From Verrucomicrobiota bacterium (GTDB lineage Bacteria; Verrucomicrobiota; Verrucomicrobiia; Limisphaerales; UBA9464): a stretch of DNA of 64,000 nt. The DNA lies in NCBI GenBank assembly GCA_017309115.1, contig JAFLEF010000031.1:1-64000 (forward strand). Reading direction: 5' to 3'. The translations under genes and the position numbers were made by a program. How positions within the stretch are numbered: position 1 is the first letter of the stretch; each line of letters opens with the position of its first letter. The notes under the pieces were generated by a model, which was not told where the DNA came from, did no database searches, and saw only the letters and a program-made list of their open reading frames with translations. Below, one piece after another: positions 1 to 64,000 of the stretch.

Positions 1-518
1 CCCGAAGTGCCACCTGTCTGTTTAGCAAAGACCGACAGGCCCTAAGGTGTACCCGTCTCCGTCCATCCTGCAATTGCTGCCCGAGTGCTCCCGGGACCGC
101 ACGCAAACCTCATACCCTCGCAGATTTTTTTCAGGAACTCAGCCAGGGCAGCGGTCGGAACCCGGATGGGAGGAATCTGGAAAACATGAAAACAGGAAGG
201 AGAAGGGGGCGGGAGAAGCGGAGAACGTGGAAGGAGACTTGGAGAGACGGTGAAGGGATCGCGAAGCGTCTTGGACTGCGGTAGCCCTCTACCGCTTTGG
301 GGCGCGGGGAGGGCAGGTAGAGGTGTGGACTCACTCGACGCGTCAGCAGCCGGGACGAAAAGCAGTAGCTTTGCAGGCTTCGCTACCGCACTCCAAACGA
401 TGCCACGTAGGCCACGCTGGCGAGGAGATGAACTTCCCGGGTCTGCTGGGCGAACGGTTCGGGGGGAGCCTCACCCACCGTCGATCGCGACCCGAACTCT
501 CCGAATGCACCGCAGGAA
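1..518. other. Intergenic region with no convincing gene
   Basis: No reading frame here looks like a real gene: the short frames have no recognisable domain, no good ribosome binding site and arginine/proline-rich shadow composition. The stretch contains a polypurine run around 160-250 and two copies of a dispersed repeat (261-300 and 337-405, annotated separately). It lies beyond the 3' end of the minus-strand protease gene. Confidence 0.6.
261..405. repeat. Inverted pair of dispersed 'GCGGTAGC' repeat with perfect hairpin
   Basis: Positions 278-295 form a perfect 7-bp hairpin (GCGGTAG, loop ccct, CTACCGC) inside a sequence beginning GCGAAGCGTCTTGGA. Positions 337-405 carry the reverse-oriented relative (GCCGGGACGAAAAGCAGTAGC ... 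ACCGCACTCCAAACG). The same repeat recurs in the forward sense near 45540, 46745 and 47115, so it is a genome repeat family of extragenic palindrome type. Function unknown. Confidence 0.6.
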
Positions 519-2339
519 TCAGCGGGTCAGACGGAAGAAGCGCGCACCAGTGGCTGGGGGTAGCGAGAATTCCATCGGCTCGACCGCGGCGGTCTTCTGG
601 CCTTGAGGTTCCCAGGTCCGCAAATCACTCGATTGCTCCAACGTGTAGGCCTTCCCTCGATGTCCCCGGGCGCGCAGTCGCCAGGAGCCATCGGGTTGTT
701 CGCTGAGTGTCGGCTGGGTGAGTTGACGATGCAGCAGTTCCACGGCGGCGAGGGCATCGATCTTGCCGTAACCCCAGTTCGCATTGGGGACTTCGCCGGT
801 GAACGCATCGGCTCGGGCGGTCTGCTGTAGGATCTGCTTGATCTGGCCCGCATCCAGGGTCGGATCCATTTCCAACAGGAGCGCAATCACTCCGGTGACA
901 ATCGGGTTGGCAGCACTGACGGCACTGGCTCGTCCGTACACTCCCGCGGTCGCCGGCACGCGGTTGAACGGGAAGGTGGCCCAGTAAGAACGCGGGCCGT
1001 ACACGGTCATCAGACTGTCCCCGGGAGCCGAGACGTCCATGCCCAGACGCCCGTCGAAGGTCGGTCCCACGCCACTCCCGTTCCACAGCCCGCCGATGGC
1101 GCCCTCGTTGAGATTCCGGGTGATGCCGTTGAGATCCTGGTAGGTCCTCCGGATCACGTAGGAGTTGGGGCAAATGTTGTTCGAAGCAGAGGCCAGATCC
1201 CAAATGCTGCCGGGCGCGGTGAAGTTGAGGAAGCGGCTGGGCAACGGGTTGCCCGGTTGGAACCGCGAAGGATTCAACGTCGCATCGAAGGTTCCATCGA
1301 CCACGGTGCGCCCGATCAATTCCACCGTGTAGGTTCCAGCGGCCCCGGAGAAACGAATCCACAGCTGGCGCCTTTGGTTCTGCGCCTCATTGAAGTCCCG
1401 GTCCCGGCCGAGATGATAATACAGCGCCCCACCGACCGTGCGGGTGTCGAATCCGTTCGCGGCGGCGGGCGCGGCGTAGGGTCCGAACGTGCCGGCCGGG
1501 GTGATCAGTCGAACGTCAAATCGATCCTGCTCGGAGTACCACAAGTCGAAGGTGAGGGTTCCTGTGCCCACCTTCTCCAACTGCAACGCGAGCGTCTGAC
1601 CCGCGGCCACGGTGCCCTTGGCCCGATTGGCCGCGCCGCCGTCGTCGCTGGTGCCGGTCACGAAGGCCAGTCCGGGTTTCCCGGGGCCCACCGTGGCGTC
1701 GATCTTCCGACACAGAGCGCTGGTGCCGTCGGTGGGGCCGCCGACGGAACCAATGTTGAGCAACATCACGCAGGGCAGGCCCAGTTCGGCCGACTTGATC
1801 TTCGCGAAGTCCATGGCCACGGGAATCAGGGCGGGATCATAGAACGGGGCCTCCGCGAGTTCCCCATCGTGTGCCGGGGCGCCTTCCGAAGTGACCTTCA
1901 CCACAATCAGTCGGGCACCCGGCGCGATGCCGCGGTACTTCGGTTCGTTCACCCCACCGCCGGCGGCGATTCCGGCCGTGGTCGTGCCGTGGCCCACGGC
2001 ATCGCGGGTGGCGAGACGGGTTCCGCTGGCGAGGGCGGCATCAATCTGCGTTCGGGTGTACACCGTGCCCCGGCCTTGGAAGTTGCCCGGCTGACCGGCT
2101 CCGCTGTTGTCGGAAAGGTCGTAGATGTACTCGATGCGGGTCTTGCCCTCCGCGTCCCGGAAGTCGGCGTTCTCCCAGTCAATTCCCCGATCCAGAATGG
2201 CCACCACAACGTTGCTGCCGCGCACGTCGTACTGGGCTAACGCGGCATCCAGTCGAATCTCCGGTCGAACGAGGTCCAACGCCGCCACCGGTCCCGCGCT
2301 CGCGAGAGCCAGCCACGTCCAAAGTCTCCATCGGATCAT
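519..2339 (-). CDS. Secreted subtilisin-like (S8) serine peptidase with C-terminal SSxLxxW module
   Basis: This is a 606-aa exported protease. A short signal peptide (about residues 1-20) is followed directly by the S8 domain. The catalytic Asp is D50 (VAILDRG), the His is H118 (GHGTTTAG) and the Ser is S475 (SAVSAANP, matching the GTSxAxP block). A roughly 240-residue segment separates His and Ser and includes a jelly-roll-like insert at about 240-345. Where subtilisins have the oxyanion Asn (AAGN), this protein reads VTGT, so T230 appears to replace it. The last ~65 residues form the 'YTLEQSSDLRTW...FFRL' module found on other secreted proteins in this window. The family hydrolyses peptide bonds outside the cytoplasm; the substrate is unknown. 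It is monocistronic by context, with thiG 53 bp upstream on the same strand. Confidence 0.9.
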   Translation of the reverse strand: MIRWRLWTWLALASAGPVAALDLVRPEIRLDAALAQYDVRGSNVVVAILDRGIDWENADFRDAEGKTRIEYIYDLSDNSGAGQPGNFQGRGTVYTRTQIDAALASGTRLATRDAVGHGTTTAGIAAGGGVNEPKYRGIAPGARLIVVKVTSEGAPAHDGELAEAPFYDPALIPVAMDFAKIKSAELGLPCVMLLNIGSVGGPTDGTSALCRKIDATVGPGKPGLAFVTGTSDDGGAANRAKGTVAAGQTLALQLEKVGTGTLTFDLWYSEQDRFDVRLITPAGTFGPYAAPAAANGFDTRTVGGALYYHLGRDRDFNEAQNQRRQLWIRFSGAAGTYTVELIGRTVVDGTFDATLNPSRFQPGNPLPSRFLNFTAPGSIWDLASASNNICPNSYVIRRTYQDLNGITRNLNEGAIGGLWNGSGVGPTFDGRLGMDVSAPGDSLMTVYGPRSYWATFPFNRVPATAGVYGRASAVSAANPIVTGVIALLLEMDPTLDAGQIKQILQQTARADAFTGEVPNANWGYGKIDALAAVELLHRQLTQPTLSEQPDGSWRLRARGHRGKAYTLEQSSDLRTWEPQGQKTAAVEPMEFSLPPATGARFFRLTR

Positions 2340-2392
2340 CTGCCGACTCTGCGGACGGCTCCTGTCCCCGGCAAGCCGCGCGTGGGAAGCGC

Positions 2393-3172
2393 TTAATCCA
2401 GAAACGCCGTCAGCGGGCTGGTGGGGCTTGCCGTGTCCGAGGGCGCGCCCAAGCCCAATTCGAACGCGGTTCGGCCGGCTTCCACGGCCTGACGAAACGC
2501 CACGGCCATTCGGTTGGGATCGCTCGCCACGGCGATGGCGGTGTTCACCAGCACGGCGTCGGCTCCCAGCTCCATGGCTTCCGCCGCATGGCTCGGAACG
2601 CCGATGCCGGCATCAACCACGACCGGAACGGTGGCCTGTTCCAGAATGATCCGGATTTGATCCCGGGTTTGCAGGCCCCGATGCGAACCAATCGGCGAAC
2701 CGAGCGGCATGACGGTGGCTGTGCCGACTTCCTGGAGTCGCTTGGCCAGTACCGGATCGGCATTGATGTACGGCAGCACCACGAACCCTTCCTTCACCAA
2801 CTGTTCCGCCGCCTTCAGCGTTTCAATAGGATCGGGCAGCAGGTAACGCGGATCCGGGTGAATCTCCAGTTTGACCCACTTGGGCAGCCCGGCGGCGACG
2901 GCGAGTCGGGCGAGTCGGACCGCTTCCTCCGCGTTCATGGCGCCGCTGGTGTTGGGCAACAGCAGGTACTTCTGGGGATCAATGAACTCCAGAATGTTGG
3001 CGAAGGGATCCTTGGTGCCGGTGAGGTCGGCGCGCCGCAGGGCCACGGTGACCATTTCGGTGCCACTGGCGGCCAGGGCATCGCGCATGGATTCAGGCGA
3101 CGGAAACTTGCCTGTGCCCAGGAACAGGCGGCTGTTGAAGGTGCGTCCAGCAATGACCAACGGTCGAGACAT
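2393..3172 (-). CDS. thiG: Thiazole synthase ThiG
   Basis: ThiG is 259 aa, the usual length. It condenses 1-deoxy-D-xylulose 5-phosphate, dehydroglycine and ThiS thiocarboxylate into the thiazole phosphate of thiamine, in the cytoplasm. It is a TIM barrel. The Schiff-base lysine is K101 in the block WVKLEIHPD, and the phosphate-binding end [31 protein letters not shown] is clear in the C-terminal third. The start ATG (MSRPLVIAG) fits the family. No thiS, thiF, thiH or thiO lies beside it and no TPP riboswitch was recognised in the 136 bp upstream, so it is an orphan thiamine gene here. The divergent neighbour is the cytochrome gene at 3309. Confidence 0.95.
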
Positions 3173-3308
3173 CGGACGCGGAAGATGGGAGCAACCGGCC
3201 AGACTGTCGAGTGGGGCTGCGATCCATCCCGGGAAGCGTCTTTCGGATCCCCGAAGCCGTGGCTTCCCAGCATCCCAGCTTCTCCGTAGACTTTCGGTAG
3301 ATTGCCCG

Positions 3309-6300
3309 ATGAAGCGCCCCTCTTTCCCCCTTTTCCTATGGCTGGCGATCTCGTTGGGCGGAGTGGGGGTCGCGGGCGGAGCGGAGCCTTCGCCGGCCGA
3401 GTTGGACTTCTTTGAGAAACGGATCCGACCGGTCCTGATCGAGCATTGCTACGAGTGTCACAGCACCGAGAGCAAGAAGCTGAAGGGCGGCCTCCGGCTC
3501 GATACGCGGGCCGGATGGCTCCAAGGCGGCGACACCGGCCCGGTCCTCGTGCCTGGCAAATCGCAGCAGAGCGCTTTGATTGAAGCGATCCGCTATCAGA
3601 ATTCGGAACTGCAAATGCCGCCGAAGGGCAAACTGCCCGAGGCGGTGATTGCTGACCTCGTTCGTTGGGTGGATCTGGGCGCGCCGGATCCGCGAACGGG
3701 GACGCCGGCCGCTGAGCGAACCTCAATCTCCACCGCCGCTGCGCCTCACTGGGCTTTCCAACCGTTGCGGGACGCGGCACCGCCCGCCGTGCAGTCGACC
3801 GAAGTCCGCACGCCAATCGACCGCTTTATTGCGCAGCAGTTGGAGGTTCATCAGCTGGGACTCTCGCCTCGCGCTGCGCCGCGCACCTTGCTGCGGCGCG
3901 CTGCGCTCACGCTGACCGGACTTCCTCCCACGCCGGAAGAACTGACCGCCCTGGAGCGTGATCCGTCTCCGGAAGCCTTCGCCCGGGCCGTCGATCGTTT
4001 GCTCGCCAGCCCGCACTATGGCGAGCGCTGGGCGCGGCACTGGCTGGACGCGGCGCGCTTCGCCGAGAGTAGTGGATTCGAACACGACTACGACCGACCG
4101 AACGCCTGGCCGTATCGCGATTACGTCATTCACGCCTTCAACACGGATCAACCCTATGCCGAGTTTGTCCGCTGGCAGTTGGCTGGTGACGAGTTCGCTC
4201 CGGACAATCCGTGGGCGCTCATGGCCACTGGCTTCCTGGGCGCGGGAGTCTTTCCCACGCAGATCACCGCCAACGAAGTGGAACGGGTCCGCTACGACGC
4301 CTTGGACGACATGGCGTCCACGGCGGGTGCCGCGTTCCTGGGGCTGACCGTCGGCTGTGCTCGCTGTCACGACCACAAGTTCGATCCGATTGCGACGCGG
4401 GACTACTACCGACTGATCTCGGCCTTCGCGACCACCGTGCGCAGTCAGATGGATCTGGATCTCGTCCCGGAAGAGAACCGGCAGGCGGAACAGCGTTGGG
4501 AGCGCGAGCATGCGAAGCATTTGGCGGCGTTGAAGGCGTTCGAAGAGCAGGAAATGCCGGCACGCTTTAACCGTTGGCTGGAGTCTTCGCCCCGAGTGGA
4601 AACGCCCGATTGGCTCTACCTCGAGTTGACCAACACCGTTTCGGCCGGCGGCGCGACTCTGACCGCCCAGCCGGATGGATCCCTCCTGGCCTCGGGCAAG
4701 AATCCGGACTTCGACCGGTACACCCTCGTGGCCCGCCTGACCCCGACCCGGGCCTTGAAGTCACTGCGGTTGGAAGCGCTGGCGGATCCGTCGATGGTCA
4801 AGAACGGGCCGGGCCGGGCCGACAACGGCAACTTTGCCTTGAGCGACTTCCGCGTGTTCCAACGGTCGGTCGGTAGCTCCCAAGTCCCTGTTCCGGTGCG
4901 CCTGACTCAGCCTCGGGTGACGTTCGAACAGAAGGGACTGCCCCTCGCCGCCAGCCTGGATGACGACGCGAAGTCGGGTTGGGCGGTGGACCCGGAGTTC
5001 GGTAAGGACCACGCCGCCGTCTTTGAACTGGCTGAACCGCTCGACGCAACGGGTGAGGTTGAGCTGACCTTCGAACTCAAGTTCGACACCAACAACCGCC
5101 ATTCCATCGGCCGACTGCGACTGAGTGTCAGTACGCAATCCACGCCGGATCTGCGCGCCCCGGGAGGTCCGGCCCAGCGCTTGGCGGACGTCCAACGGGC
5201 GCTGCAAACCCCAGAGCGAACCGCAGCGCAGCAGGAATTGCTGCGGGCGTGGCAACGTCAGCAGGATCCGGAATGGCGCGCCCAGGAAGCGCGGGTGCAG
5301 GACTCCCTGAAGGCCAAACCCAAGCCGGTCCTGACCCCGGTGATGGTCGCCACCGAAGGACTTCCCGCGTTGCGCATGCACACGCAGGGGGCGGATTTCT
5401 TCGAACAGACGCATTTGCTCAAGCGCGGGGATCCCAACTTGAAGGGCGAAGTGGTCTCGCTGGGATTCCTACCCGTGCTGATGCGTCAGCCGGAATCCCA
5501 CTGGCAGACGCCCCGGCCGGAGGGTGCCCGGACCTCGTATCGTCGCCGGGCTTTGGCGGAATGGATCACCGATCCTCAGGACGGCGCAGGAGTCCTGCTG
5601 GCGCGAGTGCTGGTGAACCGGGTGTGGTCGCTGCACTTCGGTCGCGGCTTGGTGGCGACGCCCAATGACTTTGGTCGCCAAGGCGAGTTGCCGACGCATC
5701 CGGAGCTGCTGGACTGGCTGGCGCGCGAGTTCCTCCGTCAAGGCGGATCCATCAAGCAACTGCATCGACTGATTCTGAACAGCGCCGTCTGGCAGCAGTC
5801 CAGTCACGCCACTCCCGACCGGTTGGAGGCCGCCGCAACGGTGGATCCCGAGAACAAGTTGTGGTGGCGCTTTCCCCGGCATCGGCTCGAGGCGGAAGCG
5901 ATTCGGGACAGCCTGCTCGCCGCAGCTGGCAATCTGGACCGCCGGATGGGCGGCCCTGGTTCGCTCGATGAACAGCAGGTCCGTCGCAGCGTGTACTTCA
6001 TGGTGAAGCGCAGTCAGCTCAGTCGAACGCTTCAGCTCTTTGACGCACCGGATGCCGTGCTGAGCGTGGGGAATCGTCCCGCGACCATCACCGCCCCGCA
6101 GGCACTGCTGTTCCTGAACAGTCCGTTCATTCGAAACTGCGCGCGAGAGTTTGGTCAGCGCCTGGAGCACGCGGCTCGGGCGGCGACGGCGGATGGCATC
6201 CGGTCGGGTTACCAACTGGCGCTGGGCCGGTCGCCGATACCTGAGGAACTAACGGACAGTCTCGCCTTTCTGCATGACGCGTCCCCCGGAATGAACAGTC

Positions 6301-6371
6301 CGACCTCCCAGGCCTGGGAAGATTTTGCGCAAGTGCTGTTGGGCCTGAACGAATTCATCTACGTCGAATGA
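3309..6371 (+). CDS. Planctomycete-type cytochrome c protein with DUF1549 and DUF1553
   Basis: This is a 1020-aa exported protein. The frame is open from 2871, but that extension is antisense to thiG. The ATG at 3309 gives a proper signal peptide ([16 protein letters not shown]...GGA), so it is chosen. A planctomycete cytochrome c-like domain carries a heme motif CYECH at residues 47-51. The DUF1549 domain follows from about 140, with a second CxxCH (CARCH, 350-354), and DUF1553 occupies the C-terminal third (about 720-1000). The product is presumably a periplasmic redox protein; its substrate is unknown across the family. It overlaps the downstream DUF1501 gene by 4 bp, the standard PVC pairing, so the two are translationally coupled. 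Confidence 0.93.
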
Positions 6372-7801
6372 ACGCCTCCCCGCTGCTCTCCCGCCGCGAT
6401 CTGCTCCGCCGCTGTGGCGGTGGCGCCGGCCTGTTGGGTCTGGCCACTCTACTCCGGGACGATCGCCTGCTGGCCGCCGCCACGGCCGTAAATCCACTGG
6501 CGGCGCGTCCGCCGCAGTTTCCCGGGCGCGCCAAGTCGGTGATCTGGCTCTTCATGAATGGCGGTCCCAGTCAGGTGGATACCTGGGACTACAAGCCAGA
6601 ACTCGCCCGCCGCGACGGACTGGAGTTGGAAGGCTTTGACAAGAACACTGGCTTCTTCACCGGTAATGTGGGGCCGCTGATGAAGTCGCCGTTCCAGTGG
6701 GCGCAGTACGGTGATTCCGGAAGCTGGGTCTCGAGTTTGTTCCCGCACTTGTCCCGGCACGTAGACAAGATGGCGTTCCTGCATTCCTGCTACACGGATT
6801 CCAACAACCACAGCCCGGCGCTGTTCATGATGAACACCGGCGTGCCCCGGATGGGATTTCCCTGCGTGGGTGCCTGGGCCACGTATGGACTGGGCTCGGA
6901 AAGCCGTGATCTGCCGTCTTTCGTGGTGATGAGCGATCCGCTGGATCGGGGACTGCCCAAAGGACATGCCCTCAACTGGAGCGCTGGATTCCTCCCGGGC
7001 GTTTATCAGGGCACGCATCTTCGGCCCAAGGGCGATCCGATCGACAATCTGAAGCTGCCGGCAGACTTAGATCCCGCGACCCAGCGGCGGCAGTTGGCGC
7101 TGATGTCGCGCTTGAACGGGCATCATTTGGCCACGGATCCCTCCGACCCAGCGTTGTCCGCACGCATTGAAAGCTTTGAACTCGCGTATCGAATGCAGAT
7201 GGCTGCGCCGGAGGCGTTGGACTGGCAGCGGGAGCCGGAGTCCATTCGTCGGCTTTACGGAACGGAGGATAAACCGTGTGACCAGTTCGCTCGGCAGTGT
7301 TTGACCGCTCGGCGGATGGTGGAGCGCGGTGTGCGCTTCGTGCAGATCTATTCCGGCGGCATGGACAACGAGCGCAGCTGGGACGGCCACGAGAACATTG
7401 TGAAGAATCACGGTGGGTTCGCGGCCGAGACGGACCGGCCGATTGCCGCCCTGCTGACCGATCTGGAACAGCGCGGTCTGCTCGATGAAACCCTGGTGAT
7501 TTGGGGCGGAGAGTTTGGTCGGTTGCCCATCGTCCAGAAGGGCGGCACCGGACGGGACCACAATCCCCATGCGTTCACGGTGTGGATGGCGGGCGGCGGC
7601 GTTCGGGCCGGAACGCATTACGGCGCCACGGACGACATTGGCTACAAGGCCGTGCAGGACCGGGTGAGCGTGCATGACTTTCACGCCACCGTGTTGCACC
7701 TACTCGGGTTCGATCACGAGAAGCTGACGTTCCGCTACAGCGGTCGGGATTTCCGGTTGACCGACGTCAGCGGGGAAGTGATTCGCGCCGTGGTGGCGTA
7801 G
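6368..7801 (+). CDS. DUF1501 protein with Tat signal
   Basis: This is a 477-aa protein starting with a twin-arginine signal (SRRDLLRR at residues 8-15 followed by a Gly/Ala/Leu-rich stretch). It is therefore predicted to be exported folded. The remainder is a DUF1501 alkaline-phosphatase/sulfatase-like fold: MNGGPSQVDTWDYKP near residue 60, the Asp/His-rich ERSWDGHENIVKNHGGFAAETD near 340, and GGEFGRLP near 380. The start ATG overlaps the stop of the DUF1549 gene (ATGA), so the two form an operon. The biochemical role of the family is not established; co-conservation with the cytochrome partner suggests a joint periplasmic complex (inference). Confidence 0.93.
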   Translation: MNASPLLSRRDLLRRCGGGAGLLGLATLLRDDRLLAAATAVNPLAARPPQFPGRAKSVIWLFMNGGPSQVDTWDYKPELARRDGLELEGFDKNTGFFTGNVGPLMKSPFQWAQYGDSGSWVSSLFPHLSRHVDKMAFLHSCYTDSNNHSPALFMMNTGVPRMGFPCVGAWATYGLGSESRDLPSFVVMSDPLDRGLPKGHALNWSAGFLPGVYQGTHLRPKGDPIDNLKLPADLDPATQRRQLALMSRLNGHHLATDPSDPALSARIESFELAYRMQMAAPEALDWQREPESIRRLYGTEDKPCDQFARQCLTARRMVERGVRFVQIYSGGMDNERSWDGHENIVKNHGGFAAETDRPIAALLTDLEQRGLLDETLVIWGGEFGRLPIVQKGGTGRDHNPHAFTVWMAGGGVRAGTHYGATDDIGYKAVQDRVSVHDFHATVLHLLGFDHEKLTFRYSGRDFRLTDVSGEVIRAVVA

Positions 7802-7810
7802 TCCCGCACG

Positions 7811-8443
7811 TCAGGTCGCCGGTTCGTAGATCACCCGGAAGTTCTGCTGTGATCCCGGGACTTCCACGCTCAGTTCTTCGAAGCCAACGCCCACCAAGTC
7901 GCCGCAATCGGCGCGCGCGGCGGCGGTGACCAGGATCTCGTTGGCCTTCGCGGTGTCTTCGCCCAGTTTGCTGGCGGCGTTGACCTCGGCTCCGAAAACG
8001 TCGATGTCGCCGATCCGCAGAATCCGGCCGTGGCCGATGCCCACGCACAACAACACCTGTTCCTCCGGCACGCGCCGTTGATTCAACTGCTGACACGCCC
8101 GCTGCATTTCGACGGCGCAGGCGATGGCGCCCGCGGCCCGGCGGAAGAGGATCAGAAAGCTGTCGGCTTCAATCTTGATCAGGATTCCGTCGTGCGAGGC
8201 GACGATGGGCAGCAGCAGGCGCTTCTGTTCGTGGATCACCTGCAGGAAGTGAATGATGCCGAACTTGGCCACCTGACGGGAAAATCCGGAAAGGTCGGTG
8301 AACATGACCGCCCAGGTATCGCCGAAGAGATCCCAGATCCGGGCGTCGATGGCCCGGACGTCGGCTCCGGGGCGGAGGCGTTCGTCGATCAAGCGCCAGA
8401 GTCGGGTTTCGCTGCCTTTCAATCGGTCGTCAAAGTCGCTCAC
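7811..8443 (-). CDS. Stand-alone class III adenylate/guanylate cyclase-type protein
   Basis: This protein of about 210 aa consists almost only of a class III nucleotidyl cyclase domain. The metal-binding Asp pair is recognisable as D50 (VMFTDLSGFS) and D94 (IEADSFLILF). A later FGAEVNAASKLGE block matches the ribose-binding Asn region. No membrane segment or other sensor domain is visible. The GTG at 8443 was chosen; an upstream TTG at 8506, with an AAGG-like ribosome site, would add 21 residues. It converges on the DUF1501 gene with only 9 bp between stops. Cyclase activity is inferred: the substrate-specifying residues could not be assigned with confidence. Confidence 0.8.
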   Translation of the reverse strand: MSDFDDRLKGSETRLWRLIDERLRPGADVRAIDARIWDLFGDTWAVMFTDLSGFSRQVAKFGIIHFLQVIHEQKRLLLPIVASHDGILIKIEADSFLILFRRAAGAIACAVEMQRACQQLNQRRVPEEQVLLCVGIGHGRILRIGDIDVFGAEVNAASKLGEDTAKANEILVTAAARADCGDLVGVGFEELSVEVPGSQQNFRVIYEPAT

Positions 8444-8548
8444 GCGCGTCGACGCTAGGGGGAAAGTCGTCGGGACCCCAAGATGGATTTCGACCCGGGA
8501 CGCCAAAACGCCACACCTTGGCTGGGAGAGTGCACCGGGAAATACAAA

Positions 8549-8570
8549 GGCCGGTCCCGAAGGACCGGCC
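8549..8570 (-). terminator. Rho-independent terminator of the pseudopilin gene
   Basis: A perfect 9-bp GC stem (GGCCGGTCC, loop cgaa, GGACCGGCC) lies 33 bp beyond the stop at 8604. On the minus strand it is followed by a T-rich tract (TTTGTATTT). Confidence 0.85.
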
Positions 8571-8603
8571 GGAGTGAGGCAGCTTCCGAAGCAGGCGACG
8601 CGC

Positions 8604-9452
8604 TTACTTCAGGCGGGTAGAGTGTTCTTGCATCCACATCACATCCCGGTTGTTACCCTGGACGCCCGACTGTACCCAAGAGCCCTTTCTGATCGGGGGC
8701 ATCGTGCGAGGATCCGACCAGCGTTTAATCTCCGAATGGCCATCGGCGAAGGAGAAACCACCGGCGCGATTGTGATAACTGGCCGGAACGTCGACCATAC
8801 TGATCGAGGTGAGCCGCGGGGTTTTGGAGAACATCGAATTCTCCATGGACACCACGAAGAAGCCGTCGTTGATGCTGTCCTCGCGTTCATCCAGCAGCAC
8901 ATAGGTCATGGCCGGCCCTGGATCGTTCATGGAGGACGCCTTGGTGAAGACATTCCAGGATCCGCCCCAACCGCCATCGGTTCCCTTATTGCCGCCGACC
9001 CAGATGCTCATCGCCATGCTGCGAACCCGTGGAACTTTGGCGCCCGTTCGGTCGATGGCTGTGCTCATGTCCGCCGGGCACTTCCAGATGGATCGAGTTT
9101 GTCCCGTATAGGTCCACAGGGGGCTCTGTCGCAGCCAATTGGTGTTCCAGTTCCCCTCGGCGCGGAGGTCGGTGAAGTTCAGATCGCCTTGAACCCAAGC
9201 GCCATCGGAGGTGTTGGCGTTGACCTCGGGAGCATAGGCGTACAGCAGGTTGTCATTGTTGTCCCCGTTATAGAGCGCCCAACCCAGCAGCAGCTGCTTG
9301 TGGTTGTTCATGCAGGAGATGCCTTGGGCCTTCGTCTTGGCTTTGGCCAGGGCCGGGAGAAGCATTCCCGCCAGGATCGCGATGATCGCGATGACGACGA
9401 GCAGTTCGATGAGAGTGAATCCACGACGACGTAACTGTGGCGAGATAGACAT
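8604..9452 (-). CDS. Pseudopilin-like secreted protein (prepilin N-methylation signal, FADGH motif)
   Basis: This is a 282-aa protein. Its N-terminus carries a type IV prepilin/pseudopilin signal: [20 protein letters not shown], with cleavage expected after G11 and a Glu at +5. A large extracellular domain follows, ending in the FADGH block typical of the big PVC family of pseudopilin-like proteins (DUF1559/H-X9-DG class). Such proteins are processed by a prepilin peptidase and assembled or anchored through a type II secretion-like system, which is not in this window. The gene stands alone with its own terminator at 8549-8570. A second member lies at 56303. Confidence 0.9.
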
Positions 9453-9606
9453 ACTGGCGATTTTCAGCTTGTGGGCGACAGGCCGGGAGCAGCGGGCCTG
9501 CCCTTACTACTAGCGAGCAATCGTCGGGCCGCCAGTCCGAAAAATCCAAGAGTGCCGTAAATTCTTTTGTTCGCGACCGACGATACCCTGGTCGGGGGGT
9601 GGAATA

Positions 9607-10315
9607 GCTGAGAGCTGAGAGCTGAGAGGTCGGAAGGGGGAAGATGGGTAGGGCGAGGCTCCGTCGAGCCGTGCGCGTCTTGGCGAAATGAGGCGTCGGG
9701 AGTCCACACACGGACGGCTCCGCGGAGCGTCGCCCCACCGGGGGGTAGGGATGGACCGCTGGGCCGTCCCCGGTTGGCCAGCGCAGCTCGGCCGACCGGC
9801 GATTGCTGGTCAGCGCTGGAACGATGTGACATGTCACCTTCTCGAAACGGGGAAGGGTTTCCCGCGGAGGGCACGGAGAGGAAGAAGCCGGTAAGCGCGA
9901 AGCGGTAAGCGGTAAGGTAGGGCGAGGCTCCGCCGAGCCGCGCGCGTCTCGGCGAAATTAGGCGTCAGGAGTCCACAAACGAACGGCTCCGCGGAGCGTC
10001 GCCCCACCGGGGGTAGGGATGGACCGCTGGGCCGTCCCCGGTGGCCCAGCGCAGCTCGGCCGACCGGAAATTGCTGGTCAGCGCTGGAAAGATGTGACGT
10101 GTCACCTTCTCGAAACGGGGAAGGGTTTCCCGCGGAGGGCGCGGAGGCCGCGGAGAGGGAAAAGCGGGTAAGCGGTAAGCGGTAAGGTAGGGCGAGGCTC
10201 CGCCGAGCCGTGCGCGTCTCGGCGAAATGAGGCGTCAGGAGTCCACAAACGAACGGCTCCGCGGAGCGTCGCCCCACCGGTTTTTTCTCTCTGCTCTCAG
10301 CTCTCAGCTCTCAGC
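9607..10315. repeat. 270-bp tandem repeat (2.4 copies) enclosed by 22-bp inverted repeats
   Basis: Units begin at 9647, 9916 and 10186 (periods 269 and 270), each starting GGTAGGGCGAGGCT; the third is truncated near 10280. Each unit contains a long imperfect palindrome whose arms read GGTAGGGCGAGGCTCCG and CGGAGCGTCGCCCCACC. The block is bracketed by perfect inverted 22-mers, built from three GCTGAGA-type repeats, at 9607-9628 and 10294-10315. No ORF inside looks genuine. It accounts for nearly all of the 940-bp gap between the pseudopilin gene and the next gene. Confidence 0.85.
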
Positions 10316-10394
10316 TTTTCCCAGAAGCAACTGCGTTCTGCTCGTTAAATCTGGCGATTCCCGGAAGCGGGCGGATCATGGCTAACGTGCCGGC

Positions 10395-11564
10395 ATGACA
10401 ATTCATCTGGAATCAGGCGTGGAACGCGGCGAAATCGACAATCGGACTCGGGGCGAGATTCGGGGACGCCTCTGGTTGGTCCAGCGGCCGGAGCCGGTGG
10501 AATTCCGCTGGGAGGGGAATTGTCGGCGGGATCTGGCCGGCCGGCTAACGCGGTTTACCCACTTAACCCCGACGGTTCTGCCGTTGCTGGAACCCACAGA
10601 GTGCCTAAACGGAGTATTGGGCGATTGGACAGCGGACGTTCCCCTCGCGCTGGCCCACCTGCCGCCGCCCGCCCGGTGGCTCAGCCTGGAGTGGTATCCT
10701 GATCCTCAGATTCGGATGGTGATTCAGGGAAATGCCTTTCAGGTGGAGCGTTCGGAACCGCAGTGGCGCCTTACTTCCGCGGAGGACGAGCAACTGCGAC
10801 GGGCCGGGCGGAAGATTTTCCAAACCTATCTGCAACCCCTGAACGACGCGATTGATCAGGCCCGGGCGGCGGAGCCCCGACACAAGGAAGTTTGGGACGA
10901 GTTCGACTACGAACTGAACCTGCGAACCCTCGATGCCGTGCGGGCCAAGTGCGTGGAAGTCTTCGAGAAATACGGACTCAGCGAAGAGTTGCCGGAGGTC
11001 CTGGGCGAGGAACTGGACTGGCACCAGGATTACGAGGGGCCCTATGACCAATTCGAGCCGGAGCCGGTGCGGGTGGAACTGGAGAGGCACGTCGGCCAAG
11101 AGGAACAGGAAGAACAGGAGGAGGACGGAACCGAGGATCGACCGGGTCCGCGACCCCAGGCGGCGGACTGGATTCATCCTCCGATGGGTGGGGTTTCGCA
11201 TCCGATTGCCCAGCGCTGTGAGCAGCTCTGGGCCGGTGTGGAGCGAGCGTTTCCCCGGTCGTTTCTGCGAGAACATGTCGATGCGCAACTGCTGCAGTTT
11301 GTGGCCGGCATTCATCGTCTCAACACTCACCTGGCCGCCTCGCTCGCCGGGGTGGGCGAGGATCCTCAGCAAATCCGCTTTCTCGCGCTGGTGGCCCGAC
11401 TGAAGCGGTGTCTCGACGAGGTGAACCCAATTGCCGCCGCGCTGCAGGAGCTCCAGTCCCGACCGTATCTCACTCCAGCCGCCAGCCGCCAATATCACTC
11501 GGAGCTACAAACCCTACGGGAAGAAATCCTGAACCTGATGAACCTCTTCCGTCGATTGGCCTGA
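10395..11564 (+). CDS. Conserved-looking hypothetical protein with acidic central linker
   Basis: The product is 389 aa and no family was recognised. The sequence reads as coding: codon use matches neighbours, it is long and uninterrupted, and it converges cleanly on exonuclease III with 1 bp between stops. The N-terminal ~130 residues look like a small beta-rich domain rich in Trp and Pro. Residues about 225-255 are strongly acidic (EEQEEQEEDGTED) followed by a proline stretch, which suggests a flexible linker. The C-terminal ~130 residues are helical with heptad-like leucines (LQFVAGIHRLNTHL, LQTLREEILNLMNLF). There is no signal peptide or membrane segment, so it is probably cytoplasmic. 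Confidence 0.7.
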   Translation: MTIHLESGVERGEIDNRTRGEIRGRLWLVQRPEPVEFRWEGNCRRDLAGRLTRFTHLTPTVLPLLEPTECLNGVLGDWTADVPLALAHLPPPARWLSLEWYPDPQIRMVIQGNAFQVERSEPQWRLTSAEDEQLRRAGRKIFQTYLQPLNDAIDQARAAEPRHKEVWDEFDYELNLRTLDAVRAKCVEVFEKYGLSEELPEVLGEELDWHQDYEGPYDQFEPEPVRVELERHVGQEEQEEQEEDGTEDRPGPRPQAADWIHPPMGGVSHPIAQRCEQLWAGVERAFPRSFLREHVDAQLLQFVAGIHRLNTHLAASLAGVGEDPQQIRFLALVARLKRCLDEVNPIAAALQELQSRPYLTPAASRQYHSELQTLREEILNLMNLFRRLA

Positions 11565-11565
11565 T

Positions 11566-12354
11566 TCAGTCCAATTCGATGCCCACTGGGCAGTGATCCG
11601 AGCCGGGAACGGCCGAGCGAATGAAGGCGGAACGCAGACGGGGGCGCAGGGCGGAACTGAGCATCACGTAATCCAGTCGCCAACCCACGTTGCGGGCCCG
11701 GGCGCCACTCATCGGACTCCACCACGTGTAGTGTCCGCCGCCCGACTCAAACTCGCGGAACGTGTCCACAAACCCAGCCGCTACCAGTGCTCCAAAACCG
11801 GCGCGTTCTTCCGGGGTGAACCCGTGGTTTTTGACGTTGGATTTCGGGTTGGCCAGGTCGAGTTCGGTGTGGGCGACGTTGAAGTCGCCGCAGAAGATCA
11901 CCGGCTTTTGGCGCTCCAGCTTCTGGAGATACTTCCGGAAATCGATGTCCCATTGCTGTCGGTAGGGCAAGCGGGTGAGTTCCCGCTGGGAGTTGGGCAC
12001 GTACACGTTGACTACGTAGAAATCCGGATACTCCGCGGTTAGCACCCGACCTTCCCGATCGTGGTCGGCTACTCTGATCCCTTCGGTCACGTTGAGCGGA
12101 GTTTCTCGGGTGAACAGCGCGGTGCCGGAATAGCCCTTCTTCTCGGCGCAGTTCCAATAAGACTTGTAGTGAGCCGGCCACAGCTGCTTGACGTCGTTCG
12201 GCGTGCACTTCGTTTCCTGCAGACACAACACGTCCGGCTTCTCCGACTCGAGGAACTCCAAAAAATTCTTCCGGAGCACCGCTCGCAGTCCATTCACGTT
12301 CCACGAAATCAACTTCACGGGCCGACGATGGCGGGAGGTCGGCGAAGTCTCCAC
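11566..12354 (-). CDS. xthA: Exodeoxyribonuclease III (AP endonuclease family)
   Basis: A DNA repair nuclease of 262 aa. It cleaves at abasic sites and removes 3'-blocked nucleotides as an Mg-dependent endonuclease/exonuclease/phosphatase fold. Diagnostic blocks appear in order: [12 protein letters not shown] (Asn ligand), CLQETKC (metal Glu), GDFNVAH (Asp/Asn pair) and the terminal [10 protein letters not shown] (catalytic Asp-His). Two GTG starts are possible. The one at 12354 adds 12 residues ([12 protein letters not shown]) before the family's usual KLISWNV beginning; a start at 12318 would give a 250-aa protein closer to the norm. It lies 24 bp downstream of the glycosidase gene but is probably functionally independent. 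Confidence 0.93.
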
Positions 12355-12378
12355 TCTGATTCCGTGGGCCTCTCCCCG

Positions 12379-13800
12379 TCAGGACCGCGTGCCCGGGGGC
12401 GGGAAGCCCTTCGACGCGTCATCCAGCACCAACACCCAATCCAGCATCTCCCCCGGCGCCGGGGGCGTAAATTCGCGTTCGCCGGTGTTGGGGAATTCCC
12501 CGATGGCCACGGCGTTGCCGGTTCGCGGATCGAACCACCAGGCCTTCACCACTGGCCCGGTGATCTTGTCCATCCGAACCTTGAAGGGCCGACCCACCGG
12601 GGCGTAGACCATCGCGAAGCTGCCTGCGGAATCCCGAGTCGCGGCGTACGCGTAACGGCCGGCTCCGGGAACCGAGGTCGCCACCCGGTCGGTGACCACC
12701 ACGTCAGGATCCGGTACGCGGGTGAGAAACGGCCGCGATTCCAGCAGCCAGCGAGCGTGCTGCATCTGGGCGGCCCCGGGCTGTTGCAACGCCTCCTGCC
12801 AGGGCATCAGCGGATTGTTGATGGGATTCCGACCGGGAGCCCACATCTGCCAGACGGAATGGTGTCCGTAGGTGTGGCCGAAGGCGCCGGTGAAGAGGTC
12901 CCAATATAGTGGTCGCCGGACGTCGGCGGCGATGGAATGGCCCAGTCCCTTGGCGTTGAACGACACGGGATGATCTTCGTAGATCGGCTCGGAATCCACG
13001 ATCGGCTTGGTGGGTGTCCGGTCGTAATCGGCGCGCGTCTGGGAGTAGCGGTCGGTGAATTCGGCGACGTGACCGTTCTGGCGCATGTTGAAGTCCAGCC
13101 AGTCGTCGTCGTGGAACCATTGGGAGGAGCCACTGCCGCCCGGCGGATGAAAGGTCATCAGATGCCGCCCGCCATCCCCTCGGGCCAGGCCGCGGGCCAT
13201 GGCCCGGGTGATTTCCCGCTGTTCGTCGTTTTCCACCGGACGATCGCCGCCGAGCACCCAGACCACGGCGGCGTCCCGATATCGTTTTCCGAGCCACTCG
13301 CCGTAGGCCTCGGCGTTGGCCGGAGTGAACAGCGGTTTCTGGTTGTTGGAACTGTCGTGCCAGTAGCGGCCCCAGGTGGGTAGGAACGCGATGGTCAGGC
13401 CGAGCTCATTGGCCCGTCGGAGGATGAAGTCCACGTGGTCCCAATAATCGTTTGCCGGCCCTTCTTGAACCGCCGGTCGCGCAGGATCCAGGTCTACCAG
13501 CGGCAGGTGGCCGTACGGATTGGGATCGCGGTGACCCTCCAGTTCGGCGAGAGCGACAGCCTGAATCACCGTGTATCCCTTGGCGGCGCGGTCCCGCAGG
13601 TAGAGATCCGCCTCTTCGCGATTCAATCGGTGGAACAGTTCCCAGGCGGTGTCGCTCAACCAGAAGAATGGCTGACCGTCAGCGGTGACCAGGTAACGAT
13701 GGTTTTCACTGACCTTCAGGTCGGTGGGCGCAGGCGCGGCGTGGGTCAGCCAGGTCAGACCACAAGCGACGGCAAACAGGGAACTCAGGAAGGGCTTCAT
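12379..13800 (-). CDS. Secreted DUF4038 glycoside hydrolase (GH140 apiosidase-like)
   Basis: A 473-aa exported enzyme with a signal peptide (about residues 1-21, ending LTHAAPA). The main TIM-barrel domain is DUF4038, with [15 protein letters not shown] at 46-60. Candidate catalytic acids are D186 in the VLGGDRP block and E271 in VDSEPIYED, which match the Asp/Glu pair pattern of family GH140. The C-terminal ~100 residues (AMVYAPVG..., AWWFDPRTG...) match the small beta domain annotated as collagen-binding-like that usually follows DUF4038. GH140 members release apiose from pectin side chains; that specificity is inference here. The upstream neighbour on the same strand is another glycosidase-like gene. 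Confidence 0.88.
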
Positions 13801-13909
13801 GCAAGGAATCCAACGGATTTGACCCGAGTGTGCGAAGCGGTGGGGAACGGCGCTTGCACGAAGTCGCCCAAAGATTCAGACGATTTCCGTTAGCACGGCC
13901 CGGGTGGCG

Positions 13910-16039
13910 TTAGCGCGCTGACCGGTACCGCTCGACCGGTCCCAGTTCCACCACCGCGCCAGGAGGCAGACCAAAGAGACCGATTCGAAGATATTGGGCG
14001 GATTCCGGCCCGGCCTTTCGCCGAGGATTGGCCCGCGACCAAAAGGAGGGAGTGAAGTCGCCGACGCGTCCCTCGACGGTTTGCACCTCTTCGCCCACGG
14101 ACCAGTCATCTCCCCAGCGGAACACTTGGCGATCCGGGGAAACGAGCTCGACTCGCCGCCGGAAATGGGACTCGGCATTGGCCGCCCGCAGGCGGAATCG
14201 CAACACGTCGTTAGGACGCAGGCGAACGGAGTCAGGCAGCGGGAACCACAAGCCGGTGGTCACGCCGGGGCGCACGTTCACCAGGGTCATTCGGACACCA
14301 CCGTCGGAAGTCTCCTCGGTCTGCCACACGGTATCGGATTCGGTGGGAGTCCATCGGCCTGGGATGGTTTGAAGGGGGGCGTCTGCGGGAATGTCTGAAT
14401 TCGGGGCGAGCCAGCCGGCAGCGGTGTCGTGCTGACCCCGTTCATCCCGCCATTCCAGCCGGAACAATCCCCGCAGTTCCCGGGGTGCGGGTGGGGGTTG
14501 GAGTAGGATCTGACGCTGGGCCGAACCCCCGGCGGGGACTTGCCACTCGCCGTGGCGTTCGGATGCGCGCCATCCGGCGGGCAAGGCGATGCGCCATCGG
14601 CCGTTCCGAGGTTCCGTTCCGAAGTTATCGGCGCGGAGAGTCATTGGGAGGGGTTCGCCCACTCGATATCGGTAGGCGACGGCGCTTTTGTCCGGACGAA
14701 CGGGAGACGAAAAGCGAAACGAGAGGGCGACGGGACTGGGGGTGGTGGGTGGAGGATCGGAGACGTGGATTGGGCGCACGGGAACCCAGTCACATCCGGC
14801 CACTGAAAACCGCCGGGCGGGCAGTCGGAGGAAGAGGTTGGTGGCGGCGCTCGCGGTGAACCGGAGTTCCGCGTGAGGATGGATTCCCTGTTCTCCGTTC
14901 CAGCCGAGTCGAACGGGACGGGCCTCGTCCGGGAACTGCAGTTCGAACTCGAACCAGGAGGCATCCGGCGCTGGCTGGGGCTGACGGTGGGCTGGTCGGC
15001 CCGGAATCTCCGGCAGCAAAATGTCCGCGCGCCGATGCGGTGAGACGAGCAACACCCACCATTCCGCGCTGGGGTCGGCTTTCGGTTCCAGCACATAGCC
15101 CACCGTCGATTGATCTGTTCGCTGGCGCAGTTCAAACGCTGGTTGCCAGCCGGAGAGCTCGCGGGTCAGGTGCAGATAGGATTCCAGCGCCGGACGTGGG
15201 GTGCCATCGGCGGAGCTCAGCCCGTAATCCTGACCCTGTTCCAACCGGGGTCCGAGAACGAAGGCCCACTGCCGGTCGATTCCGGAAAACGCCGCGGCCA
15301 CCGTGGTTCGTTCGAAGAAGGCCTGTTGCCGCGCCAGGAGAACTTCGGGAATCGGCGCTGGCAGGGCCGGAAATTCAGCGAAGCCGAGTTCTGTCACCCA
15401 GACCGGCAGGTTTCGTCCGGAGGCCTGTTTCCAGAAGGCGCGGTGTTCCTGAACGGCGGCCGGAAAATCCTGGGCCCAGCCGTACAGATGCAGATTCCAG
15501 CCGTCGGTGAATTCGCTGACCCGATTGCGGGCGAGCAGTTCCGCGTAGGGACCGGGCCGGGCGGCCAAACTCGGCATTAGCACCGCCGCCTCGGGTTGCA
15601 CGGATTTGATGCCCCACCAAGCGGCCTTGAGGGTCAGGGCCATCTGGTCCGGCAGATCCGGGGTAAAATAAATGTCCGGTTCGTTCCCGATTTCATAGGC
15701 CCGCGGAACGGGTTGGGGCAGCACCGAGGAGCGGGCCGCGTCGTAGACCTTCCAGGGATCTTCTGCGAGTCGGGCTGTGGAAATTTCCGGCGAGAAGGCC
15801 GCGGGCTCGAAGCGGGCTGCTGGCCACAGGACTCGGCCCAGACCGGTGCCCAGGTTCGTGGAGGGCGGGGCCATCAGACGGATCCAGTCCCAGTTCCCGG
15901 TCTGAATCCAATCGATAGCTTCGCTGACCTCGGGTTCCCGCCGCGGATTCAGCAACATCGCGCCGAACTCGACAGCGCCGACCGGCCCGCCCACCAGCAG
16001 GACGCACCACCATATCGTCAGCGTCCGGAGCCCGATCAC
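13910..16039 (-). CDS. Secreted glycoside hydrolase-like protein (clan A-type barrel)
   Basis: A 709-aa protein with an N-terminal hydrophobic signal (about 1-22). Residues ~24-310 resemble a clan GH-A (beta/alpha)8 barrel. E120 in YEIGNEPD sits where the acid/base Glu follows Asn, and E217 in WVTELGFAE is placed as the nucleophile. The remaining ~390 residues are beta-rich and look like two or three accessory domains. The exact GH family could not be named. It is 12 bp downstream of ygfZ and 109 bp upstream of the GH140-like gene on the same strand, so the two glycosidase-type genes may be co-expressed. Confidence 0.75.
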   Translation of the reverse strand: MIGLRTLTIWWCVLLVGGPVGAVEFGAMLLNPRREPEVSEAIDWIQTGNWDWIRLMAPPSTNLGTGLGRVLWPAARFEPAAFSPEISTARLAEDPWKVYDAARSSVLPQPVPRAYEIGNEPDIYFTPDLPDQMALTLKAAWWGIKSVQPEAAVLMPSLAARPGPYAELLARNRVSEFTDGWNLHLYGWAQDFPAAVQEHRAFWKQASGRNLPVWVTELGFAEFPALPAPIPEVLLARQQAFFERTTVAAAFSGIDRQWAFVLGPRLEQGQDYGLSSADGTPRPALESYLHLTRELSGWQPAFELRQRTDQSTVGYVLEPKADPSAEWWVLLVSPHRRADILLPEIPGRPAHRQPQPAPDASWFEFELQFPDEARPVRLGWNGEQGIHPHAELRFTASAATNLFLRLPARRFSVAGCDWVPVRPIHVSDPPPTTPSPVALSFRFSSPVRPDKSAVAYRYRVGEPLPMTLRADNFGTEPRNGRWRIALPAGWRASERHGEWQVPAGGSAQRQILLQPPPAPRELRGLFRLEWRDERGQHDTAAGWLAPNSDIPADAPLQTIPGRWTPTESDTVWQTEETSDGGVRMTLVNVRPGVTTGLWFPLPDSVRLRPNDVLRFRLRAANAESHFRRRVELVSPDRQVFRWGDDWSVGEEVQTVEGRVGDFTPSFWSRANPRRKAGPESAQYLRIGLFGLPPGAVVELGPVERYRSAR

Positions 16040-16051
16040 CGGAAATTCGGG

Positions 16052-17143
16052 TCAAGGTTGGAACGGCAGCGCCACCACCTGTGCGGGAGAGTCCCCATCT
16101 GGCAAGCGCACCAGCAATTCCGTGCCCAAGGCGTTGGATTCCTTACGCACATAACCCAGGGCCAAGTTGGCCCCGAGGCTGGAGGAATGTCGGGCACTGG
16201 TGAGGTAACCCACCTCGCGTCCGTCGCGGAACAGCTTGGTCCCTTTTTCCGGAAGCTTCGGCAGTGCCGCAGATAGGCGCAGACCGCGCAGGGCCTTCAC
16301 CACCTGACCGTAGGTTCGGATTCGCGCGATGGTTTCCTGACCGGTGTAGCAGCCCTTCGAGTAGCTGATGGCGTCCCGATCGAGGCCGGCTTCGGGCGGC
16401 AGGTTCGTTTCGTCCATGTCCACCGGGAATCTGGGAATGCCCGCTTCGAAGCGAGCTTGGTCCAGCGCGTGGAAGCCGGCGAGACGTCCTCCTTCGTCAC
16501 GGGCGGCGGCGGACAGCTTGTCAATCACGGCGCCCAACGCGTCGGTGGGGATGAACACATCAAAACCCGGGAAGCCCGCCCTGGGCTGGTTCATCAGGTA
16601 CAGGTCGCCTAGCGTCGGATCGGAGATGGACGCAAAGCGTCGTCGTTCGGTGGGCAATTCCGGGAACAGTTCGAGCCGACGAATTACTTCGGCGGAACGC
16701 GGACCTTGGATGGTCAGCAGACCGTAGTACGGCCGGACATCCACTACCTGGACATCCTCGGCGACGATATGGTGTTCCAGACGTTGGATCAGGGCGGTGC
16801 TCAGGCCGGGTTCGAAATCCAGCAGCAGTTCCTCGCGAAGCGCAAAAATGTTCACGTCGGCGACCAGGCGTCCCTTGGGCGAACAGAACGCGGCGGCGCA
16901 GCCTTGGCCTGGGCCGAGACCTTTGACGTCGTTGGTCACCTGTCCGTTGAGCAAGCGGACTCGGTCGGCGCCGGTGAGGCAGAGCCGACCTCGGAATCCG
17001 AGATCCACCACGGCTGCAGTTGTGCGGACGGCCTGATATTCGAGTTCGGGCTGACCGTAGTCGGTGATCAGTTCTTCCCCGCTGAGGCTTCCGAACTGTC
17101 CTCCCAGCGCGGCATGAACTTCGTGTAACGCAAGCGGCACCAT
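16052..17143 (-). CDS. ygfZ: Folate-binding protein YgfZ (GcvT-like iron-sulfur maintenance protein)
   Basis: A 363-aa cytoplasmic GcvT-fold protein. The YgfZ signature KGCYTGQE is at residues 263-270 with the conserved Cys at 265, which separates it from true aminomethyltransferases. The tetrahydrofolate-binding domain begins near residue 40 (DLGFRGRLCLTGADRVRLLNGQVTNDV pattern) and the C-terminal barrel ends at about 355. The family supports repair and assembly of certain Fe-S enzymes in a folate-dependent way. It starts with ATG just inside the REP-rich intergenic region. No other Fe-S biogenesis genes are nearby. Confidence 0.92.
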   Translation of the reverse strand: MVPLALHEVHAALGGQFGSLSGEELITDYGQPELEYQAVRTTAAVVDLGFRGRLCLTGADRVRLLNGQVTNDVKGLGPGQGCAAAFCSPKGRLVADVNIFALREELLLDFEPGLSTALIQRLEHHIVAEDVQVVDVRPYYGLLTIQGPRSAEVIRRLELFPELPTERRRFASISDPTLGDLYLMNQPRAGFPGFDVFIPTDALGAVIDKLSAAARDEGGRLAGFHALDQARFEAGIPRFPVDMDETNLPPEAGLDRDAISYSKGCYTGQETIARIRTYGQVVKALRGLRLSAALPKLPEKGTKLFRDGREVGYLTSARHSSSLGANLALGYVRKESNALGTELLVRLPDGDSPAQVVALPFQP

Positions 17144-17197
17144 GCGGCGTCACCGTAGAGCGGAGTGGCCCGAGTGACGAGCGACGAATCGAAGGAG

Positions 17198-17475
17198 TAG
17201 CCGCGGAGGGAACGACGCGCTGACTGGATTGCCCTGGGGCGTGAGAGCGGGTGGGGCGGCGGGTGTGCTGGGGGAGGATGGCGCCTCCTGCCGTCGGCGG
17301 CTACGTAGCCGCGGAGGGGACGACGCGCTGACTGGATTGCTCTGGGGCGTGGGAGCGGGTGGAGCGGTGGGTGTGCTGGGGGGAAGATGGCGCCTCCTGC
17401 CGTCGGCGGCTACGTAGCCGCGGAGGGGACGACGCGCTGACGGGATTGCCCTGGGGCGTGGGAGCGGGCGCGCGG
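17198..17475. repeat. REP-type palindromic array, left part (2.6 units of ~108 bp)
   Basis: Direct repeats start at 17198, 17306 and 17415 (periods 108 and 109), each beginning TAGCCGCGGAGGG and ending GGCGGCTACG. Unit junctions create a perfect 16-bp palindrome GCGGCTACGTAGCCGC (17297-17312 and 17406-17421). The third unit is cut off just before the stop of the transposase at 17479. The repeats fill the gap between ygfZ and the transposase. Confidence 0.9.
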
Positions 17476-17478
17476 CAG

Positions 17479-18117
17479 TTACTCCATCGTTCTGGGGGGC
17501 AGTTTTCGTTTTCCCAATCCGTCTTCCCGAAGAGCGACGTACCGCTCCCAAAACCAAGGCCAATAAGACGGTCCGAAGGGATCGACGTTAAAGTAGCCGG
17601 GAATCACTGCGCCGACGTAGCGCCATTCGTGGGGTGTCTGCGCAAGACCTGCTCGCCAGGGGTTGAGCAAAATGTACTCGGAACAGGCGTCCATGAAGGG
17701 GCCGCGTCGTCGCTCCTTCTCGGTGAGCACATGATCGTGGGCTTGGTGTTGCCAATGATGGGGTTCCAATAGGGGCGCCATCCGAGTCCGAAGCCAAGTC
17801 ATGGCCTCACGTTGATCGGTTTGCGTCCGGAGCCCCATCCAGACCAAATGCGCATGATCAGGCATCAAACAATAGGCTGGACAAATCAAGCCCTGCCGGG
17901 CGGATGCGTGAAGCATGAGTTCGCGGAAGGAACCGTGGACTGAATCCGTGAGCCAGCCTTGTCCCCGGCGCGCAATCGGCAACGTCCAGAAAATGACTGC
18001 ATCGTCTTGGTAAAATTCTCGTCTGAGGCGGGGCAGATAATGCGAAAAAGATGACCGATCCTCCGGCCTTTTTGGGGAACCCATAGTTGACCCAACGTGC
18101 CGTAGTCGATCCATCAA
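17479..18117 (-). CDS. REP-associated tyrosine transposase (RAYT, Y1/HUH family)
   Basis: A 212-aa single-strand DNA transposase of the TnpA-REP group. The HUH metal-binding motif is MPDHAHLVW (H88, H90), and the catalytic tyrosine is Y148 in EYILLNPWRAGL, a signature of RAYTs. RAYTs are domesticated IS200/IS605-like enzymes thought to cut and mobilise REP hairpins, and here the gene sits between two arrays of REP-like palindromic repeats. All motifs are intact, so it may be active. The start is ATG (MMDRLRH). The C-terminal ~40 residues (FGPSYWPWFWERYVALREDG) are basic and aromatic. Confidence 0.93.
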   Translation of the reverse strand: MMDRLRHVGSTMGSPKRPEDRSSFSHYLPRLRREFYQDDAVIFWTLPIARRGQGWLTDSVHGSFRELMLHASARQGLICPAYCLMPDHAHLVWMGLRTQTDQREAMTWLRTRMAPLLEPHHWQHQAHDHVLTEKERRRGPFMDACSEYILLNPWRAGLAQTPHEWRYVGAVIPGYFNVDPFGPSYWPWFWERYVALREDGLGKRKLPPRTME

Positions 18118-18137
18118 CGGATAGATGCTAAATGTCA

Positions 18138-18490
18138 GTAGCCGCGGAGGGGACGACGCGCTGACTGGATTGCCGTGGGGCGTGGGAGCGGGTGAGGCGG
18201 CGGGTGCGCTGGGGGGAAGATGGCGCCTTCTGCCGTCGTCGGCTACGTAGCCGCGGAGGGGACGACGCGCTGACTGGATTGCCGTGGGGCGTGGGAGCGG
18301 GCGGGGCGGCGGGTGTGCTGGGGGGAAGATGGCGCCTTCTGCCGTCGTCGGCTACGTAGCCGCGGAGGGGACGACGCGCTGACTGGATTGCCCTGGGGCG
18401 TGGGAGCGGGCGGAGCGGTGGGTGTGCTGGGGGAAGATGGCGCCTTCTGCCGTCGGCGGCTACATAGCCGCGGAGGGAACGACGCGCTGC
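18138..18490. repeat. REP-type palindromic array, right part (3.2 units of ~109 bp)
   Basis: Units begin at 18138, 18248, 18357 and 18465 (periods 110, 109 and 108) in the same orientation as the left array. The last unit stops after about 25 bp. Junction palindromes vary slightly (CGGCTACGTAGCCG is kept, and a TACATAGCC variant occurs at 18461-18469). This array begins 20 bp beyond the transposase start codon and ends about 70 bp before the polX start. Confidence 0.9.
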
Positions 18491-18557
18491 GTTTTCCCGC
18501 CCAGCCGCCCGCTCCTGGCTCGCTCCCGGAGGGCTCCGTGGTTAGGCTGTCCGTCCC

Positions 18558-20306
18558 ATGGATAAAGATCAGGTCGCCGCCGTGTTGGTGGAGATTGGTA
18601 CGTTGCTCGAATTGAAGGGGGAAAACCCCTTCAAGACCCGGGCTTACCAAAACGCGGCGCGCACGTTGGAAGGGCTTTCCGAACCCTTGGAAAAAATCGT
18701 GGCCGAGGATCGCCTCAAGGGCATGAAGGGCATCGGCGAGGCACTCCAGGAAAAGATCACCACCCTCGTCACCACCGGTCGGCTGCCGTACTACGAAGAT
18801 CTGAAGGCGTCCCTGCCGCCCGGCCTCGTGGATCTGCTGGGTCTGCAAGGCGTGGGACCGAAGAAGGTGAAGAAGCTGTATCAGGAACTGGGTATCGATT
18901 CCCTGGCCTCGTTGGAAGCCGCCTGCCGCGCCGGAAAAATCGCCGACCTGGAGGGCTTTGGGGAGAAATCGCAGGCCAAGATTTTGGAGGCGATCGCCTT
19001 TCGGCAGAAGTTCGCTTCGCACCATCGGTTGGTCGATGCCCTCGAGGCCGCGGAACCGATTCTGGCCGCGTTGCGCGAACATCCGGACGTCACCCGCTGT
19101 TCCGCCGCTGGTAGTCTGCGGCGTTGGAAGGAGGTCATCGGCGACATTGATTTCGTGGTCTCCTCCCGCCAGCCCGCGCCGGTCCTCCAGTTCTTTGTGC
19201 AGCAACCCGGCATCGCCAGCGTGCTTGCCCAGGGGGACACCAAGGCCAGCGTGCTGCTGGAATCCGGCATCCAGGCCGATCTGCGTGTCGTGAGCGACGT
19301 CGAGTATCCGTATGCTCTGGCCTACTTCACGGGTTCCAAGGAGCACAACATCGTGATGCGCCAGCGCGCTATTGCCCGGGGACTTCGCCTGAACGAGTAC
19401 GGACTCTTCCGCAGTGCTGAGGAAACCCGGGATCCCGCCCTGCGCATCGCCTGTCAGGACGAGGCGGATCTTTACCGGGAACTGGGACTGGATTACGTCC
19501 CGCCCGAACTGCGCGAAGACCGCGGGGAATTCGTCGCCGCCGAGCAGCACCAGTTGCCGCGCTTGATCGAATGGACGTCTCTGAAGGGTTCCCTGCACAA
19601 CCACTCCGATTGGTCCGACGGTCGCAACACCCTGTCGGATATCGCGGACCATGCGGTGGAACATGGCTTGGCGTACTGGGCGATCACTGATCATTCCAAG
19701 GCCAGTTTTCAGGCGCAAGGTCTCGACGCCGAGCGCCTTCGTCAGCAGTTGGTGGCCGTGCGGGAGGTGAACCAGAAGCTCGCCGATTCCGGAACCGACT
19801 TCCGTCTCCTGAGTGGCTCGGAAGTCGACATCCTCAAGGACGGCCTCGACTTCAATGATGACCTGCTCGCCGAACTCGAAGTCGTGGTGGCCAGTCTGCA
19901 TGTTCCCTCCAGTGATGAGGCGGAAAACACCAAACGCCTGATCCGGGCCGCCGAAAATCCGTTTGTCCACATGCTGGGGCATCTCAGTGGACGACTGTTG
20001 CTGGAGCGCGATGCCTACAAGGTCAACCAAACAGCGGTCATTGATGCCTGCGCGGCGACCGGCACCTGGATTGAACTGAACGCTTCGCCCTATCGCTTCG
20101 ATCTCGATTGGCGGCTGTGGCAGTACGCCCGTTCGAAGGGAGTTCGCTGCGTGATCAACTGCGATGCCCACCGTTTGGACCACTTCGCTTGGCTTCGATT
20201 GGGCGCCGGGGTGGCGCGCAAAGGTTGGCTCCAAGCCAGCGACGTTATTAACACGCAGTCCCTCGCCACCCTGCGAAAATCACTGGCCACAAAACGTTCC
20301 GCTTGA
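18558..20306 (+). CDS. polX: DNA polymerase X with C-terminal PHP domain
   Basis: A 582-aa bacterial/archaeal-type PolX, a gap-filling repair polymerase with 3'-5' exonuclease/AP endonuclease activity from its PHP domain. The helix-hairpin-helix 8-kDa and fingers region spans about 1-160 (GMKGIG and GLQGVGPKKVKKL). The polymerase palm has GS at 185-186 with metal Asps D196 and D198 (GDIDFVV) and D241 (ADLRVV). The PHP domain from about 343 shows HNHSDWSDG (H347, H349), ITDHS, GSEVDIL, ASLHV and a final NCDAH. All metal ligands look present. It is the full family length. The Xre/RES pair starts 32 bp downstream. Confidence 0.95.
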   Translation: MDKDQVAAVLVEIGTLLELKGENPFKTRAYQNAARTLEGLSEPLEKIVAEDRLKGMKGIGEALQEKITTLVTTGRLPYYEDLKASLPPGLVDLLGLQGVGPKKVKKLYQELGIDSLASLEAACRAGKIADLEGFGEKSQAKILEAIAFRQKFASHHRLVDALEAAEPILAALREHPDVTRCSAAGSLRRWKEVIGDIDFVVSSRQPAPVLQFFVQQPGIASVLAQGDTKASVLLESGIQADLRVVSDVEYPYALAYFTGSKEHNIVMRQRAIARGLRLNEYGLFRSAEETRDPALRIACQDEADLYRELGLDYVPPELREDRGEFVAAEQHQLPRLIEWTSLKGSLHNHSDWSDGRNTLSDIADHAVEHGLAYWAITDHSKASFQAQGLDAERLRQQLVAVREVNQKLADSGTDFRLLSGSEVDILKDGLDFNDDLLAELEVVVASLHVPSSDEAENTKRLIRAAENPFVHMLGHLSGRLLLERDAYKVNQTAVIDACAATGTWIELNASPYRFDLDWRLWQYARSKGVRCVINCDAHRLDHFAWLRLGAGVARKGWLQASDVINTQSLATLRKSLATKRSA

Positions 20307-20311
20307 TCTAT

Positions 20312-20345
20312 GCCAAATGGCGAACTAAGAATTGCCATATGGCAA
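20312..20345 (+). promoter_or_regulatory. Two-site palindromic operator overlapping the antitoxin start codon
   Basis: Two copies of GCCAnnTGGC lie at 20312-20321 (centre AA) and 20334-20343 (centre TA), 22 bp apart, or two helical turns. The second extends to a perfect 14-bp palindrome TTGCCATATGGCAA (20332-20345) that contains the ATG of the antitoxin gene. The placement suggests autorepression by the Xre-type antitoxin, with or without RES toxin (inference). Confidence 0.7.
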
Positions 20346-20830
20346 AAGCCGAAGCGGACGCGGGTGAATTGCTCCATCGGATTCTCGGGCTGACCAGTGC
20401 GGCGACTGGGCGGGTCCGTCGGACTGCGGTGGCGGAGTTTCCCGAGGCCACGGGCACGGCACCGCTGCGAACCGAAACAGTGGTGGGTCGGTTGCTGGAG
20501 GGGTTGCCGATCACTTCCTTTCAAGTTTTGGGCGAAGCGTTGGAAGTTCCCCGGGACCGGTTGGCTGAATTGGTAGGAATCGCCCCCCGAACCCTGGCCC
20601 GTCGGAAGGTGTTCAAGCCGGAGGAATCGGATCGCATCTTCCGCTTTGGCCGGATCTATCAGGACGCGCTCGAGTTGTTCAATGGCCAGGCCGAGGAGGC
20701 GCGTACTTGGTTGAAGAGTCCTCAGTTTGGGCTGGGAGGCGCCATCCCCTTGGAGTTTGCCCGAACGGAGCCCGGCGCGCAGGAGGTGCGGGCGCTGATC
20801 GGGCGTTTGAATGAGGGTGTGTTCGCATGA
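20339..20830 (+). CDS. Xre/MbcA/ParS-type antitoxin of a RES toxin-antitoxin pair (DUF2384)
   Basis: A 163-aa protein from the ATG at 20339; the frame is open 36 bp further upstream, but that part covers the polX stop. The central helix-turn-helix region (PRDRLAELVGIAPRTLARRK) is followed by the family's EESDRIFRFGRIYQDALELF segment. The C-terminal MbcA/ParS toxin-binding domain (WLKSPQFGLGGAIPLEFARTEPGAQEV) comes last. The protein should neutralise the RES enzyme and bind the operator at 20312-20345. Its stop overlaps the toxin start by 4 bp (ATGA), so the pair is translationally coupled. Confidence 0.9.
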   Translation: MAKAEADAGELLHRILGLTSAATGRVRRTAVAEFPEATGTAPLRTETVVGRLLEGLPITSFQVLGEALEVPRDRLAELVGIAPRTLARRKVFKPEESDRIFRFGRIYQDALELFNGQAEEARTWLKSPQFGLGGAIPLEFARTEPGAQEVRALIGRLNEGVFA

Positions 20831-21291
20831 CCCGGCTGGCCTTTCGTTTGGTCAAGGCCGACCGGGCCGCCACGGCGTTTGATGGAGAAGGGGCCCGGCG
20901 GTTAGGAGGACGATGGAACAGTCCGGGAACCCGGATGGTCTACACCGCCGAAAGTCTTTCCCTGGCTCAACTCGAACTGCTGGTGCACTTCGAGCGTCGT
21001 TCGGCCCTCGGCCGGTACCGTCTGGTGGTGGCCGAGTTCCCGACGGAACTCGCCCGGCCGTTGGAGGACCTCTACGCGTTGCCAGAATTCTGGGACGCCC
21101 GCCCTCCCGCTCGCTCTTCCCAAATTGTCGGAGACCGCTGGATTCGAGAGGGGCCCTCTGCGGTGGTGTCGGTTCCGACGGTGATTACCCCCGGCGAGCG
21201 CAATCTGCTGTTCAACCCCGAGCATCCTGACTTCCGCCACGTTCAGCTTCGGCCGCCGGTGGAGTTTCGCTTCGACGAGCGACTGGGCTGA
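20827..21291 (+). CDS. RES-domain toxin (NAD+-degrading family)
   Basis: A 154-aa RES protein. The family consumes NAD+, as a phosphorylase or glycohydrolase, to arrest growth. The Arg is in GGRWNSPG (R29), the tyrosine/glutamate block is VYTAESLSLAQLELLVH (about 38-54), the serine region is SAVVSVPTVI, and the C-terminal NLLFNPEHPDF block is typical. It overlaps the antitoxin gene by 4 bp. The product is complete and all named motifs are intact. It converges on folC with only 3 bp between the stops. Confidence 0.92.
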   Translation: MTRLAFRLVKADRAATAFDGEGARRLGGRWNSPGTRMVYTAESLSLAQLELLVHFERRSALGRYRLVVAEFPTELARPLEDLYALPEFWDARPPARSSQIVGDRWIREGPSAVVSVPTVITPGERNLLFNPEHPDFRHVQLRPPVEFRFDERLG

Positions 21292-21294
21292 TTC

Positions 21295-22605
21295 CTACTT
21301 GGTCTTGCCCCATTCGTTCAGCGCGCGTTCATCGATTCCAGGCGCCGGATTGACGCCGAGTTGTTCCAGCGCTTCACCGATGAAGTAAAGCGAACCGGTA
21401 ATCAAAACGAGGGGGTCCGCCGCGGCGAGCTTGAGGGCCTCGGCCAGAGATCGGGTAGCCTTGATCGGCCGTCCCGATCCCGTCGCCATCGCCAGTTCGC
21501 GCAAGTCCTCGGAACCGACGGTGCGTCCACTGGAGACCGGCGCGGTCAGGATTCGTCCGGCCAGCGGAACCAATTCCTTGAGCATTCCGGCGCAGTCCTT
21601 GTCGGCCAGCATACCGACAATCAGGGTGGGTCGGTCCGAGCCAATCACGTTCGGCAAGGCGGCCTTCAAGGCGCGCGCTCCCGCCAAATTGTGGGCCCCA
21701 TCGAGAATGAACCGCTGGGCTCCGCGAACCACGACCTGGAGTCGTCCGGGCCACTCGGTTCGGGCCAGGCCGGTCTGCAACTGCTCATCCGTGACGGGCA
21801 ACAGCGCGCGCAGCAGGCGGACGGTCGCGGCGGCGAGCGCGCCATTGGTGCGCTGATGGGGCCCGGCCAGACCGACTTCCAGGCGAAACGCCGCCACTTC
21901 CGGCGGGCCCACCCAAAGATAGGGCGAATCCAGATCCCGGGCCTTGTAGCGGATGATGGCTTCGGCGTCCGGGTCGTCGGCGGCGGACAGCACTGGCACA
22001 CCAGGTTTGATGATGCCCGCCTTCTCCGCCGCGATGGCCGCCACGGTGTTTCCCAGTACCTGCATGTGGTCCAAGCCGACCTGGGTAATCACGCTGGCGA
22101 GCGGGGTGACGATATTGGTGGCGTCCAACCGCCCGCCCAAGCCGGTTTCCCAGATCACCACGTCCACCTTCTGTTCCGCGAAGTAGCGCAAGGCGAGCAC
22201 GGTGGTGAACTCGAAGAAGGTGGGTTCCAAACCAGTCAATGGCGCGGCCAACGCCTTCAGTTCCGCCACGTGCCGCGCCAGATCGTCATCGGCGATGGGC
22301 GTCCGGTTGATCTGGATTCGTTCCCCGAACCGAACCAGGTGCGGCGACGTGTACAGGCCGACGCGGCGTCCGGACCGTCGGTACACGCTTTCCAGGAAGG
22401 CGCATACCGATCCCTTGCCGTTGGTCCCGGCGACATGAATGAACTGGAGCCGGTCCTGCGGATTTCCCGCCGCTTCGGCCAAACGCCGGGTGGTGGCCAG
22501 TCCGGGTTGAAATCCGAACAGTCGAAGAGAGTGAAGATGTTGAAGCGCCTCGGCCAAAGTCACGGCGCGACGATTGTGTAGCCCGAGCGGGGCGCAAGTC
22601 TGCAT
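21295..22605 (-). CDS. folC: Folylpolyglutamate synthase / dihydrofolate synthase
   Basis: A 436-aa Mur-ligase-type enzyme that adds glutamate to (dihydro)folates with ATP in the cytoplasm. The P-loop is GTNGKGS at residues 60-66. Other family blocks are LYTSPHLVRFGERI, the omega-loop/metal segment WETGLGGRLDATN, the VGLDHMQVLG His-containing strand and LDGAHN in the C-terminal domain. Length is normal. The first 15 residues (MQTCAPLGLHNRRAV) precede the usual start, so a downstream start is possible. A small membrane protein gene lies 16 bp upstream on the same strand. Confidence 0.94.
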   Translation of the reverse strand: MQTCAPLGLHNRRAVTLAEALQHLHSLRLFGFQPGLATTRRLAEAAGNPQDRLQFIHVAGTNGKGSVCAFLESVYRRSGRRVGLYTSPHLVRFGERIQINRTPIADDDLARHVAELKALAAPLTGLEPTFFEFTTVLALRYFAEQKVDVVIWETGLGGRLDATNIVTPLASVITQVGLDHMQVLGNTVAAIAAEKAGIIKPGVPVLSAADDPDAEAIIRYKARDLDSPYLWVGPPEVAAFRLEVGLAGPHQRTNGALAAATVRLLRALLPVTDEQLQTGLARTEWPGRLQVVVRGAQRFILDGAHNLAGARALKAALPNVIGSDRPTLIVGMLADKDCAGMLKELVPLAGRILTAPVSSGRTVGSEDLRELAMATGSGRPIKATRSLAEALKLAAADPLVLITGSLYFIGEALEQLGVNPAPGIDERALNEWGKTK

Positions 22606-22621
22606 CCGTCCGTCGCCCGGC

Positions 22622-22936
22622 TCACGGTGCGGGAGTCTTTTGGCGCGCCTCCGCCTCGATCTTGGCCACCGTACGCTCGATCTGAGCCCGGATGAGGAAG
22701 TAGAACTGCAACAACAGGAGAATCAGCCCAATCCCTTGCTCCAGGCGTAGCGCCCGCAAGCGTTCCGCTCCCGGCGGCGCAGCCAGCCAGGTTCGGTCAT
22801 GCAGCAAGAGAACGATGGCCGGCAGGCTGACGACGATCCACAGCAGGGAGAGAATGCGGTAGTTCATGGGCACCGGACCGCCGGCCCCGGGCCGGGTGGC
22901 GTTGGGGGATTCCGGGGGGGGCGGTGCGGATTCCAT
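22622..22936 (-). CDS. Small two-helix membrane protein
   Basis: A 104-aa protein beginning MESAPPPPESPN at the ATG at 22936. The frame is open further upstream, but that part is antisense to the divergent gene. After a proline-rich N-terminus there are two hydrophobic segments (MNYRILSLLWIVVSLPAIVLLLH region and LEQGIGLILLLLQFYFLI), then a charged C-terminal tail (RAQIERTVAKIEAEARQK). No family was recognised. Its divergent neighbour at 22985 is also a membrane protein with a proline-rich start; they share a 48-bp intergenic region and may be co-regulated. Confidence 0.7.
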   Translation of the reverse strand: MESAPPPPESPNATRPGAGGPVPMNYRILSLLWIVVSLPAIVLLLHDRTWLAAPPGAERLRALRLEQGIGLILLLLQFYFLIRAQIERTVAKIEAEARQKTPAP

Positions 22937-22984
22937 TTGAACTGTCGATTCGTCTCGCAAACTGTGCCCTTCCTTTTGAACCGC

Positions 22985-23749
22985 ATGTCGTCCGAAGCAA
23001 GCCCGACTCCTCCGAATCCTTCTGTTCCCACTCCCGGACCGGCGGCCACTCCCCCGCCGAAGCCGAAGGAAAACGTCTGGATCAATCTGGTCTGCAATGC
23101 CGTGCTGCCGGGAATTCTCCTGACTCAGCTGAGCAAGCCGGAGCGCCTGGGACCGGTTTGGGCGTTGGTCGTCGCCCTGTCGATTCCGCTGACCTACGGC
23201 ATCTACGACCTGATTCGCCGGCGCACTTGGAACATTTTTTCGATCATCGGTCTGATCGGTACTTTGATCACCGGGGTGCTGGGCTTGATGAAGGTCTCGA
23301 ACTTCTGGTTCGCGGTGAAGGAAGCCGCCATTCCGGCCATTTTGGGGTTGGCGATCCCACTCACGCTCAAGACTCGCCAGCCGCTGGTCCGCACTCTGAT
23401 CTATAACGATCAGGTGCTCGACACTGACCGGATTGGGCGGGTTTTGGTGGAACGCAATGTCGTGCCGGCCTTTGACGCCCTGTTGAAGTGGGCCTCCTGG
23501 GTTTTGGCAGGTGCCTTCCTTTTCAGCGCGGTTCTGAATTATCTGCTCGCCCGTTGGATTGTGACCGCCGAGCCCGGGTCGCCGGAAAATGTCGCGCAAC
23601 TGGGCCGACTGAATTGGGTCTCCTGGCCGGTCATCATGATTCCCAGTCTGGCCATCATGATGTTTGCGCTGCTGCGTCTGCTCAAAGGTTTGGAGAAGCT
23701 CACCGGCTTGCAGGGCGAGGAGCTGTTCCACCCTCAGAAGAAGTCCTAG
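22985..23749 (+). CDS. VC0807-like integral membrane protein
   Basis: A 254-aa protein from the ATG at 22985; upstream in-frame codons are antisense to the divergent gene. A proline-rich cytoplasmic tail (about 1-28) precedes six or so transmembrane segments. The pattern WINLVCNAVLPGILLTQLS, then LGPVWALVVALSIPLTYGIYDLIRRR, then GLMKVSNFWFAVKEAAIPAILGLAIP resembles the VC0807 family of uncharacterised membrane proteins, possibly septation- or transport-related. Its TAG stop at 23747-23749 lies inside the terminal inverted repeat of the palindromic element at 23746. Confidence 0.75.
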   Translation: MSSEASPTPPNPSVPTPGPAATPPPKPKENVWINLVCNAVLPGILLTQLSKPERLGPVWALVVALSIPLTYGIYDLIRRRTWNIFSIIGLIGTLITGVLGLMKVSNFWFAVKEAAIPAILGLAIPLTLKTRQPLVRTLIYNDQVLDTDRIGRVLVERNVVPAFDALLKWASWVLAGAFLFSAVLNYLLARWIVTAEPGSPENVAQLGRLNWVSWPVIMIPSLAIMMFALLRLLKGLEKLTGLQGEELFHPQKKS

Positions 23750-23929
23750 CCCGGATATTTCACAGGCTTTCGTCGCGAGGCGCCGCGAAAGCCCGTCTGG
23801 CAAGGCGGCCGAAGCGATTCCGAACCGGGCTGTATGGGGACATACTGTCCGGCGAGGAATGCGAGGCCAACGCCGCCAGACGGGCTTGCAGCCAGCCGCA
23901 GCAGAAAGAGTGTGAAATATCCGGGCTAG
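23746..23929. mobile_element. MITE-like 184-bp element with perfect 19-bp terminal inverted repeats
   Basis: The ends CTAGCCCGGATATTTCACA (23746-23764) and its exact complement (23911-23929) enclose a palindromic interior. Inner 13-bp arms AAGCCCGTCTGGC (23789-23801) pair with 23875-23887. It has no ORF. It sits exactly between two convergent genes, and each gene's TAG stop comes from the CTAG at one end. It could be a miniature transposable element, a large bidirectional terminator hairpin, or both. Confidence 0.85.
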
Positions 23930-24771
23930 CTAAGGGTTTCCGGGAGGGGCGTTGGGTTTGGGGGCTGGGGTGCTTTTGGCGTCGCTGCCCCGGGAGCTTT
24001 CGCTGCTGTGGCGGGTTTGGAGTCCGCCGTCGCGGGCGGTTTCGGCCGGGGCGGGGGAGCCGGTGGGGCAAAGCCGTAGCGCCGGCAGAAGTCGTCGGCA
24101 TTCGCCCGGATTCGCACCGGACGTTGCTGAAACGGATCCACGTACTCCAGGCCCACGGCTCGGAGCGCCATGCCGCGGGCGTCGGGCTGACCGTAGAGGT
24201 CATCGCCGAGCACCGGGCAACCGCTGGACTTCAGGTGGAGACGAATCTGATGCGTCCGACCGGTGACGGGTTTGGCTTCCACCAGGGTGTAACGTTCCTG
24301 ACGAGCTAGAACTCGAAAGGCGGTTTCCGCTTCCTTGCCCTCGGTGGATTGGACGGAGAAGCGACCCTTGGCGGCGGCGTCCGGTCCGATCGGATCCTTT
24401 CGGACCCAGGACTCGCCCGGCACGCTGCCACTGACCACGGCCAGATACGTCTTGTGCAGGGCTCGGCCTTCAAACAGTTGGGAGTAGGCGGCGACGGCTC
24501 CCTGACTCTTCACCGCCAACAGAATACCACTGGTCTCGGCGTCGAGGCGATGCACGATCCGCAGGAAACGCAGATTCCGCGACTTCGCCCACCAGTCGCC
24601 GTTCTCCAGGCTGGAACGGAGGGCCAGCACCAGATTGCGTCGGGTGTTCACCCAGTCATCCGGGGCCACCAACCAGCCCGCCGGTTTGTCCAAGACCAGA
24701 ACGGACCGGTCTTCGTACAGGATCGGAATGTCCGTTCCATCCGGGAATTCGATGATCTTTGGCTGCGCCAC
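23926..24771 (-). CDS. RluA-family pseudouridine synthase with proline/alanine-rich tail
   Basis: An RNA-modifying enzyme converting uridine to pseudouridine in rRNA or tRNA. It is 281 aa from the GTG at 24771; the longer open frame upstream runs antisense into the pyruvate-kinase-like gene. The fold begins ILYEDRSVLVLDKPAGWLV, the catalytic Asp is D77 in RIVHRLDAETSG, and PVTGRTHQIRLHL and CPVLGDDLYG follow. There is no N-terminal S4 domain. The last ~35 residues are almost entirely Pro/Ala/Lys, a low-complexity tail. Its stop codon is within the inverted repeat at 23911-23929. The target site cannot be assigned. Confidence 0.92.
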   Translation of the reverse strand: MAQPKIIEFPDGTDIPILYEDRSVLVLDKPAGWLVAPDDWVNTRRNLVLALRSSLENGDWWAKSRNLRFLRIVHRLDAETSGILLAVKSQGAVAAYSQLFEGRALHKTYLAVVSGSVPGESWVRKDPIGPDAAAKGRFSVQSTEGKEAETAFRVLARQERYTLVEAKPVTGRTHQIRLHLKSSGCPVLGDDLYGQPDARGMALRAVGLEYVDPFQQRPVRIRANADDFCRRYGFAPPAPPPRPKPPATADSKPATAAKAPGAATPKAPQPPNPTPLPETLS

Positions 24772-24909
24772 ACCGCGATCTAAGCAGAGCGCGTTCGGGG
24801 AAGATAGTCCGACGCCGTGGCCGCCACGCCCCCCGTCCGTGGGATTGTCACCGGATCGTAGCGGGGCGAGCCTTTCCCTGGTGGTTCGCACCGCTTGTAT
24901 AGGAGCGTT

Positions 24910-26820
24910 ATGGCCACACGTGAGGTCCAACCCCGCTGGAATGCCGCGCAACTGGGTCCGTTGATCCAGGAATTGGAAGAGTTGCGGCGTCAGTTGCTCG
25001 CGGCTGAACGAAAGGCCGCCAAACGACTTGCGGCCGTACGTCCAGCCCAACGGATCAGCGCCCTCAATCTGATCCATTATCTGGCCTTGCGCCGACGGGA
25101 TCTGCGGCCCTTGCAGGAGCGGCTTTCGAGCTTCGGATTGTCCTCTTTTGGTCACAGCGAATCCCATGTCCTGGACAATCTGAATGTTGTCCTGCGCATC
25201 CTGCGCTTTCTGGCCGGACAACCAACTGATCGGACTCGGGCTGAGTTTCTCAGCTTTGAGCGCGGGCGGATGTTGCTGGAGGAACGGACGCGGCTGTTAT
25301 TGGGACCCGCGCGGCCCAATCGCGGGGTTCGGATCCTGGTAACGATGCCCAGCGAAGGCGCGCATGAGCCGGCGTTGGCGCGGCAGTTGTTGGAGGCTGG
25401 GATGGATTTGCTGCGGATCAACTGCGCTCACGATTCGCCATCGGAATGGGGGTTTATGGTGAAACACCTCCGGGCGGCGGAGCGTGAAACCGGAAGGTCC
25501 TGTCGGATCCTGTTTGATCTCGGTGGACCTAAGCTGCGCACGGGCCCAGTGGCCCATGGGCCCGCCGTGCGGAAGTGGCGGCCGGTGCGCGATGCTCTGG
25601 GTCGAGCGGTTCAAGCCGCCCGACTTTGGTTGACGCCGGAGGACGCTCCGGAGCTGGTGCCCGACGGAGCGGCGGTGGAATTGCCGCTGAAGCGTTCGTG
25701 GTTGGAGCGATTGAAGGTGGGCGAAACCGTCCGCTTGGTCGACGCCCGCAAGAATCGGCGGCAATTCAAGATCGTCGCGGCAGTGGGTGCCTCTTGGTGG
25801 GCCGAGAGCCGCCAAACGGCGTATGTGACGTCCGGCACCGAACTGGTCGCCGATCGTCCGGGCGAAAAGAAAAAACACCGTCGCGTCCGGTTGGGGGACC
25901 TGCCGGCATCGGAACAACCCATCGCGCTCAAGACGGGCGAACTGCTGTTGCTGACGGCGGATTTGCGGCCGGGAACTTCCGCGCAGGTGGACGACACTGG
26001 AACGGTGGTGGCCCCGGCCCGAATTGGTTGCTCTCATCGGGCCATCTTCAAATGCGTGCAACCGGGCGAACGCATTTGGTTCGACGACGGCAAGATTGGG
26101 GGCGTCGTGGAACGAGTCACCCACCAGGAGCTGCAGGTCCGGATTACCTGGGTTCGGGCCAAGGGCGGAAAACTGCGCGCGGACAAGGGGATCAATCTGC
26201 CGGACACCGCCCTGCGGTTGTCGGCACTCACTCCCAAAGACATCCGGGATCTCACGACAATTGAACCGGAAGCCGATCTGGTGGGGTACTCGTTTGTGCG
26301 GTCGCCGGAGGATGTGCGTCAGTTGCAGAAGCGTCTGGAGCGGGTACCTCGGTCTCTGGGAATCATCCTCAAAATCGAAACCCGGGCGGCGTTTGAGCGT
26401 TTGCCGGAACTGCTGCTGGCCGCCATGCGATCGCCCAAGGTGGGCGTGATGATTGCGCGGGGAGATTTGGCCGTGGAATGCGGTTATGAGCGGTTGGCCG
26501 AGGTGCAGGAGGAGATTCTGTGGATGTGTGAGGCGGCACACGTCCCGGTGATTTGGGCCACGCAGGTTTTGGAGACCATGGCCCAGGACGGTCAGCCTTC
26601 GCGCGCCGAAGTCACCGATGCCGCGATGGGCGTGCGAGCCGAGTGCGTGATGCTGAACAAGGGTCCGGAGATGGTCGCCACCGTGCGAGCGTTGGATGAC
26701 ATTCTCACCCGGATGCAGGCGCATCAGAATAAGAAACAAAGCATGCTGCGATCTTTGAATGTAGCCCGACTGTTTCATCCGGAGTCAGGAGCCGGTTTGC
26801 CGTCGCCGAGAAAGTTGTAG
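24910..26820 (+). CDS. Atypical pyruvate kinase-like protein with N-terminal extension
   Basis: A 636-aa protein. The ATG at 24910 has an AGGAG five bases upstream, so this start is firm. Residues 1-139 form an Arg/Leu-rich helical extension absent from ordinary pyruvate kinase. The barrel then shows degenerate but recognisable blocks: LLRINCAHD (168-175), DLGGPKLRTG (203-212), KGINLPDTALRLSALTPKD (426-444), KIETRAAFE with catalytic-type K488, VMIARGDLAVE with D519, and ATQVLETM. The insert between 212 and 370 is larger than the usual B domain. The usual MLSGETA block reads MLNKGP, and the C-terminal regulatory domain is missing. It may be a divergent pyruvate kinase or a relative acting on another phosphorylated substrate. 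Confidence 0.8.
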   Translation: MATREVQPRWNAAQLGPLIQELEELRRQLLAAERKAAKRLAAVRPAQRISALNLIHYLALRRRDLRPLQERLSSFGLSSFGHSESHVLDNLNVVLRILRFLAGQPTDRTRAEFLSFERGRMLLEERTRLLLGPARPNRGVRILVTMPSEGAHEPALARQLLEAGMDLLRINCAHDSPSEWGFMVKHLRAAERETGRSCRILFDLGGPKLRTGPVAHGPAVRKWRPVRDALGRAVQAARLWLTPEDAPELVPDGAAVELPLKRSWLERLKVGETVRLVDARKNRRQFKIVAAVGASWWAESRQTAYVTSGTELVADRPGEKKKHRRVRLGDLPASEQPIALKTGELLLLTADLRPGTSAQVDDTGTVVAPARIGCSHRAIFKCVQPGERIWFDDGKIGGVVERVTHQELQVRITWVRAKGGKLRADKGINLPDTALRLSALTPKDIRDLTTIEPEADLVGYSFVRSPEDVRQLQKRLERVPRSLGIILKIETRAAFERLPELLLAAMRSPKVGVMIARGDLAVECGYERLAEVQEEILWMCEAAHVPVIWATQVLETMAQDGQPSRAEVTDAAMGVRAECVMLNKGPEMVATVRALDDILTRMQAHQNKKQSMLRSLNVARLFHPESGAGLPSPRKL

Positions 26821-26893
26821 TTGAGCTCGCCCGGGCATTGACCCGTGGGACCGTTCCGCCTATTGGCTGGGTTGGCGGTCGAACACAACTCCG

Positions 26894-27526
26894 ATGAAAA
26901 CTACCTCCATGTGGCAGCCGGCTCTCTTGGGCGGCGTTCTGGTTTTGGCATCAGCCTCGGCGAATGCTGCGGTGGTCTATGAGGCCTCCTATTCGGGACC
27001 CGATTCCCTCCCGTTTTTCGCCTCTACCCTGCGGTATGGAGATGAAATTACGCTGGGTGGCACCGACCGGGTCCTGACCGAGTTCTCATTTGGCTACTAC
27101 TCCAACTACGCCGCCACGGGCGGATTGAGCTTTACGTTGTACGCCAACGATGGTGCGGCCGGAGCTCCAGGAACGGTGCTGTTCACGTCCAACTACAACG
27201 TGGTTCAGGGGACTGACGGCGTGGACATTTCGATTCCTTTCATTCCGGATTTCAATGAACCGTTGCCCAATACGTTCACCTGGACTGTCCAGTTCAGCGG
27301 GCCGGGCACGGCGGGACTGTTGATTGCCGATGCGCCGACGATCGGGACCAGTCGGGATGATTTCTGGGAACTCCAGGGGGCCACCTGGGTCTTGCGCAAA
27401 CTGTCAGCGCCGTACACTTCGAACTTCGAGGCGACGGTGACGGCGGTTCCGGAGCCGGGCACCTGGGCGTTGCTGGGATTGGGCTTGGCCGTCTTTGGCT
27501 GGAGCCGCTGGGGCCGGACCCGCTAA
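26894..27526 (+). CDS. PEP-CTERM exported protein
   Basis: A 210-aa secreted protein with a signal peptide (about 1-25, ending SASANA). A beta-rich body follows and the C-terminus is a PEP-CTERM sorting signal: VPEPGTWALLGLGLAVFG then WSRWGRTR. Such proteins are recognised by an exosortase and displayed on the surface or in exopolysaccharide. No exosortase gene is in the window. The body has no recognised domain; the pattern of Gly, Thr and aromatic residues suggests a beta-sandwich. It lies 73 bp after the pyruvate-kinase-like gene and converges on the SUI1 gene. Confidence 0.88.
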   Translation: MKTTSMWQPALLGGVLVLASASANAAVVYEASYSGPDSLPFFASTLRYGDEITLGGTDRVLTEFSFGYYSNYAATGGLSFTLYANDGAAGAPGTVLFTSNYNVVQGTDGVDISIPFIPDFNEPLPNTFTWTVQFSGPGTAGLLIADAPTIGTSRDDFWELQGATWVLRKLSAPYTSNFEATVTAVPEPGTWALLGLGLAVFGWSRWGRTR

Positions 27527-27537
27527 GGGTTGGCTGA

Positions 27538-27885
27538 TCAGCCACCGGTGAACACCGGGGTAAACCCGGCGGCTTTCAACTGCGCCGCGACGGTTTCCCG
27601 GTGATCCCCCTGAATCTCGATCTGACCGTCCTTCACGGTGCCGCCGGCGCCGCAGGCCCGCTGGATTTCCTTGGCGAGCTTTTCCTTCTCCGGCAGGCCA
27701 ATGCCGACGAAGTTTTTGGCGACGGTCACAGTCTTGCCCCCGCGTCCGGCCTTCTGCCGTTGAATATCCACCCGACCCCGGCTTTTGCGCGCTGCCGGGG
27801 CGGAGGGCGGCGGGGGCACCTCGGCCGGGCCGGGGGGAAGTCCAGCGCTGCTGAGTTGGGCGAAGGGATTGTTGAAATCGCTCAT
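27538..27885 (-). CDS. SUI1/eIF1-like translation factor (YciH family)
   Basis: A 115-aa cytoplasmic protein. A proline-rich N-terminal arm (about 1-33) precedes a SUI1 domain with the conserved basic/glycine block RQKAGRGGKTVTVAKNFVG, then KEIQRACGAGGTVKDGQIEIQGDHRETV. Bacterial YciH-type proteins are thought to affect start-codon fidelity. It is 43 bp downstream of the PVC heme/HEAT gene on the same strand, so read-through transcription is possible. Confidence 0.9.
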   Translation of the reverse strand: MSDFNNPFAQLSSAGLPPGPAEVPPPPSAPAARKSRGRVDIQRQKAGRGGKTVTVAKNFVGIGLPEKEKLAKEIQRACGAGGTVKDGQIEIQGDHRETVAAQLKAAGFTPVFTGG

Positions 27886-27928
27886 GGCAGGAACGAAAGG
27901 CGCGGATTGAACCGCGAACGGGAAACTT

Positions 27929-30900
27929 CTACTTCAACGTTCCCAGGAATTCGATCACATCCCGCAGTTCCTGTCGGGTCAGCAACTGCCCCATTCCCTC
28001 AGGCATGCCGCTCAGTCCCTTCTCGCGGGAACTCAGGTCGGACTTCTTCAAGGTGACTTCGCCTTCCTCGGGCGCCAGAAGGATGAGCGAGGTGTCGTTC
28101 TCGGACTTCACAACACCGGCGTAGGTCTGACCGTCCTTGAGCGTGATGATGGCGGATTCGAAGCCGGGCACGACCTGCTGATTCGGGAAAACAATGCTCT
28201 CCAATACGTGTTCCCGGGTGGTGCGAGTGGCGAGTCCGTCCAACTTGGGTCCGGCGTTCCCACCGCCGTCGCTGCCAATTTGGTGACAGCGAGTGCAGGA
28301 GACAGCGGCGTTTTCGTAGAAGATCTTGCGGCCTCGTTCGGCATTGCCGCCGAAGAGCGCTTCGCGGTAGGGCGACAGATGATCCTTGGGTAGCTTCCAG
28401 TCCTGATATGCTGCCAGCCGGGATTTCACGGCGTCGGCGGGACGTTTCGCGGCGGCTTCGACCAGATCGAGCATCACCTCATTGGCGATCTCGCGTTTCA
28501 TGAGCTGCTCCAGTGCGTCGGCCAGCAGGGCGTCGGCAGCGGGGGACTTCAGATCTCCGAGGGAGGCGTAGGCGGACTGCTGTTCCGCCAGTGAAGCCGA
28601 CTTGAGTTGGGCGGCCAGCCGACCGGCGGCATCCGAGGGATCCAGTTCCGCGCTGAGTTTCGAGGCTTCGAGCCGGAGGACTTCGGCCGATTCCGCCGAG
28701 GCGTAGGCGAGCAGCGTCTTCGCTTCGGCAGTGAATTTAGGGGTGGCGTCGCTTTGGCTGGAAAGGTACGACGCCATCTTTGCCATCGGGAGCCAAGCGC
28801 GCAGAGCGGCAGCCCGAACGTCAGGGGCCACCGTACGGTTGCGGACGAGCGCTTGGAGTTCGTCTTGACTTTCCAGCAGGGGACGGTCGCCCAGGAATCG
28901 GCAAGTGGCCAGCGTCACTGCGCCGGGGGTTTGCTGCGGATTCAGCAGCTGCGGCAGAATGCGTCGCAAGGCGAGGTTCGCCGAATCATCCCGGCGGGAA
29001 GGCAAGGGCCGGTACGTGCCTACGATCCGGTCGCGGGCGGGTGGGTTGATCCAATGAAACAGGGCAAACAGCGCCTCGGTCCGGATGGCTTCCGGCAACT
29101 GCGCGTTGAGCGCCAGCTGAGCTAGGCGGTCAGCGGTTTCGGGAGTTCCGGCGCGGAAGTTGGCGTTGACGATGCGGAGCAATAGCGGGGAGAGCTGATC
29201 TACCGGGGCGTTGGTCCAGGGCAGGGGTTGATCCGCTCGGACGTCGCGAAGAGCCACCGGCTGCAGGGCCGGGATGGCGGCGGGCTCAGCGGCCGGGGTG
29301 GGTGTCGACAACCGTTGACGCAGCAGATCGAGCCGTGCGGGTTCGGCCAGCTGGGCCAATGCCGCGTAGGCGCCGGGAATGGGAGCGTCATTGATGGCCC
29401 GGGCGGCTTCGAGCACGACCAGCGGATCGGAGTCGGTGAGAAGCCAAGCGACCTCGGCGCTGGCCAGTTGGCGCAAGGCCACCACGGTGGCGAGCCGGAC
29501 CAAGGTGTTGGGATGGGCGCGCAAGCGTTCCACCAGGAAGGGGTCAACGGCGTTGGGATCAGTCTGCGTGGGCGGGCGCAGCGCGCGTTGCAGGAGCAGG
29601 GTGGCGGCGTGTCGGAGTTCGCGGTCCTCGGGAGTGCACCGGGTCAGGATCTGCACCGCGGTGGGCGAGGGATTGTGTTGGGCGCTCCGAGGGGAGTCCG
29701 CGTCGGCGTTGCGCGCCTGAAGCCGATCCAGCGCATCGGCGGCGTGGCGTCGGCCGTAAGCGCTGTGGCGAAGGGCGAGAGCGGCGGCGACTTGAACCCG
29801 TGCGGACGGATCGGTGGCGGCCAGAGCGGCCAGTCCGTCGGCGGCTTCCAGCAGTTCAGCTTCACCCAACATTCGCGCGGCCTGGACGCGAATCTCGGCG
29901 TCCGGATCCTTGAGCAGCGGCAACAGCGCGGTGAGTTCGGGCACCCACGCGGTTGTGGGACTTTGTCCCGGGGTGTCGGTGGCGCGCACGATTTGGCCCA
30001 GACCCCACACCGCATGAATGCGGGCCAGCTGGGGATTCGTGCCCAGGGCGACCGATTGCAGGGCCGGCCAAGACGACTTTCCGCGTCCAGCGAGGGCGAA
30101 TTGAGCTTCCTGGCGAACGCGCTGATCCCGGTGGCCGAGAATGGTGAGCAACTCGGCTTCACTGCGCTTCGTGAATCCTTCCCGGAGCAGCGTCGCGGTC
30201 TGCTGGACCACCGGATCGGCGAGGACCTCCGGGAACGTCGCCCGATAGATCCGGCCTTTGTTGCTCTTGGGCCAGCCTTCGTGCCAGTCGGCGAAGTAGA
30301 CGGCTCCGTCGGGTCCGAGATCGACATCCGGCACCAGGGAGTTCCAGACGAACTCATCGTGCGCGACGAGTTCGTAGCCGCCACCACGGGAGGGTCGGAT
30401 GGCGATCGAGACTACACCGCTCTTGGCGCTGGTGCCTTTGAAGTAGGCCAGCAGGAACCGGTTCTTCCACGCCGCTGGAAAACTGGTGCCGTAGTCGTAA
30501 ACCAGTCCGCTGGGACCGTCACCAATGTTGGCAATGGGCGGCAGCAGATACGCGGCCTGACCTTCGAAATGCGGCACCCAGAGGCGTTCGAGATTCCACA
30601 TGCCGGCGTTGCCCAGGGGCGCGTGCTGATGTCCGACGCGCCAGCCGCTGTCAGCGCCTTCGATGATTTGCACCCACCGTTCGCGGTCGCCCTGATCGGA
30701 ATCATTGTCGCCCGAGAACAAGTCACCGTATTCGTTGAACGCGAGTTCCTGCGGATTGCGCAGACCGCGGTGCACCACTTCCAAACGGGAGCCGTCGGGT
30801 TCGCAGCGGAACACCGCGCCTTCGTCGGGCAGATCAATCACCGTACCTTCGCGCGTGACCACGTGCGCTCCGCGATCGCCGACGCTGAAGTACAAGCGAC

Positions 30901-31711
30901 CATCTGGCCCGAACTTCAGTCCGTGCAGATCGTGTCCGGTGTAACTGAACCGCACCCCGAAGCCCCGGAGTAACTCCTCCGCCTGATGGCCGTCCATGAC
31001 CTTGGGTTGGGACGCCAGTGGAGTGCGCGGAGGCGGAACGGCTTCCTGAGTTCCGGACTTGGGCGAGACCTTCCAGACACTGGGAATGTCGGTGAACCAG
31101 ACCTCGCCATTCCGCGCCAGAACGCCGGAGGCGATGCCATCCAGCGGCGAGGTAAAGCCATCGGCAAAGATCCGGGAGGAATCCGCCCGTCCGTCGCGAT
31201 TGGTGTCTTCCAGCAGGCGGATGACTTCGGTCTCCCGGCTGAGTGCCTGTTCACCTTGGGGTCCGAACCACTTTCGGATCATGGCCAAGCGGTCGTCGAT
31301 GGTTCGCGCGGCGAGGTCGTCCTCGAGCATGAACATGTAGTGCCGGATATCGAGGACGCTGGTGCGGTAGCGGTAGGTCTCGCTGGTGTAGATCCGGCCT
31401 TGTTCATCAACGGAGAAGGCCACTGGATTGGCGAGCATGGGTTCCGCAGCCCAGAGATCGATGTGCAATCCGGGAACGTGCTTGAACTGTTTGATCCGGA
31501 TTTCGCCTTCGTTGGAGGCTGGGGCCAACTTGGGTTGGGTCGGCCGGTCATCGGCCACCAGCGGCCGGAAGCCCGGAGAGTTGGTGGCGGTTCCTTCGCG
31601 CAGTTTCTCGATGTCGGCCCCCTGGCTGGGGAGCCAGAAGAGACCGGACTGAACGGCCAAGACCGCTGTGATCAGACGCCGAAGAGCCGACTGAGGAAGA
31701 CTGCAGGACAT
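27929..31711 (-). CDS. PVC-type heme-binding CxxCH protein with propeller and HEAT repeats
   Basis: A 1260-aa exported protein. The ATG at 31711 (MSCSLPQSALRRLI) gives a signal peptide ending SQGA; the frame continues 90 bp upstream through a terminator, so that extension is rejected. Domains in order are a beta-propeller 'membrane-bound dehydrogenase' region (about 60-430, with DTNRDGRADSSRIFADGF and FGPDGRLYFSVGDRG), a HEAT-repeat region (about 460-1060) and a C-terminal cytochrome c domain with CTRCH at about 1139-1143. The family is abundant in Planctomycetes and Verrucomicrobia and is probably periplasmic and redox-linked to sugar oxidation, though unproven. A rhodanese gene lies upstream, separated by a terminator. 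Confidence 0.93.
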   Translation of the reverse strand: MSCSLPQSALRRLITAVLAVQSGLFWLPSQGADIEKLREGTATNSPGFRPLVADDRPTQPKLAPASNEGEIRIKQFKHVPGLHIDLWAAEPMLANPVAFSVDEQGRIYTSETYRYRTSVLDIRHYMFMLEDDLAARTIDDRLAMIRKWFGPQGEQALSRETEVIRLLEDTNRDGRADSSRIFADGFTSPLDGIASGVLARNGEVWFTDIPSVWKVSPKSGTQEAVPPPRTPLASQPKVMDGHQAEELLRGFGVRFSYTGHDLHGLKFGPDGRLYFSVGDRGAHVVTREGTVIDLPDEGAVFRCEPDGSRLEVVHRGLRNPQELAFNEYGDLFSGDNDSDQGDRERWVQIIEGADSGWRVGHQHAPLGNAGMWNLERLWVPHFEGQAAYLLPPIANIGDGPSGLVYDYGTSFPAAWKNRFLLAYFKGTSAKSGVVSIAIRPSRGGGYELVAHDEFVWNSLVPDVDLGPDGAVYFADWHEGWPKSNKGRIYRATFPEVLADPVVQQTATLLREGFTKRSEAELLTILGHRDQRVRQEAQFALAGRGKSSWPALQSVALGTNPQLARIHAVWGLGQIVRATDTPGQSPTTAWVPELTALLPLLKDPDAEIRVQAARMLGEAELLEAADGLAALAATDPSARVQVAAALALRHSAYGRRHAADALDRLQARNADADSPRSAQHNPSPTAVQILTRCTPEDRELRHAATLLLQRALRPPTQTDPNAVDPFLVERLRAHPNTLVRLATVVALRQLASAEVAWLLTDSDPLVVLEAARAINDAPIPGAYAALAQLAEPARLDLLRQRLSTPTPAAEPAAIPALQPVALRDVRADQPLPWTNAPVDQLSPLLLRIVNANFRAGTPETADRLAQLALNAQLPEAIRTEALFALFHWINPPARDRIVGTYRPLPSRRDDSANLALRRILPQLLNPQQTPGAVTLATCRFLGDRPLLESQDELQALVRNRTVAPDVRAAALRAWLPMAKMASYLSSQSDATPKFTAEAKTLLAYASAESAEVLRLEASKLSAELDPSDAAGRLAAQLKSASLAEQQSAYASLGDLKSPAADALLADALEQLMKREIANEVMLDLVEAAAKRPADAVKSRLAAYQDWKLPKDHLSPYREALFGGNAERGRKIFYENAAVSCTRCHQIGSDGGGNAGPKLDGLATRTTREHVLESIVFPNQQVVPGFESAIITLKDGQTYAGVVKSENDTSLILLAPEEGEVTLKKSDLSSREKGLSGMPEGMGQLLTRQELRDVIEFLGTLK

Positions 31712-31799
31712 GGGAAAGAACCTGCCGAAGGTCTCGCCACTTGGAAAGTCGAAGCCTATGGGTCGTCGGAAGGTGGAGTGGACGCGGGTCTGTCGGCAC

Positions 31800-31831
31800 A
31801 AAAAAGCCCGCCCTGGAAATCCGGGGCGGGC
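31800..31831 (-). terminator. Rho-independent terminator of the rhodanese gene
   Basis: An 8-bp GC stem (GCCCGCCC at 31806-31813, GGGCGGGC at 31824-31831) with a 10-nt loop is followed on the minus strand by a run of six T. It separates the rhodanese transcript from the PVC heme gene. Confidence 0.9.
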
Positions 31832-31853
31832 GAAGGGGTGAAACGAGAGTGAA

Positions 31854-32246
31854 TCAGCTGCCGCTGTCGGTCTTCTCGCCGGCCTTCTTCCAGCCGGAGA
31901 TGCCCTTGGAGTAGTGCTTTACATTGGTGTAGCCGAGCTTCTTGGCCGCGGTGGCGCCGGCTTTGTAGGCGGTGCAGCGCTCATTGCCGCAATAGGCCAC
32001 AATCAGCGTGTCTTTGTCGGCAGGAAGCATCTTGGCGAGCTTGCCTTCGACCTTGTCGAAATCGAGGGCGCCGGGGATGTGACCTTCCTGCCAGCTTTCG
32101 GTTCCGTTGACGTCGAGCAACACGACCTTCTTGGCTGTGATCGCTTGCTTCAGTTCATCGGTGGAAATGTTGGGGAAGGCGTCCTCAGCGAGCACCAAGG
32201 CGGTCGCCGAGACGAGAGTGAGCAAGGTTGCAACGAGTTTCTTCAT
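31854..32246 (-). CDS. Secreted rhodanese-like protein
   Basis: A 130-aa protein with a signal peptide (about 1-20, ending VLAED) and one rhodanese domain. The N-terminal strand VVLLDVNGTESWQEGHIPGALD is followed by the active-site loop CGNERCTAYK with catalytic-type C86. Rhodaneses transfer sulfane sulfur or sense oxidants; a periplasmic single-domain form suggests a redox or sulfur-carrier role that cannot be specified. It is transcribed alone and ends at the strong terminator just downstream. The small basic domain and length are typical. Confidence 0.92.
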   Translation of the reverse strand: MKKLVATLLTLVSATALVLAEDAFPNISTDELKQAITAKKVVLLDVNGTESWQEGHIPGALDFDKVEGKLAKMLPADKDTLIVAYCGNERCTAYKAGATAAKKLGYTNVKHYSKGISGWKKAGEKTDSGS

Positions 32247-32367
32247 AGTGCGACGAGCAACGTAGGCAGGTATCGGATAGCGTCAACCATGGGAACCGAT
32301 TGAAGGCTGGCTGTTGGGGCACCAACTAGCAGTTGCGTGAGGCTGATGATCTCGGTAGCGGTGGCGC

Positions 32368-33225
32368 ATGTTCCGCACGGTCTGTTTGGGGTTGTGGCTT
32401 TGCCTAGTCTGTCCGGCGGCGCCAGTGAAGGTGGCGTTCGTTGGGGACAGCATTACGGAGGGGGCCGGCTTGGGGAATCCGGGGACGGAAAGCTATCCGG
32501 CCAAACTCCAGAGGTTGCTCGGATCGGGATACACCGTGGGGAACTACGGGGTCAGCGGCCGAACTCTCCTTCGCAAGGGCGACTTTCCGTACTGGAAGGA
32601 ACTGGCCTACACCCGGAGTCGTGATTTCCAGCCCGATATCGTGTTCATCCTGCTGGGGACCAACGACTCCAAACCCCAGAACTGGCGGCATTCCACCAAC
32701 TTTGTCACGGATCTCGAGGACTTGATTGCGAGCTATCGGGCCTTGCCGACGAATCCCCGAATCGTGTTGGGAACCCCGCCGCCGGTGTTCCGCACCGGTG
32801 CTTTCGACATCCGACCGCTGGTCGTGGCGGATGAAATCGCGCCCCTGGTGCGCCAAGTGGCGGCGGCCGGCGGCGGAGATTTGGTGGACCTGCATACCCG
32901 ATTGCTCGCCCGGGGTGAGTGGTTTCCGGATACCGTGCATCCGGATTCCCGGGGCACGTCGGGAATGGCAGCCGTAATCTGGGAAACCCTGACGGGCCAG
33001 ACCTCCGAACTGCCGCCCCTGGAAGTGGTGGCCTCAGGGGCGACCCGATCGGTTCTGACCTGGCCGGCCGCGGCGGGCGGATGGGTGGTGCAGACGACCC
33101 CGGCCTTGCAGGGGGTGTCGGCCCGATGGGTGGTGCTCTCGACCCCGGCGTACCATGACGGTCAGTTCATTCGTCTGACCAATTCCCCGGGAGCAGTGCG
33201 GTTTTATCGGATGGTGAGGCCGTGA
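32368..33225 (+). CDS. Secreted SGNH/GDSL hydrolase with C-terminal WxxQT/FYR module
   Basis: A 285-aa exported esterase-type enzyme. After a short signal peptide (to about residue 18), block I is FVGDSITEG with nucleophile S28. Block II has Gly in NYGVSGRT, block III is GTND (97-100) and block V is DTVHPD with D188 and H191. The SGNH fold ends near residue 210, and the last ~70 residues (LTWPAAAGGWVVQTTPAL ... FYRMVRP) match the C-terminal module on other secreted proteins here. Such enzymes often deacetylate polysaccharides; the substrate is unknown. Confidence 0.9.
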   Translation: MFRTVCLGLWLCLVCPAAPVKVAFVGDSITEGAGLGNPGTESYPAKLQRLLGSGYTVGNYGVSGRTLLRKGDFPYWKELAYTRSRDFQPDIVFILLGTNDSKPQNWRHSTNFVTDLEDLIASYRALPTNPRIVLGTPPPVFRTGAFDIRPLVVADEIAPLVRQVAAAGGGDLVDLHTRLLARGEWFPDTVHPDSRGTSGMAAVIWETLTGQTSELPPLEVVASGATRSVLTWPAAAGGWVVQTTPALQGVSARWVVLSTPAYHDGQFIRLTNSPGAVRFYRMVRP

Positions 33226-33230
33226 AATCA

Positions 33231-33475
33231 GCTGAGAGCTGAGAGGTCGGAGCGAACGACGGGTAGGGCGACGCTCTGCGGAGCCGTACGTGTGTGTGGT
33301 CTACACGCGTGATTCGCCGAGTCGCTTTCGTCTATGGAGTGCGGCCGCCCATGCTAGCCCATGCTGCCGCTTTGCCATTTTTCCCAGACGTGGGTGGAGG
33401 AGGGATGCGTAGGGAGTCCACCAGGGAACGGCACCGCGGAGCGTCGTCCTACCCCCCTTACCCCTTACCCCTTAC
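33231..33475. repeat. Degenerate relative of the 9.6-10.3 kb repeat, palindromic
   Basis: The 339-bp gap before the tRNA starts with the same CTGAGAGCTGAGAGGTCGG sequence as the 9607 element. It then has inverted arms at 33262-33287 and 33428-33453 that match at 23 of 26 positions. A CCCCTTACCCCTTACC run follows. No gene is visible between 33226 and the tRNA. Confidence 0.7.
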
Positions 33476-33564
33476 CGTTCCCCCAATTGGGGCTCTGCCC
33501 GCAATGGAGAGTCGCTTGCCCCGTTTGGGCCGGGGTGGTAACCAAGGTTTGTCGGTGGCAATGC

Positions 33565-33640
33565 GGGCGAGTGGCGCAGTGGTTAGCGCAGCAGTTTTAC
33601 ACACTGTTGGTCGGGGGTTCGAATCCCTCCTCGCCCACCA
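33565..33640 (+). tRNA. tRNA-Val (anticodon TAC)
   Basis: A complete 76-nt cloverleaf. The acceptor stem is GGGCGAG with CTCGCCC, the D stem GCGC/GCGC and the anticodon stem GCAGT/ACTGT with loop TTTACAC (anticodon TAC). The T arm is GGGGG-TTCGAAT-CCCTC. The 3' CCA is encoded at 33638-33640. Confidence 0.95.
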
Positions 33641-33800
33641 AATCGACTGTCAACGAGTTGGTTAACTTGAGAGGGACCCACGACGGCGAGGGGCTGGATT
33701 CGTTCCCACCACGAATCGGAGCCGGGCCGCAATTCGGGTCCCAGGTGGAGCTTTGGGTTGGGTAACTCGCTGGCAACAGACTTGCAGACCCAACGTACAC

Positions 33801-35717
33801 ATGAGTTTTCCTTCCCGGACGCAGTTGCAGTCGTTTTATCCTTGGCTGGGGGGGTGGATGGCCTGGGTCATGGGAATGGTCTTGGGCCTCGCGTCGTCCA
33901 CTCAAGCCACATTCGAGTGGCTGAATGTGGCGGCCGGCCGAGGCAAGGAGAGCCTGGCCGCCGTGGCGCTCGACACCGGAGACCAGTCGTTTGTCGCTGG
34001 TTCCTTCAGCGAAGTGCTGCAGGTCAACGATGACTTGCTGTTCAGTGTGGCGGATTCCGATGTGTTCGTGGCCAAGACGGCGCCGACCGGACAGGTCCTC
34101 TGGCTCGCGACACTGGCGGGCGGGTTTAATGATTTTAGCCAGGGCGTGGTGCCGGATGGGCTCGGAGGGTGCCTGGTAAGTTGGGGGAATTCCCTGAGCC
34201 GACTGGATGGGAACGGCCAACAGCAGTGGACGCGGAACTTTCTCGAGACCCTGGGCACCTTTGGTGTGGTCCGGGAAAGTGCCACTCGGGCGGTGGTGTT
34301 GGTCCGGGAAAACGAGGACCAGTTCACGTTGCGCCGGGTGGAATTAAGCGAAGGCGAAGATCAATGGACCAAACCGCTCGGTGTCACGGCCTCGGCTGGA
34401 CGGTTGGCGCGAGATGAGTCGGGGAATCTGTTCGCGGCCTGGATCGCCCGGGGGGAGGTTCGGGTGGAGGATCAACTCTTTCGACTGCCGCCCGGAGGAG
34501 ACGCCGTGGTGTTGGTCATGAAGTTCAATGCCGACGGCGCGCTGCAATGGACTCGCTTTGCCGAGGGCGCCCGGACCATGGGATTAAACGCTTTCAAAAC
34601 CACGCCGGCGGGCGAACTGGTGTTGGGCGGAACGGCCTCCGGACCCTTCACGCTGGGGGGCGTCCAGATCGGCCGGACCAATGGCGTGGCGCAAGGCTGG
34701 GTCCTGGTGCTGGACGCCAACGGGGCGTGTCGCTGGCAGTTGGGGAATCAGGGAATCGAAGTGACGGCGGCGGGACCGCTGGGGACCAACGAGGTCGTGT
34801 ATGCGCGAAATCAGCTGACCGGTGGGACGCAGATGCTGCGCTACAATTTGACCAATGACGTCGAATGGACGGTCTTCGGCGGGGCAGTGCGGGTGGCGGA
34901 CCTGGCCGCCCGAACCAATGGTTCGGTCTGGGTGACGGGTCGATATCAAGGCGACGGGGGGTTGGGTACGAAACCCTTCATTCCGCCGATCATCGGGGAT
35001 GACGGTCTGTTCTTTGGACGCCGAGCCTTGATCCAGCCGTTGATACTGCTCGACCCGATGTCGACCACCAATGTGGCCGGCTCCTTTGTGCGGCTGCAGC
35101 CGGAGATCGATGACGCCGACAGTCGGGTTTGGTATCAGTGGTCCAAAAATGGCGTCCGAATTCCGGGGGCGACCAATGCGATGCTCGATTTTCCGGTAGT
35201 GACCCTGGCTGATGCCGGCGACTACACCGTGGCCATGACCAACGTGGACGGCGGCACCAACAGTGCGGTGGCGACGTTGAAGGTAGTGTTGGCTCTGACT
35301 ACCGAGGCTGTGGGCGAGGGGGCAGTGGTGGCCGATCCGGCGGATCCAATTTTTGAGCCAGGTCGAACCGTGGAACTGCTCGCCGTGGCCGAGGACGGAC
35401 ATGAGTTCACCGGCTGGTCAGGGGATATTGCCGGACTCAATCCGCTGGCCAATCCGCTGACGTTTCCGATGAACAGCAACCGAACTGTCCGGGCGACCTT
35501 CGTCCAGATTCCCCGGTTGGTGGGTGCGTCGGGTCCGGATGGGTCCAGCGTGTTTCGCTTAGAAGGTCCCGCTGGGGCGGCGGCGGAACTGCAGGTCTCC
35601 GACGATCTCAAAACTTGGCGACGGATTCTGGCGTTGCGGCTATCGGAGGTTCCCGCCGAGGTGGGCAATCTCGGTCCGGTTGGCGCCAAAACGTTCTACC
35701 GCCTGATGTTGAAGTAG
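33801..35717 (+). CDS. Secreted multi-domain protein with Ig-like and InlB-type repeat domains
   Basis: A 638-aa exported protein from the ATG at 33801 (signal/anchor segment about 10-36, ending STQA). Residues ~37-420 are an SBBP/propeller-like repeat region (DTGDQSFVAGSFSEVLQV, MKFNADGALQWTRFA, LVLGGTASGPFTLGG). An Ig-like domain (WYQWSKNGVRIPGATNA ... ADAGDYTV) covers about 430-510. A bacterial InlB-type repeat (GHEFTGWSGD ... NRTVRATF) covers about 515-570. The C-terminus is the SSxLxxW-type module (LQVSDDLKTWRR ... FYRLMLK). It is probably a cell-surface or adhesion protein. A PIG-L deacetylase gene begins 4 bp downstream. Confidence 0.85.
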   Translation: MSFPSRTQLQSFYPWLGGWMAWVMGMVLGLASSTQATFEWLNVAAGRGKESLAAVALDTGDQSFVAGSFSEVLQVNDDLLFSVADSDVFVAKTAPTGQVLWLATLAGGFNDFSQGVVPDGLGGCLVSWGNSLSRLDGNGQQQWTRNFLETLGTFGVVRESATRAVVLVRENEDQFTLRRVELSEGEDQWTKPLGVTASAGRLARDESGNLFAAWIARGEVRVEDQLFRLPPGGDAVVLVMKFNADGALQWTRFAEGARTMGLNAFKTTPAGELVLGGTASGPFTLGGVQIGRTNGVAQGWVLVLDANGACRWQLGNQGIEVTAAGPLGTNEVVYARNQLTGGTQMLRYNLTNDVEWTVFGGAVRVADLAARTNGSVWVTGRYQGDGGLGTKPFIPPIIGDDGLFFGRRALIQPLILLDPMSTTNVAGSFVRLQPEIDDADSRVWYQWSKNGVRIPGATNAMLDFPVVTLADAGDYTVAMTNVDGGTNSAVATLKVVLALTTEAVGEGAVVADPADPIFEPGRTVELLAVAEDGHEFTGWSGDIAGLNPLANPLTFPMNSNRTVRATFVQIPRLVGASGPDGSSVFRLEGPAGAAAELQVSDDLKTWRRILALRLSEVPAEVGNLGPVGAKTFYRLMLK

Positions 35718-35721
35718 GGGC

Positions 35722-36612
35722 ATGCTGTCGGGCATGCGCGTTCTGCATGTTCACGCTCACTACGACGATTTCGAGTTTGTTGCCGCCGGAACCTTCGAGC
35801 TCTGGCGGCGAAAACTGGGCAAGAAGTTCCACGGTCGAATTGTGGTCTGCACCGATGGCCGCTCCGGACACCAGTTTCGGACCCGGAATGAAACCGCCGA
35901 GATGCGGCGAGCCGAACAGGAACGCAGCGCGGAACTGGGGCACTACGAGTTTCGCCAGTTGTTGGATCCGGCCGGACAGCCGTTTGGCGAAGCTCGTACG
36001 CTGACCACAGATTTGCTCGCGGCGCTCTGGCACGCGATTCGGGAATTCGAGCCGGATTATCTGTTTTGCCCGCCGCTACCGAGCGATCCGCTGGCGGGGG
36101 TGCATCCCGACCACATCACCGTGGCGGAAGCGGTGCGACGCGTGGCCTACATGATCAACGTGCCGCACGCGTTCCTCGATGAGTATCCCACCAACGATGA
36201 GACGAAATCTCGCTGGGTGCGGACGCCGGTGATCCTGAACACGTATGACGGCTACATGGCTGGGGCGAACGCGTTCGATCTGGCTGTGGACGTTGAGGAA
36301 GCCTTCGACCTGATCGCCGAGGAATCGTGGTGTCATCAGAGTCAGATCAACGAATGGCTGCCCTGGGTGGCGCGGCATCAGATTGAGCCGACGGCCGATC
36401 TCGCGGCGTGGAAGGAAAAGCTCCGGGAGCGCTTCGGCCGGCAGGCGCGCGAACTGGGTTTGCCCCCGAATCGGGCGCACGAGGTCTTTACGGTCACCGC
36501 GTGGGGATTGGTGCCGACCTATCGCCAGTTGGAGCGGGACCTGCCGGCCCTGGTCCCCGAGGCGGCGCGCCGGCAACGGCTGGAAGCGCGGCTGACCCGG
36601 TCGGCGGGATAG
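35722..36612 (+). CDS. PIG-L family deacetylase
   Basis: A 296-aa zinc-dependent N-acetylglucosaminyl deacetylase-like (LmbE) protein. The metal motif is HAHYDDFEF near residue 11, a variant of the usual AHPDDE. GVHPDHI (about 129-135) supplies the second His cluster. It is cytoplasmic, with no signal peptide. Family members remove acetyl groups from GlcNAc-containing lipids, thiol cofactors or antibiotics; the substrate is unknown. The start is ATG at 35722, with a possible second ATG four codons later. It lies only 4 bp after the Ig-like protein gene, so co-transcription is likely. Confidence 0.88.
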   Translation: MLSGMRVLHVHAHYDDFEFVAAGTFELWRRKLGKKFHGRIVVCTDGRSGHQFRTRNETAEMRRAEQERSAELGHYEFRQLLDPAGQPFGEARTLTTDLLAALWHAIREFEPDYLFCPPLPSDPLAGVHPDHITVAEAVRRVAYMINVPHAFLDEYPTNDETKSRWVRTPVILNTYDGYMAGANAFDLAVDVEEAFDLIAEESWCHQSQINEWLPWVARHQIEPTADLAAWKEKLRERFGRQARELGLPPNRAHEVFTVTAWGLVPTYRQLERDLPALVPEAARRQRLEARLTRSAG

Positions 36613-36621
36613 TGGGAGACC

Positions 36622-37776
36622 TCAGGTCAGACGATTCAGCCGATGCAGCACCACTAGGATCGAGACGACGAAGGTTGCGACCAGCGGGCCGATGAGTTGC
36701 AGTCCATACTGGGCGGCGAGCCATCCCATCAGGGCGGGAATGAGCGCGGCACCGACGTACGCGGAGCCGACTTGGCGTCCGATGACCACCGGCGCGGCGG
36801 CGGCGGTGAATCGGCGTGGCGTCTCATGCATGAGGCACGGGTACACCGGGGCGGCCCCCAGACCCAGCAGCAGAAGGCCGATCAAGGCAAGCTCCGCCGG
36901 GCCGGGCCAGCTGAAGCAGACGGCGCCCAGACCGCAGAGGTACAAACCGCCGGCGGCGAGTCGGCGGTTGTTCCAACGTTCGGACACGAAGCCTACGAGA
37001 ATGCGTCCCGTCATGATGGCGCCGAAGTAGCACGCCACCCACAGACCGGCGGTGGTGGGTGGAACCCCGCGGCGTTCCACGAGCACTGAATTCGCCCACA
37101 GGCCGGTTGTCCCTTCCACGCCGGTGTACAGCAGATACGAGCTGACCGACAGCCAGCCGGCCGGTGAATTGGCAAGGGCGCGGCCGTGAGGCGTTTCGCC
37201 AGTGGCGCTGGGGGCGGTGAGTGTTTCGGGGACCTTCCAGAGGGGGAGGGTGAACAGGAACAAAGCCGCCAAGCCGAGTTGTAGAAAGGCGATCTCCCGA
37301 TATCCCCGGGACCAACCGCCGGCGCCAGCGATGGCCTGAGTCATCAGCAAGGGACCCACCGTCGCGCCAACGCCCCAAAACGCGTGGAGCCAGTTCATGT
37401 GGCGCGACGAGTAATGCCGGGCGACGAAGGCGTTGAGACTGGAGTCCACACAGCCCGCGCCCCAGCCCAGCGGCACCGCCGCCAGCATCAGCACGGCGAA
37501 GGAACCGGCGAAGGAAAAAATCAGAAGGCTGCCTCCGGTGAGCAAACAGCTGATCAGGACCGCGGGTCCGGTGGAGATTCGGCGCAGCCAGAACTCCGTG
37601 GAAAAGCTCGAAGCGGCCGAGCACAGCGTGATGAGAAGGGACAGCAGTCCTACGGCCTCCAATGGAAGTCCGAGCGACTCGCGCATCGGCGGCCAAGCCA
37701 CGCCCAGAACGCTGTCGGGCAGACCCAGGCTGATGAACGCCAGATAAATCAGGATCAGCAGAACCGGCGACAGCAT
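36622..37776 (-). CDS. MFS transporter (fucose permease-like)
   Basis: A 384-aa inner-membrane permease with about 12 hydrophobic segments. The N-terminus LIYLAFISLGLPDSVLGVAWPPMRES resembles FucP/YbjJ-type major facilitator proteins. The second half has a charged cytoplasmic loop (VPETLTAPSATGETPHGR) at the middle, as expected between helices 6 and 7. The solute cannot be named; relatives carry sugars. It converges on the PIG-L gene with 9 bp between stops. Length is close to family norm. Confidence 0.9.
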   Translation of the reverse strand: MLSPVLLILIYLAFISLGLPDSVLGVAWPPMRESLGLPLEAVGLLSLLITLCSAASSFSTEFWLRRISTGPAVLISCLLTGGSLLIFSFAGSFAVLMLAAVPLGWGAGCVDSSLNAFVARHYSSRHMNWLHAFWGVGATVGPLLMTQAIAGAGGWSRGYREIAFLQLGLAALFLFTLPLWKVPETLTAPSATGETPHGRALANSPAGWLSVSSYLLYTGVEGTTGLWANSVLVERRGVPPTTAGLWVACYFGAIMTGRILVGFVSERWNNRRLAAGGLYLCGLGAVCFSWPGPAELALIGLLLLGLGAAPVYPCLMHETPRRFTAAAAPVVIGRQVGSAYVGAALIPALMGWLAAQYGLQLIGPLVATFVVSILVVLHRLNRLT

Positions 37777-38266
37777 CGGCCTTCAGCAAACCGGGAGGAC
37801 GGCCGCGGATCAATGCTGGAAGGGCATGGGGAAGCGGAGAGCCGAGAGGAGCGCGGGAAGCGGGAACCGTTTGGAGTGCGGGCAGACTTTCTGCCGCTTT
37901 CCCATGGGCGAGGCGTCATCAGAAAATTCCGGGTCACCACTCCACGCACGCCCTAAAGATTGGGAAAAGGGCAGAGAGGATTCCCGCGGAGTCACGGAAG
38001 ACGCGGAGAAAGGCAGGGGGTAACCGCAGATTAACGCCGATTTCCGCAGATGATTGGGGAAACGGAAAACCTAGTGCACCAAGACGCCCGCACGCTTGAT
38101 TTCGCCCTAGCCAGCCTCGAACTGAACTAACTCCCGTCCCGAAATCTGTGTGAATCGGCGCCAATCTGCGGATCAACGGTCGTTCCAGTAACCTCTCGAT
38201 TTTGGAAACGACCACCCGGCTTCGTACTTCCCAAGGCTGAGCGGTTCCCAAATCCTGCCGGCCACT
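37777..38266. repeat. Repeat-rich intergenic region with long imperfect palindrome
   Basis: No gene is visible in this 490-bp gap. Arms at 38024-38042 (CCGCAGATTAACGCCGATT) and 38153-38171 are inverted and match at 17 of 19 positions, enclosing about 110 bp. Upstream, 37976-38015 resembles the CGCGGAG tail of the 9.6-kb repeat unit. A GCGGAGAGCCGAGAGGAG run opens the gap. Confidence 0.7.
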
Positions 38267-39229
38267 ATGACGCCCCCGGTCTCTTCGAATCAGATCATCA
38301 GCAGTGTCGCGGCCTTTACTCCGGCGTGGGATCGAATGGTCACGCTTCTCTTCAAGCCGTTCGATTTGGGACGGTGGCTGCGGATTGGCCTGTGCGCCTT
38401 TCTGGCGACGCTGGGAGAGATGGGAGCCGGCGGAAGCGGTTCCGGGACCAATCGCTCGGGTTCCTCCCGGTCAGGAATTTTTCCGCAGGGCTTTTCCGAG
38501 GTGGAGTCTCAGGCGAAGCGGTACCTTTTCGAGAACCTCGCGTGGATTATCCCCTTGATCGTATTCGTCGTGGTCGTGGGATTGGCCCTGACGGTTTTGA
38601 TCCTGTGGCTGCGGAGTCGGGGTCAGTTCATGTTTCTCGATAACGTGGCCACCGGTCGCGCCGACGTGAAACGGCCGTGGCACGAGAATCGGATGCTGGG
38701 GAACAATCTGTTCTGGTTTCGCCTCGGGCTAACCGTGCTGACGAGTCTAGGGGCGCTGATGTTGTTCGGCGGGGGAGCCATGATCGGGTTGCCGATGCTT
38801 CGGGCGGGCGAGGTGAATGCGGGTGGGGTGATGGCCCTGGTGTTTCTAGGCTTCGTTTTTGCGGGATTGATGTTGGTCTCCTTAGTGATCGGTAAGCTGA
38901 CCACGGATTTCGTGGTTCCGGTGATGTGGCTTCGGGGTACGGACTGGCGGGCTGGATGGGGCGAGGTCGGTGAACTGTTGAAGGCTCGTCCGGGAAACTT
39001 CCTGCTCTATCTGCTGTTCCTGATTTTGCTGAGTATTGTCTGGGGCGTGGTGTTGATTGCGGTGGTGCTGCTCACCTGCTGCGTCGCGGGATGTCTGCTG
39101 GCCATTCCGTATGTGGGATCCGTCTTACTGCTGCCGATGACCGTGTTTTTCCGGGCATTCTCCCTGTCATTCCTCGCCCAATTCGGTCCGAGTTGGGATG
39201 TGTTTCAGGCGCCGGTGCCGAATGGCTGA
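38267..39229 (+). CDS. Hypothetical multi-pass membrane protein
   Basis: A 320-aa integral membrane protein without a signal peptide. Hydrophobic segments are visible at about 35-50, 93-115, 150-180, 187-212, 245-275 and 275-305. A Gly/Ser-rich loop (GAGGSGSGTNRSGSSRSG) lies at about 53-70 and a soluble loop at 115-145 (RGQFMFLDNVATGRADVKRPWHE). The pattern resembles uncharacterised DUF4013-like/DUF7544-like membrane proteins, but the match is from general layout, not a decisive motif. It stands alone between repeat-rich gaps. Confidence 0.75.
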   Translation: MTPPVSSNQIISSVAAFTPAWDRMVTLLFKPFDLGRWLRIGLCAFLATLGEMGAGGSGSGTNRSGSSRSGIFPQGFSEVESQAKRYLFENLAWIIPLIVFVVVVGLALTVLILWLRSRGQFMFLDNVATGRADVKRPWHENRMLGNNLFWFRLGLTVLTSLGALMLFGGGAMIGLPMLRAGEVNAGGVMALVFLGFVFAGLMLVSLVIGKLTTDFVVPVMWLRGTDWRAGWGEVGELLKARPGNFLLYLLFLILLSIVWGVVLIAVVLLTCCVAGCLLAIPYVGSVLLLPMTVFFRAFSLSFLAQFGPSWDVFQAPVPNG

Positions 39230-39400
39230 GAGCGGAGAGGTAAGCGGGAAGCGGAACGGCTTGGGGAAGCTTCGCCCCACCGGGCGAGGCTGTGCGGGTG
39301 GGGAGTTTTTGATGTGTTTTTTCGCGGTCACGCGAACGGCTCGGTAGAAACCTCGCCCTACCGGGTTTGGCCCCCACCCCTTACCGCTTTCCCCTTACCG
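39230..39400. repeat. Degenerate copy of CTGAGAG/GGCGAGGC repeat
   Basis: The gap after the membrane protein contains GCTGAGAGCGGAGAGGTAAGCGGGAAGCGG, a GCCCCACCGGGCGAGGC hairpin-like core and CCCTTACCGCTTTCCCCTTACCG. All are shared with the repeats near 9.6 and 33.2 kb. No gene is visible before the ATG at 39474. Confidence 0.5.
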
Positions 39401-39473
39401 ACTTCGGCCTCGGTTTTGCGCCTTGCGGGTTGCTCGCTTGTCAGATGGTGTTTCCGCCTCCTAGGTTCCCGCC

Positions 39474-40109
39474 ATGGAAGCCAGCCCCTATCAAGCGCGA
39501 CGCGCGTCGGTGGATGACCTGCCGGCGTTGCAGGCGCTCTGGCAGGAGTTGGGCATGCCGTGGGAACAGTTGGGGCAGTTCATTAACGAGTTCCAAGTGG
39601 TCACTGATGAGAATGATCAGTTGGCAGGTGCGATCGGCTTGCTGATCGAAGGGGATGATGCCCTGCTGCATAGCGAAGCGATTCGGGCCGACGTCGAGGC
39701 CGATGCCGTACGCGCGTCCATGTGGCGGCGAATGCAGATCGTAGCGCGCAATCAGGGCGCGAAGTTTCTCTGGACCCAGGAGGATGCCCCGTACTGGCGG
39801 GATAGTGGTTTCGGGCCGGCTCCGGCGGAACGACTCCAGATTTCCAAGGCCTCGTTTTTGGATCAGTCGGCGGACTGGCGGATGTTTCTGTTGGTGGATC
39901 CGGCGCGGATTCAGGATGCGTTGCAGGAACAGTTCGCAATCCTTGAAGCCACCCGATTGCAGGACACGGAGAACTTCGAGCGAAAGGTGAAATTGTTCCG
40001 CACCTTCGCCTACCTGCTCGCCTTGGCGGTCATTGGCGGATGCTTCGCGCTGCTGTTCGTCCTGGCCTCCAACAACCCCGACTTCTTCCGTCGGTTACTC
40101 GGGCGTTGA
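39474..40109 (+). CDS. GNAT-like protein with C-terminal membrane anchor
   Basis: A 211-aa protein. The first ~145 residues resemble a GNAT acetyltransferase fold (YQARRASVDDLPALQALWQELG, then NDQLAGAIGLLIEGDDALLHSEAI), but the acetyl-CoA-binding R/QxxGxG/A loop is not obvious. The C-terminus has one transmembrane helix (FAYLLALAVIGGCFALLFVLAS), so the domain would be tethered to the membrane facing the cytoplasm. It may be a degenerate acetyltransferase. Its 3' end overlaps the convergent histidine kinase gene by 15 bp. Confidence 0.7.
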   Translation: MEASPYQARRASVDDLPALQALWQELGMPWEQLGQFINEFQVVTDENDQLAGAIGLLIEGDDALLHSEAIRADVEADAVRASMWRRMQIVARNQGAKFLWTQEDAPYWRDSGFGPAPAERLQISKASFLDQSADWRMFLLVDPARIQDALQEQFAILEATRLQDTENFERKVKLFRTFAYLLALAVIGGCFALLFVLASNNPDFFRRLLGR

Positions 40110-41312
40110 GGCGCGGCGAAGGGTTTCCGTTTCCGGGGAGGCTTCTGGAAGGGTGAAGCGAAAGGTGGATCCTTGGCCCGGCGAGCTTTCGACTGACACT
40201 TCCCCGCCGTGGCTCTGAATGATGTGTTTGACGATGCTCAGGCCGAGGCCGGTGCCGCCCTGTTCGCGGGAGCGGGCGCGGTCCACGCGGTAGAACCGTT
40301 CGAAGACCCGGGTGTGTGCTTCGGGAGGTATTCCGGGACCATCGTCGCTCACCCAGCCTTCAATCGCGCCTTCCGCCAGACGCCGTCCGCCAATGCGCAC
40401 GTGGCCGCCCACGTGCCCGTACTTGATGGCGTTGTCCACCAAGTTGAAAAGAACCTGCTGAAGGCGGTCGCCATCGGCTTGGATGCGTAGGCCCGGCGGA
40501 ACTTCATTGGTGACCGTGACTTTCTTGTCGGCACCGCGGCCCCCCAACTCCGTGAGCACCTGTTCCGCCTGATCGCCCAAATCCAACGCCTGAATGTTGA
40601 ACGCCACCTGTCCGGATTCGAGTTGGGAGATGGTCAGCAAATCGTCGATGAGAAAGGTCAGCCGGTCGGCATGCTTTTCGATGGTTCGTAGAAACCGGGT
40701 CGCTACGGCCGGGTCGTCTTTGGCTCCGTCCAACAAGGTTTCCACGTAGCCCTTGATCAGCGAGAGGGGTGTGCGGAGTTCGTGGCTGACGTTGGCGACA
40801 AACTCCTTCCGGACATTCTCCAATTGCTTGATCCGACTGACGTCATGGAACACGAAGATCGTTCCGGCCAGGGCGCGGTCGGGATCCCGCACGGTCGCGG
40901 CGTTAACCTGGATGGCCCGGTGCGGTTCGGACGGAAGATGAATCTCCACGCCAGTGACCCGGCCTTCTACGAGGACCCTTTGGGACAACGTTTGGAGGTC
41001 ATGCAGACGCAAGGTTTCCATCAGGGTTCTTCCTCGAATCTCCGTCGGCAGGCTGAACAACTGGCTCAGCGCGGGATTGGCGAACTGCACCCGGCCGTCC
41101 TCGTCGAGGATCAGTAGACCCTCGACCATGCTGTTGAAGACTGCCTGTTGTTTGACTTCAGCTTCCGCCAGGCGGAGGTGGCGGGAGCGGCGAAGTTCCT
41201 CCAGTTCCTGGCGGAGGGCACTCTCGGTCCGGCGGGCGAAGCGGGACGTGCGCCATGCCCAGAATCCGGTCCCTACCGCGACAACGGCGAGCAGGGTTAA
41301 AGTTGGCCACAT
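40095..41312 (-). CDS. PhoR-like sensor histidine kinase
   Basis: A 405-aa membrane-anchored sensor. One N-terminal transmembrane helix (about 4-22) is followed by a coiled-coil region (28-55) and a PAS domain (about 55-160). The dimerisation/phosphoacceptor domain has H177 (FVANVSHELRTPL), and the HATPase domain carries N-box NLVDNAIKYG, DDGPGIP and GTGLGLSIVKHI. It should autophosphorylate and pass phosphate to the response regulator encoded 27 bp upstream (41340). The layout matches PhoR, but there are no phosphate-transport genes nearby, so the signal is unproven. Confidence 0.93.
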   Translation of the reverse strand: MWPTLTLLAVVAVGTGFWAWRTSRFARRTESALRQELEELRRSRHLRLAEAEVKQQAVFNSMVEGLLILDEDGRVQFANPALSQLFSLPTEIRGRTLMETLRLHDLQTLSQRVLVEGRVTGVEIHLPSEPHRAIQVNAATVRDPDRALAGTIFVFHDVSRIKQLENVRKEFVANVSHELRTPLSLIKGYVETLLDGAKDDPAVATRFLRTIEKHADRLTFLIDDLLTISQLESGQVAFNIQALDLGDQAEQVLTELGGRGADKKVTVTNEVPPGLRIQADGDRLQQVLFNLVDNAIKYGHVGGHVRIGGRRLAEGAIEGWVSDDGPGIPPEAHTRVFERFYRVDRARSREQGGTGLGLSIVKHIIQSHGGEVSVESSPGQGSTFRFTLPEASPETETLRRASTPE

Positions 41313-41339
41313 GCGAAGCGAACGGCGGCGAAGGCCCGC

Positions 41340-42020
41340 TCAGTTCTCCACAAAGCGGTAGCCGACTCCGCGAACCGTGTCGAGATACCGGCAGGCGGTC
41401 CCGAGCTTCTCGCGCAGACGGCGCATGTGGGTGTCCACGGTGCGGGTGTCGATGATGTTGTCGTATTCCCAGACATCCCGGAGCAGCTGTTCCCGGGACT
41501 GCACCCGGCCGCGACGTGAGGCCAGGGTGGTCAGGAGCTTGAATTCCGTCGCGGTCAGGTCGACGCGCTTACGGGCGACGGTCACCAAATGCCGGGGAAC
41601 GTCGATGAAGAGATCGCCAATGTTGAGCTGTTCCGGCTTTTCGTCCGTGGCCTGACGGCGGCGCAATAGATTCTTGACCCGCAGCATCAGCTCCCGCGGG
41701 CTGAAGGGCTTGGTGATGTAGTCGTCGGCCCCTAGTTCCAACCCCAGGACCCGGTCGATCTCGGCGGCCTTGGCGGTCAGCATGATGACTGGGATTCCGG
41801 TGGTGGCTGGGTCGCGGCGGAGCAGCTTGCAGACTTCGAGTCCGTCCACCTCGGGCAGCATGACGTCCAGCAGGATCAGGTCCGGCGCGTGTTGCCGGGC
41901 CTTTTTGATCGCCTCTTGGCCGTCGGCGGCGGTGACGACCTCGTAGCCAGCGGCCTTGAGGTTGAAGCTGACGAGTTCGAGCGCGTCGGGTTCGTCGTCC
42001 ACGACGAGTATTTTGGCCAT
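41340..42020 (-). CDS. PhoB-like OmpR-family response regulator
   Basis: A DNA-binding response regulator of 226 aa from the ATG at 42020 (MAKILVVDDE). An ATG at 42041 would add seven residues; neither has a strong ribosome site. The receiver domain has the acidic pair in VVDDE, phosphoacceptor D52 (LILLDVMLPE), the Thr in MLTAKA and the Lys in DYITKPF. The winged-helix domain ends RTVDTHMRRLREKLG ... VRGVGYRFVEN. It lies upstream of the kinase gene on the same strand, so the two form an operon. Targets are unknown. Confidence 0.94.
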   Translation of the reverse strand: MAKILVVDDEPDALELVSFNLKAAGYEVVTAADGQEAIKKARQHAPDLILLDVMLPEVDGLEVCKLLRRDPATTGIPVIMLTAKAAEIDRVLGLELGADDYITKPFSPRELMLRVKNLLRRRQATDEKPEQLNIGDLFIDVPRHLVTVARKRVDLTATEFKLLTTLASRRGRVQSREQLLRDVWEYDNIIDTRTVDTHMRRLREKLGTACRYLDTVRGVGYRFVEN

Positions 42021-42184
42021 AACGCGCGACGTGTTAGGCATGGCGGGAGGCTACCGAATGACGGGTGGGTTACAAGCCGGTGACAAAAATCGTGAAGGGG
42101 AAGCCGCCGCCGCGATCTGTCATCGACGCCAGGCAGCGGATTCGGTTGGGTAAGGACGTCTCCCGAAACTTGGTACTCACTGCG

Positions 42185-44365
42185 ATGAAGGACTTAGGAA
42201 CGATGGTGCGAAGGGTGGCCCTGGTCGGGCTGCTGGGGTTGCTGGGAACCGTTGGGGCGCGGGCGGCCGGGCCGGAGGTGCTGCCGCCAGGACAGGTCCC
42301 GGCGGATGCCCGGCTGGGTCCGGTGAAGGATCTCAATGGGTACTTCCCGTTCCAGCCACCGACGACCCGCGAGGAGTGGACTCGCCGGTCGGAACAGATT
42401 CGTCGTCGCATCCAAGTGTCGCAGGGTCTTTGGCCGGAGCCGACCCGCACTCCGCTGGAGCCGGTCATTCATGGTCGGATCGATCGCGGTGACTACACGG
42501 TGGAGAAGGTTTTCTTCCAAAGTGCGCCCGGCCTGTTCGTCACCGGCAATCTGTACCGACCGAAGCAGGTGACCGGGAAGGTGCCGGCCGTCTTGTTCGC
42601 GCATGGCCATTGGACCGACGCTCGCTTGTCGCAGTCCTCGCCAGCGGAGTTGCGTCAGGAAATCGCCACCGGCGCGGAACGGTTCGAGGACGGCGGCCGC
42701 AGCCGGTTTCAATCGCTCTGCGTCCAATTGGCGCGGATGGGATGCGTGGTCTGGCAATGGGACATGCTGGGTAACTCCGATTCGCAGCAGATCTCCATGG
42801 CGCTGGCTCACGGATTCGCGAAGCAGCGTCCGGAAATGAACACCCTCGAAAATTGGGGGCTCTTCAGTCCGCAAGCCGAGGCGAATCTACAGAGCGTGAT
42901 GGGCCTGCAGACCTGGAGTGCGATTCGCTCCCTGGACTTTGTTCTCGGACTGCCGGAAGTGGATCCCGCGCGAATTGCCATGACCGGGGCGAGCGGTGGC
43001 GGGACGCAAACGATGTTGTTGGCGGCCCTGGATTCCCGGGTGGCGCTGTCGTTTCCCGCGGTGATGGTGAGTACGGCCATGCAGGGCGGTTGTACGTGCG
43101 AGAACGCCAGCCTGCTCCGGGTTGGGGTGGGCAACGTGGACTTCGCGGCGCTGTTTGCTCCCAAGCCGCAGGGCCTGACCACGGCCAACGACTGGACCCG
43201 CGACATGGCCACCCAGGGATTTCCCGAACTGAAACAGCTCTACACGCTGCTCGGAGCATCCAACGCGGTGATGCTGCATCGGGGCGAACACTTCCCGCAT
43301 AACTACAACGCGGTCGCCCGTTCCGCCTTCTACACTTGGCTCAATCGACACTTCCAACTCGGGCAGACCAATCCGGTCATCGAACGGGATTACGCCTTCC
43401 TCCCGGCGTCCGAGTTGACCGTCTGGGACGCGCAGCATCCGGCGCCCAAGGCCAATGACCCGGACTTCGAGCGGCGTTTGTTGCGCTGGTGGCGAGAGGA
43501 CGCAGAAGCGCGGCGTCAGGCGATGACTCCGAAGGAACGGCAACAGTCCGATCTGGCCGCCCTGGAGGTCATGATCGGACGAGCCTGGTCAAACGTGGGA
43601 ACAGTCCGGTGGGATCAGATCGGCAAGGAAGACCGCGGCGGCTGGTTGGAGATCACGGGCCTGCTGATCAACTCGACGCATCAAGAGGCGTTGCCGGCGG
43701 TCTTCTGTTATCCCAAGCAATGGAACGGCACGACGGCGGCCTGGTTCACCGGAGCGGGTAAGGAAGGATTGTTCAACGCCAGTGGGCGCCTGATTCCGGC
43801 GGTACAGCAGTTGGTGGACAGCGGGGTGACTGTGGTGGGCGTGGATCTGATTCATCAGGGTGAGTTCCGGCCAGATGGTTCGCCGCTGCTCCAAACGCCC
43901 AAGGTGAAGGAAACCCGCGAGTCCGCCTCGTACACCTTTGGATACAATCCCAGCGTCTTTGCCCAGCGGGTCCACGACATCCTGTCGGTAACGAAGTTCG
44001 TCGTGGACCACGAGCGGGCGTCGAAGCGAGTGGTCTTGATTGGCACGTCAGGAGCCGGACCATGGGTGGCGGCGGCTCGTCCGCTGATCGGGTCCCACGT
44101 GCAATTGGCGGTGATCGAGACCGGCGGATTCCGCTTTGGCAAACTGCTGGATTTCCGCGATCCGAACTTCCTCCCGGGCGGTGCGAAGTACGGCGACCTG
44201 CCTGGCCTGCTGTCGCTGTCGGCTCCGGCGTCGACGTGGGTGCTGGGTGAATCCGGAGCTGTGTTGGCCGGACTGAGGGGTCAGTACGCGGGCGGCCAGG
44301 AATGGGCGCTGAAGGACTCGGAGACTCTCGATCCGCAGGAACTGCGGAAGTGGGTGGCGCCTTGA
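42185..44365 (+). CDS. Secreted tandem alpha/beta-hydrolase (acetyl xylan esterase-like)
   Basis: A protein of about 726 aa with a signal peptide (MKDLGTMVRRVALVGLLGLLG). The start is the ATG at 42185, or 42203 where AGGAA precedes closely. The first alpha/beta-hydrolase domain (about 90-400) has VPAVLFAHGHW, nucleophile S270 in GASGGGTQ and a likely His in HRGEHFPHNYN. A second hydrolase-like domain (about 480-720) repeats the layout, with S622 in GTSGAGPW. Relatives are annotated as acetyl xylan esterases or dienelactone-hydrolase-like enzymes. The double arrangement suggests an internal duplication; whether the second copy is catalytic is uncertain. Confidence 0.82.
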   Translation: MKDLGTMVRRVALVGLLGLLGTVGARAAGPEVLPPGQVPADARLGPVKDLNGYFPFQPPTTREEWTRRSEQIRRRIQVSQGLWPEPTRTPLEPVIHGRIDRGDYTVEKVFFQSAPGLFVTGNLYRPKQVTGKVPAVLFAHGHWTDARLSQSSPAELRQEIATGAERFEDGGRSRFQSLCVQLARMGCVVWQWDMLGNSDSQQISMALAHGFAKQRPEMNTLENWGLFSPQAEANLQSVMGLQTWSAIRSLDFVLGLPEVDPARIAMTGASGGGTQTMLLAALDSRVALSFPAVMVSTAMQGGCTCENASLLRVGVGNVDFAALFAPKPQGLTTANDWTRDMATQGFPELKQLYTLLGASNAVMLHRGEHFPHNYNAVARSAFYTWLNRHFQLGQTNPVIERDYAFLPASELTVWDAQHPAPKANDPDFERRLLRWWREDAEARRQAMTPKERQQSDLAALEVMIGRAWSNVGTVRWDQIGKEDRGGWLEITGLLINSTHQEALPAVFCYPKQWNGTTAAWFTGAGKEGLFNASGRLIPAVQQLVDSGVTVVGVDLIHQGEFRPDGSPLLQTPKVKETRESASYTFGYNPSVFAQRVHDILSVTKFVVDHERASKRVVLIGTSGAGPWVAAARPLIGSHVQLAVIETGGFRFGKLLDFRDPNFLPGGAKYGDLPGLLSLSAPASTWVLGESGAVLAGLRGQYAGGQEWALKDSETLDPQELRKWVAP

Positions 44366-44506
44366 GCGGGGAGGGGTTGGAGCAGGGAGTCCCGGCTTCA
44401 GCCGGTGGGGCGGTGGAACGAGCGGGGCGATCGGGAGTACACCAGCGTGTGATCGTAGTGGAGGTTCCGCCGCCTAAAGGCGGGACATGCGGAGAAGCGG
44501 AGCGGC

Positions 44507-45046
44507 TCAATCTGTGTCGGTCAGGCACAGAATCCACCACCTCATGCCTTGTGGATCGTAAACGACGAAAGAAGAATCCCAAGCAACATCCAAGAACCAG
44601 CCAGTCCAAGCACCCTCAATACTGAATACCTGCGTATAGTCGTGGCCAATGGCTGCAACGAACTCTCTCGAAAGCCGTCTCGCCTTGTCCTCGGTTCCTG
44701 GGAACATCTGGTACGCACCGCCTCGCAAAAGTGTAACTGTCAGTGTGCCCTCCATCTCGTAGGCGGAGTAGCAGTGAAACGCCGGCAACCTCAGGGGTGA
44801 TGGAATTTGAAGCTCGCCTAGAAAAGCCCGAATGGAAGGAGCATTGAGAAACGATGACAACAAATGATCACGGCCCCGCCAATCGTGACGACTGGCGCTA
44901 TGAAATGCTGCTGCATCGGTAGGTTGGAAACATCGCAAGAGGACGCGACCGTTCGGGTAGAGTGGACGCAAAGCGGCGAGATACGCCTCCAAGCGCGCAT
45001 CGGTGAGGGGCTGCTCTGCGTAGTGAACATCAGACCACAGCATCAT
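44507..45046 (-). CDS. Hypothetical protein, 179 aa
   Basis: No family was recognised. The frame is continuous, starts with ATGATG and uses a base composition lower in GC (about mid-50s %) than its surroundings, though it still reads as coding. It is rich in aromatic residues at the C-terminus (WTGWFLDVAWDSSFVVYDPQGMRWWILCLTDTD), a soluble alpha/beta pattern. There is no signal or membrane segment. It opens the accessory stretch 44.5-47.3 kb, which carries repeats and another atypical ORF, so transfer is possible. Confidence 0.65.
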   Translation of the reverse strand: MMLWSDVHYAEQPLTDARLEAYLAALRPLYPNGRVLLRCFQPTDAAAFHSASRHDWRGRDHLLSSFLNAPSIRAFLGELQIPSPLRLPAFHCYSAYEMEGTLTVTLLRGGAYQMFPGTEDKARRLSREFVAAIGHDYTQVFSIEGAWTGWFLDVAWDSSFVVYDPQGMRWWILCLTDTD

Positions 45047-45532
45047 GGCGTTTAGAGGGTTATCCGTTGATTCACCGACAAGGCTTCAGTCGGAAGAGTT
45101 TCCGTACCGCAGCTTCCAAGCATTGTAAACGGGCTTCCCTCATGGAGTCGGAGAAACGGCCTGGCTGACGATTGCCATTCGTCCAGATCACCCGAAGAAC
45201 GAAGAACACGAATGGAGCCGACACTTCCCGTCCGGTCTCCCGAGCCTACCCGCTCCCTTGCCTGTGTTCCTGTGTTTCAGATTCATTCCCCTCCGCGCCT
45301 GCGCCTCCGCGGGAGAATCTCGCTGGTCTTCCGGGGTTCCGGAAACAACCCGTGAATCGCCCCTGGTTCGTAGTCCCGCCTTCAGGCGGCCCCTGGGGGT
45401 GAATCGGCGCTGGGGGGACGGGATGAATCCCGCACTACTAGCCCGACCCGGTTCTTGGCCCGAAGGCAGATCCGGTTTACCGGTTTTGGCCCCTTTCAAG
45501 TCGCGGGTGAGTGTGCCGGGTCTTTCGATGTG
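45047..45532. other. Gap without a gene, repeat fragments
   Basis: Nothing convincing is encoded. Around 45262-45320 a sequence containing CCTGTGTTCCTGTGTTTCAG and CTCCGCGGGAGAATCTCG also occurs, diverged, near 46998-47054, so this is part of a larger repeated intergenic segment. Confidence 0.5.
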
Positions 45533-45676
45533 GCACTCGCCGGGACGAAAGGCAGTAGCTCCACTCCGTTGCGCGACCGCACTCCAAGACGCTTCGCGTG
45601 AAACCGGCCCGGGCAAACTTCACAGGCGAAGGGTAAGGTGACGCGTGGGGATTGGATGGCGTCTTCTGCCGTCAGC
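45533..45676 (+). repeat. Composite direct repeat, copy 1
   Basis: It starts CACTCGCCGGGACGAAA, runs through GACCGCACTCCAAGACGCTTCGCG and ends GATTGGATGGCGTCTTCTGCC. It joins the 'GCGGTAGC' family (also at 261-405) to the tail of the REP unit seen at 17-18 kb. Copies 2 and 3 lie at 46738 and 47110. Confidence 0.8.
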
Positions 45677-45722
45677 CACTGGGCGTGGGGGACCCTCATT
45701 CGTTCCATAGGCTTGCACTCAC

Positions 45723-46643
45723 ATGATGGGCAAGACTCAATCGGCACGAGTGAATTGCGGGCATTCTCGCGCTTGGAGAGGCTTTTGGGTGAACATCTAC
45801 ATTCAGGTTTTAAGCCAGGTCCAGACAGTGGAAGTCGCTCGACTCCTGCTCTTGCCCGCTGCACTCCATTCTGCCCAATCGGGGTGCCGAATAAAGATAT
45901 CTGGTGGCGGTAGAGTTCGGACCCGGAGTTTTGAAACCGTTGATAAGGCCGTTGCCAACATTCAATCCGCCAAGTTTAACGAACTCGAAGTCGCCTATTC
46001 AATCGCCGGAGATGGCGGGTTTCGAATGACTGGCAATCCAGTTTCCGCCGTCGGACTGCTCACGATTTCGCCGACTTGCGATCTTTGGTTTAGATCGGAG
46101 GACTGGCCTGTTGGTGGCGAACGAGCGATGCGGTCGCGAAGATTGAATGCTAAGGCAAAGGAGACCGGCCTCGATTACTACAAGGTTAGCCGAGCGCCCT
46201 CGATTTTGGAGTTTGTTTTGGAAAAGGAAACGACAGAACCACAGTCGAGAGTTCTCGACTCCTGCGCGGAGTGGCTAGCCGCGTTTGTTCCGAAATGCCT
46301 CGGCTCTCTGGGCATATTCGGGTGTGTGGATGTCGGGGGCTGCGATTTTTTCGTGAAGTTGGAATCCAATGTCCTGATGACCGAGCATATCAGAATCATG
46401 GCCCGGTTATGGCCTTCGGCGTATCCGGAACTTGGTCGGCGATTCGACGGGCTTCATCCGGTTATGTTTGGTTCCAAGAAACTCTGCCAGGGTATCGGGT
46501 CGGCGTTGGATAAGGACGCTCGCGTATTGGTGAGCGATGCGATGAGTGATTTTGCGGTGGTTCGGCTGACTGTTGGTTGTGAGTCCGAAGCTGCGCGCCG
46601 TCGGGCGTCACCGTGGTTGTTGCTGCGCGCTGGAGAGGTGTGA
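45723..46643 (+). CDS. Hypothetical protein with atypical base composition
   Basis: The 306-codon frame has no recognised family. Roughly 45900-46640 is near 50% GC, clearly below the 60-66% of neighbours, and carries balanced codon use rather than the local GC3 bias. It looks like an acquired gene. The first ~55 codons (MMGKTQSARVNCGH...) are GC-rich and partly repeat-derived, so the true start may be later, for example near 46026 (MTGNPVSAVG). The protein appears soluble (LDSCAEWLAAFVPKCLGSLGIFG; LMTEHIRIMARLWPSAYPEL). It is bracketed by direct copies of a composite repeat. Confidence 0.5.
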   Translation: MMGKTQSARVNCGHSRAWRGFWVNIYIQVLSQVQTVEVARLLLLPAALHSAQSGCRIKISGGGRVRTRSFETVDKAVANIQSAKFNELEVAYSIAGDGGFRMTGNPVSAVGLLTISPTCDLWFRSEDWPVGGERAMRSRRLNAKAKETGLDYYKVSRAPSILEFVLEKETTEPQSRVLDSCAEWLAAFVPKCLGSLGIFGCVDVGGCDFFVKLESNVLMTEHIRIMARLWPSAYPELGRRFDGLHPVMFGSKKLCQGIGSALDKDARVLVSDAMSDFAVVRLTVGCESEAARRRASPWLLLRAGEV

Positions 46644-46737
46644 GAATTGCTAAAATTCGAGCGAATGTTCCGAAATTCGTGGGTTTCCTCCGCGTCTTGG
46701 CGCCTCTGAGGGAGACACTCGGAGTTTTTCGAGGCGG

Positions 46738-46888
46738 CACTCGCCGGGACGAAAAGCGGTAGCTTCACTGCGTTGCGCGACCGCACTCCAAACGCTTCGC
46801 GTGAAACCGGCCCGGGCGAACTTCAGGGGCGAAGGGAAAAGTGACGCGTGGGGGATTGGATGGCGCCTTCTGCCGTCGGCGGCTACGG
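46738..46888 (+). repeat. Composite direct repeat, copy 2
   Basis: Best-preserved copy: CACTCGCCGGGACGAAAAG at the left end, GCGTGAAACCGGCCCGGGC in the middle, and GGCGCCTTCTGCCG then GGCGGCTACGG at the right end. The right end is the REP-unit terminus seen around the RAYT gene. The rest of the gap 46644-47278 holds no gene. Confidence 0.85.
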
Positions 46889-47109
46889 GGCGGATGGAGT
46901 CGTGACGCGGCAGTTGCAGCTAGAGCGTTGCCCATGGGAGAGCGGTAGAAGGTCTTCCGCAATCTCCAGAGGAAAGCGCCCTCTCCCCGTCTTTTTCCTG
47001 TTTTCCTGCGTTCCAAATTCATCTCCCTCTGCGCCCTCCGCAGGAGATTCTCGGGCGCCTTTCTTCGGCGCGTTGAGGGCGGGTGAGGGTGTTGGGTGTT
47101 TCGAGGCGT

Positions 47110-47261
47110 CACTCGCCGGGACGAAAAGCGGTAGCTCCACTGCGTTACGCGACCGCACTCCAAACGCTTCGCGTGAAACTGGCACGGTCCGAACTCCACG
47201 GTCGAAAGGCCAGGTGACGCGTGGGGGATTGGATGGCGCCTTCTGCCGGCGGCGGCTACGG
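47110..47261 (+). repeat. Composite direct repeat, copy 3
   Basis: Same order of elements as copy 2, 372 bp further on, ending GGCGGCGGCTACGG 18 bp before the GTG start of the ABC ATPase gene. The promoter of that gene must lie in or beyond repeat sequence. Confidence 0.85.
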
Positions 47262-47278
47262 AGGGTGCGGGCGGCTCG

Positions 47279-48091
47279 GTGAAACCTCGCCCGACCACTG
47301 AGCGGCCAAGTCCACTCTCGACCCTGGATGCGGCGGCACCGCAAGGTTCGGCCGTGCGGGTGGAATTGAGAAGTGTCACCAAGCGATACGGTTCGACCAT
47401 CGCCCTGAATCAAGTGTCATTGAACTTGGATCCGGGTCAGATCGTCGCTGTGTTGGGGCCCAACGGCGCGGGCAAGACGACACTGCTGCGGCTGCTGTCG
47501 GGTGTTTCCAGTCCGGACCGCGGGGAGCTGTGGTTGGATGGTGAAGGCTTCGATCGGGATGACCTGCCAACGCGACGGCGGATTGGATTTTTGCCGGATT
47601 TTCCGCCGCTGTTCCCGGAGGAAAGCGTGCTGCGAAATCTGGCGATTCAGCTGCGGTTGTACGAGGCCGATCAGCCGGGCGTGGAGGAGCGGGTGCTGCA
47701 ACTGCTGGAGGAACTCGAGCTGTTAACCCTGGCGGAAATGCCGGCGGGCACGCTGTCGCGAGGTCAGGCGTATAAGACCGCGTTGGTCGGGCTGATTGCG
47801 GCGGATCCGGAGTTGTGGCTGTTGGATGAACCCCTGGCGTCGGGCATGGATCCGCTCGGCCTGAGTGTGCTGCGGCGGGAAGTTCGCCGGGCGACGGCGC
47901 TCGGTCGGACCGTGATGTACACGACTCAACTGATTGAAGTGGCCGAAGGATTTGCCGATCGCGTCTTGGTGATTGCCGATGGGTTGGTGCGGGCGTTTGG
48001 AACCGTGCCGGAATTACAAGCAGCGGCCGGAGCGCCCGAGGGTCAGGTCTTGGCCACGTTGTTCGGACGATTGCACGAGACGCGGCTATGA
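47279..48091 (+). CDS. ABC transporter ATP-binding protein
   Basis: A 270-aa nucleotide-binding subunit. Walker A is GPNGAGKTT (60-68), the signature loop is the variant LSRGQ (159-163), and Walker B with catalytic Glu is LWLLDEP (D183, E184). The Q-loop region reads RRRIGFLPDFPPLFPEESV. It resembles ABC-2-type export ATPases. The GTG start at 47279 gives a ~26-residue lead before the domain; a later GTG (VRVELRSVTK) is possible. It overlaps the permease gene by 4 bp, so the two form a transporter operon. The substrate is unknown. Confidence 0.93.
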   Translation: MKPRPTTERPSPLSTLDAAAPQGSAVRVELRSVTKRYGSTIALNQVSLNLDPGQIVAVLGPNGAGKTTLLRLLSGVSSPDRGELWLDGEGFDRDDLPTRRRIGFLPDFPPLFPEESVLRNLAIQLRLYEADQPGVEERVLQLLEELELLTLAEMPAGTLSRGQAYKTALVGLIAADPELWLLDEPLASGMDPLGLSVLRREVRRATALGRTVMYTTQLIEVAEGFADRVLVIADGLVRAFGTVPELQAAAGAPEGQVLATLFGRLHETRL

Positions 48092-49833
48092 TCGTTTTCC
48101 GGGATCATCAGTCGGCATTTCTGGCCCGACTGCGGAGCAGTGCCCGGGACCGGGTGCGCCGGCGGGGTGGACGACTGCGTCGCGTGGGCTGGGCCCAGCT
48201 ACGGTACGCGAGGCTGGAGGGGTTTCTCGGGGTCCTGATGATGGCGGTGGTGGGATTCAGCGTGGGCCGCGGTCGGGAGGACTCTCTGGAACCCGGTGGC
48301 GCCGGGGCGGTGGTGGCGTGGGCGGCGATGTTTCTGGTGAGCCAACTGGAGCGGCACATGACCGGCATGTTGCAATACTGGCCGGACCTGGCGACCTGCC
48401 TGCGGTTGCCGGCGGATGACGCGTGGATGGTCCGTCGGCAGTGGTGGCGCAGCCGGGAGAAGTTTCCGCTTATTCTGCTTTCCGCCATCGCCCTGACCCT
48501 CCCGATCGGTCTGCTGGCGTCCCCGACCTGGACCATGGCGGGGTTCTGTCTGGGCGCGGCTTTGGTGCTGTCGGCGGTGGTGCTGGCGCTGGCGACCTGG
48601 TTGGCAGGCACGAATTTCGGCGCCGCCTTGGGGACGGTTTTGTGGGTATCCTTGGCGGTGTTTTGGATTGGGTCTCGGGTGCAGCCCACGTTGACGGCCT
48701 GGGGGTTGGAAACTGTGAATGCCTACGGCGAATGGCTCACCTTGATTCTGCCGACGGGTTGGGTGGTTCGTCCGTTTCTGAGTTCGTTGAACGGTTTTTC
48801 CTGGGAGTCCTGGACTTCGCTGTTGCCGGCGGCGGTTTTGGTGGCGTCGGTGGGCGTGGCGCTGGGACGGCTGCCCCGGATTCTGAGACTGCGGGATCAG
48901 GCCTTGCTGATGTATGCGGCGCAGATTCCTGAGGATGCGTCGGAGGAGTTACGGCGACAGGTTCATGATGCCTTGCGCCAGGCTCCGCCGAGCGCAGTGG
49001 GAGTGTTGCGGGAGGCGGTGTCGAGCCGGTCGTTTCTGGAGATTCCGTCACTGGCGGCGACTGGTGGCTGGCTGGAACGTTGGTTGTGGCGGTGTTGGTC
49101 GGAAGGGGAACGATCGCTGGCCACTCTGGCGTATGTGCGGCTGCCGAAGTGGACGACGTCGCTGGGGGTCTCGAGTGGCTTGGTGGTGTTGGGCGTGGCG
49201 GCGGCCGCGATGGGCGGGCCGGAGAGTCCGCGGGATCGGGGTTGGCTAATCGTGGGTTGGTTGCTGGCGTTAATTGCCCTGGGCAAGGGGGTCACCCCGA
49301 TTCGTCCGGAGGCGGGGCGTTTGGAACACTCCTGGGAAGTGGGTCAGGGCACGGTCGCCGCGGTGGGGCTGTTTCCGTTGGGATTGGCGGCGGCGCATCA
49401 CTGGGCTCTGAAGACCGCCCGGTTGCGGTTGCTGATGGGTACTCCGCTGGCTCTGCTGGCGGCGGCAGTGGCGGGATGGTCCCATCCGGAATTGGTGACG
49501 CTTGGTCAGGCTCTTCAGGGTATGCTGGTGGCGTTGCTGATTGTGGCGGGCTTTCAACCGTTCTGGCTGGCTGGCTTGCTTCTGGGTCCGGACGGACCGC
49601 GCTTTGGGGGACGGTTTGGCTGGGTGCGTCACGGTTTGTGGTTGGGGTGGGGCTTGGCCTGGCTCACCTTTTCCGGTGCCGCGCTGGGGCTGACCTTCTG
49701 GCAGGGTCCTGGCTGGGGTCTATTGGCCGCCGGGGCGTCCGTGGCGACTGGTCAACTGGCGTGGCGCTGGTTGTTGAGGCGGTATCGTCGGGGTGGGTTG
49801 GAACTGGTGAGGCCTCCTCGGGGCCCGCAGTAA
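48088..49833 (+). CDS. ABC transporter permease-like membrane protein
   Basis: A 581-aa integral membrane protein, translationally coupled to the ATPase (ATGA overlap). It has an Arg-rich cytoplasmic N-terminus (LRSSARDRVRRRGGRLRR) and at least ten hydrophobic helices in two clusters (about 50-270 and 355-570). A soluble stretch between (IPEDASEELRRQVHDALRQAPPSAVGVLRE) is predicted cytoplasmic. No named family was recognised; the role as permease is inferred from the operon and layout. Trp and Gly are unusually common. Confidence 0.8.
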   Translation: MIVFRDHQSAFLARLRSSARDRVRRRGGRLRRVGWAQLRYARLEGFLGVLMMAVVGFSVGRGREDSLEPGGAGAVVAWAAMFLVSQLERHMTGMLQYWPDLATCLRLPADDAWMVRRQWWRSREKFPLILLSAIALTLPIGLLASPTWTMAGFCLGAALVLSAVVLALATWLAGTNFGAALGTVLWVSLAVFWIGSRVQPTLTAWGLETVNAYGEWLTLILPTGWVVRPFLSSLNGFSWESWTSLLPAAVLVASVGVALGRLPRILRLRDQALLMYAAQIPEDASEELRRQVHDALRQAPPSAVGVLREAVSSRSFLEIPSLAATGGWLERWLWRCWSEGERSLATLAYVRLPKWTTSLGVSSGLVVLGVAAAAMGGPESPRDRGWLIVGWLLALIALGKGVTPIRPEAGRLEHSWEVGQGTVAAVGLFPLGLAAAHHWALKTARLRLLMGTPLALLAAAVAGWSHPELVTLGQALQGMLVALLIVAGFQPFWLAGLLLGPDGPRFGGRFGWVRHGLWLGWGLAWLTFSGAALGLTFWQGPGWGLLAAGASVATGQLAWRWLLRRYRRGGLELVRPPRGPQ

Positions 49834-49897
49834 AAAATCGCCGACCTCCCTGGATTTGGCGCTGTTCCGTGGGGCCGGGTGAAATCAGACTCGTCCC

Positions 49898-52345
49898 ATG
49901 GTCGTCTTTGCCGCGCCTGAATTCCGGAGTCGCTCTGCCGCTGGTTTCACTTGGATCGGATGGTTGCTGGGACTTCTGCTGGTGGGGAGTCGGCTACTGG
50001 CCTTGGACTCACCGTCGTTGGCCTTGGCCCTGGAAGCCGCGGGAACGAATCGGGTGCAGTTGCAGCGGGCGCTGGACCAGGTTCCGGCGGAGCAGCGGGC
50101 GGGAATGGAGTTCCTGATCCAGCACATGCCCGCCGTCGATCGGGAGACGCTGACCGCCGAATATCTGCTGGAGAATGTGGCCCTGGGGTACGCCGGTCTC
50201 GCGAAGGCTCCGTGGCGGGAGCAAATCCCCCAAGAGTTGTTCCTGAACGACATCCTGCCTTACGCCTGTGTGAACGAGAAACGCGACCGTTCCCGCATTC
50301 GTCTGCGGGAGTTGGCCGAGCCGTTGGTGAAGGACTGCCGGACGCCGGCGGAAGCGGCCCGGCGGTTGAACGAACAACTCTTCGGGTTGGTGAAAGTGGG
50401 TTACTCGACTCAAAGGAAAAAACCGGATCAGAGTCCGCTGGAAACCATGGAGAGCGGGAAGGCGACCTGCACTGGACTGTCGATTCTGTTGGTGGACGCC
50501 TGCCGAGCGATTGGGGTTCCGGCGCGGGTCGTGGGCACGCCGATGTGGGCCAATATGCGCGGCAATCACACCTGGGTCGAGATCTGGGATGGCGAGTGGC
50601 AGTTCCTCGGCGCGGCCGAACCGGATCCCAACGGGCTCAACCGCGGCTGGTTCGTTCATGACGCCTCCCAGGCGAAACGCGACGAACCCAAGCACGCCAT
50701 CTATGCCAGCAGCTTTCGACCCACCGGAACGTCGTTTCCGATGGTCTGGGCCCGCAGCATCACTTGGGTGCCGGCGGTCAATGTCACCGACCGCTACACG
50801 CCCAAGACGTCAGCCCCGGCTCCGGACGGGGTGCGGATGTTGGTCAAGGTGCTGGATCGTCCGGCAGGACGCCGCGTGGCGGCCACGGTGCGGCTCACGG
50901 ATCCGGCGGATCCTTCCTTCCTGCTCACCGCGACAAGTCGGGATGAAGGAGCTGATCTGAACGACATCCTGCCGTTTCAGGTGCAGCGCAACCGGCCTTA
51001 TCACCTCGCGGTGGAGGGCGACGGCCGGAGCGTATCCCGGGACGTGGCCGGGATGACCAACGCCCAGGAATTGCTAGTGGTTTCGCTGGAGGATCGGCCC
51101 GAACAGATGTTGGCGTCGCAAGCCTGCTACTTCCGTCCGCCGGTTCGGAAATCCCTGCTGCCCCGAGTGGAAAAGCGGCTCAATCAAGCCCTGACCCAAT
51201 ACTGGGCCGCATCTCCGGAGATGCAGGCGACCTGGAAGTTCTCGGAGTCCCTGGATCGAGCGCTGTTGGAGAATGAGCCGGCGGTGCGCGAGGTGGTGTG
51301 GCGAACATTCTTGCAAGCGACGAATGCTCCCGCCGCCTCGGACTTCGCATCTAATCAAGTGCGGTTTGGCACCCATCAGAGTCCCTACACGGTCAAGACG
51401 GTGGGTTCGCGTCCGGCCGGGGGTTGGGCACTCTTCATTGCGATGCATGGCGGCGGCGGCGTGCCGAAGGAGATGAACGACCGTCAGTGGACGGTGATGC
51501 AGCAGTACTATCGGGATCATCCGGAGGCGGGAGGTTATCTGTACGTCGCTTTGCGGGCGCCGAATGACACCTGGAATGGATTCTATGACGACTATGTGTA
51601 TCCGCTGATCGGAAATCTGGTGGGGCAGTTCGTGCGCTGGGGTGACGTGGATCCCAACAAAGTCTTTCTCATGGGCTATTCGCACGGCGGTTACGGGGCC
51701 TTTGCAATTGGTCCGAAGATGCCCGATCGCTTCGCCGCGATTCATGCCTCGGCTGCGGCACCCACGGATGGTTTGGTGTCGCCACGGACTCTCCGGCACA
51801 CCGTGTTTACCTACATGATTGGCGAGAACGACACGGATCACGGCCGGGCCGACCGCTGCCGGAAGTTCAATGAACAGGTGCAGAAACTGCGCAGCGAACA
51901 GAGCGACGTGTATCCCGTGGTATTGGAGTTTCAGACTGGCTACGGACATCGCGGCCTGCCGGATCGGGACAAGATCGCCACGATGTATCCGGCGGTGCGC
52001 AATCCGGTCCCGCGCGACCTGACCTGGGATCTGACGGACTCGGTGATTACCGACTTCTTTTGGCTGCGCGTTCCGGAGCCTCGGGCGGGTCAGCGGATGG
52101 ACGCCCGCATTGAGGGGAACCGAATTGTGGCGACGACCCAGGGAATCCCAGCAGGGAGTCTCTATCTGGATTCCCGCCTCGTGGATCTGAAACAGCCGGT
52201 TACTTTGGAGCTGAATGGTGCTCCGCCGACACTTGTAACGTTGCGGCCCAGTCTGAAGACGCTGGTTACGACGTTGCAACGACGCGGCGATCCGGACCTC
52301 GCGTTCACGGTGGAATTGCCCCTGAAGCCGGTGACAACTCCGTGA
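49898..52345 (+). CDS. Transglutaminase-like domain fused to alpha/beta-hydrolase (secreted)
   Basis: An 815-aa protein with an N-terminal signal/anchor (about 16-36). Residues ~130-250 are a transglutaminase-like core with Cys C191 (GKATCTGLS), His H224 (GNHTWVEIWDG) and a following acidic residue near AAEPD (about 239-243). A beta-rich linker (about 315-400) leads to a C-terminal alpha/beta-hydrolase of PHB-depolymerase/esterase type: MHGGGGVP oxyanion region, S595 in GYSHGGYGAF and a late His in TGYGHRGLPD. It could act on polymer or protein cross-links and esters outside the cell; the combined role is not known. It is 64 bp after the ABC permease gene. Confidence 0.85.
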   Translation: MVVFAAPEFRSRSAAGFTWIGWLLGLLLVGSRLLALDSPSLALALEAAGTNRVQLQRALDQVPAEQRAGMEFLIQHMPAVDRETLTAEYLLENVALGYAGLAKAPWREQIPQELFLNDILPYACVNEKRDRSRIRLRELAEPLVKDCRTPAEAARRLNEQLFGLVKVGYSTQRKKPDQSPLETMESGKATCTGLSILLVDACRAIGVPARVVGTPMWANMRGNHTWVEIWDGEWQFLGAAEPDPNGLNRGWFVHDASQAKRDEPKHAIYASSFRPTGTSFPMVWARSITWVPAVNVTDRYTPKTSAPAPDGVRMLVKVLDRPAGRRVAATVRLTDPADPSFLLTATSRDEGADLNDILPFQVQRNRPYHLAVEGDGRSVSRDVAGMTNAQELLVVSLEDRPEQMLASQACYFRPPVRKSLLPRVEKRLNQALTQYWAASPEMQATWKFSESLDRALLENEPAVREVVWRTFLQATNAPAASDFASNQVRFGTHQSPYTVKTVGSRPAGGWALFIAMHGGGGVPKEMNDRQWTVMQQYYRDHPEAGGYLYVALRAPNDTWNGFYDDYVYPLIGNLVGQFVRWGDVDPNKVFLMGYSHGGYGAFAIGPKMPDRFAAIHASAAAPTDGLVSPRTLRHTVFTYMIGENDTDHGRADRCRKFNEQVQKLRSEQSDVYPVVLEFQTGYGHRGLPDRDKIATMYPAVRNPVPRDLTWDLTDSVITDFFWLRVPEPRAGQRMDARIEGNRIVATTQGIPAGSLYLDSRLVDLKQPVTLELNGAPPTLVTLRPSLKTLVTTLQRRGDPDLAFTVELPLKPVTTP

Positions 52346-52397
52346 TGATCGGGGCCGGGCATTGTCCTGCTACCACGATTCAGCGTAGCGTTTGGTC

Positions 52398-54692
52398 ATG
52401 AGCTGGTGGTGCCGTTGGTGGATGTTGGGAATGCTGGTGTGGAGTGGCGCGAGGGCGGCTACGGAAGTGTCCATCCACGGCGAGCAATTCTGGATCAACG
52501 GTCGCCCGACCTATGCCGGGCAGATCTGGAAGGGCTTTCCGATCCAAGGACTGTTGCTGAACTCCCGAATGGTTCAGGCCACCTTCGACGATCGCAATCC
52601 GGCCACAGCAAAGCAGTGGGCGTATCCCGACACCGGCGTGTGGGATGCCGAACGCAACACCCGCGAGTTCATCGCGGCCATGACCGAGTGGAAGCGGCAC
52701 GGGCTGCTGGGAATCACGCTCAACCTTCAGGGCGGTTCGCCGCAGGGCTATTCGCAGGATCAACCCTGGCACAACTCAGCCTTGGAATCGGACGGCTCTC
52801 TGCGTCCCGAAGTCATGGCCCGATTGGGACAAATCCTGAAACGCGCTGACGAGTTGGGCCAGGTGGTGATTTTGGGCGTGTTCTATTTCGGACAGGACCA
52901 GCGGCTCGCGGATGAAGCGGCGGTTCGAAGAGCGGTGGATCAGACCGTGGACTGGCTCTTCGCGGGCGGTTGGCGGAATGTGATTCTGGAGATCAACAAC
53001 GAGTGCGATGTGCGGTACGACCACGCGATTCTCCAACCGGAACGCGTTCATGAATTGATCGAACAGGTGAAGGCGCGTCAGCAGAACGGTCGGCGCTTTT
53101 TGGTGAGCACGAGCTACGGCGGCGGCCGGATTCCCGGGAGCAACGTGGTTCACAGCGCCGACTTCCTGCTGCTGCATGGCAATGGGGTTAAGGATCCCGC
53201 GCGCATTCGGGAGATGGTGCGACAGACGCGGGCGCTCGCCGGGAATCATCCCAAGCCGATTCTGTTCAACGAGGACGACCACTTCGAGTTTGAGCAGCCG
53301 GAGAACAACTTCGTCGCCGCCATTTCCGAACGCGCGGGCTGGGGCTTCTTTGATTACCGGATGAAGGGCGAGGGCTTCGCGGAGGGATTTCAGAGTGTTC
53401 CGGTCGAATGGTCCCTCGGAAGCGCGCGGAAGCGGGGATTCTTCAATCTGTTGGCGGAAATCACCGGCAGTTCCCCGCGCGGGGCGGTGGGTTCCAACGA
53501 TCCGGAGGCCCAATGGTGGAAGGGCAATCTGCACACGCATTCCTTGTGGAGCGATGGGGATGACTTTCCGGAGATGATCGCCGCGTGGTATCGGGACCAG
53601 GGCTATCACTTTCTGGCGCTGTCGGATCACAACACTCTCCTGGAAGGGCAACGCTGGATGCCGGCGACTTCCAAGCGCGCTGGTGGCGACGTGCTCAAGA
53701 AATACGTGCGGCGGTTTGGAACCAATTGGGTGGAAACCCGAATTCGCCAGGGCACCAACGAGGTTCGTCTCAAGCCGCTGGGCGAGTTCCGCAGTCTGTT
53801 GGAGGAGCCGGGACGGTTCCTGCTGATTCCGTCGGAGGAGATCACCGGCGGCTACCTTTCGTTTCCGGTGCACATCAACGTCACTCACGTTCGCGACCGG
53901 ATCAGTCCGCCGGGCGGCACCAACGTGTCTGACGTTGTCCAGCGCACGGTGGATGCGGTGATGGCTCAGCGGGCGAGCACCGGGCAGCCGATGTTTCCCC
54001 ACGTGAATCATCCGAACTTCGGCTGGGGCATCACGGCGGAGGATCTGTTGCCGGTGGTGGGAGAGCGGTTCTTCGAGGTCTATAACGGGCATCCTTCCGT
54101 GCGGAATGAGGGTGACGCCCAACATGCCAGTCTGGAACGGATGTGGGACATCGTGCTGACGTGGCGGCTGGGAATTCTGGGACTGCCACCGATGTATGGT
54201 CTGGCGGTGGATGATTCGCACAGTTACCACGCCCAGGGATTGGAGTTAAGCAATCCGGGCCGGGGCTGGGTGATGGTTCGGTCGCCGCATCTGACGGCGG
54301 AATCACTGGTCCGTGCGTTGGAGGCGGGCGATTTTTACTCCAGCAGCGGCGTGAAGCTTCGGGACGTTCGCCGGTTGGAGAATCGCCTTCGGATCGAGAT
54401 CGCTCCGGACCCTGGAGTAAAGTACCGCACAGTGTTTGTGGGCACCCGTCGGGATTTTAAACGAACCCAGGAGCCGTATCGGGATGCTGCGGGTGGATTG
54501 TTGCGCCTGACCCAACGGTATGATGATGACGTGGGTGAGGTGCTGTCGGTGGTGGAGGGCCCGGTGGCGGAGTATATCCTGACGGGGGACGAGCTCTACG
54601 TCCGGGCGCGGGTGGAATCCTCGCGGCTCAAAGCGAATCCGTATCGGGCAGGGGAGTACGAGCAGGCTTGGGTTCAGCCCATCAGTCCCTAG
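52398..54692 (+). CDS. Secreted TIM-barrel glycosidase-like domain fused to PHP domain
   Basis: A 764-aa protein from the ATG at 52398 (signal peptide MSWWCRWWMLGMLVWSGARA). Residues ~25-345 resemble a clan-A glycoside hydrolase barrel, with E202 in LEINNEC and E292 in LFNEDDH placed as acid/base and nucleophile. A PHP metallo-hydrolase domain follows from about 373, with GNLHTHSLWSDG (H379, H381), ALSDHNT, IPSEEIT, NVTHV, FPHVNHPNF and VDDSHSY. PHP domains hydrolyse phosphoesters using three metals. The combination in one exported protein is unusual. It lies 52 bp after the transglutaminase-esterase gene. Confidence 0.82.
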   Translation: MSWWCRWWMLGMLVWSGARAATEVSIHGEQFWINGRPTYAGQIWKGFPIQGLLLNSRMVQATFDDRNPATAKQWAYPDTGVWDAERNTREFIAAMTEWKRHGLLGITLNLQGGSPQGYSQDQPWHNSALESDGSLRPEVMARLGQILKRADELGQVVILGVFYFGQDQRLADEAAVRRAVDQTVDWLFAGGWRNVILEINNECDVRYDHAILQPERVHELIEQVKARQQNGRRFLVSTSYGGGRIPGSNVVHSADFLLLHGNGVKDPARIREMVRQTRALAGNHPKPILFNEDDHFEFEQPENNFVAAISERAGWGFFDYRMKGEGFAEGFQSVPVEWSLGSARKRGFFNLLAEITGSSPRGAVGSNDPEAQWWKGNLHTHSLWSDGDDFPEMIAAWYRDQGYHFLALSDHNTLLEGQRWMPATSKRAGGDVLKKYVRRFGTNWVETRIRQGTNEVRLKPLGEFRSLLEEPGRFLLIPSEEITGGYLSFPVHINVTHVRDRISPPGGTNVSDVVQRTVDAVMAQRASTGQPMFPHVNHPNFGWGITAEDLLPVVGERFFEVYNGHPSVRNEGDAQHASLERMWDIVLTWRLGILGLPPMYGLAVDDSHSYHAQGLELSNPGRGWVMVRSPHLTAESLVRALEAGDFYSSSGVKLRDVRRLENRLRIEIAPDPGVKYRTVFVGTRRDFKRTQEPYRDAAGGLLRLTQRYDDDVGEVLSVVEGPVAEYILTGDELYVRARVESSRLKANPYRAGEYEQAWVQPISP

Positions 54693-54759
54693 TGTGCGAC
54701 GGCGGGGTGGTTAAATCTGGCGATAGGCGGGCGCGGATTTCCGGTGGAGTGTTGGGGAA

Positions 54760-55722
54760 GTGGCGCGCACGGATTTCGACAGTCCCTGGAAGGAGGCCGT
54801 GGAACAGTTTTTCCAACCGTTCATGGAACTCTGTTTCCCGCGGTCGGCAGCGATGCTGGACTGGACCCAGCCGGTGGAATTTCTCGATAAGGAGCTTCAG
54901 GCGGTGGTCCGAGATGCGGACTCCGGGCGACGCTATGTCGACAAGCTGGTACGGGTTTTTCGACGGGATGGCGCCGTCCAGAGAGTGCTGATTCATCTGG
55001 AGATTCAGACCCAGCCCGACCCGAAATTGTCGGAACGCATGTTCGATTACTATTCGCTCCTGCGGGCCGCGCACTCGGAGCGAGTCGCGAGCATGGCTGT
55101 TTTGGCGGATTCGACGGTGGACTGGCGATCGGGTCCCTATGAGGAAGAGAGCCTGGAGTGTGAGCTTTGGTTTAGTTTTCCGCGCTGTAAGTTGGCAGAC
55201 TTCCCCGACCTTTTTCTGGAAGAATCCGAGAACCCGATTGCGAAGGTCGTGGCCGCCCACCGGGCCGCTCAACGGACTGCGCAAGATAGCCAGCGGCGAG
55301 GCGACTTGAAATGGGAGCGAGTTCGGGAGTTGTATCGGCGAGGTTGGGATCGGGACCAAATTCTGAGACTGTACCGTTTGATTGACTGGCTGTTGCCCCT
55401 CCCGCCATCGGACGAAGTTGATTTTCTTGGGAAAGTACAGGAACTAGAACGGAAACAAGTTATGCCCTACGTCACCAATGCGGAACGAATTGGCCTGGAA
55501 CGGGGTCTTCAGCGCGGACTCAGCCAAGGTCTGAGCCAGGGACTGAGCCAGGGATTATCGCAGGCCATCCGGGAGGTTGCCTTGGCTCGTTGGGGAAGTC
55601 TCCCCATCCCGCTGGAGGAACGGCTGAAGACCGAGGGGGATCTGGACACGCTGCGCCGCTGGTTGCGGCTTGCGGGAACCGCCTCGTCGTTGGAGGAATT
55701 GGACCGGGCCATTGCCGACTGA
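54760..55722 (+). CDS. Rpn-family PD-(D/E)XK nuclease-like protein
   Basis: A 320-aa protein related to the recombination-promoting nucleases (transposase_31/Rpn) and DUF4351 proteins. The nuclease core includes RRYVDKLVRVF (D61) and VLIHLEIQTQ (E81, Q83). The C-terminal third holds four copies of the four-residue repeat GLSQ (about 252-267), then a DUF4351-like tail (LEERLKTEGDLDTLRRWL). The start is GTG at 54760 with GGGGAA just upstream. Rpn proteins cut DNA in recA-independent recombination and often vary by short repeats; here the GLSQ run is the candidate. It is not a typical IS; no terminal repeats were found. Confidence 0.85.
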   Translation: MARTDFDSPWKEAVEQFFQPFMELCFPRSAAMLDWTQPVEFLDKELQAVVRDADSGRRYVDKLVRVFRRDGAVQRVLIHLEIQTQPDPKLSERMFDYYSLLRAAHSERVASMAVLADSTVDWRSGPYEEESLECELWFSFPRCKLADFPDLFLEESENPIAKVVAAHRAAQRTAQDSQRRGDLKWERVRELYRRGWDRDQILRLYRLIDWLLPLPPSDEVDFLGKVQELERKQVMPYVTNAERIGLERGLQRGLSQGLSQGLSQGLSQAIREVALARWGSLPIPLEERLKTEGDLDTLRRWLRLAGTASSLEELDRAIAD

Positions 55723-55990
55723 CTCGGCCTCGAAGGGAAGTGGTTTTAGCGTCGTTGAGGAGCAGGGCACTGGTGGGAAGGTAACGTGGACGCACAGGAC
55801 GTTTCGCCCGCGGTAAACTGCCTTCTTCAACCGATTCACGGACGGGAGCCAATTCCCAGACTTCCCTTTGCCGCCGGAGACGGGCAAACCTTCTTCCGTT
55901 CCCCGTTATGTGTTGCCAACCCAGCACCGTCTTGTCCGGGTGTTCCGGCCGGAGCTGGGGTGACGCCAACGGTTCCTGTCCCTTGCTTCC
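55723..55990. other. Gap without a gene
   Basis: No ORF, RNA or repeat was recognised between the Rpn-type gene and the small zinc-ribbon gene. The sequence is less GC-biased than the coding parts. The promoter of the small gene presumably lies here. Confidence 0.4.
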
Positions 55991-56206
55991 ATGTCCCTGA
56001 CCTCGCTTAAGACGGATGCCACCCCAGTCGAAGTGGATGGCCACAAGCTCAAGTGTCTCATGTGCAGCCATGAGACGTTTCACAAGCGACGGTCCCACAT
56101 CGATACCGCGTTGGTCACTTCCATGAACCCGGAATGGCAGGATCGGCAAGCATACTGCCTGCTGTGCGATCACTGCGGGTTCATCCACTGGTTTCTGACG
56201 AATTGA
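55991..56206 (+). CDS. Small zinc-ribbon protein
   Basis: A 71-aa protein with two CxxC knuckles: CLMC near residues 22-25 and CDHC near 59-62, with His residues alongside (CSHETFHKRR; CGFIHWF). That is the layout of a zinc ribbon. Conserved small proteins with this pattern occur in many bacteria with no fixed function; nucleic-acid or protein binding is a guess. ATG start, free-standing. A REP-type unit begins 19 bp beyond its stop. Confidence 0.75.
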   Translation: MSLTSLKTDATPVEVDGHKLKCLMCSHETFHKRRSHIDTALVTSMNPEWQDRQAYCLLCDHCGFIHWFLTN

Positions 56207-56224
56207 AGCGCCGCAGCGGCTCCG

Positions 56225-56308
56225 TAGCGGAGGGAACGACGCGCTGACTGGATTGGCCCGAGGCGTGAGAGCGGGGAGAATGGCGCCTCCGGCCGCCGCT
56301 GGCTACGG
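56225..56308. repeat. Single shortened REP unit overlapping a gene end
   Basis: The sequence runs from TAGCGGAGGGAACGACGCGC to CCGCTGGCTACGG, the order seen in the 17-18 kb array but lacking its internal GTGGGGCGGCGGGTGTGCTGG-like part. Its CTA at 56303-56305 is the TAG stop of the minus-strand pseudopilin gene. Confidence 0.8.
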
Positions 56309-57088
56309 CACTTCGTCCGCCCGTTCGAAGACGCTCAGGATTTTGTCGAACGCCTGACGAACGGTGCCGTAGTCCTGAACATCCACTGTGAAGCGTTCCT
56401 GGAGATTGGGTCGGGAGACCACGTGTCCATCGGCAAAGAGAATGTTCGAGAGTTCCCGTCGGTGGTGCGTTCGCGATCGGACGTTGAACGAGGCCAGATC
56501 GGGAGGGGCGAGAAACTGAGTGTCGAGGGCGAGTGCTTGGATGGGACGTCCGGTCCGGTTCAGTCCCAGGTTCTCGAGTTGCAGATTGTCCGGGATGGCG
56601 AGGGGGCCGCTGGGATCAAAGAGTTGGGTGTTTCCCCCGTGCCGATAATAGTAGCTGCCTTGGGCTTGGGTGTTTCCGACCCGCGACAACTCAGTGGTGG
56701 CGTCCAGGGGTTGATCCCCGGCCGGACAGAAAAGAACCCTCGGTTGACTGGCCAGATGCTGCGCCAGAAGCAGTCCCAATCCCACCGGGGCACCGCTCCG
56801 CAGGGAGAGCAGGCTCGTGGGTGATCCGGTGGACGGATAGAATTCCGCCGGACTGGTGAACGGCGGCGCCTTGGGGCCCCACGGAATTCGTCCGTTCGAC
56901 TCTGCGGCATACGAGTGAACGGCGAGGCCGATTTGTCGAAGATTGGAAAGGCAGGCCGCGCGGCGTCCGGCATTGCGGGCGGCGGCGAGCGCCGGCAAGA
57001 GCAGTGCGGCCAAAATCGCGATGATGGCCAGGACCACCAGCAACTCGATTAGCGTGAAGCCCGGAACTGGAGGGCGACGCCGGTGCAT
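56303..57088 (-). CDS. Pseudopilin-like secreted protein (second member)
   Basis: A 261-aa protein from the ATG at 57088; the frame is open further upstream across the neighbouring gene, which is rejected. The prepilin signal is [19 protein letters not shown] followed by [24 protein letters not shown], the standard DUF1559/H-X9-DG-class start. The FADGH block near residue 225 matches. It is the last of three closely spaced minus-strand genes (58067, 57115, 56303; gaps of 25-26 bp), probably an operon. Its stop codon lies within a REP-type repeat. Confidence 0.9.
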
Positions 57089-57114
57089 GAGCGAGTGGGC
57101 TGTCCCGGTCGGTT

Positions 57115-58041
57115 TCACCGAGCCGACGCCCTGACACGGAACATGGTGGGCTGGGCTTGGTCGGCGGGAACCCATTGTTCCAGTTCGCCCTCCGTTCCTG
57201 GCAGCGGCGCACCCCAATCCGTCCAAACTTCGAGATTCGAGGAGGTCTGAAGCTGATAGGTCCAGCCCGCGAGAGACTCCCAGGACAGGCGCACTTGGCC
57301 CTCCCTGGATTCCAACTTCAGCGTCACGGTGGGCTCGGGAAGGGCTTCCAGACGCATGTGATCCACATCCCAATATCCACCCTCCAATTCGAAGGGCGTA
57401 GTGGAGCGAACTTGAATTCCCAAGTGCCGGCCGGCCCAAGGATCCGTCGCCTGCACGACCGGGACCCGGACCACGAAGTCCACCTGATTGGTGCGACCAG
57501 GAGTTAGATCGGCGCGGTTGGTGATGGTGGTGAGTCCGACGGGAACAACGACTCCGGCGTCGTTTCGGAAATAAAGGCTGAGGTCGAGGGTGGCGCCCTC
57601 CCGCATGTTGCCGCCGCCGCCAATGATGCCGGCCGTCAACTGGTAGGCTTTGCCGACTTCGAACCGGACATCGAACGCGCGCGAGGGCTCGGAGTCGTTC
57701 CAATCCTTGGAGTCGTAGTCCTGAAAGAAACCCGCCTCAGGGATGGCAAAAACAAAGGCCGCCTGGGTCCCATCCAGGTTGACGATGTGATCAAACGACC
57801 CCGGCGCCGTGTTTTTAAAGGCGCCGCTCACCTGATCCCAAAGGAACGGCCCCGACTCGTCGTACCATGGCGGCTTGGGGAACTTCTGCCAGGAATCCAG
57901 GAACACCCCAGCAAACAGGGTCTTCGGCGATTCAAACGACCCGTTGGGGATGGTGAGCACCTGAGCCGCAACCGACCCCGCTCCGCCGCCCACTAACCCG
58001 GCGAGGGCGAGCGGGGCGAAGGAGCGTCGAAGCGAGGTCAT
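57115..58041 (-). CDS. Secreted beta-sandwich protein ending in SSxLxxW module
   Basis: A 308-aa exported protein from the ATG at 58041 ([19 protein letters not shown], ending VAAQ). The body ([55 protein letters not shown]) is a carbohydrate-binding-like beta-sandwich. It is plainly paralogous to the adjacent gene at 58067. Instead of a PEP-CTERM tail it ends in the [11 protein letters not shown] ... MFRVRASAR module. It is second in a three-gene minus-strand cluster. Ligand unknown. Confidence 0.85.
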
Positions 58042-58066
58042 GGCGGGATTCACTCGGACCCAGGGA

Positions 58067-58831
58067 TTATCGGGACCGGCGTCCGAAGCGAACTCCACCC
58101 AGCAATCCGGCCAAGCCGAGCCCGAACAGGGCAACCGTGGTGGGTTCCGGGACGGCGGTTTGCGTCAGGCGGACGTTATCGACATCCCAGTACACTGAGC
58201 CGGTTCCCGAAACGGAGGTCAGCGCGATGCCAATCGGTTTGCCGGCCCAGGCGTCGCCGGGTTGCACCACCGGAGTGGACACGGTCTGATCAATCAAGTG
58301 GGTGCTGGTGGGAAACGCCGCAGAGGTGAATTCAGCGGTAGTGGCGCTGAGCGGCACCGGAGTGTTGGACCCGTCCAAATAGAACAGACCAACTTGGAAC
58401 ATCGAATTGTCAGCCGCTCCCCCACCGGCCAGCAATCCCACCGTCAGGGTGTAGGAAAACCCGGGCTGAAAGGTGCCTTCCGGACTGCTCAGAACTTGGG
58501 AGATGCCCACCTGGGGCAAGGCGAAGACGAATATGGCCTGATTGCCGGCCACATTGTCGATGTGGTTGGGCTGACCCACCGGAGTGTTGGCGAAAACGCC
58601 GGACAGTTGGTCCCAACCAATTCCGCCCGTGGCCGCCGGATCAAACCACGAGGGCTGGGGAGTTTTGGTCCAGAGGTCGATCCGGGTGTCCACGAAGGTC
58701 GTGGACGGCAGCTCGAACGAGCCGTTGGGCACAGTGAGGCTTTGAGCCCAGGCCGAACCGGACCCGGTCACCACCACGGCGGCGAGCAACGTAGAGCGGA
58801 ACCAGAATTGGGAAGCAGCAAGCGAAGTCAT
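58067..58831 (-). CDS. PEP-CTERM protein, paralog of the adjacent gene
   Basis: A 254-aa exported protein from the ATG at 58831 (MTSLAASQFWFRSTLLAAVVV, ending AWAQS). The body (LTVPNGSFELPSTTFVDTRIDLW, GVFANTPVGQPNHIDNVAGNQAIFVFALPQVG) parallels its neighbour at 57115 almost block for block. The C-terminus is a PEP-CTERM signal (VPEPTTVALFGLGLAGLLG then GRRSR). The pair is a tandem duplication with different C-terminal targeting. First gene of the likely operon 58831-56303. Confidence 0.9.
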   Translation of the reverse strand: MTSLAASQFWFRSTLLAAVVVTGSGSAWAQSLTVPNGSFELPSTTFVDTRIDLWTKTPQPSWFDPAATGGIGWDQLSGVFANTPVGQPNHIDNVAGNQAIFVFALPQVGISQVLSSPEGTFQPGFSYTLTVGLLAGGGAADNSMFQVGLFYLDGSNTPVPLSATTAEFTSAAFPTSTHLIDQTVSTPVVQPGDAWAGKPIGIALTSVSGTGSVYWDVDNVRLTQTAVPEPTTVALFGLGLAGLLGGVRFGRRSR

Positions 58832-58971
58832 TTCGATATCAACGTATTGGAGTATCCCGGCGGAACTGGCCAGCCACACAAAACTGACGCCTGCCGCAGA
58901 GCCCGAGAAACCTCGGGTGGTCCCCTGCGAACGTCAACTTCCAGAAGTGGTTGTCTTTGGTGTGAGCCGTT

Positions 58972-61305
58972 TCACCGAGCCCCAAAATGGGCCAGAACAT
59001 TTCGCATCAGGGCCTGAAACTTGGGATCCGCTGAGAGCGCCCAGCCAGATCCGATGCTTCCCGCGTTGAAGACCCGCCCGCCTTCCGGCCGCTCCCAGTA
59101 AATCATTTCACCACCCTGGTCAGTCTTGGGTTGGATCGGTCGAAAGAAGTAGTCGAACGCCGCTCCTCCTTCCTTCCAGGGAATGATGCCGTTGGCCAGG
59201 GGCACGATGCCGGGAGGGTCGGCGGGAACCGTGCTTCCTGGCGGGGAGGGTTCCTGTTGGAGCGCGGCGAGGGTGGACAACCGCAAATCAAACTCATGCC
59301 CGTTCGCCAACGGCAGTCCGCCCTGCGGGCCCTGTCCGAAACGTTCGCCCGGCTGAATCCCGGTTTCCTCCGGCTGATGAAACAGGAAATGCCCGGTTCC
59401 CGTGGCCACGTACGGACCGAAGTTCCGCGGGTTGCCCTGATTGTTCCAACCCAACGTCTCCAATCCCGTGTATTTCCAACCGGGATGTCCGCAGTCCCGC
59501 AGTAGTCCTCCCCGGAGACCGTCGTCGCTATGCCAGCTTTCGCCCCGTTCCCGAGGCAACATCTGATCACCGGGGGCATCCACTTTCCGACATTCCATCA
59601 CGGTTCCTTCCGGATTGAAACTGACCCGCCAGAAGAGCGAATTGCCGGACAAGACCGCCAGGTTTCCCCCGTTTCGGAGGAACGCCTCCAGACCGGTCAG
59701 CATGGGCAGCGACCAGTATTCGCTGTGACCATTGAGAATCACGATCGGGTAACGGCGAAACAGCTCGGGATCGCGATGCAGGTCGTCATCCGCCGCCACG
59801 TCGAAGGCGTATCCCTCTGTCTCCAGCCAGGCGTGCAGAAAGCGCTCGGCCCGCATCAGGTGCGAGTACCGCGTGGGCCCGCCATAGAGGACATATGGCC
59901 CGGCGACCGGCCACGGCATCCGGAGTCCCATGTGATACGTCCCCTGGCCGGCGGCGTGTCGGCGATACAGGCAGAAGGCTGGGGGATCCCCGGCGGAGTT
60001 GGGCAGGCCATCGGTGCCGATGACGGCATGCAGGGAATCCGGCCAGACGCCAAAGGGGGCGCCGTTGTAGGCGCGCCAGGTATTCGTCGAGCAGACGACC
60101 AGGATCCGGCTGGGGGTTCGGCGTGCGGTGGGTCGAACCAGGAACGTGCTGTCGTACTGACGAGGGTTCTCCAGTCCGCCAAACCGGGCCCGGGCCACGT
60201 AAAGGCCGGAGCGGGCCGATCGGGGAACCTTCCAGGTAAAGGTGGTCTCCCACCGGCAATCGAAAAGATCGTCCGCCGCCAGGCGCAGACCGTGCCCCCG
60301 CTCGGGATCCCGGAGGGGATTGTAGTCACCAAAGCGGGGCACCTCTGCTTCGAAGGAAGGACCGCCAATCATCCAGGTTCCGTGATTGATCAGCCGTCCG
60401 GTTCGCCGAGATCGCGAACGATCGCCCACCACCTCGCCCCGTTCTTCTTCGAACGTCCAACATCCAAGCACGTCGTTGCCATCCGCCGGTTGCCGACCGC
60501 GCTCCCGAAACCGGTCCGCGATCTGCGTCGAAGTGAGGGCAGTTCCATAGAGGACGACCATGGCCAGATCCCCGTCGAGGAACCGGGTGGTGGCGCCTCG
60601 TTCGCCCATGGCGCCCAGGCGGAGCGGATGGGATCCTGGACGCAGCACCGAGGCGAACGGCCATTCTCCCCGAGGGACGCCATCGACGAACACCCGTTTG
60701 AGGCGGCCATCAAACGTGGCGGCCACATGATGCCAGCGTCCCCGCTTCAACACGCCCGGTTCGGTGCGGTGCACGACCGCCTCGTCCGGCGAGACCCCGT
60801 CACCGACATAGAACCCGACATACCCGTCCGGTCCCACGCCCAGGGCAAAGCCGGAAGCGTCTTCCTTGTCTTCCTGGCTGATGATTCCCTGAAGTCGGTT
60901 CAACGACCATGGTCGGACCCAAGCCTCCAGAGAGAGGGAGGTGCGGACGCCCCTCAGACGACGGTCGATGTGAACGTAGGAACCCGGGAAGATCGGTTGA
61001 GTGCGGGCGCGAAATCCCCCCGCGTTGTGCACCACTTCATCACCGTTGGGATCATCCACCTGGGTGCCTAGGCGACAAATCTCGAGGCGATAGGGAACAT
61101 CGGAACTGAACTTGAACTCGATGCTTTGTCCGGCGGTGACGCTGTGGGACGCGGGATAGCCATGCAGTCCCCGGACGATCTTCGGTTGATGCGCCGGAAT
61201 ACCGTCGGGAGAAGTGACTTCGGCTGCGGGGGCGGGAAGGGAGCCGAGGGCGACGGCGCCGGCGGCGGTCGTTTTCAGGAACTGGCGGCGACTGGCGGCG
61301 GGCAT
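58972..61305 (-). CDS. Tat-exported LamG and N,N-dimethylformamidase-like domain protein
   Basis: A 777-aa protein with a twin-arginine signal (SRRQFLKTTAAGAVALG). After an N-terminal beta domain (about 40-110), a LamG/concanavalin-like domain (about 120-300; SLSLEAWVRPWSLNRLQGIISQ, GRWHHVAATFDGRLKRVFVDG) is followed by a large C-terminal region. That region resembles the beta-subunit domain of N,N-dimethylformamidase (SGLYVARARFGGL, VVCSTNTWRAYNGAPFG, PIVILNGHSEYWSLPMLTGLEAFLRNGGNLAVLSGNSLFWRV). The catalytic role in this form is unknown. It is upstream of the three-gene cluster, separated by 140 bp with a short hairpin at 58902-58917. Confidence 0.85.
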   Translation of the reverse strand: MPAASRRQFLKTTAAGAVALGSLPAPAAEVTSPDGIPAHQPKIVRGLHGYPASHSVTAGQSIEFKFSSDVPYRLEICRLGTQVDDPNGDEVVHNAGGFRARTQPIFPGSYVHIDRRLRGVRTSLSLEAWVRPWSLNRLQGIISQEDKEDASGFALGVGPDGYVGFYVGDGVSPDEAVVHRTEPGVLKRGRWHHVAATFDGRLKRVFVDGVPRGEWPFASVLRPGSHPLRLGAMGERGATTRFLDGDLAMVVLYGTALTSTQIADRFRERGRQPADGNDVLGCWTFEEERGEVVGDRSRSRRTGRLINHGTWMIGGPSFEAEVPRFGDYNPLRDPERGHGLRLAADDLFDCRWETTFTWKVPRSARSGLYVARARFGGLENPRQYDSTFLVRPTARRTPSRILVVCSTNTWRAYNGAPFGVWPDSLHAVIGTDGLPNSAGDPPAFCLYRRHAAGQGTYHMGLRMPWPVAGPYVLYGGPTRYSHLMRAERFLHAWLETEGYAFDVAADDDLHRDPELFRRYPIVILNGHSEYWSLPMLTGLEAFLRNGGNLAVLSGNSLFWRVSFNPEGTVMECRKVDAPGDQMLPRERGESWHSDDGLRGGLLRDCGHPGWKYTGLETLGWNNQGNPRNFGPYVATGTGHFLFHQPEETGIQPGERFGQGPQGGLPLANGHEFDLRLSTLAALQQEPSPPGSTVPADPPGIVPLANGIIPWKEGGAAFDYFFRPIQPKTDQGGEMIYWERPEGGRVFNAGSIGSGWALSADPKFQALMRNVLAHFGAR

Positions 61306-61357
61306 ATGGCCGGATGCTGCGAATCCCAGGCGCGCCCGCCAATCGTAATTGCCGACA

Positions 61358-61391
61358 GAAAAAAGCCATGAACCCCGGGAGGTTCATGGCT
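61358..61391 (-). terminator. Rho-independent terminator of the DUF4331 gene
   Basis: An 11-bp perfect stem (AGCCATGAACC at 61364-61374 with 61381-61391) and a 6-nt loop are followed on the minus strand by a T run. It lies about 20 bp beyond the DUF4331 stop and just upstream of the LamG/DMF gene start. Confidence 0.9.
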
Positions 61392-61409
61392 CGTGGAAAA
61401 AGTCTGCGG

Positions 61410-62897
61410 TTAAGGAGCCGTCCGTTGGTTGACGGTCGGACCGGCATGCGGAGTGGCGAGATACGGGAAGACCTGATGATACTGCAGGTCGTTGCTGGCG
61501 ATGTTGTCGCCAACGACCGTCACGGTGGAATAGCTCGGACCGCTCGCGACGGCCGTCAACGCGATGTCGACCGAGTCATCACCGGGGCGTCGTCCATTGG
61601 GCCAGCCACCGCTGTTCAGCCCGCCGACCGTGTCGCCGCCGATGAATCCCAGCCGACTGAATCCAGGCTGACCGGGCAACTTCACGGCGTCAGTGCGGGT
61701 GTCGACCTTGATCACGTCCGGAATGTACACCGCGGAAAGATCCGCTCGGCCGGAAGTGCTGAAGGAAGTTCCGTAGAGCAGGTTGATCAGTCCGGCGAGT
61801 TCCGGGTTCTCCGAGTAGGTTTTGAACTTGGCGGCATCGGCTGTCGGGGTGCTGCGGTTGTAAGCGTCCTTGTCCTTGAGGGCGACCAACACTTCGTTGA
61901 AGAGCGGGTTGGCCAGGCGATTGACCTGGACCCACGGACCGGAGTTGACCGCATCGCCGTCGGACTTGAGCAACCGCGTGCGTTGGCGGCTAACGGAGGC
62001 GTAAACACCAACGCCGGTCGCGGATCCGAAGAACGGCGACTCGTACGGAAGGCTGGGCAATGAACTCAGGGGAATCTGAATGGCGAAGGTGAGGACATTG
62101 AAGCCCTTGAAACCATCGACGCCATTGCCGTCCTGACCCAGTCCATCGGCGAGCGAACCGTTGTTGTCGAGGATCCGCGAGTCCAGCAGGTCGAAGATGG
62201 CTGGCGTGTCGGCGAAGAAGCCGTCGTCCCGAGGTCCGGCAAAGACCACTTCACCGGAGGGGAGCGCCTGGATCGCCTGTTGGGTGTAGGTATCCAGTTC
62301 CGCAAAGGTGGCGGCGCCGGAAGCCGCTCGGCCCGTCGAATCGTTGTAGAAGGGAGTGATGTTCTTGCCGACGTTGGGAACGGCCACTTTCAACTGGGTG
62401 CCGAGCGTCGCGTTGCCCTTCGTGACGGTGTAGGTCTGAGTGTAGTTCTGCTGCGCGTCGCCCAGGGTGGTAATCGTACCCGCCGCCGTGCCGAGCCCGT
62501 ACGACAAGATGGTGCCGGGATTCTTGAGGCCGGGACCGGTCTGGGGATTGACCTTCGAGAACCGGAAGTCGTAGCGGGTGAGCGTCGCCCCGGTGGTGGG
62601 ATTCGCCAGATGGATGCTGTACAACGCATCGTCGGCGAACCGTTCGTAAATCACGCCGTCGCCGGGGTCCGAGAAGGGCCGGACCGACACGAGGACGTTG
62701 AGCACCTTTTGAGCGGGCTGATCGTATCGGGTGCCCACAAAGGCGTAGACATCGGTGAGGTTGGCTTGGGGATCCTGTTTAATCAGCGGTGCATCGCTGT
62801 GGCTCGAAGCAAGGAGTTGGGCGCCGCACAGGGCGGCACAGAGGCTGGCGGCCAGCAAGGGCCGCGGCAACGATGGGGGTGAGGAGTGTTGTTTCAT
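61410..62897 (-). CDS. DUF4331 secreted protein
   Basis: A 495-aa protein with a signal peptide (about 1-30, ending AQLLA) followed directly by the DUF4331 hallmark SSHSDAPLIKQDPQANLTDVYAFVG. The domain fills the rest of the sequence, with NDSTGRAASGA and PFFGSATGVGVYASVSRQR as later blocks. The family is widespread and uncharacterised. It lies 23 bp downstream of the 176-aa gene on the same strand, so they are probably co-transcribed, and ends at a strong terminator. Confidence 0.92.
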   Translation of the reverse strand: MKQHSSPPSLPRPLLAASLCAALCGAQLLASSHSDAPLIKQDPQANLTDVYAFVGTRYDQPAQKVLNVLVSVRPFSDPGDGVIYERFADDALYSIHLANPTTGATLTRYDFRFSKVNPQTGPGLKNPGTILSYGLGTAAGTITTLGDAQQNYTQTYTVTKGNATLGTQLKVAVPNVGKNITPFYNDSTGRAASGAATFAELDTYTQQAIQALPSGEVVFAGPRDDGFFADTPAIFDLLDSRILDNNGSLADGLGQDGNGVDGFKGFNVLTFAIQIPLSSLPSLPYESPFFGSATGVGVYASVSRQRTRLLKSDGDAVNSGPWVQVNRLANPLFNEVLVALKDKDAYNRSTPTADAAKFKTYSENPELAGLINLLYGTSFSTSGRADLSAVYIPDVIKVDTRTDAVKLPGQPGFSRLGFIGGDTVGGLNSGGWPNGRRPGDDSVDIALTAVASGPSYSTVTVVGDNIASNDLQYHQVFPYLATPHAGPTVNQRTAP

Positions 62898-62920
62898 GGG
62901 AGTGGTGGAGACGGGGAAAA

Positions 62921-63451
62921 TCAGGAGCGGTTGGCGGTCCGGCGGCGGCGGAGGTGGGTGGCGACGACGCCCGCTACGAGCAGGGCAGCGCCAGCGGTGC
63001 CGGTTTCCGGAACGACGGTCAGGTCGACGGTTCCCGCCACGAGGTTGCCCTGGACATCCAGGGCTTCGACCTGGGTGAAAAACAGGGTGGGATCGGCGAG
63101 GCTTTCGAAACGGAATCCAGTGACATCGCTGCCGCTGAGAAACGAACCGGAGTCGGCCAGGAAGTCGACGAAGCCCAGGCCGCCGTCGTAGCTCGCGAGG
63201 AAGCCGACGGGTGTTTCCAGAGTCGAAGCGATCCAGGGATCACTCAGCGGGGCATCGCTGAAGGAGACGAGGGCGAGTTCGAGGGGTTCGTCGTTGTGGA
63301 CGGTGATTTCGTACCGGAAGGCTCCGGGAATCGGGGTGACCCGGGTTTCCAGCGTGAAGTCGGCTTGGGCGACAGGGAGTCCGAGCAAGGCGAGCAACAG
63401 CCCCGGTCGGGAGGGAAAACGGAGGGGGGATTTCATGGCGGGAGGTTTCAA
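62921..63451 (-). CDS. Small secreted protein with PEP-CTERM-like tail
   Basis: A 176-aa exported protein (signal peptide about 1-30, ending PVAQA; a start at 63436 would drop five residues). The body is a beta-rich domain (ALVSFSDAPLSDPWIASTLETPVGFLASYDGG). The C-terminus has VPETGTAGAALLVAGVVATHLRRRR: a variant of the PEP-CTERM tripartite signal with ET in place of EP. It starts the operon with DUF4331 and is separated from groEL by a terminator. Confidence 0.8.
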   Translation of the reverse strand: MKPPAMKSPLRFPSRPGLLLALLGLPVAQADFTLETRVTPIPGAFRYEITVHNDEPLELALVSFSDAPLSDPWIASTLETPVGFLASYDGGLGFVDFLADSGSFLSGSDVTGFRFESLADPTLFFTQVEALDVQGNLVAGTVDLTVVPETGTAGAALLVAGVVATHLRRRRTANRS

Positions 63452-63540
63452 AGGATTCGGTTTCGGGAGGCAGGGTTCTGACCCGAAGCGAATTCATCCC
63501 TGAAACGAACGCCGCCGGAGAGCGGATGCAGGGATTCAGA

Positions 63541-63580
63541 AAAAAACAAAACGGCGCAGTCGCCGAAGCAACTGCGCCGT
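63541..63580 (-). terminator. Rho-independent terminator of groEL
   Basis: A perfect 10-bp stem (ACGGCGCAGT at 63551-63560, ACTGCGCCGT at 63571-63580) with a 10-nt loop is followed on the minus strand by TTTGTTTTTT. It lies 26 bp beyond the groEL stop. Confidence 0.93.
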
Positions 63581-63605
63581 CTGAGAGGATTGACGAAGGA
63601 GGGAC

Positions 63606-64000
63606 TTAGTAGTCCATGCCGCCGCCGCCGTGATGAGGATCAGCGGCCGGCTTTTCCTTCTTCTCGGGGATCTCGGTGATGAGACACTCGGTGGTGAGCA
63701 TCAGACCGGAGATCGACGAGGCGTTCTGCAGAGCGGAGCGGGTGACCTTCTTCGGATCGACCACACCGGCCTTCACGAGGTCTTCGTATTCCCCGGTGGC
63801 GACGTTGTAGCCGTCGTTGCCCTTGCGGCGCTTCACTTCCTGAACGATCAGGCTGCCTTCGACACCGGCGTTGAACGCCAGTTCGCGCAGCGGGGCCTCG
63901 ACCGCGCGGCGGACGATGTCCACGCCGGTCTGTTCGTCCACGTTCTCGAGCTTGAGCGCTTCGATCGCAGGGAGGGTGCGGAGCAGGGCCACGCCGCCGC
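63606..64000 (-). CDS. groL: Chaperonin GroEL, C-terminal part (gene runs off the window)
   Basis: The last ~131 codons of the 60-kDa chaperonin, truncated by the window edge. Recognisable blocks are [15 protein letters not shown], the segment [34 protein letters not shown], and [15 protein letters not shown]. The tail is [10 protein letters not shown] instead of the usual GGM repeats, a small lineage difference. GroEL folds proteins in the cytoplasm with GroES. The terminator at 63541-63580 ends the transcript; groES would be expected upstream, beyond 64000. Confidence 0.97.

Follow-up and report, generated by a model that had tools for sequence, protein, structure and literature searches.

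A probable REPIN/RAYT system in a Pedosphaera-type verrucomicrobial genome, with the RAYT gene set within a tandem REPIN array

The RAYT gene and its flanking arrays

The window, that is, the whole 64,000-nucleotide stretch of DNA that was analysed, derives from a bacterium related to Pedosphaera with a genome assembly of 7.53 Mb. TRF delimits two arrays of period 109, at 17197-17468 (2.5 copies, 94% match) and at 18138-18489 (3.2 copies, 95% match), and the interval between them holds an intact minus-strand frame of 212 aa, at 17479-18117, that matches the NCBIfam REP_Tyr_transpos model NF047646. An earlier note, made from the letters of this DNA alone, had placed a RAYT transposase inside tandem repeat units, and this is confirmed, as are two arrays with 3.2 copies in the second; its coordinates were off by one base, and the first array holds 2.5 copies, not 2.6. 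The first 36 bases of the unit are matched six times in the window at up to three mismatches, always on the plus strand, while 100 shuffles gave no match. Neighbouring units abut without a spacer, and units occur on either side of the gene. Below, C-numbers denote contigs of the source genome, L-numbers fetched loci, and G-numbers genomes compared; the first family comprises the repeats of the window RAYT and the second family those of the RAYT on C33. The features of the window are:

17197..17304, plus strand: REPIN unit 1, 108 bp, with a left GTAG REP of B type and a right, inverted REP of A type
17305..17413, plus strand: REPIN unit 2, 109 bp
17414..17468, plus strand: half REPIN that covers positions 1-55 of 109 and stops 10 bp away from the RAYT stop codon
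17479..18117, minus strand: RAYT (TnpA-REP type HUH/Tyr transposase), 212 aa, TTG start, aligned part from about residue 26
18138..18246, plus strand: REPIN unit 4, 109 bp, lying 20 bp upstream of the RAYT start and restarting from unit position 1
18247..18355, plus strand: REPIN unit 5, 109 bp, 97% identical to unit 4
18356..18463, plus strand: REPIN unit 6, 108 bp
18464..18489, plus strand: terminal single REP, ATAG variant, closing the array
46859..46886, minus strand: single A-type REP of the first family
47232..47259, minus strand: single A-type REP of the first family
56225..56306, plus strand: shortened REPIN, 82 bp, its left half similar to the core of the array (88% across positions 7-55 of the unit)

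The 16-mer GCGGCTACGTAGCCGC, described earlier as perfect at the junctions, is perfect at two of the five and carries one mismatch at the other three (chance mean 0.04). This palindrome arises because each unit starts with GTAGCCGC and ends in its reverse complement, or nearly so, and the units abut.

The array lies between the divergent genes polX and ygfZ (16052-20306), which in G241, a genome of the same genus, are head-to-tail neighbours (L124); since the order differs, the array may mark a rearrangement breakpoint. An empty RAYT site was sought at 29 other polX loci of the family, and of these only the G241 locus had ygfZ in its 1.5-kb flanks, arranged in that other order.

Structure of the repeat unit

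Each unit consists of a pair of imperfect hairpins, headed by GTAG and inverted relative to each other with GTAG facing outward, REP-A being GTAGCCGCCGACGGCAGGAGGCGC and REP-B GTAGCCGCCGAGGGGACGAGGCGC, with GTAGCCGCGGAGGGGACGACGCGC as the B variant of the array. The earlier view that the tandem units are unusually long and differ from short REP pairs is therefore set aside, as each unit is itself a REP pair, or REPIN, and doublets of 110 bp appear in the available portion of a report on Pseudomonas (PMC3116915); the unit as a novel long REP was rejected on the same ground. Read from its sequence, the REP would leave base 5 unpaired and pair bases 6-12 with 17-23 around a GNNA loop, with two putative tandem G.A mismatches in the stem, at 10/19 and 11/18. 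Between A and B the pair 12-17 is swapped, and the array variant differs by a second swapped pair, 9-20, so that changes on the two sides preserve each REP stem. Among 47 distinct REPs of the genome's own, pair 12-17 is G-C in 23 and C-G in 21, and pair 9-20 is C-G in 35 and G-C in 6. Folding, proposed earlier as a check, lent no support for the window units (z -1.19 and 0.05), and one dispersed REPIN reached z -2.68; single window REPs gave z 0.07 and -0.56, and the predicted best fold of REP-A differs from the proposed stem. The energy model used in folding may undervalue tandem G.A pairs.

Dispersal in the genome and probable growth of the arrays

A 21-base pattern, which detects a single sequence type and does not separate two types of end, has 106 exact matches in the 7.53-Mb genome and none when reversed, so that the dispersal expected in the earlier note is borne out and absence of the unit elsewhere, which would have spoken against it, does not apply. 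The distant copies in the window that it had taken for single units are in fact single REPs at 46.9 and 47.2 kb and an 82-bp shortened doublet at 56.2 kb. Sixty stretches fetched from 100 listed pattern places contain 154 REPs, 36 of which stand outside any doublet, and 59 doublets of 105-118 bp, of which 31 measure exactly 107 bp and 57 join one A end to one B end.

Other tandem arrays of the first family lie on C65, C69, C36, C30, and C16. Units are 90-97% identical within the C69, C36, and C16 arrays and 54-79% identical between arrays with different cores, and the C65 array, which has the core of the window, is 87-97% identical to the full units of the window. In the window, unit 4 is most similar to unit 5 and the reverse (97%); for units 2 and 6, the C65 array has units that are just as similar (97%) as any neighbour is. 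These identities would fit, in part, array growth by local duplication.

The RAYT protein and other RAYTs of the genome

The match of the window protein to NF047646 (E 3.8e-14, 52.8 bits) lies below the model cut-off of 80, a cut-off that the model passes in 1 of 14 control genomes. Taken singly, the protein sequence found no match in Pfam at 1e-3, in PHROGs, or in PDB, nor any relative in a contig scan. A profile of 27 aligned sequences, by comparison with PDB, matched E. coli TnpA-REP and nothing else, and H88 and H90 of the HUH motif, the single catalytic tyrosine Y148, and N152 are invariant in all 27. The predicted structure matched that of E. coli TnpA-REP (PDB 4er8) well above the rest when Foldseek matches were compared by VIA-align, and the model thus takes the TnpA-REP fold rather than another HUH fold. 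The two proteins have the HUH/Tyr core and fold in common at 16% identity over the structural alignment. The alignment from the profile search sets Q95, E100, and H101 of the E. coli protein against Q123, D128, and H129 of the window RAYT; R104 stands opposite T132. Classes of TnpA and their recognition of REPs are described in the accessible portions of two papers (PMC6006769, PMC8266576); for group 2/3 TnpA-REP an unpaired stem or loop position is given as the recognition feature, this being loop G13 for the S. maltophilia member (PMC8266576, as far as available), and we count it as a likeness to the present system.

In the source genome, NF047646 finds the window gene, RAYTs on C38, C33, and C97, and three longer RAYT-like frames. 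Each of the RAYTs on C38, C33, and C97 has a tandem array of its own repeat next to it or around it, as does the window RAYT, and exact patterns for the C33 and C97 families have 139 and 76 matches, respectively, with none for either reversed control. The longer frames (368-403 aa; G000:C50:5327, C22:58018-58563, and C33:12563-13108, in L035-L039) match the model in a split or partial manner, which suggests an inserted or extra domain, and no first-family REPs were found near the three such loci scanned (L035-L037).

REPs beside relatives of the RAYT

Of 83 relatives of the window RAYT the best 80 were used, and among these 71 carry the name of a verrucomicrobial taxon (Limisphaerales, Pedosphaera, subdivision 3, and others), three are named only as 'bacterium', and six are named as Lentisphaerae (two), Planctomycetaceae, Pirellulaceae, Armatimonadetes, or Bryobacteraceae. 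A strict REP motif, set after inspection of the flanks of the first loci, was present at 27 of 30 RAYT loci and at 1 of 30 polX loci, the latter being the window itself. At 50 held-out loci the motif was found in 44 (0.04 loci with shuffled flanks), and it stood on both sides at 33 of the 43 held-out loci having at least 200 bp of flank. Altogether the flanks of 72 of the best 80 relatives (of 83), all from named records, carry it; as the loci share ancestry, these counts are not independent. In a count of GTAGs for which a stem was no precondition, they head a stem with six or seven of seven pairs in 123 of 228 cases near RAYTs, in 9 of 425 in polX loci, and in 2 of 43 inside the genes. The REPs nearest the gene follow no rule of orientation, the four orientation pairs numbering 16, 15, 15, and 13 among 59 relatives with REPs on both sides.

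Mapped on the RAYT tree, the REP type at bases 5-6 requires 6 changes against 28.8 when shuffled (60 labelled rows). Since a gene and its flanking REPs are inherited together, this is a demonstration of association and not of recognition, and the tracking may be simple co-inheritance of gene and flanks. RAYT residue 124 (window 17746-17748, minus strand), which follows the conserved Q, was also compared with REP base 5: H goes with C at 34 loci and P with G at 19, with 13 others (66 loci). E. coli TnpA-REP has P at the aligned position, and the E. coli REP has G at the corresponding base. The covariation is suggestive, but after phylogeny is allowed for it leaves one independent pair on supported branches and four on all branches, which is not significant, and residue 124 scored higher against REP base 8 than against base 5.

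REPs in genomes where no close RAYT of this clade was found

It is possible, though we consider it unlikely, that the REPINs were spread by a different RAYT that has since been lost, and that the window RAYT inserted into, or lives beside, an array already in place. This explanation draws on G241 (93% complete), which has 42 pattern matches, and in which neither protein nor profile search found a RAYT of the window's clade, although gaps in this draft could hide one. The two REPs in the one G241 locus read are of the window's type (GGCGC end). Of eight match rows to the general RAYT model in G241, the loci L075, L082, L088, and L095 were scanned, and no first-family REP was found there. The earlier note had held that genomes with identical repeats and no RAYT would refute its reading; G241 does not fit that description to the letter but touches it, and its REPs count against a tight coupling of RAYT and REPIN. 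Three further genomes of the family, G180, G246, and G248, have 47, 35, and 16 pattern matches, and protein search found no close RAYT in them; G180 has a distant one (28% identity) without first-family-type REPs nearby. Five REPs read from these three genomes combine the window's GG.A loop with a GGCGG end like that of G250; this also speaks for a lost RAYT, yet because they do not end in GGCGC they may represent another population.

The branches of the RAYT tree bear on the same question from both sides. In the supported clade of eight rows that holds the window RAYT, the seven relatives go with fully paired REP stems, whereas the REPs of the source genome have G.A mismatches, and it is the RAYTs of G250 and G081, on another branch, that go with G.A-mismatch GTAGCCGCC REPs, as a lost RAYT would have it. 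Against this, the top REPs of all seven clade relatives end in GCGC as do those of the source genome, and G191, of the same family and within the clade, has both this end and a GGAA loop; the REPs beside the gene in G250 and G081 end in GCGG and have GT.A loops; and the array adjoins the window gene on both sides.

Wider counts give the RAYT protein (E<=1e-5) in 64 of 245 genomes of the order, the pattern in 12, and both in 7, and for 51 genomes of the family the RAYT (E<=1e-20) in 8, the pattern in 6, and both in 2; these co-occurrence tables are weak, as the pattern covers just one sequence type and leaves two types of end unseparated. In draft assemblies, RAYTs that lie between repeats may be missed, and a contig-end artefact was not borne out at the loci compared, with 10 of 29 RAYT loci cut against 4 of 29 polX loci (Fisher p 0.12).

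A model of the locus

The data allow, with good confidence, the reading of the window locus as a REPIN/RAYT system of a Limisphaerales/Pedosphaera-type member of the Verrucomicrobiota, and the verrucomicrobial setting of a RAYT with its REPs, as the earlier note had it, is supported. By analogy with E. coli TnpA-REP and IS200/IS605, the RAYT would be a single-strand HUH/Y1 endonuclease that recognises GTAG together with the short hairpin adjoining it (the REP). Two inverted REPs about 107 bp apart would form a REPIN, a non-autonomous unit copied around the genome, presumably by the window RAYT rather than a lost relative, and the same analogy suggests that single-stranded DNA may be cut and rejoined in the copying, with the lagging strand as the probable site. 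Growth of the tandem array next to the gene may have come later, probably by local duplication between alike units through slippage or unequal exchange, and the RAYT with a half REPIN would have been caught between two array blocks.

That the locus is instead an IS200/IS605-type insertion sequence with terminal hairpins that happen to be repeated is very improbable, as the genome holds one match to the window RAYT protein (E<=1e-5) against the 106 exact REP matches, the dispersed unit lacks the gene, no mobile gene-bearing copies with defined ends were found, and fold and profile prefer TnpA-REP. Least probable of all is a minisatellite, or a structural array, that has no relation to the transposase and in which the gene lies by chance, for although array units fold no better than shuffled sequence and the arrays on C65, C69, C36, C30, and C16 lie on contigs without a RAYT-model match, each of the four RAYTs examined in this genome lies beside or inside an array of its own repeat, and the motif recurs beside 72 of the best 80 relatives (of 83).

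Read as a REPIN/RAYT system, the locus adds one more example to a known kind. The available portion of the study of P. fluorescens SBW25 (Bertels and Rainey, 2011; PMC3116915) describes inverted REP doublets, with next-neighbour distances that peak at 71 and 110 bp, and REPINs clustered in tandem. Each of three RAYTs there has one type of REPIN beside it, and in five regions two unrelated REPINs occur together, which is attributed to insertion into or next to existing ones; inverted doublets, tandem clusters, RAYT-specific REPIN types, and two-family regions are all found here. Unlike what that portion describes, the units here abut without a spacer, on both sides of the gene, two-family adjacency extends to 23 of 44 sites (see below), and phylum and REP sequence are different. 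GTAG repeats, in the accessible part of their description (Di Nocera et al., 2013; PMC3733652), likewise share with this system GTAG-tagged stem-loops, head-head dimers, clusters (there with flanking DNA), and repeat-specific REPtrons, and the same part reports unpaired GA residues in one P. aeruginosa family and high enrichment in O. terrae, so that such repeats were already described in the Verrucomicrobia. It does not name the Limisphaerales/Pedosphaera lineage (Pedosphaera: 0 occurrences) or a stem of 7 bp with tandem G.A and a GNNA loop, such as is seen across the clade here. A literature search, mostly outside subscription journals, found among the papers listed none on the REPs of Pedosphaera-type bacteria. 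With the present system the kind is extended to an order of Verrucomicrobiota that is mostly uncultured and in which the REP structure is clear and covaries, and the 72 RAYT-REP pairs from named records (best 80 of 83 relatives) offer material in which recognition can be read from coevolution.

Adjacency of two REPIN families

Second-family REPIN sequence occurs in the spacers of the first-family arrays on C36, C16, and C30. By BLAST at E<=1e-3, a second-family copy lies within 30 bp of 31 of 59 first-family REPINs, equal to 23 of 44 sites, compared with 0.10% for random segments more than 300 bp away in the same loci, a control not matched for intergenic position. The gap is 12 bp or less in 42 of 47 adjacent instances, and one orientation is common to 36 of the 47, or to 29 of 37 when counted once per locus and side. 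In two of six chosen cases (L160 and L185) the joined flanks align, with gaps, across the junction to second-family unit positions 1-96 and 1-98, which gives back almost the whole length of the unit, and the first family therefore sits inside the second. The reverse was not observed, with a first-family REP within 150 bp at 0 of 40 second-family loci once sites overlapping first-family loci were left out. With exact patterns on C1-C56 and a distance of 250 bp, 7 of 47 first-family and 7 of 74 second-family sites are adjacent; the signal is weak here because the second-family copies nearby mostly deviate from the exact pattern. No second-family match was found at the REP loci examined in the seven clade relatives.

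As a tentative reading, given rather less than even weight, the REPINs of one RAYT system may use those of another as preferred, oriented landing sites, a rule by which hairpins target hairpins and which would give rise to two-family mosaic arrays. Adjacency might also come from a shared preference for the same intergenic spots, or from the spread of ready-made composites. A landing preference, if real, would reveal how sites are chosen by REP families and how mosaic, BIME-like arrays come about, two questions that the available portions of four papers leave unsettled (PMC3116915, PMC3733652, PMC6006769, PMC8266576). The oriented adjacency of the two families, far commoner than expected, is a lead worth following.

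The window itself contains second-family repeats: a 268-bp tandem array of 2.4 copies at 9647-10280, where exact REPs of that family lie at 9916 and 10186, and a further exact REP at 33262-33285. Two mutually similar stretches of about 160 bp, at 46740-46900 and 47100-47260, each have a terminal single first-family REP, and both carry sequence that by eye resembles a flank of the C38 RAYT (L031 1292-1363), which would make this another mixed-family site. Finally, a 7-base tandem repeat, AGCTGAG/CTCTCAG, adjoins REPIN arrays of different families, at L031 1107-1136, L032 922-951, the flanks of L147 and L170, and window 10287-10316.
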